Assembly: GCA_902826455.1 (NCBI GenBank)
Contig: CADEEV010000043.1
Location: 1-41,045, forward strand
DNA length: 41,045 nucleotides
Source: an uncultured Acidobacteriota bacterium
Lineage (GTDB): Bacteria; Acidobacteriota; Vicinamibacteria; Fen-336
Direction of reading: 5' to 3'
This document shows positions 1-41,045 of the stretch, piece after piece. The translations under genes were made by a program, and so were the position numbers. Each line of letters opens with the position of its first letter. The first letter of the stretch is position 1. The notes under the pieces were generated by a model, which worked only from the letters and a program-made list of their open reading frames with translations, had not been told where the DNA came from and ran no database searches.

Positions 1-1
1 G

Positions 2-229
2 TTCTGGCTCGGCAGCCTCGCGGCCGTCCTGAGCTGGCTGGGGCTCTTCCTCGGCCTCGCGGCCGCCTCCGAGCTCGCGCACCCGGGCGGCATGGGAGAG
101 GGCGGGATGGTGCTGCTCTTCCCCATGATGGTGTTCCCACCCGCCCTGGGACTCGCCGGGCTGGTCCGGCTCGTGATGTGGCTGCGGGCGCGGGCCGCAC
201 GGGCGCCCGAAGGGCCGCCCGGAAGCTAG
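2..229 (+). CDS. Partial membrane protein (C-terminal end)
   Basis: This is the 3' end of a gene that begins before the window; the open frame starts at base 2 and stops at TAG 227-229, giving 75 visible residues. Two strongly hydrophobic stretches (about visible residues 1-23 and 36-61) flank a glycine-rich loop, and the tail is basic (RARAARAP), so this is the end of an integral membrane protein with a cytoplasmic tail. The family cannot be named from this fragment. Its stop shares the four bases CTAG (226-229) with the stop of the convergent 61-residue gene. Confidence 0.6.
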   Translation, partial: FWLGSLAAVLSWLGLFLGLAAASELAHPGGMGEGGMVLLFPMMVFPPALGLAGLVRLVMWLRARAARAPEGPPGS

Positions 230-411
230 GCCTTCTTCTCGGCCAGCTCTTCCCCGAGCGAGGCCAGCGAGGCGCGCAGCTGGTCGCGGAACGCGGTCAG
301 CTCGGAAGAGCTCTGGCGCCGGCCTTCGGCCACCGCGCGCACGTCGTCGCTCAGGGTCGCGGCAAGGGTGCCGAAATGGCGGCGGCGGTCGTCGATCGGA
401 TCGTGGCTCAT
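226..411 (-). CDS. Small hypothetical helical protein, last gene of the mla operon
   Basis: A 61-residue, highly charged, probably all-helical protein without a signal peptide or membrane segment. It starts at ATG 411, 19 bases after the stop of the DUF948-like gene on the same strand, so it reads as the distal gene of the mlaE-F-D operon. The C-terminal half (SSSELTAFRDQLRASLASLG) looks like an amphipathic helix, as in small proteins that associate with YtxH-like or DUF948-like proteins. No family is recognised. There is no strong Shine-Dalgarno; translation may depend on the upstream gene. The coding assignment rests on operon position, the non-overlapping orientation and sensible residue composition. 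Confidence 0.55.
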   Translation of the reverse strand: MSHDPIDDRRRHFGTLAATLSDDVRAVAEGRRQSSSELTAFRDQLRASLASLGEELAEKKA

Positions 412-430
412 TGGATTTCCCGGACGGGCG

Positions 431-880
431 TCAGATGAAGAGGTGTTCGTCGTCGTCGACGGCGTCCGAGCGACGCCCGACGCGCTCGCGGCGTTCGAAG
501 CCGCGGAGCTGCTGGTAGACCTCGAGGCCGCGGCGGATGCCCTTCAGGAACGCCGCGATGTCCACGAGCGGCCCGATGGGCCGCAGCACGACCTTGCGGA
601 TGAGCGTCGTGGTCTCCTCGACCTTCTCGATGGTGTCGGCGAGGAGACCGTCGACGCGCCGGGCCTGGAGCACCGCGAGGTCGGAGACCTCGGCCAGGTT
701 CCGGGTCACCCGGGTGACGTTGTCGAGGCTGGGCTTGATCTCGCGCTCGATCTTGTCCTGCATGTCGGCGACGCGCTTCGACAGCTTCTTCCCCTCGAGG
801 ATGAGCCCGATGAGGAAGGCCGACTGCACGACCGACGCGACCGCGATGATGCCCAGAAAGACGACGCCCCAGGTGTCCAT
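431..880 (-). CDS. DUF948-like membrane-anchored coiled-coil protein
   Basis: 149 residues. One N-terminal transmembrane helix (about residues 5-27, GVVFLGIIAVASVVQSAFLI) is followed by a long amphipathic helical region (about 30-100) with heptad-like spacing, including DNVTRVTRNLAEVSDLAVLQ. The tail is acidic (DAVDDDEHLFI). This layout, a membrane anchor plus a helical tail rich in V, L and T, is that of DUF948-family proteins, which commonly sit beside YtxH-like genes. The gene starts 3 bases after the YtxH-like stop, so the two are co-transcribed and probably coupled. The function is unknown; as part of the mla operon it may act at the inner membrane in envelope stress or lipid transport. 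The family name is by resemblance only. Confidence 0.75.
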   Translation of the reverse strand: MDTWGVVFLGIIAVASVVQSAFLIGLILEGKKLSKRVADMQDKIEREIKPSLDNVTRVTRNLAEVSDLAVLQARRVDGLLADTIEKVEETTTLIRKVVLRPIGPLVDIAAFLKGIRRGLEVYQQLRGFERRERVGRRSDAVDDDEHLFI

Positions 881-883
881 GAA

Positions 884-1207
884 CTACATCTTTTCTTTCT
901 CGTCGCGATAGGCCTGACGGCCCGCTTCGACGGCTGCGGAGAGGCGGTCCTTGCGCTTGTCGACGCCTTCCTTGGCGCGCTCGACGTAGTCGGTCGCGTC
1001 CTCGATCAGCTCACGGCCCTTCGACGCCGCGCGCTCGCGCAGGTCGCGGCCCTTTTCCTGGCCTTCACGGATCTTGTCGCCGAGCAATTCGCGGGTTTCC
1101 TTGCCCGAACGGGGTGCGAACAGGATGGCGAGGGCGGCGCCGGTGAGCCCTCCCATCAGGAACGACAGAATGATGCCCGATGCGCCCGAACTGCGGTCGT
1201 CGCTCAT
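884..1207 (-). CDS. YtxH-like small membrane protein
   Basis: 107 residues. An N-terminal membrane segment rich in G and A (about residues 10-31, including SFLMGGLTGAALAILFAP) is followed by the APRSGKETRE signature typical of YtxH/gas-vesicle-like stress proteins. After that comes a long charged helix with repeated K/R/E pairs. I place the start at ATG 1207 rather than nine codons upstream because AGGAGGTC lies just before 1207. It sits 28 bases after mlaD on the same strand and 3 bases before the DUF948-like gene. YtxH-like proteins are associated with envelope or general stress in several phyla, but no biochemical role is established; here it is probably a membrane accessory of the MCE system. 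Confidence 0.8.
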   Translation of the reverse strand: MSDDRSSGASGIILSFLMGGLTGAALAILFAPRSGKETRELLGDKIREGQEKGRDLRERAASKGRELIEDATDYVERAKEGVDKRKDRLSAAVEAGRQAYRDEKEKM

Positions 1208-1235
1208 GAGACCTCCTGACGGCTGAACCCCCACA

Positions 1236-2291
1236 TTAGAACAGGCTGAGCTTCAGCCGCAAGTACTTGCGGGGATCGGCGCGCACGTCGCTCACGAACG
1301 AGCGCGCTTCCTTCAGGGCCGCGTTGAGGTTGTTGTAGAGCTCCGGGTCGTTGAGCAGCTTGCCGGCGGTCCCCTCTCCCTTCTCGACGCGCACCAGCAG
1401 CGCATCGACGCGGCGCGAGACGCTGTCGAGCCTCTGGAACAGCGCGTCGTCGGTCAGGAGCTTGCCGGCCGTGCCCTGGCCGTTCTTCAGGCGGCTCGCC
1501 ACGTCGCCGAGGTTCGCGGTCATGGCCTTGAGGTCCTCGGCGAACTTCGGGTCCTTCGAGAGGGTGCCCAGGCCTCCCTCGCCCGCGTCGATCCGCGCCA
1601 GGATCGAGTCGAGGCTCTGGGTCGACCGCGCGAGCTGCTGCGACATCGCGTTGTCGTTCATGAGGCGGCCGAGGGGCCCGGTCTCGGCCTCGAGCCGGCC
1701 CATGACGCCCTGCAGCCGCATGCTGACGTCGACCATGCGGTTGTAGAGCTCGTCGTCGCGCAGCGCCTTGCCGATCAGGCCCTCGCCCGCGTCCATGCGC
1801 GAGAGGATGCGGCGCAGGTGGTCGGTCGAGGAGGAGGCGTCCGAGAGCAGGCCCTTCACGGGATCCTCCGCGGACGCGGCCACGAACTCGCCGTTCTCGA
1901 TCGGCTTGCCGCGCGAGGCGCTCGTGATGTCGAGGGCCTTCTCGCCCAGGAGCCCGAGCGAGCCCAGGGTGGCCTCGCTCTCGGTGGTGATGCGGCCCTT
2001 GATGCGCTCGTCGAGGCTCATCGAGACCTCGACGAGGCCCCCGCCGCCCCCGGCGGCGAAATCCACCTTCGTCACCGTGCCGACCTCGACGCCGCCGAGG
2101 CGCACCGGGGCGCCGGGCTTCAGGCCGTTGACGTCGTTCATCAGCGTGCGCACGACGTAGCGGGCCGCGAAGGGCGAGCCGCCGCCGCCGCCGATGTACA
2201 GGATCGTCACGGCCAGCACCACCAGGCTCACGATGACCAGGGTTCCGACGCGCAGCTCGGTCCAGGTGAGCGCCTTGCTCTTGTCCGCCAT
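1236..2291 (-). CDS. mlaD: MCE/MlaD-family lipid-binding protein with five 34-residue repeats
   Basis: 351 residues. One N-terminal transmembrane helix (about 15-34) and an MCE domain (about 38-140) containing the typical VNGLKPGAPVRLGGVEVGTV segment. MCE proteins form hexameric rings in the periplasm that shuttle phospholipids or other hydrophobic molecules between membranes, served by the MlaE permease and MlaF ATPase encoded just upstream. After the MCE domain, residues 165-334 hold five tandem units that start at residues 165, 199, 233, 267 and 301, each with an [RM]xDAGEGxxGKLxxDxxLYxxL-like core. These extend the protein well beyond the classical 180-residue MlaD and probably form a helical stalk. 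The gene starts 10 bases after mlaF with GAGGAGAG as the ribosome site. The symbol is used for the family; the substrate is unknown. Confidence 0.9.
   Translation of the reverse strand: MADKSKALTWTELRVGTLVIVSLVVLAVTILYIGGGGGSPFAARYVVRTLMNDVNGLKPGAPVRLGGVEVGTVTKVDFAAGGGGGLVEVSMSLDERIKGRITTESEATLGSLGLLGEKALDITSASRGKPIENGEFVAASAEDPVKGLLSDASSSTDHLRRILSRMDAGEGLIGKALRDDELYNRMVDVSMRLQGVMGRLEAETGPLGRLMNDNAMSQQLARSTQSLDSILARIDAGEGGLGTLSKDPKFAEDLKAMTANLGDVASRLKNGQGTAGKLLTDDALFQRLDSVSRRVDALLVRVEKGEGTAGKLLNDPELYNNLNAALKEARSFVSDVRADPRKYLRLKLSLF
1290..1799 (-). repeat. Five tandem 102-bp (34-residue) coding repeats inside mlaD
   Basis: The encoded units begin at residues 165 (RMDAGEGLIGKALRDDELY), 199 (RLEAETGPLGRLMNDNAMS), 233 (RIDAGEGGLGTLSKDPKF), 267 (RLKNGQGTAGKLLTDDALF) and 301 (RVEKGEGTAGKLLNDPELY). 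The spacing is exactly 34 residues each time. The DNA has diverged, so this is a protein-level repeat rather than a recent duplication. Confidence 0.85.
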
Positions 2292-2301
2292 GGCCTCTCC
2301 T

Positions 2302-3174
2302 CTAGCTCAGGAACTCGACGATATACGGGTCCTTCGACGTCACGAGCTCGTGGGGCGAGCCGTGGAACTGGACGACGCCCTCGCGCAGCATCATGAAGTC
2401 CGTGCCGGCCAGGAGCTCGTAGTCCTCGACGCGGCGGAACACGAACTCGCCGTCCTCCCGCGCCACGAACGTGCGCGCCACGTTGAACGCGTCGCGCAGC
2501 TGGTGGGTGACGAGGATCGAGGTGACGCCGTCGAGGTCGCGGGCCTTCACGATCAGGTCGGTGATCGTCGTGGACGTGATGGGATCGAGGCCCGTGGTGG
2601 GCTCGTCGTACAGCATGATCTGGGGTCGCGCCGCCAGGGCGCGCGCCACCGCCACGCGGCGCCGCTGCCCGCCCGACAGCTCGGAAGGGCTCTTGTCGTA
2701 GTGGGACGCGAGGCCCACGAAGCCGAGCATCTCGCGGACCCGTTCCTCGATCTCGCCGGGGGCCAGGCCGTCCTCGCCGAGGCGGAAGCCCACGTTCTCC
2801 CCCACGCTGAGCGAGTCGAAGAGAGCGCCCTCCTGGAACACCATGCCGACCTTGAGCCGGACCGGGCGGAACTCCTCCTCGGTCAGGCCCGTGACCTCGA
2901 CGCCGTCGACGCGGATCGAGCCGGCGTCCGCCTTCAGCAGGCCGAGCATGAGCCGCAGGATCGTGGTCTTGCCGGAGCCCGAGCCGCCGAGGATCACCTT
3001 GGTGCCGCCCGCCGGCAGGTCGAACGTCACGCCCTGCAGGATCGGGCGGTCGTAGGCGAGATACACGTCGCGGAACGACACGATCGGCTCGTCGGGGCCG
3101 CGCGCCGGCGCGTCCTCGGGCGCGCGTCCCGTGCCGAGGAGCTCCTCGCGCAGCTTGTCGATGAGGTCGCTCAT
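2302..3174 (-). CDS. mlaF: MlaF-type ABC transporter ATP-binding protein
   Basis: 290 residues. A canonical ABC ATPase: Walker A GGSGSGKTT (residues 63-71), Q-loop region VFQEGALFDSLSV, signature LSGGQRRR, Walker B IMLYDEPTTGLDP and the H-loop VTHQL. The phrase FQEGALFDSLSVGENV is characteristic of the MlaF/MkL subgroup. It powers MCE-dependent lipid transport across the inner membrane together with the MlaE permease. An N-terminal extension of about 30 residues precedes the ATPase. Its ATG (3174-3172) directly abuts the mlaE stop (3177-3175), which argues for translational coupling. Compared with the 270-residue E. coli protein, the length is normal. Confidence 0.93.
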   Translation of the reverse strand: MSDLIDKLREELLGTGRAPEDAPARGPDEPIVSFRDVYLAYDRPILQGVTFDLPAGGTKVILGGSGSGKTTILRLMLGLLKADAGSIRVDGVEVTGLTEEEFRPVRLKVGMVFQEGALFDSLSVGENVGFRLGEDGLAPGEIEERVREMLGFVGLASHYDKSPSELSGGQRRRVAVARALAARPQIMLYDEPTTGLDPITSTTITDLIVKARDLDGVTSILVTHQLRDAFNVARTFVAREDGEFVFRRVEDYELLAGTDFMMLREGVVQFHGSPHELVTSKDPYIVEFLS

Positions 3175-3987
3175 CTAGTTCACCGGGAACGCGAGCAGGA
3201 GGACCTTCGTCACGAAGAAGTCCGAGGCGAGGATCATGACCGAGGCCGCCACCACGGAGCGCGTGGTCGCGAGGCCGACGCCCTGGGTGCCGCCTTTCGT
3301 GTTGAGCCCCATGTAGCAGCCGACGCTCGCCAGGATGAAGCCGAAGACCACCGGCTTCGACAATCCCATGATCAGGTCGTTCAGGGCGAGGGCCTGGCCC
3401 ACCGTGCGCCAGTAGTAGGGCCACGAGAGCTTGAGGTTGAAGATGCTGATGAGGCCGGCCCCGAAGATGCCGAGTGCATCGGAGAGCACCGTGAGCAGCG
3501 GCACCATGACGATGCCGGCCGCGAGGCGCGGCGCCACGAGCTTCCGGACCGGATCGGTGCCGAGCACGCGCAGGGCGTCGATCTGCTGGGTCACGACCAT
3601 CGAACCCAGCTCCGCCGCCATCCCCGAGCCGACGCGGCCCGTGACCATGAGGGCCGTCAGCACCGGCCCCAGCTCGCGCACCATCGAGACGCACACCAGG
3701 CGCCCGACGTAGGGCCGCGCCCCGAACACGTCGAGGCTCGCGGCCGACTGCAGGGCCAGCACCATGCCCGTGAACATGCCCGTCAGGATCACGATCGAGA
3801 GCGAGCCGACGCCGAGGCTGTCCATCTGCGCCAGGATGTCGTCCACGTAGCGCGGCCGCGTGAACAGGGCCGCGAGCCCCCGGGCCGAGAGCAGCACGTA
3901 CTCCTGGACGCCGAGCACCACCAGCTTGGTCCGGGAGAGCAGCTGGAGGACGACCCTGGCGAGGGGAAACGAAGAGCGCGGAGACAA
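3175..3987 (-). CDS. mlaE: MlaE-type ABC transporter permease
   Basis: 270 residues, with five or so hydrophobic segments and the conserved MlaE core (GSMVVTQQIDALRVLGTDPV followed by RKLVAPRLAAG). It is the inner-membrane permease of the MCE lipid transporter and the first gene of its operon. The start is a TTG at 3987. No in-frame ATG or strong Shine-Dalgarno exists, but a perfect TATAAT (minus strand, 4001-3996) lies exactly 8 bases before the TTG, predicting a leaderless transcript that begins at or beside the start codon. An overlapping frame with an ATG at 3997 is out of frame with the MlaE homology and is rejected. Confidence 0.9.
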   Translation of the reverse strand: MSPRSSFPLARVVLQLLSRTKLVVLGVQEYVLLSARGLAALFTRPRYVDDILAQMDSLGVGSLSIVILTGMFTGMVLALQSAASLDVFGARPYVGRLVCVSMVRELGPVLTALMVTGRVGSGMAAELGSMVVTQQIDALRVLGTDPVRKLVAPRLAAGIVMVPLLTVLSDALGIFGAGLISIFNLKLSWPYYWRTVGQALALNDLIMGLSKPVVFGFILASVGCYMGLNTKGGTQGVGLATTRSVVAASVMILASDFFVTKVLLLAFPVN

Positions 3988-3995
3988 GGAGAGCC

Positions 3996-4001
3996 ATTAT
4001 A
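3996..4001 (-). promoter_or_regulatory. -10 element of leaderless mlaE promoter
   Basis: Reads TATAAT on the minus strand and ends 8 bases before the TTG start of mlaE. No convincing -35 hexamer is seen at 16-18 bases upstream. Confidence 0.65.
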
Positions 4002-4007
4002 AGCGGC

Positions 4008-4013
4008 TAGAAT
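4008..4013 (+). promoter_or_regulatory. -10 element of leaderless promoter for MFS/spermidine-synthase-like gene
   Basis: TAGAAT on the plus strand is followed by exactly 8 bases and then TTG 4022, the first plausible start codon of the long plus-strand gene. It is divergent from the mlaE promoter, the two -10 boxes being only 6 bases apart. Confidence 0.6.
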
Positions 4014-4021
4014 CCACCACC

Positions 4022-6232
4022 TTGATCGCCCTCTTGTTCTTCCTGAGCGGCGCCGCGGCGCTCGTCTACCAGACCGCCTGGCAGCGCATCCTCGCCCTGG
4101 GCAGCGGCGTCGGCATCTACTCGGTCGCGATGATCGTGGGCGCGTTCATGGCCGGCCTCGGCCTCGGCAGCCATCGCGGCGGCGTGCGCAGCGCCGAGAT
4201 CGGCCCGCGCCGGGCGATGCAGGTGTTCGGGCTCGTCGAGGGTCTGATCGGGCTGTGGGGCTCCATGTCTCCCTTCCTCTACTACGACGTGCTCTACACC
4301 CGCGCGAGCTGGCTGTACGCGGCGCCGTTCCGGGCCGGGGTCGTGCACTTCGTGGCGCTGCTGCCGCCCACGATGCTGATGGGCATGTCGCTGCCGTTCC
4401 TGGTGCGCGCCACCGTGCGCGACGCCGCGACCGCCTCGCGCACGGTGGGCCGGCTCTACGGCGTGAACGTCCTCGGCGCGGCCTTCGGCGCTCTCGCGAC
4501 GCCCTGGCTTCTGATCCGCTTCGCCGGCATCGACGGCGCCGTGTTCACGGCCGTGACCGCCAACCTGCTCGTGGGCATCGTCGCCCTGCGGCTCGCCCGC
4601 CGCATGCCCGAGGACGAGGCGATCGCGGCGTCGGCCGCGCCGCCGGGCGAGGCCGCCGGCGCGCGGCCTTTCGGCTTGTGGCTCGGCCTCTACGCCGCCA
4701 GCGGCTTCGTGGCCCTCGCCCTCGAGATCCTGTGGTTCCGCATCGTGGACGTGGGCGTGAAGTCCTCGGCCTTCACCTTCGGGACCGTGCTCGCCCTGTA
4801 CCTGCTCGGCTGCGGGGCCGGCGCTCTCGTCGGCGCGCGCTTCGCTCCGCGGCTCGCGCAGCCGCTGCGCGCGTTCCTGACCTGCCAGTGCCTGGTGCTG
4901 CTGGCCTCGGCGGCCGCCGTGATCGGCTTCGTGCACCTGCCGGCGGGCTCGTGGTTCGTCGGCTACTGGTCCCGCTACGAGGGCGTCACCCTCGGCCGCG
5001 ACGCCGCGCCCGGCGACATCCTGCGGCTCTACCTGCTGTTCCCCGCGCTGCTGTATGCCGTGCCCACGTTCTTCATGGGCCTCGTGTTCCCGATCCTGCA
5101 GCGCGCGGTGCACGACGACGTGCGCACGAGCGGCCGCAAGGTCGGCCTGCTGCAGGCCGCGAACATCGCGGGCTGCGTGGCCGGCAGCCTGCTCGTGGGA
5201 TTGCTGGCGCTGACGCACCTGGGCACGGCGGGCACCCTGCGCCTGCTGGTCGTGGGTGGCCTCGGCTTCGCCCTCGTGGGCCTGCGCGCCTACAGCCGGG
5301 ATCTGCGCTTCGCGCTGCTCGCCGCGGCGCTCGCCGCCGCCGCGGCGGCGCTCCCGGGCCAGGAGCGGCTCTGGGGCCAGCTCCACGGCGCGGATCCCGC
5401 GAGCTCGTTCCTGGCCGAGGACGCGAGCGGCGTCGCCGCGATCACGCCCGAGACGCCGGTCGGCTTCCGCGTGTCGGTGAACGGCAAGGGCAACAGCACG
5501 CTGCCCTTCGGCAGCACCCACACCTACCTCGGCGCGATCCCGGCCCTCATCCATCCCGCGCCGACCGACGTCGCGATCGTGGGCCTCGGGTCCGGGGACA
5601 CGGCCTGGGCCGCCGCCTGCCGGCCCGAGACCCGTACGGTGACGGTGTTCGAGCTGAACCGCCCGCAGCCCGATCTGCTGCGCCGGCTGGCGGCCCGCGC
5701 CGCGCTGCCGGACCTGACGCGCCTGCTCTCCGATCCGCGCGTGCGCTACGTCCTCGACGACGGCCGCAGCTCCCTCGAGCACGGCGCCGAGCGCTACGAC
5801 ATGATCGAGGCCGACGCGTTGCGGCCCCACAGCGCCGGGAGCGGCAACCTGTACTCGGTGGAGTTCTTCCGGGCCTGCGCGCGGCGCCTGAAGGCCGGCG
5901 GCATCGTGTGCACGTGGGCGCCGACGCCGCGGGTGCGCGCGACGTTCGGCGCCGCGCTCCCCCACGTGATCCAGGCGGACGCCGGCGGGGGCGAGATCGT
6001 CCTCGTGGGCTCCCTCGAGCCCCTCGCGATCGATCGCGGGGCCTGGCGCGCGCGCGCCGAGTCGGCTCCGGTGCGCGCCTGGCTCGGGCCGACGATCTCC
6101 AACACGCTCGTGAGCCTGCTGCGGGGCACCCATCGCCTGGACCCCGCGAGCGTCGCGGGCCTGGGCGCTCCCAACGCCGACCTGTTCCCCCGCGACGAGT
6201 TCCTGACGCCCGATCCGGCCGAGCGGCGCTAG
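4022..6232 (+). CDS. Fused MFS-like / spermidine-synthase-like membrane protein
   Basis: 736 residues from TTG 4022. The frame stays open upstream to 3860, but that stretch lies inside mlaE, whereas the protein becomes family-like at IALLFFLSGAAALVYQTAWQ, the usual beginning of this family. The N-terminal two thirds hold about a dozen hydrophobic helices. The C-terminal third carries a Rossmann methyltransferase-like fold with a glycine motif (VAIVGLGSGDTAWAAA), then VFELNRPQ and YDMIEADALRPHSAGSGNLYS, as in polyamine-synthase-like domains. The aspartate-rich catalytic motif of true spermidine synthases (GGGDG and the YDxIxxDxxDP loop) is altered, so aminopropyl transfer is doubtful; the role is unknown. 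speA lies 29 kb away in the same window, which is not evidence of a shared pathway. Confidence 0.85.
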   Translation: MIALLFFLSGAAALVYQTAWQRILALGSGVGIYSVAMIVGAFMAGLGLGSHRGGVRSAEIGPRRAMQVFGLVEGLIGLWGSMSPFLYYDVLYTRASWLYAAPFRAGVVHFVALLPPTMLMGMSLPFLVRATVRDAATASRTVGRLYGVNVLGAAFGALATPWLLIRFAGIDGAVFTAVTANLLVGIVALRLARRMPEDEAIAASAAPPGEAAGARPFGLWLGLYAASGFVALALEILWFRIVDVGVKSSAFTFGTVLALYLLGCGAGALVGARFAPRLAQPLRAFLTCQCLVLLASAAAVIGFVHLPAGSWFVGYWSRYEGVTLGRDAAPGDILRLYLLFPALLYAVPTFFMGLVFPILQRAVHDDVRTSGRKVGLLQAANIAGCVAGSLLVGLLALTHLGTAGTLRLLVVGGLGFALVGLRAYSRDLRFALLAAALAAAAAALPGQERLWGQLHGADPASSFLAEDASGVAAITPETPVGFRVSVNGKGNSTLPFGSTHTYLGAIPALIHPAPTDVAIVGLGSGDTAWAAACRPETRTVTVFELNRPQPDLLRRLAARAALPDLTRLLSDPRVRYVLDDGRSSLEHGAERYDMIEADALRPHSAGSGNLYSVEFFRACARRLKAGGIVCTWAPTPRVRATFGAALPHVIQADAGGGEIVLVGSLEPLAIDRGAWRARAESAPVRAWLGPTISNTLVSLLRGTHRLDPASVAGLGAPNADLFPRDEFLTPDPAERR

Positions 6233-6235
6233 ACT
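6230..6235 (+). promoter_or_regulatory. -10-like element upstream of sodC
   Basis: TAGACT, whose first three bases are the TAG stop of the preceding gene. The predicted transcription start is near 6242, leaving a leader of about 25 bases that contains the sodC ribosome site AAGGAG (6256-6261). No clear -35 is visible. Confidence 0.4.
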
Positions 6236-6268
6236 GGTAGGGTCGTCTAACTTCGAAGGAGTCATCCG

Positions 6269-6787
6269 ATGAAACTGTCCTTCCTGCTCGCCGGCGCGGT
6301 TCTCGCCGTGGCCGGCGCCGTCTCCGCCGCACCCGTCACCAAGGCCGTCGCGACGCTCAAGAGCGCTCCCGGCGGCAAGGTCGAGGGCGTCGTCACGTTC
6401 AGCCCGGCTGCCGGAGGCGTGCGGGTGAACGCCCGCGTCACGGGCCTCACGCCGGGAGACCACGGCTTCCACATCCACGAGTTCGGCGACTGCGCCGCCA
6501 CGGACTTCACGTCGGCGGGGGGCCACTTCAACCCGGGCGGCGACCCCCACGCCGGCATGGACGCCGCGGCGCGCCACAGCGGCGACATGGGCAACATCGT
6601 GGCCGACAAGGACGGCGTCGCCGTCCTCGACGTCGTGGACTCCAAGCTGTCCTTCGACGGCGCGAACAGCGTCCTGGGCCGCGGCCTGATCGTCCACGCG
6701 GCGGCGGACGACTTCAAGACCCAGCCGACGGGCAACGCCGGCGGCCGCGTGGCCTGCGGCGTGATCGGCGCGACGAAGGGCGAGTAG
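6269..6787 (+). CDS. sodC: Periplasmic Cu,Zn superoxide dismutase
   Basis: 172 residues. A signal peptide (about residues 1-21, ending VSAAP) sends it to the periplasm, where it dismutates superoxide. All metal ligands are visible: copper ligands H68 and H70 (GFHIHEFGDC) and H143 (VHA), bridging H86 (GGHFNP), and zinc ligands H94, H103 and D106 (ARHSGD). The structural disulfide cysteines are C75 and C163 (RVACGVIG). The length matches bacterial SodC precursors. A clear AAGGAG lies 7 bases before ATG 6269. It follows the MFS fusion gene by 36 bases and converges on the rubrerythrin/DUF3501 operon, which places two peroxide and superoxide functions side by side. Confidence 0.95.
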   Translation: MKLSFLLAGAVLAVAGAVSAAPVTKAVATLKSAPGGKVEGVVTFSPAAGGVRVNARVTGLTPGDHGFHIHEFGDCAATDFTSAGGHFNPGGDPHAGMDAAARHSGDMGNIVADKDGVAVLDVVDSKLSFDGANSVLGRGLIVHAAADDFKTQPTGNAGGRVACGVIGATKGE

Positions 6788-6793
6788 CCCGGC

Positions 6794-7387
6794 CTAGTCG
6801 GAGTCGAGGTCCTTCCTGAGCTCCTGCGTCACGGCAGGGGCCAGGAGGGCTTCGGCGGCGTAGCGCGGGTGGTCGACCACGAGCCGCGCCGGGGCGTCCC
6901 GGGCGAGCGCCTCGCGAGCGGCCGCGCTCACGGCGAAGCGCAGGTAGTGCACGGCGGCCATCTTCTCTTCGCTGCTGTGGCCGGTCTCGAAGCGTGCGGC
7001 GATCGCGTGGTCGCCGAGGCTCAGGGTGACCGCCCGATCGAGGCCCTGGAAGCGGTTCACGGCGCGGTGGACCTCCTCCTGGGACATCCCGCGCAGCCCG
7101 GGGATCTCGATGAACAGGGTCGCCGAGAGCTCACCCAGGTCGGGCACGAGGGCGTTGTAGGCGTCGAGCTCGTCCTGGATCCGCTCGTCGCGGACGATGC
7201 GCTCGGCGCGCATCATCTCCTGGACCTGGAACAGCACGGTGTCCCGGTTCTCGAACAGCAGGGTGAGGCTGTCGCCCAGGGCCACGCGGCGCTTCTTCTT
7301 CGTCTCGATGATGGCGCCGCGGCGGGCGTCGCGGACCTTCTCGTAGGCCACGAGGTCGAGGACGTCCGCGAGCGCGGCCTTCCTCAC
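6794..7387 (-). CDS. DUF3501 family protein
   Basis: 197 residues from GTG 7387, located two bases after the TGA of the Fe-S gene (TGAGCGTG), so the two are translationally coupled. The sequence has the features of the DUF3501 family: a start of [20 protein letters not shown], the basic [18 protein letters not shown] segment and [14 protein letters not shown]. No membrane segment or cofactor motif is visible. From memory, DUF3501 genes are recurrently found directly after a rubrerythrin and a CCG-domain Fe-S protein, exactly as here, but no activity is known. An upstream in-frame extension exists only as a shadow of the Fe-S gene and is rejected. Confidence 0.88.
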
Positions 7388-7389
7388 GC

Positions 7390-8658
7390 TCAGTGCTCCT
7401 CGGGGATGCCGTAGGCCTCGCGCAGGAGCGCGAGGGGGTGCGTTGGCTTCTCGCCGCGCACGGCCTCGAGCTGCAGGGCCGAGAGCGTGCAGTCGGTCGT
7501 GAAGGTCCGGGGCCCCGCGGCCTCCATCCGGCGCGCGGTCTTCTCCGCGAACTTCAGGCTGAGCGCGTGGTTCCCGGTCTTGAGTCCCCAGGTGCCGTCC
7601 ATCGCCGTGCAGCGCTCGACGGTCGTGACCTCCGTGCCCGGCACGAGCTGCAGCACGTCGCGGGTCTTGAAGCCCATGTTCTGGGCGCGCAGGTGGCAGG
7701 GCACCTGGTACGCGACGGCCCCGGGCGACGGGCCCGGGAAGTCCGTGGCCAGCGTACCTTCCCGGTGGCGGCCCGCCAGGTACTCGAACACGTCGCGGGT
7801 CCTGTCCGCGATCGCCTGGGCCCCGGCTCCCGGGGCGAGCAGCGGGTATTCCTTCTTGAGGACGTAGGAGCACGTGGGCTGGGGCACGACGATCTCGGCG
7901 CCAGCTTCGACCAGCGGCAGGAACGCGGCGATGTTGCGCTCGGCGTTGCGCGCGGCCGCCGCGACGTCGCCGCCGTCGAGGTACGGCATCCCGCAGCAGA
8001 CCTGGGGCGGACACTCGACGGAGCAGCCGTTCTTCTCCAGCACCGAGACCGCGTCCTTGCCGACCTGGGGCTCGTTGTAGTTCACCGAGCAGGAGAAGAA
8101 GAGCGCGACCTTGCGCCCTCCCGCGACGCGCCCGCCCCGCCGCTGCCGGAACCAGCGCGCGAACGTCTTGTGGCTGAAGCGCGGCAGCGCACGATCGCGG
8201 TGGACGCCCACGACCGCTTCCATCAGGACGCGCGCCGGCGCGAAGCCGTTCACCCAGTTGGAGACGGGCGCCGCCGCGACGCCGACGGCCCCCAGGGCGT
8301 CGACGTTGCCGAGCCAGGCGTCCTGACGCGTCACGCCCTCGGCGCGGGCGCGGGCCGCCTTGGCGCGCAGCATCAGGCGCGGAAAGTCGATCGCCCAAGG
8401 GTGCGGCGGCGTGTACGGGCAATGGTTGAAGCAGAGCTTGCACTGCCAGCACAGGTCCACGATCCTGCGCTGGTCGCCCGGGGTGATCTTCGAGAGATCC
8501 CCGTCGTTCCGGTCGATGGCGTCGTCCAGCATGAAGTCGAAGGACGGGCAGAGGCGGTGGCAGCGGCGGCATCCGTCGCACAGCGACGTGACGCGCGCCA
8601 GCTCCTTCGCGGCCGCCTCGACGTCGAAGTACGCGGGGTCGCGAAGGTCGTACGCCAT
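7390..8658 (-). CDS. GlpC/HdrD-like iron-sulfur protein with CCG domains
   Basis: 422 residues. Two classical 4Fe-4S motifs near the N-terminus: C27-x2-C30-x2-C33-x3-C37 and C70-x2-C73-x2-C76-x3-C80. Two cysteine-rich (CCG/DUF224) domains follow: FSCSVNYNE with [16 protein letters not shown], and [11 protein letters not shown] with [12 protein letters not shown]. In heterodisulfide reductase and GlpC these domains hold a second cluster and pass electrons to thiols or quinones. Here the second domain has CTAMDG where CCG is normal, a variant I associate with the rubrerythrin-linked subfamily. The start is ATG 8658 behind GAGGTGAG. It lies between rubrerythrin and DUF3501 and is a plausible electron donor to the rubrerythrin, which lacks its own rubredoxin domain; this is inference. 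Confidence 0.9.
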
Positions 8659-8678
8659 GCTCACCTCGGACGGGGCGG

Positions 8679-9104
8679 CTAGAGTTCTCTCAAGCCCTCG
8701 AGGCCGCGGGTGAAGCGGCCGGCATGGCTGCGCTCGGCCTTGGCCAGGGTCTCGAACCACTCCGCGATCTCGGCGAAGCCCTCCTCGCGGGCGGTGCGGG
8801 CCATGCCCGGGTACATCTGCGTGTACTCGTAGGTCTCGCTCTCGATCGCCGAGCGCAGGTTGTCCCGGGTGGCTCCGAAGCGGACGCCCGTCGTCGGGTC
8901 GCTGACCGGCTTCAGGAAGTCCATGTGGCCGAACGCGTGGCCGGTCTCGGCCTCGGAGGTGTCGCGGAACAGGCCGCCGATCTCGGGGTAGCCCTCGATG
9001 TCGGCGGCGCGGGCGAAGTAGAGGTAACGGCGGTTGGCCTGGCTCTCGGCGGCGAAGGCGTGCTTCAGGTTCTCGTGGGTCTTCGTCCCGTTCAGCTCCG
9101 CCAT
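8679..9104 (-). CDS. Rubrerythrin family protein (no rubredoxin domain)
   Basis: 141 residues, a single ferritin-like four-helix diiron domain. Ligand-type residues are visible in [12 protein letters not shown] (E20), [12 protein letters not shown] (E53, H56), [12 protein letters not shown] and [10 protein letters not shown] (E124, H127). The C-terminal CxxC rubredoxin domain of classical rubrerythrin is absent, as in sulerythrin-like short forms. Rubrerythrins reduce hydrogen peroxide, taking electrons from rubredoxin or another Fe-S protein; the next gene supplies a candidate. The start ATG 9104 has GGAGG at the right distance and a good promoter upstream. It is the first gene of the rubrerythrin/Fe-S/DUF3501 operon. 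Confidence 0.92.
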
Positions 9105-9136
9105 GCCGGCCTCCAGACGCGTGGGCGCGCGTCCGA

Positions 9137-9164
9137 ATTATGCGCCCGCCCGTCGGCGCGTCAA
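9137..9164 (-). promoter_or_regulatory. Sigma-70-type promoter of the rubrerythrin operon
   Basis: On the minus strand, -35 TTGACG (9164-9159), a 16-base spacer and -10 CATAAT (9142-9137). The predicted start is near 9130, giving a leader of about 25 bases with a GGAGG site. It is one of the few promoters in the window with a recognisable -35. Confidence 0.6.
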
Positions 9165-9172
9165 CGTCGCCG

Positions 9173-9178
9173 TATACT
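9173..9178 (+). promoter_or_regulatory. -10 element of leaderless promoter for receiver-like gene
   Basis: TATACT followed by exactly 8 bases and ATG 9187. No -35 and no Shine-Dalgarno is visible, which predicts a leaderless mRNA. It is divergent from the rubrerythrin promoter. Confidence 0.6.
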
Positions 9179-9186
9179 CGCGGGCG

Positions 9187-9537
9187 ATGCTCGTCGCGAT
9201 CGAGGACGACCTCATGTTCCTGAGCCGGATCCGCGAGGCCGCCCGCGCCACGGGAGCGGAGGTGAAGGTCGCGCGCACGGGCGCCGCCCTCGTCGCGGCC
9301 TGCGAGGCCGGCGCGACGCGGGTCCTGGTCAACCTCGACAGCTCCCGCCTGCCCGTGTTCGACGCCGTCCGCGAGCTGCGCGCCCTCCCCCGCTTCGCCT
9401 CGGTGACGGTCACGGGCTACGTGAGCCACGTGAACGCGGACCGGGCGCGCCAGGCGCAGGCCGAGGGCTTCGATCGCGTGCTGGCCCGCAGCGCCTTCGT
9501 GCAGGAGCTGCCCGAGCTGGTCGGCGGCGGCGCCTAG
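9187..9537 (+). CDS. Degenerate response-regulator receiver domain, stand-alone
   Basis: 116 residues with the layout of a CheY-like receiver and no output domain. The N-terminal acidic pair is present (IEDD, residues 5-8) and an aspartate sits at the phosphoacceptor position (D51 in VLVNLDSS). However, the conserved lysine of the last loop is replaced (VLARSAF) and the switch threonine/serine region reads VTVTGYVS. It is therefore probably a pseudo-receiver that works by protein contact, or one with altered phosphorylation. The start ATG 9187 is fixed by a TATACT 8 bases upstream. It precedes the TMTC-like gene by 5 bases and may share its transcript. No cognate kinase is adjacent; the only kinase in the window is at 16362-17960. 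Confidence 0.8.
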
Positions 9538-9542
9538 CCGCC
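9526..9542 (+). other. Hairpin covering the stop/start junction
   Basis: Perfect inverted repeat GGCGGC - GCCTA - GCCGCC that contains the stop codon of the receiver-like gene and ends one base before the GTG start of the next gene. It lacks a T-run, so it is not a typical terminator; it could affect initiation at GTG 9543. In such GC-rich DNA it may be chance. Confidence 0.3.
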
Positions 9543-11258
9543 GTGTCTCGCAGCCGGGCCGCCTGGTGGCCGGCGCTCGCATGCGGCCTCGTCACCGCCC
9601 TCGTCTACCTCCCCGCCCTCTCGAACGGCTTCGTGAGCTGGGACGATCCCGAGGTCCTGCTGGAGAACCTCCACGTCCGGCGCCTCGACGCCACGTCGCT
9701 GCGCTGGATGTGGAGCTCGTTCCACACCGGCAACTGGATACCCCTGACGTGGCTGAGCCACGCCCTCGTCTATCGCGTCGCGCGCCTCGACCCGTGGGCG
9801 CACCATGCGGCGAACGTCGCATTGCACGTCCTCAACACGGGCCTCGTCTTCCTCCTGGCCCGGGCCCTCTTGGCCCGCGCCCGGGAGCGCGGGCTCTCCG
9901 GGCCGGATCCCCGGCACGCACCGTGGGCCGCGGCCACGGCGTCCCTGCTGTTCGGCCTGCATCCGCTCCACGTGGAGTCGGTCGCCTGGATCGCCGAGCG
10001 CAAGGACGTGCTGTACACGCCGTTCTTCCTGCTCGCGATGCTCGCCGCCCTGTGGCGCCCCCAGGCTCCGGAGCGCCGCCGCTGGCCGGCGTGGCTCACG
10101 CTGCTCGCGTTCCTGTTGGCGCTGCTGGCGAAGCCCATGGCCGTGACGTTGCCGCTGGCGCTCCTCGCGCTCGACGTCTGGCCCCTGGGCCGCCGGCCGT
10201 CCGAGTGGCGGGCGGCGCTCGTCGAGAAGGCGCCCTTGTTCGTGGTGGCGGCGGCGTCGGCGGCCGTCACCGTCCTCGCCCAGTCGGCCGGTGGCGCGGT
10301 CGCGCCGATCGACCAGGTGTCCGTCGCGTTCCGGGCGATGAACGCGCTCCACTCCGTGGCGTTCTACCTGTGGAAGATGCTCGTGCCTCTCGACCTCCTG
10401 CCGCTCTATCCGATCGGCCGCACGGCCTCCGGCGCCTTCGGGCCTGCGAACGTCGTGGCGGCGCTGGCCGTGGTCGCGGTCTCGGCGGCGGCGGCATGGA
10501 AAGGCGGCCGAGCCACGGTCGCGGCCTGGGCGTTCTACCTCGTGACCCTGGCTCCGGTGCTGGGCCTGGTGCAGGTCGGCACCCAGCTCGCGGCCGATCG
10601 CTACACCTACGTGCCCAGCCTCGGGCCGTTCCTGGTGGCCGCGGTGCTCCTGACCTCGAGCCGCGGGGGGCGCGTGGTCGCCGCGCTCTGGCTCGCGGCC
10701 CTCGTGCCCCTGACGACCCGTCAGATCGCGACCTGGAAGGACTCCGTGACGCTCTGGGAGCGCGTCGTGTCGGCGCGCCCGGGGGTCTCGGCGATCGCCC
10801 ACACGAACCTGGGCAACGCGTATCGCGGCGTGGGCCGCACGCAGGAGGCCGTGGCGGAGTTCCGCAAGGCGATCGCCGTCGGGCCGGACCACGCCTTCAT
10901 CGAGAACGGCCTCGGCACCGCGCTCCTCGACCTGGGACAGGTGGACGCGGCCCTGGCCGCGCTCCAGAAGGCCACGGCCCTCGAGCCGAGCTACGCCGTG
11001 GCGTACCGGAACCTGTGGTTCGCCTGGGAGGCGAAGGGCGATCCCGCGCGGGCGCGCGCCGCGGCCGAGGCCGCGGTCCGCTGGGATCGCGGGTACGCGG
11101 ACGGCTGGAGCAGCCTGGGCGTGAGCCAGGGCCGCGCCGGCGACCTGGCCGCGGCCGAGGCCTCGTTCCTGCGGGCCCTCGCCCTCGATCCCGACAACCC
11201 GGACTTCGCCACGAACCTCGCGATCGCCCGCGAGCGCCTGCGGCGTTCCTCGCCATAG
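9543..11258 (+). CDS. TMTC-like membrane protein with C-terminal TPR repeats
   Basis: 571 residues from GTG 9543. The first about 400 residues hold many hydrophobic helices typical of the GT-C/TMTC-like family, with [16 protein letters not shown] near the N-terminus (the aspartate pair in the first periplasmic loop), [20 protein letters not shown] and RYTYVPSLG. The last about 150 residues are tetratricopeptide units ([59 protein letters not shown]). Eukaryotic TMTC proteins are O-mannosyltransferases using dolichol-phosphate mannose; bacterial relatives are uncharacterised, and polyprenyl-linked sugar transfer to exported proteins is an inference. The much longer open frame to the left is a shadow of other genes. 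The start is weakly supported, with no good Shine-Dalgarno. Confidence 0.87.
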
Positions 11259-11261
11259 AAT
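11256..11261 (+). promoter_or_regulatory. -10-like element upstream of the redox operon
   Basis: TAGAAT, whose first three bases are the stop codon of the TMTC-like gene. It lies 34 bases before ATG 11296, with AGGAGGA (11279-11285) in the leader. It would give the peroxiredoxin-like operon its own promoter. Confidence 0.4.
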
Positions 11262-11295
11262 GGCGGCTGGGGCTCACACAGGAGGACTCCGGGTC

Positions 11296-11874
11296 ATGCG
11301 CTTCGCTACCGCCGCTCTCATCCTCGCCGCCGTCGCCGGCGGCGCTCAGGCCGCGCCGATCGCCGTCGGCGAGAAGCTCACGCCGTTCACGCTCAAGGAC
11401 GCCTCCGGGAAGGACCTGAGCCTCGCCTCGCTCTCGGGCAAGAAGGCCGTCGTGCTGGCGTTCATCGCGACCCAGTGCCCGGTGTCGAACGCCTACAACG
11501 AGCGCATGGCCGGCTTCGCGAAGGAGTACGAGGCGAAGGGCGTCGCCTTCGTCGGCATCAACGCGAACAAGCAGGAGTCGGCGGCCGAGATCGTGGAGCA
11601 CGCCAGGAGCCACGGCTTCGCGTTCCCGGTCCTCAAGGACGACGGCAACAAGAAGGCCGACGAGCTGGGCGCCCAGGTCACGCCCGAGATCTACGTGTTC
11701 GATCCGTCGTGGACGCTGCGCTACCACGGCCGCATCGACGACGACCGCTCCGGCAAGGCGATCCAGAGCCAGGACCTGCGCAACGCCGTGGACGCCCTGA
11801 TCGCCGGCAAGGACGTGCCCGTGAAGGAGGCCAAGGCCTTCGGCTGCACGATCAAGCGCGTCGCCCAGCAGTGA
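11296..11874 (+). CDS. Exported peroxiredoxin-like thioredoxin-fold protein
   Basis: 192 residues. Signal peptide about residues 1-20 (GGAQAAP cleavage region), then a redoxin fold. A single cysteine is in the active loop, C61 in ATQCPVSNAYNERM, and a second cysteine lies near the end, C184 in AFGCTIKR. This two-cysteine pattern is that of the PRX-like-1 type of thioredoxin-fold proteins rather than CxxC disulfide reductases. It probably reduces peroxides or thiols in the periplasm, with C184 as a possible resolving cysteine. A strong AGGAGG precedes ATG 11296. It is the first of four tightly packed genes, its TGA overlapping the GTG of the TlpA-like gene by four bases. Confidence 0.88.
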   Translation: MRFATAALILAAVAGGAQAAPIAVGEKLTPFTLKDASGKDLSLASLSGKKAVVLAFIATQCPVSNAYNERMAGFAKEYEAKGVAFVGINANKQESAAEIVEHARSHGFAFPVLKDDGNKKADELGAQVTPEIYVFDPSWTLRYHGRIDDDRSGKAIQSQDLRNAVDALIAGKDVPVKEAKAFGCTIKRVAQQ

Positions 11875-12311
11875 TCGCCCTCGTCCTGGCGGCGGCGCTC
11901 GCCGGCGAGGTGGACGCCGCCGCCCTCGACAAGATCCGCGCGGGCCATCGCGGCCAGCCCGTGGTCGTGACGTTCTGGGCGACCTGGTGCGCGCCGTGCG
12001 TCGAGGAGTTCCCGGAGCTCGTGGGCCTCGCGACCCGCCGCCGCGACGTCGCGTTCGTGTCGGTGTCGATCGACGACAGGTCCGACCTGCCGGCCCTCGA
12101 GCGCGTCGTGAGCGAGCGCAAGCCGCCGTTCCCCGTCTACCGCAAGGCGGACGGAAGCGACGACGCGTTCATCGCGGGCGTCGACAAGGACTGGAGCGGC
12201 GTCGTGCCGGCCACCCTCGTCTACGACGCCCAGGGCCGGCGCACCGCGTTGCTCCAGGGCGAGCACACGCCGGCCGCGATCGAGAAGGCTCTCGGAGCCG
12301 CGAAGCCATGA
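11871..12311 (+). CDS. TlpA/ResA-like thiol-disulfide protein
   Basis: 146 residues from GTG 11871, which overlaps the preceding stop (GTGA). Thioredoxin fold with a canonical active site C40-A-P-C43 in VVVTFWATWCAPCVEEFPEL and a cis-proline segment VVPATLVYDAQGRR. The N-terminus (IALVLAAALAGEVDAA) is short and moderately hydrophobic, so export is likely but the signal is weak. TlpA/ResA-type proteins keep periplasmic cysteines reduced, notably apocytochrome c haem-binding cysteines. The next gene carries a CcmI C-terminal-like domain, which makes a link to cytochrome c maturation plausible. The four-base overlaps on both sides indicate coupled translation. Confidence 0.88.
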   Translation: MIALVLAAALAGEVDAAALDKIRAGHRGQPVVVTFWATWCAPCVEEFPELVGLATRRRDVAFVSVSIDDRSDLPALERVVSERKPPFPVYRKADGSDDAFIAGVDKDWSGVVPATLVYDAQGRRTALLQGEHTPAAIEKALGAAKP

Positions 12312-12874
12312 AGGGGCCGGCGCTCCTGCTCCTCGGCCTCTGCCTCGTGGCCTGCGACAGCAAGGACGAGCGCATGCCCGCGCCGCCCGCCGACAGCGCG
12401 TCCGGCGCCGCGACCTCGGGCCTGCGCCCGCTCACGTCGCGCGACGGCGCCCCCGACACCCTGCCCCTGCCGGGCGGCGACGGCCTTCCCCCGGGACACC
12501 CGCCCGTCGGCGACCGGCCGGGCGCCGGCGCCGCGGCAGGACAGCCGGTGACGGGCACGATCTCGGTCTCGCCGCGGGTGGCGGGCCGGGTCGTCCCCAA
12601 CGAGGTGTTGTTCATCGTGGCCCGCAGCGCCGCGACGCGCCAGGTGCTCGCGGTCCGCAAGGAGGAGGGGCCGGCGTTCCCCTTCGCCTTCCAGATCTCC
12701 GGCGCCGACGCGATGGTCGAGGGCACCGCGTTCACCGGGCCCTTCGACATCACGGCGCGCATCTCGAAGAGCGGCGACGCGATCCCGGCCAGCGGCGACA
12801 TCGAGGGCTTCGCGCGCGGCGTCGCCACGGGCGCCTCGGGTGTCGCGATCAGCCTCGATTCCGTCCGGCAGTAG
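12308..12874 (+). CDS. Lipoprotein with CcmI/CycH C-terminal-like domain
   Basis: 188 residues from ATG 12308, overlapping the preceding TGA by four bases. Signal peptide with lipobox LVAC (C16) means a membrane-anchored lipoprotein. A proline- and glycine-rich low-complexity linker (about residues 25-75) leads to a beta-rich domain (about 78-188: VTGTISVSPRVAGRVVPNEV, LFIVARSAATRQVLAVRKEE, ITARISKSGDAIPASGDIEG). This strongly resembles the periplasmic C-terminal domain of the cytochrome c biogenesis protein CcmI, which binds apocytochrome c and apoCcmE. The membrane and TPR parts of CcmI are absent, as are other ccm genes nearby. The family match is from pattern memory; a role as an apocytochrome holder next to a TlpA-like protein is inference. 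Confidence 0.82.
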   Translation: MKGPALLLLGLCLVACDSKDERMPAPPADSASGAATSGLRPLTSRDGAPDTLPLPGGDGLPPGHPPVGDRPGAGAAAGQPVTGTISVSPRVAGRVVPNEVLFIVARSAATRQVLAVRKEEGPAFPFAFQISGADAMVEGTAFTGPFDITARISKSGDAIPASGDIEGFARGVATGASGVAISLDSVRQ

Positions 12875-12877
12875 CCG

Positions 12878-13246
12878 ATGAGCCCCGAGGCCGTCTCGGT
12901 GGTCCTGAAGCGCTTCGAGACGCCGGACGAAGTGCGCGTCTTCGAGAAGGGCCGCTTCGAGACCGTGCGGCTCGGGAGCCAGGTGATCGGCCGGGCCCGC
13001 TACGAGCCCGGCTGGAAGTGGTCGGCGCACGTCGGGCCCGGCGTGGGAGCCGGGCGCTGCGGCGTCGAGCACGTCGGGTTGGTGCTCTCGGGCGTCGCGA
13101 CGGTGGCGTTCGCCGACGGCCGCGTGGTCGAGCTGCGGCCCGGTTCGCTGTTCCACGTGCCGGCCGTCCCCCACGACAGCTGGGTCGTCGGGGACGAGCC
13201 GTACGTCTCCCTGCACTTCCTCGGCGCCGACAGCTACGCCCGCTAG
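12878..13246 (+). CDS. Small cupin-domain protein
   Basis: 122 residues, a single cupin barrel: HVGLVLSGVATVAFADGRVV (motif 1) and LRPGSLFHVPAVPHDSWVVG (motif 2). Histidines and a glutamate typical of metal-binding cupins are present in part (EHVG in motif 1; H in FHVPAVPHD). There is no signal peptide, so it is cytoplasmic. The substrate cannot be deduced. It starts 3 bases after the CcmI-like gene and is the last gene of the redox set, converging on the TonB receptor gene 9 bases away. Confidence 0.85.
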   Translation: MSPEAVSVVLKRFETPDEVRVFEKGRFETVRLGSQVIGRARYEPGWKWSAHVGPGVGAGRCGVEHVGLVLSGVATVAFADGRVVELRPGSLFHVPAVPHDSWVVGDEPYVSLHFLGADSYAR

Positions 13247-13252
13247 GCGGGC
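13238..13252. terminator. Candidate bidirectional hairpin between convergent genes
   Basis: Perfect inverted repeat GCCCGC - TAG - GCGGGC; the loop is the cupin gene stop codon. No T-run follows on either strand, so intrinsic termination would be weak. Confidence 0.3.
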
Positions 13253-13255
13253 CTC

Positions 13256-16225
13256 CTAGAACGTCAGCTTCGCCGCGAGCTGCACGATGCGGGCATCGGC
13301 CGCCGCCGAGTCCGCCCCGAAGTTGAGGCGCGGGTTCGACAGGTTCTGCTGCGGCACGAGGGCGCCGCTCGTGAAGTTGTAGAAGGTGCCCTGGCGAGCC
13401 GTGATCTGGGTGCTGTTGAGCAGGTTGAAAGCCTCCGCGATCAGCTCGAGGCGCACGCCCTTCGACAGCACGATGCGGCGCGACAGGCGCATGTCGACGT
13501 TGAAGATCGACGGCAGGCGGTGGTCGTTGCGGCCGCCCGGCACGATGTCGTTGTTGCGGTTGCCGTCGTTGTTGAGGTCGTTGGTGACGCGCTCGGTGTA
13601 GGGCAGGCCGGTCTGGTAGGACGCGATGAAGCTCGTCGACCAGCCGTCGAGGGCCGCCTTCACGAAGCCCGAGGAGTCGCGGAAGTAGCCGAGGTCCCAG
13701 TAGCCGCTGACGACGGCGCGGTGGCGGACGTCGTTGTTGCCGGCCGCACGGTCCGCCTCGAAGTCCTTCGGGTTCGACTGGAAGCGCGTGTCGTCGCCGC
13801 CGCCCAGCACGACGTTCGTGGCGTCGGGCACCGTGTCCTCGACCTTGCCGAAGGTGTAGGCGAGGCTGCCCTGGAAGCGGCCGCGGAAGGCCTTGCGCAG
13901 CTCGAGGGTCAGGCCGTTGTACTTCGACTCGGCGGTGCTCTCGTAGCGGACGATGCGGTCGAAGTTGGAGAACGGCCGGGTCGACGAGAAGCGGTCCACG
14001 AGCAGCGAGCCCCCGGTCGAGATCGGGATCTCCGTCGGGATCGGGTCGCCCACGTTGAAGTCGTTCGAGCGCGGCAGGTCGCGGCCGGCGACGAACAGGT
14101 AGCTCGCCCCGAAGGCCAGGTCGTCGCGCAGGGCGTACTCGAAGCCGGCGCTGGCCTGGTGCACCATCGGGTTCTCGAAGTCCCTGTCGAAGACCGAGAT
14201 CGAGGGCTTCGGCGGGTTCGCGCCCGCCGGCGGCGCCGTGAAGATCGCCGGGTAGGTCGGGACCTGGGCTCCCGTGAACGTGATCGTCTGGACGTTGATG
14301 GCGTTCCCCGAGTGCGCGGTGCCGACCATGATGGAGGGCGTGCGGCCGTAGAAGATGCCGTAGCCGCCGCGCACCACCGTCTTCGCGTTCGGCGTCCACG
14401 CGAAGCCGACCCGCGGACCCACGTTGTTCCGGTCGGTCTTCATGAAGCTCGTGTCGATGCCCGCGGCCGCGAGCTGGGCGTCGGGGTTGCGCACCTGCGG
14501 CTGGGCGAAGGACTGCACGTCGTAGCGCAGGCCGAGGGTCACGGTCAGCGTCTTGCGCAGGCGCCATTCGTCCTGCGCGAAGACCGCGAACTCGTTGATG
14601 TCGGGCTCGGTGGTGGCGCCCGTCGTGCCGTCGCCCGCGAAGGCCTGCTGGAAGCTCTCGCCGACGCCGTTCGGGACGCCGTTGCCGAGGCTCGCGAGGG
14701 AGTTGAAGAAGTAGCGTCCCCCGAAGTTCCCGGGGAAGAAGTTCAGGATCGCGTCGTGGTTGTAGTCGGCGCCGAGCTTGAGCGTGTGGAGGCCGCGGAC
14801 CACGGTGAGGCTGTCGGCGACCTGGAAGCGCTTGATCGTGGTCTCGCGCGGGCTGAAGAAGTTGCGGCCGAACACGAGGAGCGACTGGCCGTTCTGGCGG
14901 ACCGTGACCTCGGGATCGTTGCTGTTCGCCTCGCCCGGCTCCTTGTCGCGCGCGTACTGCACGCGGAACTCGTTGAACAGCGTCGGGCTGAAGACCGAGG
15001 CGACGGACGCGTTCAGGGTGCGCGTGCGCACCAGGCTGTCGCCGCTGTGGTCCTCGGAACCGGTCGTGCTCTCGTTGTTGGCGCCGGTGAAGTTCTGGTG
15101 GTTGTAGCGCACCGAGAGCCGGTGGTCCTGGTTCATCTGGTAGTCGACCTTGGCGAGGAACACGTCCTGGTCGCGGCTCGAGTTGTACTCCGTCTCCTTG
15201 CTCTGCACGAGGGCGAGACCGGCCTGGGTGGCGGGATCGGTCGGGAGGTTCGCCGGCAGGATCACCGGGATCACGTTCGGGATCTTCTGGCGCTGCCCGT
15301 CGTAGGAGACGAAGAAGAAGGCCTTGTCCTTCTGGATCGGCCCGCCCAGGGACGCGCCGAACTGGTGGATGCGGAACGGCGAGCGCGCCGGGATGGGCGT
15401 GCGGATCTTGTTGTTGTAGCTGTTGCCGTTCAGGCTCTTGTCGCGGAAGAACTCGAAGGCCGAGCCGTGGAAGTCGTTCGTGCCCGACTTCGTCACGACG
15501 TTGATGACGGCGCCGCCCGCGCGGCCGTACTCCGCCGAGTACGCGTTGCGGTTCACCTGGAACTCCTGCACGGCGTCCTGGCTGAACTGGTAGGGCGCGC
15601 GTCCCGAGCCCGTGCGGCCGAGGGTCTGGCCGAAGAACGTGTTGTTGTTGTCGGCGCCGTCGATCACCAGGCTGTTGAGGGTGCCGCGCTGGCCCGCGAA
15701 GGAGATGTCCCCGGTGCGCACGTCCTTGCTGACGCCGGGCGTCGTGAGGACGAAGTCGATGAAGTTGCGGCCGTTCACCGGCAGGTTCGCGACGGCGCGC
15801 TCGCCCACGCTGGACGACTGCTGGGTGCGGGTCGCCTCGAGCAGCGGCGCCTCGGCCGTGACCGTGATCTCCTCGGCCGCGGTGGCGACCTTGAGGGCGA
15901 TGTCGGCCTTCAGGGTCTCGCCCAGGGTGAGCAGCAGGTTCGGCCGCTTCACGGTCGTGAAGCCCTGGAGCGCCGCCGTGACCTCGTAGGTGCCGACCGT
16001 GAGGAGCGGCGCCCGGTAGATGCCCAGGGGATCCGTGATGGTCGTGCGGGTGACGCCGGTGGCCACGTTGCGCACGGTGACGGTCGTGCCCGGCAACACC
16101 GCGCCCGACTCGTCGGTCACGGTCCCCTGGATCGAGCCCCCGGCGACCTGGGACTGCGCCAGGCCGGCCTGGGGGACGAGGCCGACGGCGAGAAGCAGGA
16201 ACGAGGCGAGGCGTAAAGCCTTCAT
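13256..16225 (-). CDS. TonB-dependent (Oar-like) outer-membrane receptor
   Basis: 989 residues. Signal peptide (about 1-23, ending GLAQS), then a carboxypeptidase-regulatory-like domain (about 30-110: GGSIQGTVTDESGAVLPGTT). A plug domain follows (about 118-240, with RAVANLPVNGRNFIDFVLTT and SLVIDGADNNNTFFG), then a long beta-barrel ending in a C-terminal aromatic residue (AAKLTF), as outer-membrane assembly requires. This architecture is abundant in Acidobacteriota and in Oar-type proteins of myxobacteria. The substrate is unknown; the nearby maltodextrin operon suggests, but does not show, a glycan. The start ATG 16225 has GAAGGAGAT upstream and a separate promoter at 16322-16351. Confidence 0.92.
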   Translation of the reverse strand: MKALRLASFLLLAVGLVPQAGLAQSQVAGGSIQGTVTDESGAVLPGTTVTVRNVATGVTRTTITDPLGIYRAPLLTVGTYEVTAALQGFTTVKRPNLLLTLGETLKADIALKVATAAEEITVTAEAPLLEATRTQQSSSVGERAVANLPVNGRNFIDFVLTTPGVSKDVRTGDISFAGQRGTLNSLVIDGADNNNTFFGQTLGRTGSGRAPYQFSQDAVQEFQVNRNAYSAEYGRAGGAVINVVTKSGTNDFHGSAFEFFRDKSLNGNSYNNKIRTPIPARSPFRIHQFGASLGGPIQKDKAFFFVSYDGQRQKIPNVIPVILPANLPTDPATQAGLALVQSKETEYNSSRDQDVFLAKVDYQMNQDHRLSVRYNHQNFTGANNESTTGSEDHSGDSLVRTRTLNASVASVFSPTLFNEFRVQYARDKEPGEANSNDPEVTVRQNGQSLLVFGRNFFSPRETTIKRFQVADSLTVVRGLHTLKLGADYNHDAILNFFPGNFGGRYFFNSLASLGNGVPNGVGESFQQAFAGDGTTGATTEPDINEFAVFAQDEWRLRKTLTVTLGLRYDVQSFAQPQVRNPDAQLAAAGIDTSFMKTDRNNVGPRVGFAWTPNAKTVVRGGYGIFYGRTPSIMVGTAHSGNAINVQTITFTGAQVPTYPAIFTAPPAGANPPKPSISVFDRDFENPMVHQASAGFEYALRDDLAFGASYLFVAGRDLPRSNDFNVGDPIPTEIPISTGGSLLVDRFSSTRPFSNFDRIVRYESTAESKYNGLTLELRKAFRGRFQGSLAYTFGKVEDTVPDATNVVLGGGDDTRFQSNPKDFEADRAAGNNDVRHRAVVSGYWDLGYFRDSSGFVKAALDGWSTSFIASYQTGLPYTERVTNDLNNDGNRNNDIVPGGRNDHRLPSIFNVDMRLSRRIVLSKGVRLELIAEAFNLLNSTQITARQGTFYNFTSGALVPQQNLSNPRLNFGADSAAADARIVQLAAKLTF

Positions 16226-16295
16226 GAGATCTCCTTCAGGGCGACGAGAAGCGGCAAGACAACGCCTCGATTGGAACCGGCGACGGCTGCGGCAA

Positions 16296-16317
16296 TGTGA
16301 CGACGGTGTGACAACGG
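16296..16317 (-). repeat. 11-bp tandem direct repeat at the TonB receptor promoter
   Basis: Plus-strand copies TGTGACGACGG (16296-16306) and TGTGACAACGG (16307-16317) differ at one base. On the coding strand they read as TTGTCAC-like and TCGTCAC-like units with an 11-base period, the geometry of Pho-box-like sites bound head-to-tail by OmpR/PhoB-type regulators. They overlap the predicted transcription start of the receptor gene. Confidence 0.5.
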
Positions 16318-16321
16318 CGCG

Positions 16322-16351
16322 AGCCTAGTCGACGGATTTCGCGACTGTCAA
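16322..16351 (-). promoter_or_regulatory. Candidate sigma-70 promoter of TonB receptor gene
   Basis: On the minus strand, a perfect -35 TTGACA (16351-16346), an 18-base spacer and -10 TAGGCT (16327-16322). The predicted start is near 16315, leaving a leader of about 90 bases with AAGGAGAT before ATG 16225. Confidence 0.5.
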
Positions 16352-16361
16352 CGGAATTCGG

Positions 16362-17960
16362 TCAGCCGCGCGGGGGCCGGTCGATCACCTCGCGCACCTT
16401 GTGCAGCAGGGTGTCGAGGCTGAACGGCTTCTGGAGGAACGCCTCGCCGCCTTCGATCGGGCCGTTCTGCGCCGCCGCCGAGCGCGTGTAGCCCGACATG
16501 TAGATGACGCGGATCTCGGGCCGGGCCGCCCGGAGCGCCTTCACCGCCGCGCCGCCGCTCATGCCCGGCAGCACCACGTCGGCGATCACGAGGTGGATCG
16601 GCCCGTCGTAGCCTGCGGCGGCCTCGAGGGCCGCCTCGGCGTCGGCGCCGGTCACGACGGTGTAGCCGCCCTCGAGCAGCTGCTCGACAAGCACCTCGCG
16701 CAGGCCTTCCTCGTCCTCGATGAGGAGGATCGTCTCGTGGCCGGTGCGCGTCTGGGACGCCGGCGCGACGGCGCCCATCTCGTCGGCCAGCTCGTCCACC
16801 CGCGGCAGGTAGATCTTGAAGCTCGTGCCGCGCCCCAGCTCGCTGTAGACGGCGATGTGGCCGCCGCTCTGGCGGACGATGCCGTAGACGGTCGCGAGGC
16901 CCAGGCCCGTGCCGCGGCCGGCCTCCTTGGTCGTGAAGAACGGCTCGTAGATGTGGCTCAGGGTCTCGGCGCTCATGCCGATGCCGTTGTCGCTCACCGC
17001 CAGCAGCACGTGGGGACCCGGCCGGGCATCGGGGTGGGACGCGGTGTAGCCCTCGTCGACCTCGACGCTCGCGGTCTCGATGATGAGGCGGCCGCCGTCG
17101 GGCATCGCGTCCCGGGCGTTGATCACGAGGTTCATGACGACCTGCTCGACCTGGGTGGGGTCGGCCTTCACCCGGCCCATGCGGCCGTCCGAGTGGATCG
17201 CGACCTCGATGTTCGCGCCGATCAGGCGGCTCAGCATGCTCTCCACGTGGCGGACGGTCGTGGCCACGTCCAGGACGCGCGCCTCCATGGGCTGCTGCCG
17301 GCTGAACATGAGGAGCTGGCGCGTAAGCGCGGCGCCGCGTGCCGTCGCCTGCAGGATCTGCGTCGCGCGCTCGTGCTCGCGCTGGCCCGGCGGCAGCGTG
17401 TTCACCAGCATCTCGCCGTAGCCCAGGATCACGCCGAGGACGTTGTTGAAGTCGTGGGCGACGCCGCCGGCGAGCTGCCCGATCGCCTCCATCTTCTGGC
17501 CCTGGCGGAGACGCTCCTCGGCCCGCTTCAAGGCGCGTCGCTCGGCCCGCTCGCGCAGCCCGCGCACGATCGCCGGCCCCAGGCGCGCCAGCCGGCCCTT
17601 CGTGATGAAGTCGTGGGCGCCGAGGCGCATGGACTCCACGGCCTCCTCCTCCTCGATCGTGCCGGAGACGATGATGAACGGCAGGTCGATGCCGCGCTCC
17701 CGGCACAGGTCGAGGGCGTCCAGGGCGTCGAAGCGCGGCAGGCTGTAGTCGGAGACGATGAGGTCCCAGTCGCGCTCGAGGGCGAGCCCCATGGCCTCCC
17801 GCGTCTCGACGCGCTCCCAGGTCGTGTCGTACCCGAGGCGCTTCAGCTCGCGCAGCAGCAGCGCCGCGTCGTTCGCGTCGTCCTCGACCAGCAGGACGCG
17901 CAGCCCGGCGGGACGAAGCGGCGCTGCGGGAGACTCGGGTTCCACGTCGCGGTGCTTCAT
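16362..17960 (-). CDS. REC-HK-REC hybrid histidine kinase
   Basis: 532 residues, no membrane segment, so a cytoplasmic kinase. Receiver 1 is at about 19-140, with acidic pair EDD, phosphoacceptor D71 (VSDYSLP) and K121. The dimerisation/H-box has H169 in GVAHDFNNVLGVILGYGEML. The catalytic ATPase domain carries the N-box MNLVINARDAM and the G boxes VSDNGIGMS and GRGTGLGLATVYGIV. Receiver 2 is at about 409-530, with EDEE, D461 (IADVVLPGMSGG) and K511 (FLQKPF). All phosphotransfer residues are intact, so a multi-step relay is possible: receiver 1 may sense another kinase and regulate this one. Partner and output are unknown; it lies directly upstream of the TonB receptor on the same strand, without a DNA-binding regulator beside it. 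Start ATG 17960. Confidence 0.93.
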   Translation of the reverse strand: MKHRDVEPESPAAPLRPAGLRVLLVEDDANDAALLLRELKRLGYDTTWERVETREAMGLALERDWDLIVSDYSLPRFDALDALDLCRERGIDLPFIIVSGTIEEEEAVESMRLGAHDFITKGRLARLGPAIVRGLRERAERRALKRAEERLRQGQKMEAIGQLAGGVAHDFNNVLGVILGYGEMLVNTLPPGQREHERATQILQATARGAALTRQLLMFSRQQPMEARVLDVATTVRHVESMLSRLIGANIEVAIHSDGRMGRVKADPTQVEQVVMNLVINARDAMPDGGRLIIETASVEVDEGYTASHPDARPGPHVLLAVSDNGIGMSAETLSHIYEPFFTTKEAGRGTGLGLATVYGIVRQSGGHIAVYSELGRGTSFKIYLPRVDELADEMGAVAPASQTRTGHETILLIEDEEGLREVLVEQLLEGGYTVVTGADAEAALEAAAGYDGPIHLVIADVVLPGMSGGAAVKALRAARPEIRVIYMSGYTRSAAAQNGPIEGGEAFLQKPFSLDTLLHKVREVIDRPPRG

Positions 17961-18023
17961 GGGCGTTTCGATCGGGCGGCCCGCGGCCTCCCGGGGTGCC
18001 TACATTTACGGATTCGGCATCAA

Positions 18024-18042
18024 TTTACAAACGCTTTGTGAA
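18024..18042. promoter_or_regulatory. Imperfect palindrome upstream of the hybrid kinase gene
   Basis: TTTACAAA - CGC - TTTGTGAA, seven of eight arm positions matching, in an AT-rich island (18001-18045) that stands out from the GC-rich surroundings. On the minus strand a TTGTAA within it could be a -35 with TAAATG 16 bases downstream. Likely an operator or activator site for the kinase gene. Confidence 0.4.
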
Positions 18043-18054
18043 CAGCCATGCCCC

Positions 18055-18990
18055 TCAGCGCCACTCCCCACGGGCCGCCTCCTGCAAGGACGCGCGGCGC
18101 TCGCGGATGAAGTCGAGGAAGACCCGCGTCGCGGAGGGCAGGAAGCGGCCGCCCGACAGGACCGCCACCTTGCGGCGCAGGCGGTGGCCCTTGATGCGCA
18201 GCCGCGCCAACCGTCCCCACGACACCTCCTCCCGCACGGCCCAGGCCGGGAGCAGCGACACGCCGAGACCGCGCTCGACCATGAGCTTGATGAAGTAGGT
18301 GTCGTTCGACTCGAGGGCCAGGTCGGGCACGAGCTCGACCTCGGCGAAGAAGCGGTCGGTCGAGCGGCGGATCGACGCGCCGCGCTCGAAGAGGATCAGG
18401 CGCTCTCCGCGCAGCTCGTCGACCGAGGCCTCGTCGCGGCCCGCCAGGCGATGGGCGTGGCCGACGACGAGGCTGAGCTCGTCGTCGAACAGCGGCAGGA
18501 TGCGCAGGGCCGGGGCCTGGACGTCGAGGGAAGCGAAGCCCACGTCGGAGGCGCCGCTGCGCAGGTCGGCCACGGTCTGGTCCGTGCTCGAGGTGGTGCG
18601 GAACGAGACCTCGATGCCCGGGTGGGTCCGCATGAACGCCTCGAAGTGCGGCACGAACAGGTGGACGAAGGCCTGGGTCGCCGCCGCGGCGCGCACGCGG
18701 CCCGTGGGACGCACGGCACGGCCGGTGAACGACTCGCGAAGCGCGTCCGCCTCGTCGAGGATGTGGCCCGCTCGGTCCAGCACGGAGCGCCCCGCCTCCG
18801 AGAGCTTGGCGCCGCGCCGGCCGCGAACGAACAGGGGTTCGCCCAGCTCGGCCTCGAGGGCCTTCATCTGGTGGCTGACGGCCGACTGGGTCAGGTTGAG
18901 GCGGGCGGCCGCGCGCGTGAAGCTCTGGGCCTCGGCCACGGCCCGGAACGTGCGGAGCTGGGAGAGGTCCACGGCATGAGGGTACCTCAT
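18055..18990 (-). CDS. LysR-family transcriptional regulator
   Basis: 311 residues. An N-terminal winged helix-turn-helix (about residues 8-66: LSQLRTFRAVAEAQSFTRAA, RLNLTQSAVSHQMKALEAEL) and a C-terminal periplasmic-binding-like effector domain (about 92-300). The start ATG 18990 is supported by TAGGAGAC just upstream. LysR proteins usually regulate a divergent neighbour; here that is the 74-residue gene at 19063, and the 72-base space between them would hold the operator. The effector is unknown. It could alternatively regulate the maltodextrin operon that converges on the small gene, but that operon starts 5.6 kb away. Confidence 0.92.
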   Translation of the reverse strand: MRYPHAVDLSQLRTFRAVAEAQSFTRAAARLNLTQSAVSHQMKALEAELGEPLFVRGRRGAKLSEAGRSVLDRAGHILDEADALRESFTGRAVRPTGRVRAAAATQAFVHLFVPHFEAFMRTHPGIEVSFRTTSSTDQTVADLRSGASDVGFASLDVQAPALRILPLFDDELSLVVGHAHRLAGRDEASVDELRGERLILFERGASIRRSTDRFFAEVELVPDLALESNDTYFIKLMVERGLGVSLLPAWAVREEVSWGRLARLRIKGHRLRRKVAVLSGGRFLPSATRVFLDFIRERRASLQEAARGEWR

Positions 18991-19011
18991 GTCTCCTATG
19001 ATTCGTATGAG

Positions 19012-19042
19012 TTGGACTGGTTCGAGGGCGGCTGCGTAGAGT
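19012..19042 (+). promoter_or_regulatory. Candidate promoter of the 74-residue gene
   Basis: TTGGAC (19012-19017) and TAGAGT (19037-19042) with a 19-base spacer, followed by AAGGAGGA and ATG 19063. It lies in the LysR divergent region. Confidence 0.4.
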
Positions 19043-19062
19043 CCTCGTGAAGGAGGACCGCG

Positions 19063-19287
19063 ATGCCGATTCCGCTGAAGCTGGACCACGTGATCGAGGC
19101 GCTGGCCGACGTCGAGGAGCGCGCCCTGCTGGCCCGCGCCGCGGGCCGCCGCCTCAGCAGGCACGAGGCGAGCGCCGCCTGGCCCGCGGTGCTCAAGCAC
19201 AAGTACCTGCTGAGCGAGCGCCTGGGCCGCGACGTGGGCCTGCGCGTGGCCGCCGTGGACTACTTCGACAACGTCCGCATCGCATAG
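19063..19287 (+). CDS. 74-residue protein resembling the tail of DUF4032 proteins
   Basis: A small soluble protein with a strong AAGGAGG ribosome site, so it is very probably expressed. The C-terminal half (HKYLLSERLGRDVGLRVAAV then DYFDNV) resembles a short conserved segment I associate with DUF4032 proteins; this is from memory and uncertain. The N-terminal half (LDHVIEALADVEERALLARA, AGRRLSRHEAS) is helical. It is divergent from the LysR gene, and its last 28 bases overlap the 3' end of the convergent amylase gene (19260-19287), which is unusual even in this dense genome. The function is unknown; it may be the LysR target. Confidence 0.7.
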   Translation: MPIPLKLDHVIEALADVEERALLARAAGRRLSRHEASAAWPAVLKHKYLLSERLGRDVGLRVAAVDYFDNVRIA

Positions 19288-21089
19288 ATCGCGGCCGAGC
19301 GCGGCGCCACTCGCACGCTCCCGACGCCCGCGACGGCGCGCAGCTCGGGCGCGCCGCCGAGCCGGTCCTCGAGCACCGCCCCGTCCGGCAGGCCCGTGCC
19401 CGCGAGGGGTATCTCGAGCGGCGCGTCCTTCGTGTCGTTGTTGAAGACCACCACGACCGCCTCGCCGTCGAGCACGCGCGCGAAGGCCCAGGCCTGCTCG
19501 CCCACGAGCAGGTCCCGGGTCGCGCCGCGCCGCAGGGGCGGGAGCTCGCGGCGCAGCCGGGCGAGGCGCCGCACCGCGTCCCACACCACCGCCTGCTCCG
19601 GAGTCCGGAGCGCCGCCTCGAACGCCGGCGCCGGAAAGTCGCGCCGGTTGTCGGGGTCGTTGCCACCCGGCAGCGCAATCTCGTCGCCGGAGTAGACGAG
19701 GGGGATGCCCCGCACCGTGAACAGCAGCGTGAACGCCAGGCGCAGGCCGTCGAGCGTCGCGCCGGGCTCGCTCGCGAAACGCGCGACGTCGTGAAGGCCC
19801 AGGAACGTCCAGAGCCGCTCGGGATGCGCGTAGAGCCGGTCCCGCGCCAGCATCTGGGCCACCGGCCGCAGCGGCTTGCCCTCGGCGAAGGCGGCGCGCA
19901 ACGGGTAGTAGAGAGGGAAGTCGAACAGGCCGTCGACCCCGGCGCTGCCCTCGAAGAACGACACGAGCGCGGGATCGCCGTCGAACATCTCCCCCACCAC
20001 CGTCAGCGAAGGACGCGCCGCCTTCAGGCTGCGCATCCACTCGCGCCAGAACGTCCCCGGCACGTACGGCAGCGTGTCCTGGCGGATCGCGTCGAGGCCC
20101 AGGCGCTCCACCCACCACAGCGAGTTCTGGATCAGGTAGCGCGCCGTCTCGGGATCGTCCTGGTTGAGGTCCGGCAGGATGTCGAGGAACCAGCCTTCGA
20201 GCGTCGCGCGCTGCAGCTCGGGGGTCGCATGGGGATTGGCGAGGGTCCAGGTCTGCCAAATGTTCGCGAGGTGGCGTTCCGAGCTGCCGTTGAACCAGGT
20301 CGGCGTCGGCGGGTCCCGCAGCCACGGGTGGTAGGGCCCGGTGTGGTTCGCGACCTGGTCCTGCACGACCTTGATCCCCACCGCGTGGGCCGCGTCGACG
20401 AGCTCCTTCAGGGTCGCGAGCGTCCCGAGATGCTCGTCGACGCCGTAGAAGTCCACGGCGCCGTAGCCGTGGTAGTCCGTGATGCCCGCCCCGTCGTAGC
20501 GCTCGCGCTCGTTCACGCGGTCGACGTTGTCGTACCAGGGGTTGAGCCACAGGGCCGTGACGCCGAGGGCCTTCAGGTAGGGCAGCCGATCGATCACACC
20601 GCGCAGGTCGCCGCCGTGGTAGAAGCGCGCCTTCGCGGGGTCGAACAGGCCCTTGGAACGGGTCGGGTCGTCGTTCGTCGGATCCCCGTTCGCGAAGCGG
20701 TCGGGCATCAACAGGTAGACCACGTCGTCGGGACCGATGCCGGCGAAGCGGCCTTCGGGCGGGAGCGGCTCCAGCACCTCGAAGTCCACGCGGGCGCGGC
20801 CGCGGGGCGTCGCGAGCGTCAGGTGGCGGACGCCCGCCGCCGCGGCCGGGTCGATCGTCACGTCCACGAACAGCGCCGTGCCGCGGGCGTTGACCGTCGG
20901 CGCGCCCAGGCTCACGCCGGCCGTGCTCTCGAGCCGGGCGCCGCCGAGGTTCTGGCCGCGGATCAAGAGACGCACGGGGTCGAGCGAGTGCCCGCGCCAC
21001 CAGCTCGGGGGCTCGACCGTCGCGACGAGGGGCGCCTGGGCGAGCGCCAGGGGAGCGCAGGCCGCGAGGGCCAGCGCGAGCAGCCTCAC
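19260..21089 (-). CDS. GH13 alpha-amylase / cyclomaltodextrinase-like enzyme, exported
   Basis: 609 residues from GTG 21089, overlapping the MFS stop (GTGA). Signal peptide about residues 1-18, then an Ig-like cyclomaltodextrinase N-domain (about 22-108; VEPPSWWRGHSLDPVRLLIR). The GH13 barrel carries catalytic residues D338 (GLDAIRQDT), E367 (VVGEMFDGD) and D434 (LGLHDVARF), with a C-terminal beta domain after about 520. The usual NHD motif reads LHD. It should hydrolyse maltodextrins, cyclodextrins or pullulan in the periplasm and feed maltose and short oligomers to the co-encoded transporter. The much longer open frame upstream overlaps the MFS gene and is not used. Confidence 0.9.
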   Translation of the reverse strand: MRLLALALAACAPLALAQAPLVATVEPPSWWRGHSLDPVRLLIRGQNLGGARLESTAGVSLGAPTVNARGTALFVDVTIDPAAAAGVRHLTLATPRGRARVDFEVLEPLPPEGRFAGIGPDDVVYLLMPDRFANGDPTNDDPTRSKGLFDPAKARFYHGGDLRGVIDRLPYLKALGVTALWLNPWYDNVDRVNERERYDGAGITDYHGYGAVDFYGVDEHLGTLATLKELVDAAHAVGIKVVQDQVANHTGPYHPWLRDPPTPTWFNGSSERHLANIWQTWTLANPHATPELQRATLEGWFLDILPDLNQDDPETARYLIQNSLWWVERLGLDAIRQDTLPYVPGTFWREWMRSLKAARPSLTVVGEMFDGDPALVSFFEGSAGVDGLFDFPLYYPLRAAFAEGKPLRPVAQMLARDRLYAHPERLWTFLGLHDVARFASEPGATLDGLRLAFTLLFTVRGIPLVYSGDEIALPGGNDPDNRRDFPAPAFEAALRTPEQAVVWDAVRRLARLRRELPPLRRGATRDLLVGEQAWAFARVLDGEAVVVVFNNDTKDAPLEIPLAGTGLPDGAVLEDRLGGAPELRAVAGVGSVRVAPRSAAIYAMRTLSK

Positions 21090-22399
21090 CGCGCGGCCGC
21101 GGCTCCGGGGTCGTCGCGAACGAGCTGCGTGAGGCCCGCGGCGATCATCAGGAACACGCCGCCCGCGACGACCGCGGCCAGGCGGTTGTTGCCGAGCAGG
21201 TGCTGCATCACCCAGCCGAAGCCCAGCGACGCCGCGATCTCGGGCAGCACGATGAAGAAGTTGAAGATGCCCATGTAGACGCCGGTCTTTCCGGGCGGCA
21301 GGGAGCCCGACAGGATCGCGTAGGGCATCGACAGGATGCTGGCCCAGGCGATGCCCACGCCGACCATGGACAGCAGCAACAGGTTCTTGTCGTGGATGAC
21401 GGCCACCGACAACAAACCCGCGGCGCCCATCAGCAGGCACAGGCTGTGGGTGTGGCGGCGGCCCAGGGACGCGGCGAGCCTCGGAAGCACGAACGAGAAC
21501 GCGAAGGTGACGACGGAGTACATCGCGAAGCACAGGCCCGCCCACTCGACGCCCTCCCGGTAGAGGGGGGAGGCCTCGTCCGGCGCGCCGAACACGTTGC
21601 GGGCGACGGCCACGCCGAAGTAGAGCCACATGCAGAACAGGCCGAACCACGTGCACACCTGCACGAGGGCGAGCTGCTTCATGACCGTCGGCATCGACCC
21701 GATCGCCTCGAGGATCTCGCGGCTGGTGGCCGCGAGGCCGACGCTCCGCGCCTTCGCGGCCTCGAAGGCCGCCATGTCCTCGGGCGGATACTCCTTCGTC
21801 GTGACGATCGTCCACAGCACGGCGCCCAGGAACGCCGCGGCGCCGACGTAGAACGAGATCTTGACGTTCAGCGGGATCGCGTGGCCTCCGCCGCCCGTGA
21901 CGCCGAGATAGTTCGTGAGGATGTAGGGCAGGGCCGAGGCGATCACGGCCCCGAGGCCGATGAACAGGCTCTGCATGGCGAAGCCGTCGGTGCGCTGCTC
22001 GGGCGGCAGCATGTCGGCGACGAAGGCCCGGAACGGCTCCATGCTGACGTTGATCGAGGCGTCGAGGATCCAGAGCAGGCCTGCCGCCATCCACAGCGCG
22101 CTGGCGTTGGGCATCAGGAGCAAGGCACCCGAGGCGAGCAGCGCGCCCACCAGGAAGTAGGGCCGGCGGCGTCCCAGCGGGCCCCACGTGCGGTCGCTCA
22201 TGTGGCCGATGACCGGTTGCACGAGCAGGCCCGTGAGCGGAGCCGCGAGCCAGAGCATCGGGATCTGCTCCGGCTTCGCCCCGAGGTACTCGTAGATGGC
22301 GCTCATGTTCGCCATCTGCAGCCCCCAGCCGAACTGGATGCCCAGGAACCCGAAGCTCATGTTCCAGATCTGGGGGAAGCTCAGGCGGGGTCGGTTCAT
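21086..22399 (-). CDS. MFS transporter, SLC45/maltose-permease-like
   Basis: 437 residues with about twelve hydrophobic helices. The segment [20 protein letters not shown] followed by [16 protein letters not shown] is the family hallmark between helices 2 and 3, seen in SLC45-like sugar symporters that in bacteria lie beside maltodextrin genes. It probably imports maltose, maltodextrin or sucrose with protons across the inner membrane. ATG 22399 overlaps the malQ stop by four bases (ATGA) and its own TGA overlaps the amylase GTG (GTGA), so malQ, the transporter and the amylase are translated as a unit. Confidence 0.9.
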
Positions 22400-23940
22400 C
22401 GGGGCTCCGGGCCTTGCGGCGCGCGATCGTAGATCCGGGACAGCTCTCCGAGACGAGCGGCGACGGCCGGGGCGAGCTGGCCTTCGGTGAGTCGCCACTT
22501 CCAGTTCCCCGCCGCGCGTCCGGGCAGGTTCATGCGCGCCTCGCTGCCCAGGCCCAGGAGGTCCTGCACCGGCACGATCGCGGTGTCGGCCACGGACGCC
22601 AGGGCGGCACGCACGAAGTCCCAGTGGATCTCGTGGCCGTCGGTGCCCAGGTAGGCGCGGGTGAGAGCCTGCTCCGCGTCGACCTCCGCCTGGGTGCGGG
22701 TCGAGTCGCCCACGCCGGCGTTCCACCAGCCCACGATCGTGTCGTTGTCGTGGGTCCCGGTGTACACCACGAGGTTGCGGGGGAAGTTGTGGGGCTGGAA
22801 GGCGTTCGCCGAGCCGTCGTTGCCGAAGGCGAACTCCAGGATCGCCATGCCCGGGAAGCCGTAACGATGCCGCAGCGCCTCGACCTCGTCGGTGATGACG
22901 CCGAGGTTCTCGGCCACGATCGGCAGCGGGCCGAGGGCCTCCTGCAGGGCGTCGAAGAACGCGCTGCCGGGGCCCTTCACCCACGAGCCGTTCATGGCCG
23001 TGGTCTCGTGACCAGGAACCTCCCAGTAGGCCTCGAAGCCACGGAAGTGGTCGAGGCGCACGAGGTCGACGAGGCCCAGCACCGCGCGCATGCGGTCGAT
23101 CCAGAAGCCGAAGCCGTCGCGGGCCATCACGTCCCAGCGATAGAGCGGATTGCCCCAGAGCTGGCCGGTGGCGCTGAAGTAGTCCGGAGGCACGCCGGCC
23201 ACGAAGCCGGGACGGCCGTCGGCTGCCAGTGCGAAGAACTCGGGATGCGCCCAGACGTCGGCGCTGTCGTGGGCCACGAAGATCGGCACGTCGCCCATGA
23301 TGCGGATGCCCTCGGCGTGGCAGGCCTCGCGCAGGGCGGCCCACTGGCGGAAGAAGCACCACTGCCAGAACTGGCGCGAGCGCACGGCGGTCGCGAGGCG
23401 CTCCCGGGCCTGCCCGAGCACGACGCTCTCGCGCACCGCGAGGCCCTCGGGCCAGGTGTGCCAGGCCGTGCCGCCGTTCTCCTTCTTGAGGGCGTCGAAG
23501 AGCGCGTAGTCGTCGAGCCAGGCGGCCTCGCGCTCGCAGAACGCCGCGAGCTCCGCCCGTTGCGCGGCGGAGGCGTCGGCCTCGAAGCGCTCGAAGGCCT
23601 TCTGCAGGAGCGGCATGCGGAAGGCCGTCGCGGCGGCGAAGTCCACCTCGTTCGCGGGAAACGCCGGGGGCTTCCGCAGCTCGGCGCCCGTCAGGAGCCC
23701 CTCGTCGCGCAGGGCGTCGAGGGCCACCAGCAGCGGGTTTCCGGCGAAGGCCGAGAAGCACTGGTACGGGGAATCGCCGTACCCCGTCGGGCCCACGGGC
23801 AGGACCTGCCACAGCCCCTGCCGGGCGCTCGCGAGGAACGCGACGAAGTCGTGGGCGGCCCGGCCGAGGTCGCCGATGCCGAACGGTCCGGGGAGCGAGG
23901 TCGGGTGGAGGAGCAGCCCCGCGGTCCGCGCCTTCCCCAC
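22396..23940 (-). CDS. malQ: 4-alpha-glucanotransferase (amylomaltase, GH77)
   Basis: 514 residues, the normal length of bacterial amylomaltase. It transfers maltodextrin units between chains, releasing glucose, in the cytoplasm. Visible motifs: LHPTSLPGPFGIGDLG at the N-terminus, YGDSPYQCFSAFAGNPLL, catalytic nucleophile D297 (VRLDHFRGFEAYW), acid/base E344 (IVAENLGVIT) and D398 (GTHDNDT). It starts at GTG 23940, 11 bases after the lipoprotein gene, with AGAAGAGG as the ribosome site. Together with the downstream MFS importer and exported GH13 enzyme it completes a short maltodextrin route. Confidence 0.95.
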   Translation of the reverse strand: MGKARTAGLLLHPTSLPGPFGIGDLGRAAHDFVAFLASARQGLWQVLPVGPTGYGDSPYQCFSAFAGNPLLVALDALRDEGLLTGAELRKPPAFPANEVDFAAATAFRMPLLQKAFERFEADASAAQRAELAAFCEREAAWLDDYALFDALKKENGGTAWHTWPEGLAVRESVVLGQARERLATAVRSRQFWQWCFFRQWAALREACHAEGIRIMGDVPIFVAHDSADVWAHPEFFALAADGRPGFVAGVPPDYFSATGQLWGNPLYRWDVMARDGFGFWIDRMRAVLGLVDLVRLDHFRGFEAYWEVPGHETTAMNGSWVKGPGSAFFDALQEALGPLPIVAENLGVITDEVEALRHRYGFPGMAILEFAFGNDGSANAFQPHNFPRNLVVYTGTHDNDTIVGWWNAGVGDSTRTQAEVDAEQALTRAYLGTDGHEIHWDFVRAALASVADTAIVPVQDLLGLGSEARMNLPGRAAGNWKWRLTEGQLAPAVAARLGELSRIYDRAPQGPEPR

Positions 23941-23951
23941 TGGAACCTCTT

Positions 23952-24431
23952 CTAGGAGACTTTGACGAGGAGCGACTGCTCGAGGGTGTTGCCCTTGTCG
24001 TCGACGGCACGCACGCGGATCACGAGGGAGGCCGCGCGCTTCGCCGTCGCCACGTAGCTCAGCTCCTGGGGGATCTCGAGGACGCCCTTCGCCTCGACGC
24101 GCTTGCTGCCGATGAAGACGACGAGGTCCTTGTCGTCGTAGAACGCGCTGCCGATGAGAGCGCCCGTGAGGTCGTCGAAGAGACGCGTGTCGACGAGCTC
24201 CAGCGTGGCGCCGAGCCCGTTGAGCTCCGTCACCTTGGCGGTGCCGCGGACGACGAAGGTGGAGCCGCTGGTCACGACCGTGGCGATGGGGTTCGGAGCC
24301 ACGGTGAGCTGGATGACGGAGTTGGCGACGCCCGTCACGGGCGGCGTGTCGTCGCCGCCGCAGCCCGCGAGAGCCACGAGGGCGACGAGGGCGGCGGTTA
24401 GACCGAGGGTGCGGAACGCGGTAGCGAGCAT
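23952..24431 (-). CDS. Putative lipoprotein of unknown function
   Basis: 159 residues from ATG 24431. Signal peptide with lipobox LAGC (C24) followed by GGDDTPP, so a lipid-anchored periplasmic or outer-membrane protein. The mature part looks like one beta-sandwich (VIQLTVAPNPIATVVTSGST, SYVATAKRAASLVIRVRAVD), as in Ig-like or bacterial surface domains. It lies 2 bases after the CDGSH gene and 11 bases before malQ on the same strand. A glycan-binding lipoprotein would suit the operon, in the manner of SusE-like proteins, but no carbohydrate-binding signature is visible. Confidence 0.82.
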   Translation of the reverse strand: MLATAFRTLGLTAALVALVALAGCGGDDTPPVTGVANSVIQLTVAPNPIATVVTSGSTFVVRGTAKVTELNGLGATLELVDTRLFDDLTGALIGSAFYDDKDLVVFIGSKRVEAKGVLEIPQELSYVATAKRAASLVIRVRAVDDKGNTLEQSLLVKVS

Positions 24432-24433
24432 CG

Positions 24434-24667
24434 TCAGGCCTTGGGCGCCGGCGGCGGCAGGTCGCGCGCCGGGCACTCGGACGCGAAGCCCATCTTTCCG
24501 TGGCTCCCGTCGCAGAACGGCTTGTTGGAGGAATGGCCGCAGCGGCAGAGCCCCAGGGCCGTCCGGCCGCCGAGCCCGAACGGTTTCCCGTCCTGGTCGA
24601 CGATCGTGATGTCTCCCTCGAGGCGCAGCGGGCCGTTGTTGCGCACGATCACCTTGAAATCCGACAT
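24434..24667 (-). CDS. CDGSH-type iron-sulfur protein
   Basis: 77 residues with a single CDGSH motif, CRCGHSSNKPFCDGSH, which binds a 2Fe-2S cluster through three cysteines and one histidine. The N-terminal beta segment (VIVRNNGPLRLEGDITIVD) is typical of small bacterial CDGSH proteins. Such proteins are redox- or iron-linked; no specific reaction is known. The start ATG 24667 is fixed by TAGAAT ending 8 bases upstream, with no Shine-Dalgarno, predicting a leaderless mRNA that also carries the lipoprotein, malQ, transporter and amylase genes. A 25-bp dyad covers this promoter. Confidence 0.9.
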   Translation of the reverse strand: MSDFKVIVRNNGPLRLEGDITIVDQDGKPFGLGGRTALGLCRCGHSSNKPFCDGSHGKMGFASECPARDLPPPAPKA

Positions 24668-24692
24668 GGGTTTCCATTCTACATGGAAGCCC
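24668..24692. promoter_or_regulatory. 25-bp dyad operator over the CDGSH/malQ operon promoter
   Basis: Left arm GGGTTTCCAT, centre TCTAC, right arm ATGGAAGCCC: nine of ten arm positions pair, the mismatch being T opposite G. It begins one base upstream of the CDGSH ATG and contains the TAGAAT -10. An additional ATGGAA half-site lies at 24701-24706. Position and symmetry suggest a repressor operator. Confidence 0.55.
24676..24681 (-). promoter_or_regulatory. -10 element of leaderless CDGSH/malQ operon promoter
   Basis: Reads TAGAAT on the minus strand and ends exactly 8 bases before ATG 24667. No -35 is recognised. Confidence 0.6.
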
Positions 24693-24721
24693 GAGGCGGC
24701 ATGGAATACGGGGCCGCGGGA

Positions 24722-24727
24722 TAGACT
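24722..24727 (+). promoter_or_regulatory. -10 element of leaderless promoter for coiled-coil gene
   Basis: TAGACT followed by 7 bases and ATG 24735. A GAGG directly touches the ATG, too close to act as a normal Shine-Dalgarno. Divergent from the CDGSH promoter. Confidence 0.55.
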
Positions 24728-24734
24728 CGTGAGG

Positions 24735-25922
24735 ATGGCACCCCGGGAGGAGACGAAGCCGAGACGGCCCCGACTCGAGAACAAGGTCGTGGACGCGGCC
24801 TTCGACCGGCTCGCGAAGCAGCGCGCCCTCCACACCCTGGTGCGCGGCGCGCTGCCCGTGGCGACGCTCAAGCGGCTCCTGAAGGACGCCATGCCGAAGA
24901 ACAAGGCGCGCGAGATGCCCGACGAGACCTGGTCGAGCCTGGCGGTCGGCATCTGCATGGAGAGCGCCGACTTCGGAGACACCCTCGCCGAGGCGCTCCA
25001 CGAGCGCGTGGGCTGGGACCGCGAGCCCGCCGCGATGGACGACTGGTGGCGCGCGGTGCGCGAGCGCCCGCTCGAGGCGCTCTGGATGGCCGCCCTCTCC
25101 TCCTCCAAGGACGTCAAGAAGGAATTCGCCCACATCGCGAGCCACTGCATCGAGAACTTCCGCTCCTCGCCCGAGTCGGTGCCGCCGTCCTGGGAGTACG
25201 TCGAGGGCCTGCTCGACGTCATGGCCGTGACGAACCAGGACATGCGCGACGCCGAGCGCGACGCCGACGACGCCGTCCGGAAGTACGAGGTGGAGCGCGA
25301 GCGCCTCGACGACCTGCGCGACGAGCTCCGGCGCCAGCGGCGCGAGCTCGCCGAGCTCCGGGCCGAGGTCGCGGACTACCGCCGCGAGGCGCCGGCCGCC
25401 CCCGCCGACGGCACACCGCTCTCCGACGAGGCGCGGCGCAGCGAGGATCTCGAGCGCCGCCTGCGCAAGTCGGAGAAGGAGCGCGAGCACCTCCACCGCC
25501 GCATCGAGCGCCTCGAGGACGCCCTCGAGGGACGCGAGGACGAGGGCGAGGCCGGAAGCGAGGCGGTCGAGACCGCGGCCGGTTCCGACCCAGCCGAGCT
25601 CGAGGACGCGAACCCGATCGCCGACGATCCCAACCCGCGCCGGCGCGTGATGCGCGCGATGCTGAAGAAGCTCCTGAAGAAGGGCAAGGTCGGCGCGTCC
25701 CACACCCACGAGGACAACGTGCATCGCGGCGTCGCCGACCACGAGAAGGGCCTCGCGAAGGAGGCGATCGACCTGCTGTACCGCGAGGGCTACTTCGTGC
25801 CGAAGCCCACCACGACCGACCCCCACGTCTCGATCGCCCCCGAGCGCGTGGCCGAGGTGAAGGCGATCATCGCCGGCGAGGTCCAGGACGCGCGCCTGCG
25901 GCGCTTCCTGGAGAGCGAGTGA
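24735..25922 (+). CDS. Coiled-coil protein with possible C-terminal winged-helix domain
   Basis: 395 residues from ATG 24735; upstream in-frame codons are rejected because the -10 lies there. Three regions are visible. Residues about 1-155 are a helical globular domain (KVVDAAFDRLAKQRALHTLV, WMAALSSSKDVKKEFAHIAS). Residues about 160-270 are a long charged coiled coil (KYEVERERLDDLRDELRRQR). After an acidic linker, residues about 305-395 form a basic alpha/beta module (MRAMLKKLLKKGKVGASHTH, EDNVHRGVADHEKGLAKEAI, DLLYREGYFVPKPTTTDPHV). This resembles a small winged-helix-like module I recall from archaeal proteins. No enzyme motif is seen. A nucleic-acid-associated role is inference. It overlaps ygfZ by four bases (GTGA). 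Confidence 0.82.
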   Translation: MAPREETKPRRPRLENKVVDAAFDRLAKQRALHTLVRGALPVATLKRLLKDAMPKNKAREMPDETWSSLAVGICMESADFGDTLAEALHERVGWDREPAAMDDWWRAVRERPLEALWMAALSSSKDVKKEFAHIASHCIENFRSSPESVPPSWEYVEGLLDVMAVTNQDMRDAERDADDAVRKYEVERERLDDLRDELRRQRRELAELRAEVADYRREAPAAPADGTPLSDEARRSEDLERRLRKSEKEREHLHRRIERLEDALEGREDEGEAGSEAVETAAGSDPAELEDANPIADDPNPRRRVMRAMLKKLLKKGKVGASHTHEDNVHRGVADHEKGLAKEAIDLLYREGYFVPKPTTTDPHVSIAPERVAEVKAIIAGEVQDARLRRFLESE

Positions 25923-26842
25923 GCGCCCTCGTCGCGCTCCCGGAGCGCGGCGTGCTCGTGGTCTCGGGACCGCAGCGCTCGAAGTTCCTCCACAACCTGC
26001 TGAGCCAGGACGTCGAGGGGCGCGCGGCCGGCCAGGGCGGCCTCGCGGTACTGATGGACGCCCGCGGCCACCTGCTCACGACGATGCGGGTGCTGGTCGG
26101 CGCGAACGAGATCCTGCTGGAGATGCCGCGGGAGCGCCTGGCCGCGATCGAGGCGCTGCTGGTCCACTACAAGGTGGGCACGCCCGTGCGCTTCGCCGTG
26201 CGGCCCGTGGCGATCCGCGCGCTGCTGGGCACGGACGTCGACGCGACGCTCGCGTCGCTCGCCGCCCCGGTCCCGGGCCCGGCGCCGCAGTCCCACGTCA
26301 CGGGCTCGGTCGCCGGCCAGCCGGTGCTGCTGGCGCGCGCCAGCGACCTGCCCTCGGGCGCCGTCGTCGTCCATTCGGCGCCCGAAGCCGCCGCGGCCGT
26401 GGATGCGGCCCTGCGCGGGGCCGGCGCGGCCGACATGGAGCGCGGGGCCTTCGACGCGTTGCGCATCCAGGAGGGCCGGCCGCTGTTCGACGTGGACCTC
26501 GGCCCGGAGAACCTGCTCCACGAGACCGGCCTCGTCGCCGAGTACCATTCCTCGAGCAAGGGGTGCTACGTGGGCCAGGAGGTCATCGCCCGTCTCGAGG
26601 CGCGCGGCGGCAACGTGAACAAGATGCTGCGGGGACTGCGGCTCTCGGGACCGACAGCGCCGGGCGCGAGCGTCACGTTCGAAGGCAAGGACGTCGGGCG
26701 CGTCACGAGCGCCGCGGTCTCCCCCGCCCTCGGCCCGATCGCCATGGGCTACGTCCACCGCAACCAGGCGACACCCGGCACGCTCGTCGAGGTCGACGGC
26801 CAGGCCGCGACGGTCGTCGCGCTTCCGATGCAGGGGTCATGA
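25919..26842 (+). CDS. ygfZ: YgfZ/GcvT-like folate-binding Fe-S maintenance protein
   Basis: 307 residues from GTG 25919, overlapping the previous stop. The YgfZ signature is present as SKGCYVGQEVIARLEARG, whose cysteine is the defining residue. The GcvT-like fold shows in RSKFLHNLLSQDVEG near the N-terminus and MGYVHRNQATPGTLVEV near the C-terminus. YgfZ binds tetrahydrofolate and helps assembly or repair of certain Fe-S enzymes such as MiaB. In this window, rich in Fe-S proteins (CCG protein, CDGSH protein), such a role fits. ATG of the adenosyltransferase overlaps its stop by four bases. Confidence 0.9.
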   Translation: MSALVALPERGVLVVSGPQRSKFLHNLLSQDVEGRAAGQGGLAVLMDARGHLLTTMRVLVGANEILLEMPRERLAAIEALLVHYKVGTPVRFAVRPVAIRALLGTDVDATLASLAAPVPGPAPQSHVTGSVAGQPVLLARASDLPSGAVVVHSAPEAAAAVDAALRGAGAADMERGAFDALRIQEGRPLFDVDLGPENLLHETGLVAEYHSSSKGCYVGQEVIARLEARGGNVNKMLRGLRLSGPTAPGASVTFEGKDVGRVTSAAVSPALGPIAMGYVHRNQATPGTLVEVDGQAATVVALPMQGS

Positions 26843-27381
26843 AGATCTACACGAAGACGGGCGACGAGGGGCAGACGGGGCTCGTGGGCGGCGCCCGCGT
26901 CGGCAAGGACGATCCGCGGGTCGCGGCCTACGGCGACGTCGACGAGGTCAACGCCGCCCTGGGCGTCGTGCTCGCCCACGTCAACGACGAGGACACGAAC
27001 GACCTGCTGCACCAGGTGCAGCGCGACCTGTTCGCCCTCGGAGCCCAGCTCGCCGATCCCGCCGATCGCGTGGCGGCGCAGAAGGAGAAGGCGCGCGTGA
27101 CGCCGGAGCACGTGGCCGTCCTGGAGCGCGCGATCGACGCGAGGGACGCCGTCCTCCCGCCGCTGACCGCGTTCGTCCTTCCGGGCGGCTCGCCGCTCGG
27201 GGCGTTCCTGCACCTGGCCCGCACCGTCTCGCGCCGCGCCGAGCGCAGCGTCGTGGCCCTGTCGCGGGCCAGCCACGTGGATCCCCTGCTGATCGTCTAT
27301 CTCAACCGGCTCTCGGACCTGCTGTTCGTGCTGGCCCGCTCCGAGAACCATCGCCGGGGCATGCCCGAAGCCCGCTGGTGA
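26839..27381 (+). CDS. PduO-type cob(I)alamin adenosyltransferase
   Basis: 180 residues, the usual size. It transfers adenosyl from ATP to cob(I)alamin, producing coenzyme B12. Motifs: KIYTKTGDEGQTGLVGGARV (ATP-binding N-terminus), DVDEVNAALG, FVLPGGSPLGAFLHLARTVS and CxRR-like ARTVSRRAERSV, then YLNRLSDLLFVLAR. All are characteristic of the PduO/MMAB family. Translation is coupled to ygfZ (ATGA) and to the next small gene (GTGA). No B12-dependent enzyme is in the window. Confidence 0.94.
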   Translation: MKIYTKTGDEGQTGLVGGARVGKDDPRVAAYGDVDEVNAALGVVLAHVNDEDTNDLLHQVQRDLFALGAQLADPADRVAAQKEKARVTPEHVAVLERAIDARDAVLPPLTAFVLPGGSPLGAFLHLARTVSRRAERSVVALSRASHVDPLLIVYLNRLSDLLFVLARSENHRRGMPEARW

Positions 27382-27617
27382 CGCTGCGGCCGGCGGTCGT
27401 CGCCGAGCTCGAGGGCCACGGCATCGTCGCCCGGCCCGGGGACACGCCCGCGTCGCTGCGCGAGCGCCTGAACGACGCCTACCTCGAGGACGTGCGGAGC
27501 CTCCGTGACCGCCAGCGCAGCGGCGAGATCCCGTTGCGCGACTATGCCGGCCACGTCGAGCGCCTGAAGCGGTCCTATCCGCTGCTCGGCCTCGGCCTGG
27601 AGCACTGGTCGCACTAG
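27378..27617 (+). CDS. 79-residue hypothetical protein coupled to adenosyltransferase
   Basis: Starts at GTG 27378, overlapping the adenosyltransferase stop (GTGA), so it is very likely translated. Predicted helical and soluble: RPAVVAELEGHGIVARPGDT, LRERLNDAYLEDVRSLRDRQ, GEIPLRDYAGHVERLKRSYP and a tail of LLGLGLEHW. The conserved-looking GEIP...DYAGHV and YPLLGL blocks suggest a real small family, which I recall only vaguely. No cofactor motif and no cysteine. It converges with the membrane-protein gene 3 bases away. Confidence 0.72.
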   Translation: MTLRPAVVAELEGHGIVARPGDTPASLRERLNDAYLEDVRSLRDRQRSGEIPLRDYAGHVERLKRSYPLLGLGLEHWSH

Positions 27618-27620
27618 GCG

Positions 27621-29315
27621 CTACGGGGGCTCGGGAAGCGCGCGGAAGCCGGACGCGAGGCTCGGCCCGCGGGCCTCGACCTGCCGCAGCCGCAGCGGCG
27701 CGCAGGGGAAGGCGTCGTACCAGCAGAGCTTGCCCTTCACGGGCTCGAAGCCCGCGAAGCCGCGGGCCTCGACCGCGCGCACGCGCGCCGTCGGGTCGCG
27801 CTCGGGAACCACGACGCGCTCGAGGAGGCCGCGGCCCTCGAGCCGGGTCCGCAGCGTGAAGCCCGGCGCCTGCGCGGCGAGCGCCACGAGCCAGGCGAGG
27901 GTCAGCCAACGGGAGCCGACGCGGCGCCCCCAGCGCGCGAGGGGCCAGGCCAGGAGCAGCAGGCCCTGGAGAGAGAAGAAGCCGATGCCGTAGCGCGGAT
28001 CGGGCGCGGTGACGAACCAGAACGCGAGTCCCAGGCTGAGGAGCAGGACGAGGGTGGCTTGCGGCGCGTGGCGTCGCGCACGGCCCGATGACGCCAACCA
28101 CGCGCCGTACAGCGGGAGCGGCAGGAGCGCGGCCGCGAGCAGCCCGCGATACGAGGCGGGCATCGCGCGCCACCAGGTCGGCAGCCACTCCGCGAGCGAC
28201 ATCCGCAGGGCCACCTCCGGCACGACGTGGGGCAGGCGCGACCAGCTCCGGACCCAGTCCGCCTGCTCGACCACGACCGCCCGCGGCATCTTCCAGTCGA
28301 ACGCGAACAGGTCGAGGGCGGCGAACGGATGCACGAGGTAGCCGGTCTCGACCACGGTCTGGACGACGAACGGCGCGAGCGTCGCGAGCCCCGCCGCGGC
28401 CACGACGCGTGGGGCCTGGAGGCCGGCGCGGCCCCAGGCAACGGCGAGCAGCACGGGGACGAGAACCAGCGGCGCCAGGGCGAGCTTGTACGTGAGGCCC
28501 TGCCAGCACAGCAGCACGATCGCGAGACCGTGGCCGTCCGGCGCGACTCCACCGTCGCGCTCGAGGGCCTCGAGCAGGAGGATGCCGGCGGCCCAGATCA
28601 CCACCGTCGCGGCGACGTCGGGGGTGGGCGACGAGATCCAGTTGGCGAAGACGTGCAGACCGAAGACGGCGCAGCCGAGGGCGAGCAGGGCGCTGGCCGG
28701 ACGCCGCTCCTCCCAGTGGCGAAGCCGCGCCACGGCCATCGCGAGGAAGAGAAGGAGGACCAGGCCGGCATGGACGTGGGTGCGCGGGAAGCCGAAGGAC
28801 GAGAGATCCGCGAGCGCGGAGAGCGCGAACCAGGGATAGGTGAGGACCAGGGGCGGGTGGAGGTTGCCGAGGCCCGGGACGATGCCCTCGATCTGGATCC
28901 AGCGGATCGACTGCGCGTGATAGAGGCCGGTGTCCGAGATCGCCACCGTGGCCGCCGAGCACCAGAGCACGATGGCGAACAGGGCGGCCGCGAGGGTGCG
29001 GCCCGGGAGCGGCAGGCCTCGCCAGCGCTCACCGGCATGGGACAGCGCCCGGCGCAGCGCCCCGCGCTGCCACACGAGCGCCAGGAGCCCGAGGGCGGCG
29101 ACCGCGAGCTGAGCGCCGCGGGCGACGGGCCCGAACAGGCCCACGGTCCCGGCGAGAGTCGACAACACGCCGACGCCCACCAGGGTGGTCGTCGCCGGGC
29201 CCGGCTCCCGGCCCGTCGGAAACCGCCCGAGAGCGGCGAGCGCGGCGAGTGCGCCCTGGCCGCAGACCCAGGCCAGCGGCGCCAGGCACAGCCACACGAG
29301 CAGGGCGACGATCAC
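27621..29315 (-). CDS. LIC_10190-like polytopic membrane protein
   Basis: 564 residues from GTG 29315, one base after the stop of the upstream gene. Twelve or more hydrophobic helices, with the first large loop carrying SDTGLYHAQSIRWIQIEGIV then PGLGNLHPPLVLTYPWFALS. This motif is characteristic of the LIC_10190 family of membrane proteins, thought to be GT-C-like glycosyltransferases acting on lipid-linked sugars. A soluble tail (about 510-564: KGKLCWYDAFPCAPLRLRQV) contains two cysteines. Function is unproven. The open frame extends further left of the GTG, but that part overlaps the neighbouring gene. Confidence 0.82.
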   Translation of the reverse strand: MIVALLVWLCLAPLAWVCGQGALAALAALGRFPTGREPGPATTTLVGVGVLSTLAGTVGLFGPVARGAQLAVAALGLLALVWQRGALRRALSHAGERWRGLPLPGRTLAAALFAIVLWCSAATVAISDTGLYHAQSIRWIQIEGIVPGLGNLHPPLVLTYPWFALSALADLSSFGFPRTHVHAGLVLLLFLAMAVARLRHWEERRPASALLALGCAVFGLHVFANWISSPTPDVAATVVIWAAGILLLEALERDGGVAPDGHGLAIVLLCWQGLTYKLALAPLVLVPVLLAVAWGRAGLQAPRVVAAAGLATLAPFVVQTVVETGYLVHPFAALDLFAFDWKMPRAVVVEQADWVRSWSRLPHVVPEVALRMSLAEWLPTWWRAMPASYRGLLAAALLPLPLYGAWLASSGRARRHAPQATLVLLLSLGLAFWFVTAPDPRYGIGFFSLQGLLLLAWPLARWGRRVGSRWLTLAWLVALAAQAPGFTLRTRLEGRGLLERVVVPERDPTARVRAVEARGFAGFEPVKGKLCWYDAFPCAPLRLRQVEARGPSLASGFRALPEPP

Positions 29316-29316
29316 G

Positions 29317-29778
29317 TCACGCCTGGCGCACGGCTTCGAAGACGCGCGCGCCGATCTCGCGACTGACGCCTTCGCGCAGGACGCCACAGGGCACCTCGAC
29401 GACGGCGCCGTCGCGCAGGTAGAGGACGACGTCCCAGCGCTCGCGGCCCTCGAACGCCTCGCCCGAGGGCTGGGCCGGCAGCGTCGTGCCGGGCCGGCTC
29501 CACGATGCGAGCACGGCACGATTGAGCAGGAGCCGGGCGCCGTCGACCTCGGCGCGGCTCACGCGGCGCCCGCCCCAGGCGAAGGCGTCGCCGTCCTCCA
29601 CGAAGAACACGACCCCGTCGTCGCCCGGGATCTCGGCGATCACGCGGCGCCCTTCGGACTCCTCGCGGTGGCGCGCCGCCTGGCGCACGCGCCGGCTCTC
29701 GCGCAGGCCCATCGCCATGCGGAACAGGCTCCACGTGAAGAACACGAACAGGGCCGCGGCGAGAGCGCTGACGATCAT
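29317..29778 (-). CDS. Membrane-anchored hypothetical protein
   Basis: 153 residues from ATG 29778. One N-terminal transmembrane helix (about 2-22, IVSALAAALFVFFTWSLFRM), a basic stretch (RESRRVRQAARHREESEGRR), then a compact beta-rich domain (VIAEIPGDDGVVFFVEDGDA, WDVVLYLRDGAVVEVPCGVL) facing the cytoplasm or periplasm. Family not recognised. A ribosome site AAAGGA precedes ATG 29778, and a TAGAAT lies at 29799-29794. It is co-transcribed with the LIC_10190-like gene, and may be its accessory factor. Confidence 0.78.
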   Translation of the reverse strand: MIVSALAAALFVFFTWSLFRMAMGLRESRRVRQAARHREESEGRRVIAEIPGDDGVVFFVEDGDAFAWGGRRVSRAEVDGARLLLNRAVLASWSRPGTTLPAQPSGEAFEGRERWDVVLYLRDGAVVEVPCGVLREGVSREIGARVFEAVRQA

Positions 29779-29793
29779 GTATCCTTTGCGCCG

Positions 29794-29799
29794 ATTCTA
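29794..29799 (-). promoter_or_regulatory. -10-like element upstream of the membrane-anchored protein gene
   Basis: Reads TAGAAT on the minus strand, 15 bases before ATG 29778, with AAAGGA between. It predicts a very short leader. It lies in the 27-base divergent space shared with the HAD gene. Confidence 0.4.
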
Positions 29800-29805
29800 T
29801 CCGGC

Positions 29806-30474
29806 ATGCGCGCGGTCCTCTTCGATTTCGACGGCGTCCTCGTGAACAGCGAGCCCCTGCACTTCGGGTCGCTCCGGGACGCCCTCGCCCGCGAGGGCAT
29901 CGCGATCGACGAGCAGGAGTACCTCAGCACGTATCTCGCCTACGACGACCGCGGCGCGATCCGCATCGCCCTGGAGCGTCACGAGGTGCCCTTCGATCGC
30001 GAGCGCATCGAGGCCATCGCCCGCCAGAAGGCCCGCGACTTCGAGCAGCTGCTGCCGCGGGTGCCGTTCTTCCCGGGAGCGAAGGAGCTCGTGAGGTCCC
30101 TCGCCGCCGAGGTCCCGGTCGCGATCGCCTCGGGCGCGCTCCACGGCGAGATCGAGTCGATCCTGAAGGCGGGCGGCCTCATCGACGCCTTCACCGCGAT
30201 CGTGGGCGCCGACGACGTGTCGCGAGGCAAGCCGCACCCGGAGCCTTACCTCACGGCCATGGCGCGGGTGAACGGCCACGAGCCGGGCCTGCGTCCCGAG
30301 GACTGCCTGGTGTTCGAGGACTCGATGCCCGGCATCGCCTCGGGGCGCGCCGCGGGCATGAAGGTCGTGGCCGTGACGAACTCCTATCCCGCGGAGCGCC
30401 TCGGGCTCGCCCACAAGATCGTCGCGAGCCTCGAGGGCCTGACGCCCGCGGGCCTGCGGCGGGACCTCTTCTAG
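29806..30474 (+). CDS. HAD-superfamily phosphatase (beta-phosphoglucomutase-like)
   Basis: 222 residues. Catalytic motif I DFDGVLVNSEPLH (D7 nucleophile, D9 acid/base), motif II IASGA, lysine of motif III in SRGKPHPEPYL, and motif IV VFEDSMPGIASGRAAGM. The helical cap between residues about 18 and 85 marks subclass IA, like beta-phosphoglucomutase and phosphoglycolate phosphatase; the GKPxPE signature favours sugar-phosphate phosphatases. The exact substrate is unknown. ATG 29806 has no good Shine-Dalgarno; the transcript may be leaderless or nearly so. Its TAG shares the G with the GTG of the SDR gene (TAGTG). Confidence 0.92.
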   Translation: MRAVLFDFDGVLVNSEPLHFGSLRDALAREGIAIDEQEYLSTYLAYDDRGAIRIALERHEVPFDRERIEAIARQKARDFEQLLPRVPFFPGAKELVRSLAAEVPVAIASGALHGEIESILKAGGLIDAFTAIVGADDVSRGKPHPEPYLTAMARVNGHEPGLRPEDCLVFEDSMPGIASGRAAGMKVVAVTNSYPAERLGLAHKIVASLEGLTPAGLRRDLF

Positions 30475-31313
30475 TGCCGTCGCGCTTCCTCGACCCCGAG
30501 CAGGCGAAGAAGCACGCGGAGCACCGCTTCGACTTCGGCCGCAAGAGCCTCGGCGGCAAGGTCGTGCTGGTGCCCGGCGGGGTCGGCGGCCTGGGCGCCG
30601 CGATCACGGCGCTCCTGCTCCAGGACGGCGCGCTGCCGGTCGTGGGTTATCGCTCGCAGCGCGGCCGCGCCCTCGCGTTCCAGCAGAAGATGCAGGACCT
30701 CTACGGCGGCCCCATCACGCTCGTCGAGGGCGACATCCAGGATCCCGCGGTGCGCGAGCGCTACCTGCAAGCAGCCCTCGACGTGAAGGGCGACCTCTAC
30801 GGCCTCGTGGCGCTGCCGGGCGACCCCGCGCGCGTGAAGGCGGACGAGCTCGACGGCGCGGCGCTCGCGGCGTCGTTCAAGGCCAACTACGAGGCGCCGG
30901 TGCTGCTGGCGCGCGCCGCGGCCGGGATCATGAGCCAGAAGGCCACGAAGGGCGCGATCGTCCTGTTCTCGAGCATGCAGGGCGTGCACCCCTTCGAGGG
31001 CAGCCTCGCCTACGCCGGGCCCAAGGCCGCGCTGATCCAGGCGGGCCTGATCCTGGCGAAGGAGTACGGGGGCGCCACCGACATCCGCGTGAACGTCGTG
31101 GCACCGGGCGCCACGACGGCCGGAATGGCACGGGCCTCGATCGACTCGGGCAAGTACGACGCCTACGTGGAGCACGGCGTGATCCCGCGCTTCGGCAAGC
31201 CCGAGGACGTGGCGAAGGTGGTGCGGCTGCTGCTCGAGCCCGACGGCTACCTTACGGGCCAGGTGATCACTGTCGACGGCGGTCTCACGCTGCGGAGGGA
31301 CCGCCTGCCGTGA
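30474..31313 (+). CDS. Short-chain dehydrogenase/reductase
   Basis: 279 residues from GTG 30474, overlapping the HAD stop by one base. Rossmann fold with a slightly unusual dinucleotide motif GGVGGLGAA (normally TGxxxGIG). Catalytic serine lies in LFSSMQG and YxxxK in YAGPKAAL, and the C-terminal VITVDGGLTL is typical of FabG-like members. An N-terminal extension of about 28 residues (PSRFLDPEQAKKHAEHRFDF) precedes the fold. It should reduce or oxidise a carbonyl with NAD(P)H; substrate unknown. The dipeptidase GTG overlaps its stop (GTGA). Confidence 0.9.
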   Translation: MPSRFLDPEQAKKHAEHRFDFGRKSLGGKVVLVPGGVGGLGAAITALLLQDGALPVVGYRSQRGRALAFQQKMQDLYGGPITLVEGDIQDPAVRERYLQAALDVKGDLYGLVALPGDPARVKADELDGAALAASFKANYEAPVLLARAAAGIMSQKATKGAIVLFSSMQGVHPFEGSLAYAGPKAALIQAGLILAKEYGGATDIRVNVVAPGATTAGMARASIDSGKYDAYVEHGVIPRFGKPEDVAKVVRLLLEPDGYLTGQVITVDGGLTLRRDRLP

Positions 31314-32455
31314 AGTACGTCGTCGCGGCCCTGGTCGTGTCGTTGGTGGCCGTGTTCGCCCTGGCCCCGGGCCTGGTCGAGAAGCGCCTCAACCCCATCG
31401 TGGCCACCTCCCACGTGAAGGTCTCCGAGCGAGCCCTGACCTTGCACCGCTCGATCGCGGTGGCCGACCTCCACGCCGACTCGCTGCTCTGGGGCCGCGA
31501 CCTGCGCGCGCGCGCGAGCCGCGGCCAGGTCGACGTGCCGCGGCTACGGGATGCGAACGTCGCGATCCAGATGTTCACGATCGTCACGAAGAGCCCGAGG
31601 CACCTCAACATCGAGCGCAACGAGGCCGACGGGCCCGACGACATCACGCTGCTCGCCCTCGTCCAGCGCTGGCCGCCCATGACCTGGCGCCGGCTCGCGG
31701 AACGGGCGCTGTACCAGGCCCGCCGCCTCGAGAGCATGGCCGACTCCTCGAACGGCGCGCTGCGCGTCGTCCGCACCGGCAGCGACCTGGAGGCGATCCT
31801 CGCCCGCCGGACCCACCGTGCCGTGGCCGGGTTGATCGGCATCGAGGGCGCCCACGCCCTGGACGGGGACCTCGCGAACCTGGAGCGGTTCGACGAGGCC
31901 GGCATCCGGATGATGTCGCCGTCCCACTTCTTCGACACCGACATCGGCGGCTCGGCCCACGGCGTCGCGAAGGGCGGCCTCACCGACAAGGGCCGCGAGC
32001 TGGTGCGGCGCATGGAGGCGAAGAAGATGCTCGTGGACCTGGCCCATGCGTCGCCCCGCACCTTCGACGACGTGATCGCCATGGCGACGCGGCCCGTGGT
32101 CGTGTCCCACACGGGGGTCAAGGGCACCTGCGACAACCGCCGCAACCTCGACGACGCGCAGCTGCGCGCGGTGGCGCGCAACGGCGGCGTCGTGGGCATC
32201 GGCGTCTGGGACACCGCGGTGTGCGGGCGCGACGCCTTCGCGATCGCGAAGGCGATGCGCTACGCGGTCTCGGTCGCGGGCGTCGAGCACGTCGCCCTCG
32301 GCTCGGATTTCGACGGCGCCGTCGAGGCTCCCTTCGACGTGACCGGGCTTCCGGAGATCACGGCGGCGCTCCTCGACGCGGGCCTGACGGACGCCGAGGT
32401 GCGCCTCGTGATGGGCGGGAACGTCGAGCGGCTGCTGCGGGCGTCCCTGCCTTGA
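31310..32455 (+). CDS. Membrane dipeptidase (renal dipeptidase family M19)
   Basis: 381 residues from GTG 31310. An N-terminal hydrophobic segment (about 3-22, signal anchor) suggests export. The M19 zinc-binding pattern is visible: HxD in VADLHADSLLW, the bridging glutamate in GIEGAHALDG, histidines in MSPSHFFDTD and VVSHTGVKG, and the aspartate in ALGSDFDGAVEAP. It hydrolyses dipeptides, possibly with D-residues, in the periplasm, which would suit peptidoglycan turnover or peptide scavenging. It is the last gene of the HAD/SDR/dipeptidase set, all linked by overlapping starts and stops. Confidence 0.93.
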   Translation: MKYVVAALVVSLVAVFALAPGLVEKRLNPIVATSHVKVSERALTLHRSIAVADLHADSLLWGRDLRARASRGQVDVPRLRDANVAIQMFTIVTKSPRHLNIERNEADGPDDITLLALVQRWPPMTWRRLAERALYQARRLESMADSSNGALRVVRTGSDLEAILARRTHRAVAGLIGIEGAHALDGDLANLERFDEAGIRMMSPSHFFDTDIGGSAHGVAKGGLTDKGRELVRRMEAKKMLVDLAHASPRTFDDVIAMATRPVVVSHTGVKGTCDNRRNLDDAQLRAVARNGGVVGIGVWDTAVCGRDAFAIAKAMRYAVSVAGVEHVALGSDFDGAVEAPFDVTGLPEITAALLDAGLTDAEVRLVMGGNVERLLRASLP

Positions 32456-32486
32456 CGACGGACCCAGCGCGCCTTAACCTCATTTG

Positions 32487-33533
32487 ATGAAGATGTCGCG
32501 AAGCGCCGTGCTGGTCGCCCTCGCCGCGAGCGTCGCTCTTTCCGGCTGCAGCCGCGACTCGGCGACCGCCCAGGCCGCCGGGGCCCCGCCGAGCGCCTCG
32601 TCCGTCGTGGCGCAGGTCGGCGGCAAGCCGATCGCCTGGGACGAGATGGAGAAGAAGGCGAGCGGTCGGCTCGCCACGGTCCGCCAGGACGAGTACGAGG
32701 CGCGCCTCGACGCCCTGAACGAGCTCGTCTACGAGCGCCTGCTCGCCGACGAGGCCGGCAGGCGCAAGCTCAGCACCGAGCAGCTGCTGAGCGCCGAGAT
32801 CGACGCCAAGGTCGCGAAGGTCACGCCCCAGGAGATCGAAGAGGTCTACGAGGCGAACAAGGCGCGGGTCGTGGGCCGGCCCAAGGCCGACGTGCTCGTC
32901 GACATCGAGCGCCAGATGAACCGCCAGCGCCGCGCCGAGCGCGAAGACGCGTTCCGCAGCGAGCTCGAGGGCAAGGGCGAGGTCAAGATCCAGCTCGAGG
33001 CGCCCCGCTTCACCCTGGCCTTCGGGCCCTCGACCCCGACGCGCGGGCCCGAGACCGCGCCGGTCACGCTCGTCGAGTTCTCCGACTACCAGTGCCCGTA
33101 CTGCCACCAGGCCCAGAAGGCGGTCGACGAGGTGATGAAGAAGTACGAGGGCAAGGTGCGCTTCGTCCACGGCGAGTACCCGCTGCCCCAGCACCCGCGC
33201 GCCTTCGCCGCGTCCCAGGCGTCGCGCTGCGCCGGCGAGCAGGGCAAGTTCTGGGAGTACCACCAGAACCTCCTGAGCCAGGTCGGGAGCTACGAGGAGC
33301 CGGAGCTCGTGGAGCGCGGCAAGGGCCTCGGCCTCGACCCCGCCAAGCTCGGCAGCTGCCTCGCGTCCGACCGCTTCGAGGCCGAGATCAACGACGGGCG
33401 GCGCATCGCGGTCGAGGCGGGCGTCAACAGCACGCCGACGTTCTTCATCAACGGCAAGAAGTTCCGGGGCGCGCGCCGTCTCGAGGACTTCTCCGAGGTG
33501 ATCGACGCGGAGCTCGCGCGCGGCGGGAAGTAG
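32487..33533 (+). CDS. Lipoprotein fusing a SurA-N-like chaperone region to a DsbA-like domain
   Basis: 348 residues from ATG 32487 (TTG 32484 and ATG 32493 are also in frame). Signal peptide with lipobox LSGC (C21). Residues about 40-165 resemble the SurA/parvulin N-terminal helical region (VAQVGGKPIAWDEMEKKASG, ALNELVYERLLADEA), without a PPIase domain. Residues about 175-348 are a DsbA/DsbG-type thioredoxin fold with CPYC (C203-C206) in FSDYQCPYCHQAQ and cis-proline in NSTPTFFING. It should catalyse thiol-disulfide exchange on exported proteins while holding them unfolded; the combined role is inference. No adjacent DsbB. A weak TAACCT lies 6 bases before the ATG and there is no Shine-Dalgarno, so it may be another leaderless gene. 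Confidence 0.9.
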   Translation: MKMSRSAVLVALAASVALSGCSRDSATAQAAGAPPSASSVVAQVGGKPIAWDEMEKKASGRLATVRQDEYEARLDALNELVYERLLADEAGRRKLSTEQLLSAEIDAKVAKVTPQEIEEVYEANKARVVGRPKADVLVDIERQMNRQRRAEREDAFRSELEGKGEVKIQLEAPRFTLAFGPSTPTRGPETAPVTLVEFSDYQCPYCHQAQKAVDEVMKKYEGKVRFVHGEYPLPQHPRAFAASQASRCAGEQGKFWEYHQNLLSQVGSYEEPELVERGKGLGLDPAKLGSCLASDRFEAEINDGRRIAVEAGVNSTPTFFINGKKFRGARRLEDFSEVIDAELARGGK

Positions 33534-33552
33534 GACGCTTTCGTTTTTTCTG

Positions 33553-33580
33553 TGGACTTCGGCGGTGAGAGCGCTACAAT
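33553..33580 (+). promoter_or_regulatory. Promoter of speA
   Basis: -35-like TGGACT (33553-33558), 16-base spacer and -10 TACAAT (33575-33580). The predicted start near 33587 gives a leader of about 33 bases containing AGGAGG (33601-33606). A T-rich run (33544-33549) lies just before the -35. Confidence 0.5.
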
Positions 33581-33619
33581 CCGCCCCGTTTCGCCGGCAT
33601 AGGAGGCCGAACCCCGAAA

Positions 33620-35530
33620 TTGCCCACTGAGCTCAGAGCCTGGACGGTGCGCGACGCGATCGAGTTGTACAACGTCCATGGCTGGGGCCGCGATTTCTTC
33701 TCGGTCAACGAAGCCGGACACGTGGAGGTCACGCCCTCCGGTCCGGGCTCGCCCAAGATCGACCTCAAGGAGCTCGTCGACGACCTGCGCAGCCGCGGCT
33801 GCAACCTGCCGCTGCTGATCCGCTTCTCCGACATCCTGCGGACCCGCGTGCAGCAGCTGTGCGGCTCCTTCCAGCAGGCGATCGCGGACAACGACTACCG
33901 CGGCAGCTATCGCGGCGTCTACCCGATCAAGGTCAACCAGCAGCGCCACGTCGTCGAGGAGCTGATCGAGTACGGCAAGCCCTACAACCTCGGGATCGAG
34001 GCGGGCTCGAAGCCGGAGCTGCTCGTGGCCCTGGCGCTCCAGGACAATCCCGAGGCCCTCATCCTCTGCAACGGCTACAAGGACAAGGCCTACATCGAGA
34101 CGGCCCTGCTCGCGCGCAAGCTCGGGCGCGAGGTCGTGATCACGATCGACCGGATCGAGGAGCTCGAGACGATCCTGACCGCGTCCCGCGAGCTCGACAT
34201 CCGCCCCGTGATCGGCGTGCGCGCGCGCTTGTCGACGAAGGGCGCAGGCAAGTGGGTGGAGTCGACGGGCGACCGTTCGAAGTTCGGCCTCACCACCGCC
34301 GAGATGGTGGCGACGGTCGAGCGCCTGCGCGCCGAGGGCATGCTCGACTGCCTGCAGCTCCTGCACTTCCACATCGGCTCGCAGATCACGGCCATCCGCG
34401 CCATCAAGGACGCCCTCAAGGAAGCGGCGCGGATCTTCGTCGAGCTCCACGCCCTGGGCGCCAACATGCGCTACGTGGACTGCGGCGGCGGCCTCGGCGT
34501 CGACTACGACGGCAGCCAGACCAACTTCCACTCGTCGGTGAACTACACCTTGGGCGAGTACGCCGCCGACGTCGTGAGCCAGATCGCTGAAGCCTGCAAC
34601 GCGAAGGGCGTGCCGCATCCCAACATCGTCACCGAGTCGGGCCGGGCGCTCACCGCCCACCACTCCGTGCTGGTGTTCAACGTGCTCGGCACCAACGAGA
34701 TCCTCGGCGGCCAGGCCCCGGAGCCGCTCGCGAAGGGCGAGCACCGCACGATCGAGCAGCTCTACGAGACCTACGACGGCATCTCGCGCAAGAACTTCCT
34801 CGAGGGCTACCACGACGCGCTGCAGCTCAAGGAGGAGGGCATCACCGCCTTCAACCTGGGCGTCCTCGACCTGAAGCAGCGCGCCCGCGTCGAGCAGATC
34901 TTCTGGGCGACCTGCGAGAAGATCCTCAAGATCGTGCGCGACCTGCCCTACGTGCCCGACGACCTCGAGGGGCTCGAGAAGCAGCTCACCGACACGTACT
35001 ACTGCAACTTCTCGCTGTTCCAGTCCCTGCCCGACCACTGGGCCGTGCGGCAGCTCTTCCCCACCATGCCCATCGACCGCCTGAACAAGGCGCCGCAGCG
35101 GCGCGGCGTGCTGGCCGACCTGACCTGCGACAGCGACGGCAAGATGGACGAGTTCATCGACCTCAAGGACGTGAAGCACTTCATCGAGCTGCACGCCCCG
35201 AACGGCGAGCCCTACTACATCGCGAGCTTCCTGGTGGGCGCCTACCAGGAGATCCTGGGCGACCTCCACAACCTGTTCGGCGACACCGACGCGGTGCACG
35301 TGCGGCTCGACGGCGACGACTACCGCGTCGACCACGTGGTCGAGGGCGACTCGGTGACCGAGGTGCTGTCCTACGTGCAGTACTCGAAGGACGACCTCAT
35401 GGGCAAGGTCCGCCACGCGGTCGAGGACGCGCTGCGCGAGAAGCGCCTGACGCCGGCCGAGTCGGGCCGCCTGATGCGCCGCTACGAGGAAGCCCTCGAC
35501 GGCTACACGTACCTGACCGTCAACGACTAG
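33620..35530 (+). CDS. speA: Biosynthetic arginine decarboxylase
   Basis: 636 residues, matching the 630-660 of bacterial SpeA. It decarboxylates arginine to agmatine with PLP, the first step of one polyamine route. Motifs: PLP lysine K104 in GVYPIKVNQQRH, substrate and cofactor residues in LLHFHIGSQIT and VDCGGGLGVDYDGS, and the C-terminal active-site cysteine in LADLTCDSDGKMDEF. The start is TTG 33620: the AGGAGG is about 13 bases upstream, somewhat far, but no ATG or GTG is better placed and WTVRDAIELYNVHGWG is the normal beginning. No agmatine-processing gene (speB, aguA) is in the window. Confidence 0.95.
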   Translation: MPTELRAWTVRDAIELYNVHGWGRDFFSVNEAGHVEVTPSGPGSPKIDLKELVDDLRSRGCNLPLLIRFSDILRTRVQQLCGSFQQAIADNDYRGSYRGVYPIKVNQQRHVVEELIEYGKPYNLGIEAGSKPELLVALALQDNPEALILCNGYKDKAYIETALLARKLGREVVITIDRIEELETILTASRELDIRPVIGVRARLSTKGAGKWVESTGDRSKFGLTTAEMVATVERLRAEGMLDCLQLLHFHIGSQITAIRAIKDALKEAARIFVELHALGANMRYVDCGGGLGVDYDGSQTNFHSSVNYTLGEYAADVVSQIAEACNAKGVPHPNIVTESGRALTAHHSVLVFNVLGTNEILGGQAPEPLAKGEHRTIEQLYETYDGISRKNFLEGYHDALQLKEEGITAFNLGVLDLKQRARVEQIFWATCEKILKIVRDLPYVPDDLEGLEKQLTDTYYCNFSLFQSLPDHWAVRQLFPTMPIDRLNKAPQRRGVLADLTCDSDGKMDEFIDLKDVKHFIELHAPNGEPYYIASFLVGAYQEILGDLHNLFGDTDAVHVRLDGDDYRVDHVVEGDSVTEVLSYVQYSKDDLMGKVRHAVEDALREKRLTPAESGRLMRRYEEALDGYTYLTVND

Positions 35531-35547
35531 CCGCCGTCGCTCGCGCC

Positions 35548-36180
35548 ATGCCCGACGCCCGCACGCTGAGCCTGTTCGTCCCGGCGGCGCTGCTCGTCAT
35601 CGTCACCCCCGGTCCGGGCGTGCTGTACGTCGTGGCCCGCAGCCTCGCCCAGGGACGCCTCGCCGGTCTCGTCTCGGTGCTCGGCGTGCAGACGGGAACC
35701 CTGGTGCACGTGGCGGCGGCGGCGCTGGGCGCGTCGGCCGTGATCGCGGCCTCGCCCCTCGCCTTCCTGGCTCTCAAGCTGCTCGGCGGCGCCTATCTGG
35801 CCTGGCTCGGCGTCCGGCAGTTCCGCACGGCGCAGGCGCCGGCCGGCGCGCCCGCCGCTCCGCGCGAGAGCCTCGGCCGCGTCTACGGCCAGGCGATCGT
35901 GGTGAACGTCCTCAACCCGAGCACGGCGCTGTTCTTCCTGGCCTTCCTGCCGCAGTTCGCGAAGCCCGAGCGCGGGGCGGTGCCGTTGCAGCTGACGGCG
36001 CTCGGCCTGGTGTTCGTGGCGATCGCACTCGTCTCCGACGGCTCCTGGGCCCTCGCCGCGGGGTCCGCCGCCGGCCGCCTGAAGCAGAGCGGCCGCAGCG
36101 CGTGGGTGCAGCGCCACGTCGTGGCGCCGCTGCTGGTGCTGCTGGGCCTGCTCTCGATGGCGGCCGCGATCCGCGCCTAG
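35548..36180 (+). CDS. LysE/RhtB-family amino-acid exporter
   Basis: 210 residues with about six hydrophobic helices. The N-terminal ALLVIVTPGPGVLYVVARSL with its PGP motif, GVQTGTLVHVAAAALG and KLLGGAYLAWLGVRQFR are characteristic of the LysE/RhtB superfamily, which exports amino acids or related amines. It begins 17 bases after speA on the same strand and could export arginine, agmatine or another basic compound; this pairing is inference from position. No strong ribosome site is visible, so coupling to speA is possible. Confidence 0.92.
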   Translation: MPDARTLSLFVPAALLVIVTPGPGVLYVVARSLAQGRLAGLVSVLGVQTGTLVHVAAAALGASAVIAASPLAFLALKLLGGAYLAWLGVRQFRTAQAPAGAPAAPRESLGRVYGQAIVVNVLNPSTALFFLAFLPQFAKPERGAVPLQLTALGLVFVAIALVSDGSWALAAGSAAGRLKQSGRSAWVQRHVVAPLLVLLGLLSMAAAIRA

Positions 36181-36184
36181 CGGC

Positions 36185-36673
36185 TCAGCACTCCGTCTTC
36201 TCGGCCTCGGCGAGCTCTTCCTCGACGACGGAGGCCCACTGGGCGAGAACGGCGTCGGGCGAGCGCTCGAGGCTGTCGGTGGCGATCTCCAGGGCCTCGC
36301 GGTAGCGCCGCAGCTCGCGCAGGCACCAGACGAGGGTCAGGGCGACCGACGAGCCGTGGCGGAAGTTCTCCCCGAGCGGCAGCAGGTCGCGAGCGCGGTT
36401 CGCGGCGGCCAGCGCCTCGGCGTCGAGTCCCAGGGCATGCCGGCAGCGGGCGAGACCGTTCCACGCCTCGGACGACTCGGGCGCGGCCTCGACCGCCCGC
36501 TGGTAGAGCCCGAGGGCCTCCTCGCCTTCCCGCGCGCCCAGGCGCAGGCTCGCCTTCAGGAGCAGCGCCTCGACCTGGCGGGGATTGCGGCCGAGGAGCG
36601 CGTCCAGGGCCTCGAGGGCCTCGCGCACCTGGCCTCGCGCCGCGAACAGGCGCGCGTCCTCGAAGCTCTCCAC
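36185..36673 (-). CDS. TPR-repeat protein
   Basis: 162 residues from GTG 36673, two bases after the TGA of the Nudix gene (TGAGCGTG, the same junction as before DUF3501). It is made of tetratricopeptide-like helical pairs: ARLFAARGQVREALEALDAL, EALGLYQRAVEAAPESSEAW, WCLRELRRYREALEIATDSL. No signal peptide or membrane segment. TPR proteins act as protein-binding scaffolds; no partner is evident. It converges on the LysE-like gene 4 bases away. Confidence 0.83.
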   Translation of the reverse strand: MESFEDARLFAARGQVREALEALDALLGRNPRQVEALLLKASLRLGAREGEEALGLYQRAVEAAPESSEAWNGLARCRHALGLDAEALAAANRARDLLPLGENFRHGSSVALTLVWCLRELRRYREALEIATDSLERSPDAVLAQWASVVEEELAEAEKTEC

Positions 36674-36675
36674 GC

Positions 36676-37215
36676 TCAGCGCGGAACGCGGACGCGCGGG
36701 AAGAAGCGGCGCAGGTAGTCCCTGAGCGCCGCGGCCGTGCTCTCGAAGGCCAGGTCGTCCCAGGGCAGCTGCTCGGGCGGGAAGGCCCGCACGTCCTCGG
36801 CCTCGTCCCCGATCTGCAGCCGGCCGCCGATCACGTCGGCGGCGTACACGACCACCGCCACGTCGTTGCCGGGGTAGGAGTACACGTCGAGGATGCCCGT
36901 CACGCTCACGCGCAGGCCGACCTCCTCGAAGGTCTCGCGGACGGCCGCCTGGGCGACGCTCTCGCCGCGGTCCACGAAGCCGCCCGGGAACACCCACTTG
37001 CCGAACTGCGGCTGGATGCCGCGGCGCAGCAGCACGATGCCGCCCTCGATGGTGCACACGGCGCAGGCCGCCACCTTGGGATCCTGGTAGAAGACGAAAC
37101 CGCAGATGCCGCAGATGAGACGCTCGGGCTCGCCTTCCTTGAGGACGCGGGTCTCGAGGTTCGCGCCGCACTTCGGGCAGTAACGGAAGAGGGTCGTCGC
37201 CGTCGTGTCGGCCAT
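36676..37215 (-). CDS. Zinc-ribbon Nudix hydrolase
   Basis: 179 residues. An N-terminal zinc ribbon (C13-x2-C16 and C35-x2-C38) precedes a Nudix domain with an intact Nudix box from G79 to L101 (GFVDRGE then RETFEEVGL), matching GX5EX7REUXEEXGU. It hydrolyses a nucleoside diphosphate linked to another moiety, using magnesium. The zinc ribbon recalls NADH pyrophosphatase NudC, but the protein is shorter and lacks the NudC SQPWPFPxS signature, so the substrate is open. ATG 37215 is fixed by TATAAT exactly 8 bases upstream (leaderless). The divergent neighbour is the transhydrogenase alpha gene. Confidence 0.93.
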   Translation of the reverse strand: MADTTATTLFRYCPKCGANLETRVLKEGEPERLICGICGFVFYQDPKVAACAVCTIEGGIVLLRRGIQPQFGKWVFPGGFVDRGESVAQAAVRETFEEVGLRVSVTGILDVYSYPGNDVAVVVYAADVIGGRLQIGDEAEDVRAFPPEQLPWDDLAFESTAAALRDYLRRFFPRVRVPR

Positions 37216-37223
37216 GTGCCGGG

Positions 37224-37229
37224 ATTATA
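37224..37229 (-). promoter_or_regulatory. -10 element of leaderless Nudix promoter
   Basis: TATAAT on the minus strand ending 8 bases before ATG 37215; no -35 recognised. Confidence 0.62.
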
Positions 37230-37247
37230 GGCCCCGTGCGAATCGAG

Positions 37248-37253
37248 TACACT
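37248..37253 (+). promoter_or_regulatory. -10 element of leaderless transhydrogenase promoter
   Basis: TACACT followed by exactly 8 bases and ATG 37262; no -35 or Shine-Dalgarno recognised. Confidence 0.58.
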
Positions 37254-37261
37254 GCCTGCCC

Positions 37262-38422
37262 ATGATCGTCGGCGTTCCCAAGGAGAGTTTCGACGGGGAG
37301 CAGCGCGTCGCGCTGGTGCCCGGCAACCTCGCGGCGCTCCAGAAACTGGGCGTCTCCGTGCTGCTCGAGAGCGGCGCGGGCGCCGCCGCCGGCTTCCCGG
37401 ACGCGCTCTACGCCGACAAGGGCGTGAGCCTCGCCCAGTCGCGGGCCCAGGTGTTCGCCGAGGCCGACGTCGTGCTGCGGGTACGAGCCCTCGCGGGAAA
37501 CGCTGCGTCGGACGTCGCCGCGCTGCGGCAGGGGCAGGTCCTGGTCGGCATGCTCGACGCCCTGGTGGAGCCGGCCGGGATCGCGGCCGTCGCCGCCCGC
37601 GGGGCCACGGCCTTCGCCCTCGAGCTCGTGCCGCGCATCACGCGCGCGCAGTCGATGGACGTGCTCTCCTCCATGGCCACGGTCGTCGGGTACAAGGCGG
37701 TGCTGATCGCGGCCGACGCCCTGCCGCGCATGTTCCCGCTGCTGATGACGGCTGGCGGCACGATCACGCCGGCGCGGGTGTTCGTGATCGGGGCCGGCGT
37801 CGCGGGGCTGCAGGCGATCGCCACGGCGCGGCGCCTGGGGGCCCTGGTCGAGGCCTACGACGTGCGGCCCGCCGTCAAGGAACAGGTCGAGAGCCTCGGG
37901 GCCAAGTTCGTCGAGCTGCCCCTCGAGACCGGCGACTCCCAGGACAAGGGCGGCTATGCCCGCGCCATGGACGAGGCGTTCTACAGGAAGCAGCGCGAGA
38001 CCATGGCCCGCGTCGTCGCCGGCTGCGACGTGGTGATCGCGACGGCGGCGGTGCCCGGCAAGCGGGCGCCGGTGCTGATCACGGCCGACATGCTGGCCGC
38101 GATGAGGCCGGGCTCGGTGATCGTGGACGTGGCGGCCGAGCAGGGCGGCAACTGCGAGGTGACGCGGGCGGGCGAGCGCGTCGTCCACGGCGGCGTCACG
38201 GTGATCGGCCCCGTGAACACCGCCTCGGCCGTCCCCAACCCCTCGAGCCAGATGTTCGGGAAGAACGTCTCCACGTTCCTCGCGCTGCTCGTGAAGGCCG
38301 GGGCGCTCGTCGTCGATCTCGAGGACGAGATCGTGCGCGAGAGCCTCGTGACCCGCGGTGGCGAGGTGGTCCACACGCGCGTGCGCGAGGCCCTCGGGCT
38401 GCCCCAGCTCGTCACGGCGTAA
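37262..38422 (+). CDS. pntAA: NAD(P) transhydrogenase subunit alpha (dI domain), orphan
   Basis: 386 residues, the length of the soluble NAD-binding domain I found as a separate subunit in many bacteria. Motifs: IVGVPKESFDGEQRVALVPG, SSMATVVGYKAVLIAADALP, LLMTAGGTITPARVFVIGAG then VAGLQAIATARRLGALVEAY, and DVRPAVKEQVESLGAKFVEL. This last signature separates it from alanine dehydrogenase. It should transfer hydride between NADH and NADP in a proton-translocating complex, but the membrane subunit genes pntAB and pntB do not follow; thiI does, 14 bases later. Either the partners are elsewhere or the protein has a different job. Confidence 0.9.
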   Translation: MIVGVPKESFDGEQRVALVPGNLAALQKLGVSVLLESGAGAAAGFPDALYADKGVSLAQSRAQVFAEADVVLRVRALAGNAASDVAALRQGQVLVGMLDALVEPAGIAAVAARGATAFALELVPRITRAQSMDVLSSMATVVGYKAVLIAADALPRMFPLLMTAGGTITPARVFVIGAGVAGLQAIATARRLGALVEAYDVRPAVKEQVESLGAKFVELPLETGDSQDKGGYARAMDEAFYRKQRETMARVVAGCDVVIATAAVPGKRAPVLITADMLAAMRPGSVIVDVAAEQGGNCEVTRAGERVVHGGVTVIGPVNTASAVPNPSSQMFGKNVSTFLALLVKAGALVVDLEDEIVRESLVTRGGEVVHTRVREALGLPQLVTA

Positions 38423-38436
38423 GGGAGGACGGCCGT

Positions 38437-39600
38437 ATGCGCGTCCTGGTCCGCTACCACGAGATCGCACTCAAGGGCCGCAACCGCCCGTTCTTCGTCG
38501 ACAAGCTGGTGCTCAACATCCGGCGCGCCACCGCGGACCTCGGGGCCTTCCACGTCCAGGGCTTCTCGGGACGCGTCTCGATCGAGTGCCCGGACGACGT
38601 GGACTGGGCCGTGCTGGAAGAGCGCCTGCGTCGGGTGTTCGGGATCGCGAACTTCTCGCGCGTCCTCGAGGCCCCGCGCACCCTCGAAGGGCTCGAGGAC
38701 GCCGTGCTGCGCAGCCTCGCGGGCCGCGAGATCGGCTCCTTCCGGGTGCAGGCGCGGCGCTCCGACAAGCAGTTCCCGCTGCGCTCCTCGGAGATCGACC
38801 GGCAGATCGGAGCGGCCGTGGCCCGGGCCACCGGCGCGCCGGTCAACCTCGGCGCGCCGGACACCACGATCCACGTCGAGGTGCTCCAGAAGCACATGCT
38901 GTTCTCCTTCGAGCGCCTGCGCGGGCCGGGCGGCGTGCCCGTGGGCTCGGCCGGTCGCGTGATGGCGCTGCTCTCGGGCGGCATCGACTCCCCCGTCGCG
39001 GCGTGGCGCATGATGAAGCGCGGCTGCACCGTGCAGCTCGTGAACTTCCACGCCTTCCCCCTGCAGGACCGCACGATGATCGACAAGGTGCGCGAGCTCG
39101 CCGGGATCCTCGCGCGCTGGCAGAACCGCTGCCGGCTGTTCCTCGTGCCCTTCGGGCCGGTGCAGCAGCAGATCGTCGCGTCCTGCCCGGCGCCCCTGCG
39201 CGTCGTGCTCTACCGCCGCTTCATGCTGCGCATCGCCTCGACGCTCGCCTACCGCCACCACGCGAAGGCCCTCGTGACGGGCGAGAGCCTCGGCCAGGTC
39301 GCGTCCCAGACCCTCGACAACCTCTCGACGATCGGCGCCGCGGCGACGCTGCCGGTGCTGCGGCCGCTCATCGGCATGGACAAGGACGAGATCACCGTCG
39401 AGGCACGGCGCCTCGAGACCTTCGACGTGAGCACGCTGCCGGACCAGGACTGCTGCCAGCTCTTCGTGCCGCGGAGCCCTGCCGTCGCGGCCACGCTGCG
39501 CGAGGCCGAGGCGGCGGAGGCCGCCCTCGACCTGCCCGGCCTCGTCGCGACCGCCGTGGCCGCGACGGAGGAAGAGCGCCTGCGCTTCCCTAAGCTATAA
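38437..39600 (+). CDS. thiI: tRNA 4-thiouridine synthase ThiI
   Basis: 387 residues with the normal order: ferredoxin-like and THUMP domains (about 1-165; MRVLVRYHEIALKGRNRPFF) and a PP-loop ATPase with SGGIDSPVAAWRMMKRGC. It also has TGESLGQVASQTLDNLSTIG and a cysteine pair in LPDQDCCQLFVP. The C-terminal rhodanese domain of the E. coli enzyme is absent, as in most non-gamma-proteobacterial ThiI, so a separate persulfide donor is needed. It makes s4U8 in tRNA and may supply sulfur for thiamine. GGGAGGA precedes ATG 38437. The TAA stop is embedded in a TATAAT that may serve the next gene. Confidence 0.94.
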   Translation: MRVLVRYHEIALKGRNRPFFVDKLVLNIRRATADLGAFHVQGFSGRVSIECPDDVDWAVLEERLRRVFGIANFSRVLEAPRTLEGLEDAVLRSLAGREIGSFRVQARRSDKQFPLRSSEIDRQIGAAVARATGAPVNLGAPDTTIHVEVLQKHMLFSFERLRGPGGVPVGSAGRVMALLSGGIDSPVAAWRMMKRGCTVQLVNFHAFPLQDRTMIDKVRELAGILARWQNRCRLFLVPFGPVQQQIVASCPAPLRVVLYRRFMLRIASTLAYRHHAKALVTGESLGQVASQTLDNLSTIGAAATLPVLRPLIGMDKDEITVEARRLETFDVSTLPDQDCCQLFVPRSPAVAATLREAEAAEAALDLPGLVATAVAATEEERLRFPKL

Positions 39601-39601
39601 T
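39596..39601 (+). promoter_or_regulatory. -10-like element overlapping the thiI stop
   Basis: TATAAT containing the TAA stop of thiI. It ends 10 bases before TTG 39612 and 19 bases before ATG 39621; a short-leader or leaderless transcript for the SirB1-like gene is likely. Confidence 0.45.
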
Positions 39602-39620
39602 CCGGCCTCTCTTGCACGCC

Positions 39621-40460
39621 ATGGAGCCGCCACCGGCCAGTTCCCGGAGCCAGTTCGAGGCCCTCGTGGCGCGCCCCGACGAGGAGATCGACCTCGCGCA
39701 GGCGGCGTTGCTCATCGCCCGCGAGGAGTATCCCGACCTCGACATCGCGGCCTATCTCGGGCGCCTCGACGGCCTCGCCAGCGAGCTCGGGCGTCGCGTG
39801 GCCGAATCGGGTCTCGAGCGCGTGGCCGCAGGGCTCGCCCAGCTGCTCTCCGAGGAGCAGGGCTTCCGCGGCAACACGAACGACTACTACGACCCGAAGA
39901 ACAGCTTCCTGAACGAGGTCCTCGACCGCAGGACCGGAATTCCCATCTCGCTCTCGACGGTGTACATCGAGGTCGCGCGCCGTGCCGGCTTCAGCGCGAG
40001 CGGCGTCGGCCTGCCGGGCCACTTCCTCGTGCGCCTGGCCGACGCCGGCGAGGGCCTGCTGGTCGATCCCTTCCACGGGGGCGCGGTCGTGAGCGAGGCC
40101 GACTGCCAGGAGCGCCTCGACCGCATCTACGAGGGACGCGTGAAGCTCGAGCCCGGCATGCTCGAGCCCTGCGGGCGGCGCGCCATGCTCTCGCGGATGC
40201 TGCGCAACCTGAAGGCCATCTACGTGAAGAACGAGGAGCACCAGCGCGCCCTCGGCATCGTGGAGCTGGTCCTGCTCGTCGATCCGCGGGCCAGCGAGGA
40301 GCTGCGCGACCGGGGCCTGCTCTACGCCTCCCTCGACTGCTACGCCTACGCCGCGCGCGACCTGCGCGGCTACCTCGAGCGGCGGCCGTCCGTGAGCGAG
40401 GCCGGCGAGATCCGGGACAAGATCGAAGAGCTGGAGCGCAGGGCCGCACGCCTCAACTGA
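39621..40460 (+). CDS. SirB1-like transglutaminase/TPR family protein
   Basis: 279 residues from ATG 39621; an in-frame TTG three codons earlier (39612) is an alternative. The central region has the SirB1/transglutaminase-like signature: [52 protein letters not shown] and LLVDPFHGG. The C-terminal third is TPR-like ([20 protein letters not shown]). The transglutaminase cysteine is not evident at the usual place (the block has S where C is expected in PISLSTVY), typical of this family and consistent with a non-catalytic or altered role. Function is unknown. No Shine-Dalgarno. Confidence 0.9.
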
Positions 40461-40476
40461 AGGAGCCGAGAGAACG

Positions 40477-41045
40477 ATGAGCACGTTGAAGTCGATCCAG
40501 GACGCACTGGGAGCCGAGGCGCAGTCGCTCCTCGAGCACAAGAGCCAGGGCATCAAGCGCGAGTCCCTGCACCTGCCGGGGCCCGACTTCGTGGGCCGCG
40601 TGTTCGGTCCGTCGGATCGCCCGACGCCCGTCCTGCGCAGCCTGCAACAGCTCTTCGACAACGGGCGCCTGCGCGGCACCGGGTATCTGTCGATCCTGCC
40701 GGTCGACCAGGGCATCGAGCACTCGGCGGGCGCGTCCTTCGGCAAGAACCCGCTCTACTTCGATCCCGAGAACATCGTGAAGCTCGCGATCGAGGGCGGC
40801 TGCAACGCGGTGGCCTCGACGCTGGGCGTGCTCGGCGCCGTCTCGCGCCGCTACGCCCACAAGATCCCCTTCATCGTGAAGTTCAACCACAACGAGTTCC
40901 TCACCTATCCGAACAAGTTCGACCAGATCTTCTTCGCGCGCATCAAGCAGGCGGCCGATATGGGCGCCGCGGCGGTGGGCGCCACGATCTACTTCGGCTC
41001 GCCCGAGTCGGCCCGTCAGATCGTCGAAGTGGGAACGGCGTTCCA
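40477..41045 (+). CDS. Class I fructose-bisphosphate aldolase (DhnA/FbaB type), 3' truncated by window
   Basis: 189 complete codons visible, running off the end. The start ATG 40477 has AAGGAG 11 bases upstream. The sequence begins [20 protein letters not shown] and contains [60 protein letters not shown] and [20 protein letters not shown], all typical of the bacterial/archaeal class I aldolase of the DeoC/DhnA fold. This is a Schiff-base enzyme of glycolysis and gluconeogenesis; the catalytic lysine lies beyond the visible part. It begins 16 bases after the SirB1-like gene. Confidence 0.93.

Follow-up and report, generated by a model that had tools for sequence, protein, structure and literature searches.

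Two probable back-to-back leaderless promoters beside a CDGSH-malQ operon of an Acidobacteriota bacterium, and a dyad on one of them that is more probably accidental than regulatory

Does a near-palindrome lying exactly on a bacterial promoter mark a repressor binding site, or can the promoter element itself give rise to it? The question was raised by the 41,045-nt stretch of an uncultured Acidobacteriota genome analysed here (the window). Its first-pass annotation described a 25-bp dyad on the promoter of a putative operon and proposed it as a candidate operator. The features concerned are as follows.

21086 to 22399, minus strand: MFS-type sugar transporter (open reading frame and sequence; family assigned by eye)
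22396 to 23940, minus strand: MalQ, 4-alpha-glucanotransferase of family GH77 (PF02446, E 1.9e-179)
23952 to 24431, minus strand: small lipoprotein-like protein, operon gene 2 (open reading frame; 40% identical to the homologue at the same place in relative G005)
24434 to 24667, minus strand: CDGSH iron-sulphur protein, 77 aa, operon gene 1 (Pfam PF09360 zf-CDGSH, E 1.7e-18)
24668 to 24692, no strand: imperfect dyad of 25 bp, with 10-bp arms, a 5-nt loop and 9 of 10 pairs
24676 to 24681, minus strand: leaderless-type -10 of the CDGSH operon (TAGAAT), separated from the ATG by 8 nt and recurring in relatives
24701 to 24706, plus strand: third ATGGAA hexamer, outside the dyad (from sequence)
24722 to 24727, plus strand: -10 of the divergent gene (TAGACT), separated by 7 nt from the ATG at 24735 (from sequence)
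24735 to 25922, plus strand: divergent coiled-coil protein of 395 aa, function not assigned (weak coiled-coil Pfam hits only)

The geometry of the dyad was largely as first described. It consists of GGGTTTCCAT (24668-24677), TCTAC (24678-24682) and ATGGAAGCCC (24683-24692), and the only unpaired position in the arms is T24671/G24689. The TAGAAT element (24681-24676 on the minus strand) is covered by the first arm and the loop. One base had been placed between the dyad and the start codon; in fact none is present, and the dyad abuts the CDGSH ATG (24667-24665, minus strand). The dyad is AT-richer than its surroundings, as claimed (52% GC, against 71% for the whole window), and the additional ATGGAA brings the ATGGAA/TTCCAT hexamers to three within 35 bp, all of them intergenic. 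A symmetric site with an AT-rich core that overlaps the -10 next to a start codon, accompanied by a third half-site, is what a lineage-specific operator would look like: a dimeric repressor encoded elsewhere would bind the dyad over the -10 and block polymerase at this operon alone. We regard this as possible but rather unlikely, for reasons that emerge below.

The promoters themselves were assessed against the genome. In 2.84 Mb, with genes called by GC-frame composition and the gap counted in nucleotides from the end of TANNNT to the start codon, TANNNT preceded in-frame starts at gaps of 6, 7, 8 and 9 with frequencies of 9.1, 6.4, 6.4 and 6.4 per 1000, compared with 3.7, 2.8, 2.0 and 2.0 per 1000 for out-of-frame ATG/GTG. 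The commonest -10 hexamers of this leaderless class were TAGAAT and TAGACT, and no conserved -35 was found in the genome's leaderless-type promoters. The CDGSH promoter fits the class in both respects, its gap falling within the 6-9 peak and its -10 being kept in relatives, so the earlier leaderless reading holds. Judged from motif and position, the intergenic region is well supported as carrying two putative back-to-back leaderless promoters. TAGAAT would drive the CDGSH-lipoprotein-malQ-transporter operon and TAGACT the divergent gene, with RNA polymerase predicted to start at, or a base or two from, each start codon. Leaderless transcription with TAGAAT or TAGACT as the -10 appears widespread in this Acidobacteriota lineage. 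Going by L034, the closest named relative, the genome would sit in or near Thermoanaerobaculia. The position of the predicted start also bears on whether the dyad could act in the mRNA, as a hairpin hiding the start codon region. Its arms would be able to pair if the RNA began farther upstream, but the dyad lies upstream of the presumed leaderless start and would thus not be transcribed, and its folding was no better than that of shuffles (z -0.40), making a hairpin very improbable.

If a repressor acted through the dyad at several promoters, further copies would be expected. The annotation had pointed to a genome search and to other genes or a regulator as places where the dyad might recur. 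No second copy of the 25-mer was detected at up to 3 mismatches in the whole genome (5.26 Mb), one of the two outcomes that the annotation itself had named as counting against its proposal. The core TTCCAT-N5-ATGGAA had one other match genome-wide at 1 mismatch, within a coding region. When regulon members were searched for in 2.84 Mb, allowing the core up to 2 mismatches, 1 noncoding match was obtained, whereas 30 permuted palindromes averaged 3.7, and half-site spacings from 0 to 25, scanned in the same 2.84 Mb, showed none enriched beyond controls. Recurrence before other genes or a regulator gene thus did not exceed that of permuted controls, which argues against an operator. The single copy also speaks against a remnant of a mobile or repeated element (a terminal inverted repeat or a REP-like unit, for example); the dyad is an intergenic inverted repeat, as such a remnant would be, but this origin has almost nothing to recommend it.

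The locus was then compared in relatives, all from other genera of the same family, including five with the CDGSH-malQ linkage and two with the divergent neighbour. The dyad was absent in every one of these other-genus relatives, and also in the loci of a second genome collection, including one that is 79% identical (L034). A -10 (TAGAAT, TACAAT or TATAGT) precedes CDGSH without the dyad in seven of the family relatives (G002, G003, G005, G006, G009, G010 and G011), although in G005 and G002 it sits farther from the ATG. In G005 the -10-bearing half TAGAATGGAA was kept and the opposite arm was not, and the AGTCTA of the divergent promoter was retained in G006 and G011. A search of 60 relatives for the 23-mer, with no more than 2 mismatches allowed, gave scattered single 2-mismatch matches, at a frequency similar to that of a reversed control. 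The comparison therefore indicates that the dyad is not conserved even where the operon or the divergent pair is shared, which is the other outcome named in the annotation and weakens the operator reading further. Since all the relatives belong to other genera, operators could still have turned over within the family.

In G003 and G010, two members of one genus (loci L008 and L010), the CDGSH promoter reads ATTCTAATAGAAT, a palindrome of 13 bp without mismatch that encloses the -10. This palindrome differs from the dyad of the window.

The gene neighbourhood supports the operon assignment: CDGSH, lipoprotein, MalQ and MFS genes lie in series, malQ ends and the transporter gene begins within a shared ATGA, and the CDGSH-MalQ link is kept in the family. 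malQ follows CDGSH in five other-genus relatives (G002, G003, G005, G009 and G010; loci L003, L004, L008, L009 and L010), with the lipoprotein gene between them in G005, and a literature search on CDGSH and glucanotransferase did not find a conserved CDGSH-malQ pair. Homologues of the divergent protein occur in G005, G006 and G011, and in the latter two the gene is divergent to CDGSH. The conserved parts of this protein in the three relatives are the first ~160 and the last ~100 residues.

No regulator gene was found divergent to or within the CDGSH operon. A LacI regulator near the operon was considered and rejected, no LacI genes being present there; the genome's two LacI-family genes are on other contigs, one beside glgC and the other beside a glycosidase-like gene. 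A LysR-type gene near 18.3-19.0 kb made a LysR box (T-N11-A) worth considering at the centre of the dyad; this was likewise rejected, the symmetric pair at that distance being C/G by eye. With no repressor gene adjoining it, no second copy in the genome and no conservation in the relatives, the dyad is not supported as the candidate operator proposed at first.

The annotation further held that chance was unlikely, which proved overstated. Dyads with at least 9 of 10 pairs and loops of 3-8 numbered ~55 in the window, compared with 23-45 in second-order Markov sequences, and the dyad at 24668-24692 is AT-richer than most of them. The window holds a single TTCCAT-N5-ATGGAA core, and a match to it at up to 2 mismatches was obtained in 9 of 100 shuffles. 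When the -10 was fixed and its flanks were shuffled, 53 of 4000 sequences (1.3%) scored as well as the dyad, which exceeds chance expectation only weakly. Given this 1.3% and the ~55 such dyads, one somewhere in a 41-kb window is not improbable, and a window with dozens of promoters should fairly often hold one such -10 dyad. These results call for caution: in DNA of 71% GC, dyads with 9 of 10 pairs turn up often, and one half of such a dyad is easily provided by a -10 element.

On the other side, inverted repeats centred on the -10 were in excess in this genome. Among 238 leaderless-type promoters, 17 such repeats were found at a score of at least 6, compared with 5.3-6.2 expected from shuffles that did not preserve dinucleotides. 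The excess was specific to the -10 centre and not to neighbouring positions; TANNNT at other distances from the start showed a weaker one (17/372 versus ~9.5). When the data were divided by sampling, 8 versus 2.75 were obtained in the first sample and 8 versus 3.3 in the hold-out, whose count was reached by 3 of 60 shuffle sets. In the 2.84 Mb sampled, the repeats (e.g. L134:4478, L176 and L141:10361) were ~2.5-3 times as frequent as in shuffles, and less so in the hold-out half. Their arm sequences were mutually unrelated. A Pfam scan of ten genes downstream of such repeats identified one PadR-family regulator, a point in favour of operators; the other assignable genes encode enzymes, a chaperone-type protein, a protease or secreted proteins. 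The excess indicates that such dyads are not all due to chance, and some are probably operators, which is why an operator at 24668-24692 keeps the limited weight given to it above. If it were one, the dyad would be a single site of local interest. A broader proposal, to which we give little credence, is that leaderless promoters of this clade carry above-chance, unrelated inverted repeats on the -10, this dyad among them, as private operators for many repressors or as a structural trait of -10-only promoters.

Taken together, the results make it more likely that the dyad mirrors the -10 stretch without having been selected than that it is an operator. Because it is unique and missing in all relatives compared, the ordinary leaderless promoter is the dependable feature here. 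At a probability of about 0.62, we favour two leaderless promoters on which the dyad would be for the most part a chance reflection of TAGAATGGAA, the stretch with the -10 in it, and would play no part in regulation. The genome's excess of -10-centred repeats and the three clustered hexamers are the points against this accidental reading.

Like operators of the TetR, MarR, LacI and PadR types that overlap a -10, the dyad falls within 15-25 bp and lies over the -10; unlike them, it comes without a partner regulator, a second site or conservation. TA-led leaderless TANNNT promoters are known in high-GC bacteria and Deinococcus-Thermus (PMC3160421, PMC12340547). The two putative promoters resemble these in having TANNNT a few bases from the start codon, in not requiring a -35 and in not needing a Shine-Dalgarno sequence. 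They show no substantial difference from them, the setting here being an Acidobacteriota genome in which two of them stand back to back.

Follow-up and report, generated by a model that had tools for sequence, protein, structure and literature searches.

Sso10a proteins are DNA benders and bridgers in which the winged helix is followed by the coil. In Sulfolobus, Sso10a is a protein of about 10 kDa in which a winged helix is joined to an anti-parallel coiled coil that forms the dimer (PMC4941522, excerpt). A winged helix and a coiled coil, both predicted, are also combined in P0001, the first protein of the operon analysed here; unlike Sso10a, P0001 has 395 residues, its coil precedes the winged helix and it carries an extra N-terminal helical domain. 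A sequence match between Sso10a and P0001 was not detected in the PDB search, while the Sso10a-2 chain 4hw0_C appeared at rank 50 (E 0.27) of the Foldseek list obtained for the C-terminal module of P0001. The domains of CAP, TubR, SarA, MarR-type proteins and pNOB8 AspA share the overall fold of this module (Z 6.7 to 8.2); they differ from P0001 in the remainder of the protein and have no sequence family match with it.

Regarding the gene next to P0001, COG0354 (ygfZ) genes frequently cluster with diverse iron-sulfur proteins (PMC3223725, excerpt), and the excerpt names no coiled-coil winged-helix protein among such partners. The neighbourhoods described here likewise include iron-sulfur proteins, a CDGSH-type protein at this locus and MutY in other Vicinamibacteria. 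YgfZ of Escherichia coli was reported to reduce IHF binding genome-wide and thereby to tune replication initiation independently of MiaB (PMC13036160, excerpt). Among open-licence PMC papers, none was found on ygfZ with mutY or ygfZ with pduO, and none, judging by titles and the beginnings of abstracts, on an operon combining ygfZ, a coiled-coil protein and an adenosyltransferase.

Gene content of the operon

The window, the whole stretch of 41,045 nucleotides that was analysed, contains four co-directional genes between positions 24735 and 27617 and a divergent gene upstream of them:

24434..24667, minus strand: P0005, CDGSH-type iron-sulfur protein (PF09360), divergent from P0001
24735..25922, plus strand, ATG start: P0001, 395 aa, first gene of the operon, with homologues in genomes G005, G006 and G011
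25919..26842, plus strand, GTG start: P0002, YgfZ (COG0354/IBA57-like, TIGR03317), folate-dependent iron-sulfur protein maintenance
26839..27381, plus strand, ATG start: PduO-type ATP:cob(I)alamin adenosyltransferase (TIGR00636, PF01923)
27378..27617, plus strand, GTG start: P0004, conserved 79-aa Acidobacteriota protein without a Pfam or NCBIfam match above cut-off

All three junctions between the four genes are four-base overlaps (GTGA, ATGA and GTGA), as the initial annotation had stated. P0002 was assigned to YgfZ by NCBIfam TIGR03317 (63.3 bits, cut-off 49) and contains KGCYVGQE, in agreement with the motif K-G-C-Y-x-G-Q-E of COG0354; the adenosyltransferase scored 195.8 bits against TIGR00636 (cut-off 108.45) and 207.6 bits against PF01923 (cut-off 24), and P0005 belongs to the CDGSH family (67 bits against PF09360, cut-off 29.5). 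A sigma-70-type promoter was not found at the locus, and the one terminator-like site there corresponds to the chance rate. The 79-residue protein, previously regarded as an orphan, is not one, as 29 of the 297 genomes of Acidobacteriota contain a match to it; at none of the other 28 loci examined was it found with ygfZ or pduO.

Domain architecture of P0001

Homologues of P0001 with 51-53% identity are present in three other genomes and the closest pair has a dN/dS of 0.30, indicating purifying selection; P0001 is therefore a genuine gene. Three regions were delimited in the protein:

24765..25229, plus strand: residues 11-165, all-helical N-terminal domain (A3 model)
25230..25559, plus strand: residues 166-275, coiled coil in two stretches, 166-214 and 228-275, separated by an Ala/Pro-rich break (heptad test)
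25620..25886, plus strand: residues 296-384, winged-helix module with conserved HTHEDNV-x-RG-xx-DH-x-KG (A2 model, fold matches, conservation)

In the heptad test, L, I, V and M make up 50% of the a/d positions of the two stretches at the best register, and this share was equalled by only 15 of 2000 shuffles (166-214) and 1 of 2000 (228-275); the coiled coil thus exceeds chance. Matches of P0001 to families of Pfam, NCBIfam, PHROGs and PADLOC are concentrated on residues 166-275. Those to SMC, Rad50, DndD, JetC, tape-measure and plant filament proteins, which lie mainly on the coiled coil and below the curated Pfam and NCBIfam cut-offs, were attributed to composition and rejected. A match in G012 (E 3.4e-4), which covers profile positions 178-278 only and has an internal stop, was likewise regarded as coiled-coil noise. 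Outside the coil, residues 36-77 gave a match to one PHROG without assigned function (E 0.18).

The C-terminal module is the most conserved portion of P0001: there the protein of the window is 67-74% identical to those of G005 and G006, as compared with 42-51% for the rest of the protein. A winged helix is predicted for the C-terminal 100 residues (A2 model, pLDDT 86.7, pTM 0.78), the model having helices at residues 7-21, 32-35, 41-56 and 75-85 and isolated strand residues at 60 and 70-73, and this predicted structure shows the three-helix core and beta wing of the fold. Among the 1000 top-ranked PDB chains of Foldseek, 645 reached Z >= 5 against the module, and DNA-binding winged helices lead these structural matches, the best being CAP (4ev0_D, Z 8.2, 2.1 A, 74 residues), followed by TubR, SarA, ADAR1 Z-beta and a plasmid centromere binder. 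Structure prediction and the comparisons by Foldseek and VIA support the winged-helix-like module proposed earlier. The module is less basic than first described, the net charge being just +2 to +3 per 90 residues in the four proteins. Foldseek returned nothing in the PDB at E <= 0.001, so that the assignment is based on fold shape and does not indicate function. Proteins and RNA are also bound by winged helices.

At the sequence level, no winged-helix family was detected for P0001 in Pfam or NCBIfam up to E 1, and P0001 matched neither MarR nor another Pfam transcription-regulator family over the curated cut-off; the module alone matched only Ribosomal_L19e in Pfam (E 0.15, in one of four members). 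PDB sequence searches gave seven matches for P0001 (E 0.28-0.74) and two for the module profile (E 0.39 and 1.1), none of them convincing. The module gave no match better than E 2 in plasmids and phages, no confirmed match in viral contigs and no match in one haloarchaeal megaplasmid; these sets provided no sequence support for the earlier comparison with small winged-helix modules of archaea. Three weak matches of the C-terminal profile in the Acidobacteriota genomes G230, G277 and G227 (E 0.003-0.008, 18.0-19.9 bits) were rejected: that in G230 (L034) is antisense to a lepA-like ORF, and the regions in G277 (L035) and G227 (L036) are occupied by ORFs identified by eye as histidine-kinase-like and carboxylase/aldolase-like, respectively.

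For the N-terminal domain, the best of five A3 models had a pLDDT of 85.8 and the other four 56.7-63.8. No convincing solved fold was found (best Foldseek E 0.28, best VIA Z 4.2), which does not prove a new fold, as one of five models is good and four sequences are available. Across 396 genomes of the phylum the N-terminal profile matched G000 and G005 only, G006 and G011 presumably being outside the sample, and tblastn against plasmids gave five matches with E of 0.8-10. YacP/NYN proteins of Actinobacteria have an N-terminal helical domain and a coil, an outline shared by P0001; kinship with them was dropped, as a PF05991 match is absent from P0001 up to E 1. NYN_YacP matches were detected in 18 of 60 relatives as separate ORFs of 154-557 aa (212 aa in G000, whose sole PF05991 match is on contig C45), and the open-licence PMC papers found on NYN/YacP proteins with a coiled coil and a winged helix had no bearing on P0001, judging by their titles.

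Gene neighbourhood in Vicinamibacteria

P0001 was detected in four of 193 genomes of the Vicinamibacteria (Acidobacteriota), all within the family of the window. In each of the four, ygfZ follows P0001 directly; the four-base overlap is that of the window, and elsewhere, in the three remaining genomes, 24-68 bases separate the end of the P0001 match from the start of that to ygfZ. Since the module is predicted to be a winged helix and the adjacency is kept in 4/4 genomes, the initial annotation stands for P0001 and ygfZ with regard to both fold and operon linkage. A CDGSH gene is divergent from P0001 in three of the four carriers (window, G006 and G011), and directly divergent from ygfZ in both ygfZ regions examined from the sister family (G014 and G015), so that the gap between CDGSH and ygfZ in the sister family is the position of P0001 in 3/4 P0001 genomes. 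P0001 may therefore have been inserted into this gap, if the direction of change that we infer is correct. An inverted repeat, TTCCAT-5-ATGGAA, is present in the CDGSH-P0001 gap of the window and is not listed for G006 and G011; a palindrome or operator shared by the gaps of the three genomes was not seen. Six of the ten family genomes with ygfZ and pduO on one contig are without P0001, which implies that the operon manages without it.

Regarding the pairing of ygfZ and pduO, the two genes lie within 10 kb of each other in 37 of the 49 relatives that have both, and mutY is located between them in all 27 such genomes outside the family. Inside the family, ygfZ and pduO are co-directional in 10/10 genomes, all of which have their best mutY match on a different contig. 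This class-wide proximity weakens the opinion that no obvious explanation exists for the pairing, and the odd gene combination appears to be in part a by-product of rearrangement of the genome. The tandem of ygfZ and pduO would have arisen by loss of the mutY interval between two old neighbours, again with an assumed direction. Two observations speak against such a loss. In the sister family (G014, G015 and G016) ygfZ and pduO are on separate contigs. Moreover, the MutY proteins of the family mostly score above the mutY cut-off, while every MutY that lies between the two genes in other genomes falls short of it, suggesting perhaps two MutY lineages, in which case the mutY interval could be a gain elsewhere and not a loss here.

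Possible roles of P0001

The gene structure, the selection on the closest pair, the distribution and the gene order in relatives are established. Our tentative reading, with a probability of roughly 40%, is that P0001 is specific to its lineage, forms a dimer, binds DNA through its winged helix and is coupled in function to ygfZ, the fold being predicted. The coiled-coil stretches most likely dimerise P0001 or form a hairpin, the C-terminal winged helix would bind DNA and the N-terminal helical domain may be a sensing or partner-binding part, while the four-base overlap in the window would couple translation of P0001 and ygfZ. Such a protein would most likely act in regulation or in the local organisation of DNA, in connection with iron-sulfur maintenance.

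It is also conceivable, though rather unlikely, that P0001 is an adaptor or scaffold in which the winged helix binds protein and which brings together YgfZ, the CDGSH protein or a client enzyme. Protein-binding winged helices occur, for instance the kleisin-like ones, and the matches include the C-terminal winged helix of ScpA (5h66_C, Z 6.9, 2.2 A, 65 residues); the low charge of the module, the constant adjacency to ygfZ and the order of helical domain, coil and winged helix, which resembles that of adaptor proteins, fit as well. However, the top fold matches are DNA-binding winged helices, and YgfZ occurs without P0001 in most relatives (matches in 58/60 and 4/60, respectively, the weakest YgfZ matches probably being GcvT paralogues).

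No less doubtful is the view that P0001 has an unrelated job and adjoins ygfZ by chance, the operon then being uninformative on function. A ferritin-like gene occupies the place of P0001 in the family member G002, the cluster of G006 includes genes for a TonB receptor and a GIY-YIG protein, and the vicinity of ygfZ and pduO is much more widespread than P0001. Against such a neutral passenger speak the overlap in the window and the adjacency itself, which is kept in every carrier although these belong to three genera and their proteins are only about 50% identical. Binding of structured RNA by the winged helix, with P0001 and YgfZ jointly modifying tRNA or ribosomal proteins (MiaB, RimO), is improbable: a chain of a mitoribosome assembly intermediate (6yxx_BN, Z 6.8) speaks for it but is one among many fold matches, and P0001 has no RNA-binding family over cut-off.

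The proposal that P0001 is a DNA-organising partner of YgfZ, which builds on the effect of E. coli YgfZ on IHF binding, has a very small chance of being correct. If true, a coiled-coil winged-helix protein translationally coupled to ygfZ would be a hard-wired version of such a link from iron-sulfur state to chromosome state. Should P0001 bind DNA and act together with YgfZ, the locus would provide a tractable case for how YgfZ affects chromosome behaviour. The family represented by P0001 is undescribed and restricted to one lineage; it joins a helical domain at the N terminus to a predicted winged helix and is tied to an iron-sulfur maintenance gene. The locus also illustrates that an apparently puzzling operon can be the rearranged form of an older gene neighbourhood.

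A narrow protein family preceding ygfZ

The window represents one contig (C43) from a genome of 5.26 Mb (G000). The initial annotation placed four overlapping genes at 24735-27617, and this arrangement was borne out: on the plus strand they encode P0001 (395 residues), YgfZ, PduO and a 79-residue protein, every junction being a 4-base overlap. In family profile searches, YgfZ and PduO both exceeded curated cut-offs, P0001 gave weak matches mainly over its coiled coil, and the 79-residue protein had no family match over cut-off.

P0001 is a real, undescribed protein family of narrow distribution and conserved place. Full-length homologues with 51-53% identity were detected in three further Acidobacteriota genomes (G005, G006 and G011). 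The closest pair, G006 and G011, has a dN/dS of 0.30 over the whole protein, while the values of 0.52 (window-G005) and 0.64 (window-G006) are weak because pS is near 0.5. The C-terminal module is the best conserved: when the window is compared with G005 or G006, 67-74% of its residues are identical, against 42-51% elsewhere in the protein. The pS of the winged-helix stretch, coil and N-terminal part is, respectively, 0.17, 0.34 and 0.25 for G006-G011, 0.30, 0.48 and 0.54 for window-G006, and 0.50, 0.54 and 0.48, with no clear deficit, for window-G005; the scarcer synonymous differences in the winged-helix stretch of the first two pairs perhaps reflect DNA constraint before ygfZ, or chance.

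Regarding distribution, a full-length profile detected P0001 in 4/193 genomes of the class Vicinamibacteria, a fifth hit covering the coil only being rejected. All four carriers belong to the window's family, of which 14 genomes are in the set. G013, from the genus of G006 and G011, lacks P0001, and the locus may be missing from its assembly, since PduO is also absent and the YgfZ match is weak. Among 396 phylum genomes drawn, profiles of the module and of the N-terminal part both match only the window's genome and G005, three rejected hits of the module profile aside. A scan of 84,980 species yielded 92 pattern matches and two confirmed loci (G006 and G011), using strict patterns that distant relatives may escape.

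Predicted architecture of P0001

The following parts of P0001 were distinguished:

Residues 11-165: predicted all-helical N-terminal domain (one good model of five)
Residues 166-214 and 228-275: two coiled-coil stretches (heptad shuffle test)
Residues 296-384: predicted winged helix (pLDDT 86.7, pTM 0.78)

The best N-terminal model has a pLDDT of 85.8 and the remaining four 56.7-63.8; residues 11-165 have no convincing match among solved structures (best Foldseek E 0.28; best Z 4.2 on structure re-alignment of Foldseek chains, VIA). In the coiled-coil stretches, LIVM residues occupy 50% of a/d positions in the best register, which was equalled by 15/2000 shuffles for residues 166-214 and 1/2000 for 228-275, compared with 1423/2000 for the N-terminal domain and 145/2000 for the winged-helix stretch.

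The five models of the C-terminal module have mean pLDDT values of 75.4 to 86.7. No Foldseek match reached E <= 0.001; among 1000 chains re-aligned by VIA, 992 had Z >= 2, 645 had Z >= 5 and one had Z >= 8, scores below 8 possibly indicating just a common arrangement. The top match is CAP (Z 8.2, 2.1 A over 74 residues), with TubR, SarA and ADAR1 Z-beta also among the leading matches. The winged-helix fold proposed initially is thus supported by the model and the VIA matches; searches of plasmids, phages, viral contigs and one haloarchaeal megaplasmid gave no convincing match pointing to sequence kinship with archaeal modules. A conserved HTHEDNV-x-RG-xx-DH-x-KG stretch spans helix 2 and the beginning of helix 3; in many proteins of this fold, helix 3 is the one inserted into the DNA groove.

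Neighbourhood of P0001, ygfZ and pduO

The proposed operon is conserved as regards its first link: ygfZ lies directly downstream of P0001 in 4/4 genomes, with the 4-base overlap in the window and the ygfZ match starting 24-68 bases past the end of the P0001 match in the other three. A CDGSH gene (24434-24667, minus strand, in the window) is divergent from P0001 in three of the four carriers (window, G006 and G011); it was not found in the 10 kb fetched from G005, where the upstream neighbour of P0001 is a family-31 glycosidase. In G014 and G015, of the sister family, CDGSH is directly divergent from ygfZ and P0001 is absent, and in G003 and G010, family members without P0001, CDGSH lies ~3-4 kb upstream of ygfZ. 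These gene orders suggest that P0001 was inserted between CDGSH and ygfZ; loss of P0001 in the sister family would yield an identical picture. In G002 the upstream neighbour of ygfZ is a ferritin-like gene (surroundings in remaining family members were read by eye among the loci listed).

The CDGSH-P0001 gap of the window holds an inverted repeat (24661-24699, core TTCCAT-5-ATGGAA), which is not among the repeats listed for the G006 or G011 gaps. By eye, the gaps of the window (24668-24734), G006 and G011 each have TAGACT just 5' of the P0001 start codon, and this proximity could mean a nearly leaderless transcript.

The pairing of these genes, initially described as without obvious explanation, is partly accounted for by neighbourhood history. 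Genes ygfZ and pduO lie within 10 kb in 37/49 relatives matching both, and in 36 of these ygfZ precedes pduO on the same strand; for most genomes the count uses each gene's best position, it excludes weak second matches, and its weakest YgfZ matches are probably GcvT. Of the 37, 10 belong to the window's family and 27 do not. Outside the family, ygfZ and pduO are separated by mutY (27/27), on the strand opposite to both in 26/27. The 12 of these regions that were fetched (L124-L132, L136-L138) again have mutY in between, accompanied by a NUDIX (mutT-like) part that is either fused or separate, the domains being assigned by profile in L124 and L126. Inside the family, ygfZ and pduO are co-directional and stand 0 to 2194 bases apart (10/10), and mutY has its best match on a different contig (10/10).

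The simplest account is that the mutY interval was lost and the old neighbours ygfZ and pduO became tandem. The interval might instead have been gained in other families, because ygfZ and pduO are on separate contigs in the sister family (G014-G016) and because MutY matches in the family mostly score above the mutY cut-off, while all 27 between ygfZ and pduO score below it. MutY exceeds the TIGR01084 cut-off in 15/60 relatives, mostly of the window's and sister families, and there may be two MutY lineages within the class.

The MutY of L124 has an Fe-S cluster domain (EndIII_4Fe-2S), which fits the known clustering of COG0354 genes with Fe-S genes (PMC3223725). The open-licence literature yielded no paper on ygfZ together with mutY or with pduO. 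By eye, pduO is followed by squalene-synthase-like genes in several of the fetched regions. In G006 (L021, 4881-7906) ygfZ is separated from pduO by a TonB-dependent receptor gene, and pduO from the 79-residue gene by one for a GIY-YIG protein; in G011 the 79-residue gene adjoins a GIY-YIG-like ORF (by eye).

The 79-residue gene is close to pduO in the window, G002, G006, G010 and G011. Its product had been called an orphan, which is contradicted by matches in 29/297 phylum genomes, window counted. At 28/28 other loci (L045-L072), YgfZ and PduO are absent within ~1.5 kb on each side, and the 14 further loci listed differ in their neighbours. The 79-residue protein is small and conserved, and is not confined to the P0001-ygfZ-pduO operon.

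Proposed role of P0001

Tentatively, with a probability of about 0.4, we propose that P0001 binds DNA as a winged-helix dimer whose work is coupled to ygfZ. The winged helix, a predicted fold, would bind DNA, the coil indicated by the heptad test would allow dimerization, and the function would be coupled to that of ygfZ. Two alternatives, each less probable but serious and of equal weight, are that P0001 is a protein-binding adaptor or a passenger with a job unrelated to the operon. In Escherichia coli, YgfZ is reported to lower IHF binding across the genome and to affect replication initiation, independently of MiaB (PMC13036160). A bold and improbable reading that builds on this work would make P0001 a partner of YgfZ in the nucleoid of this lineage.
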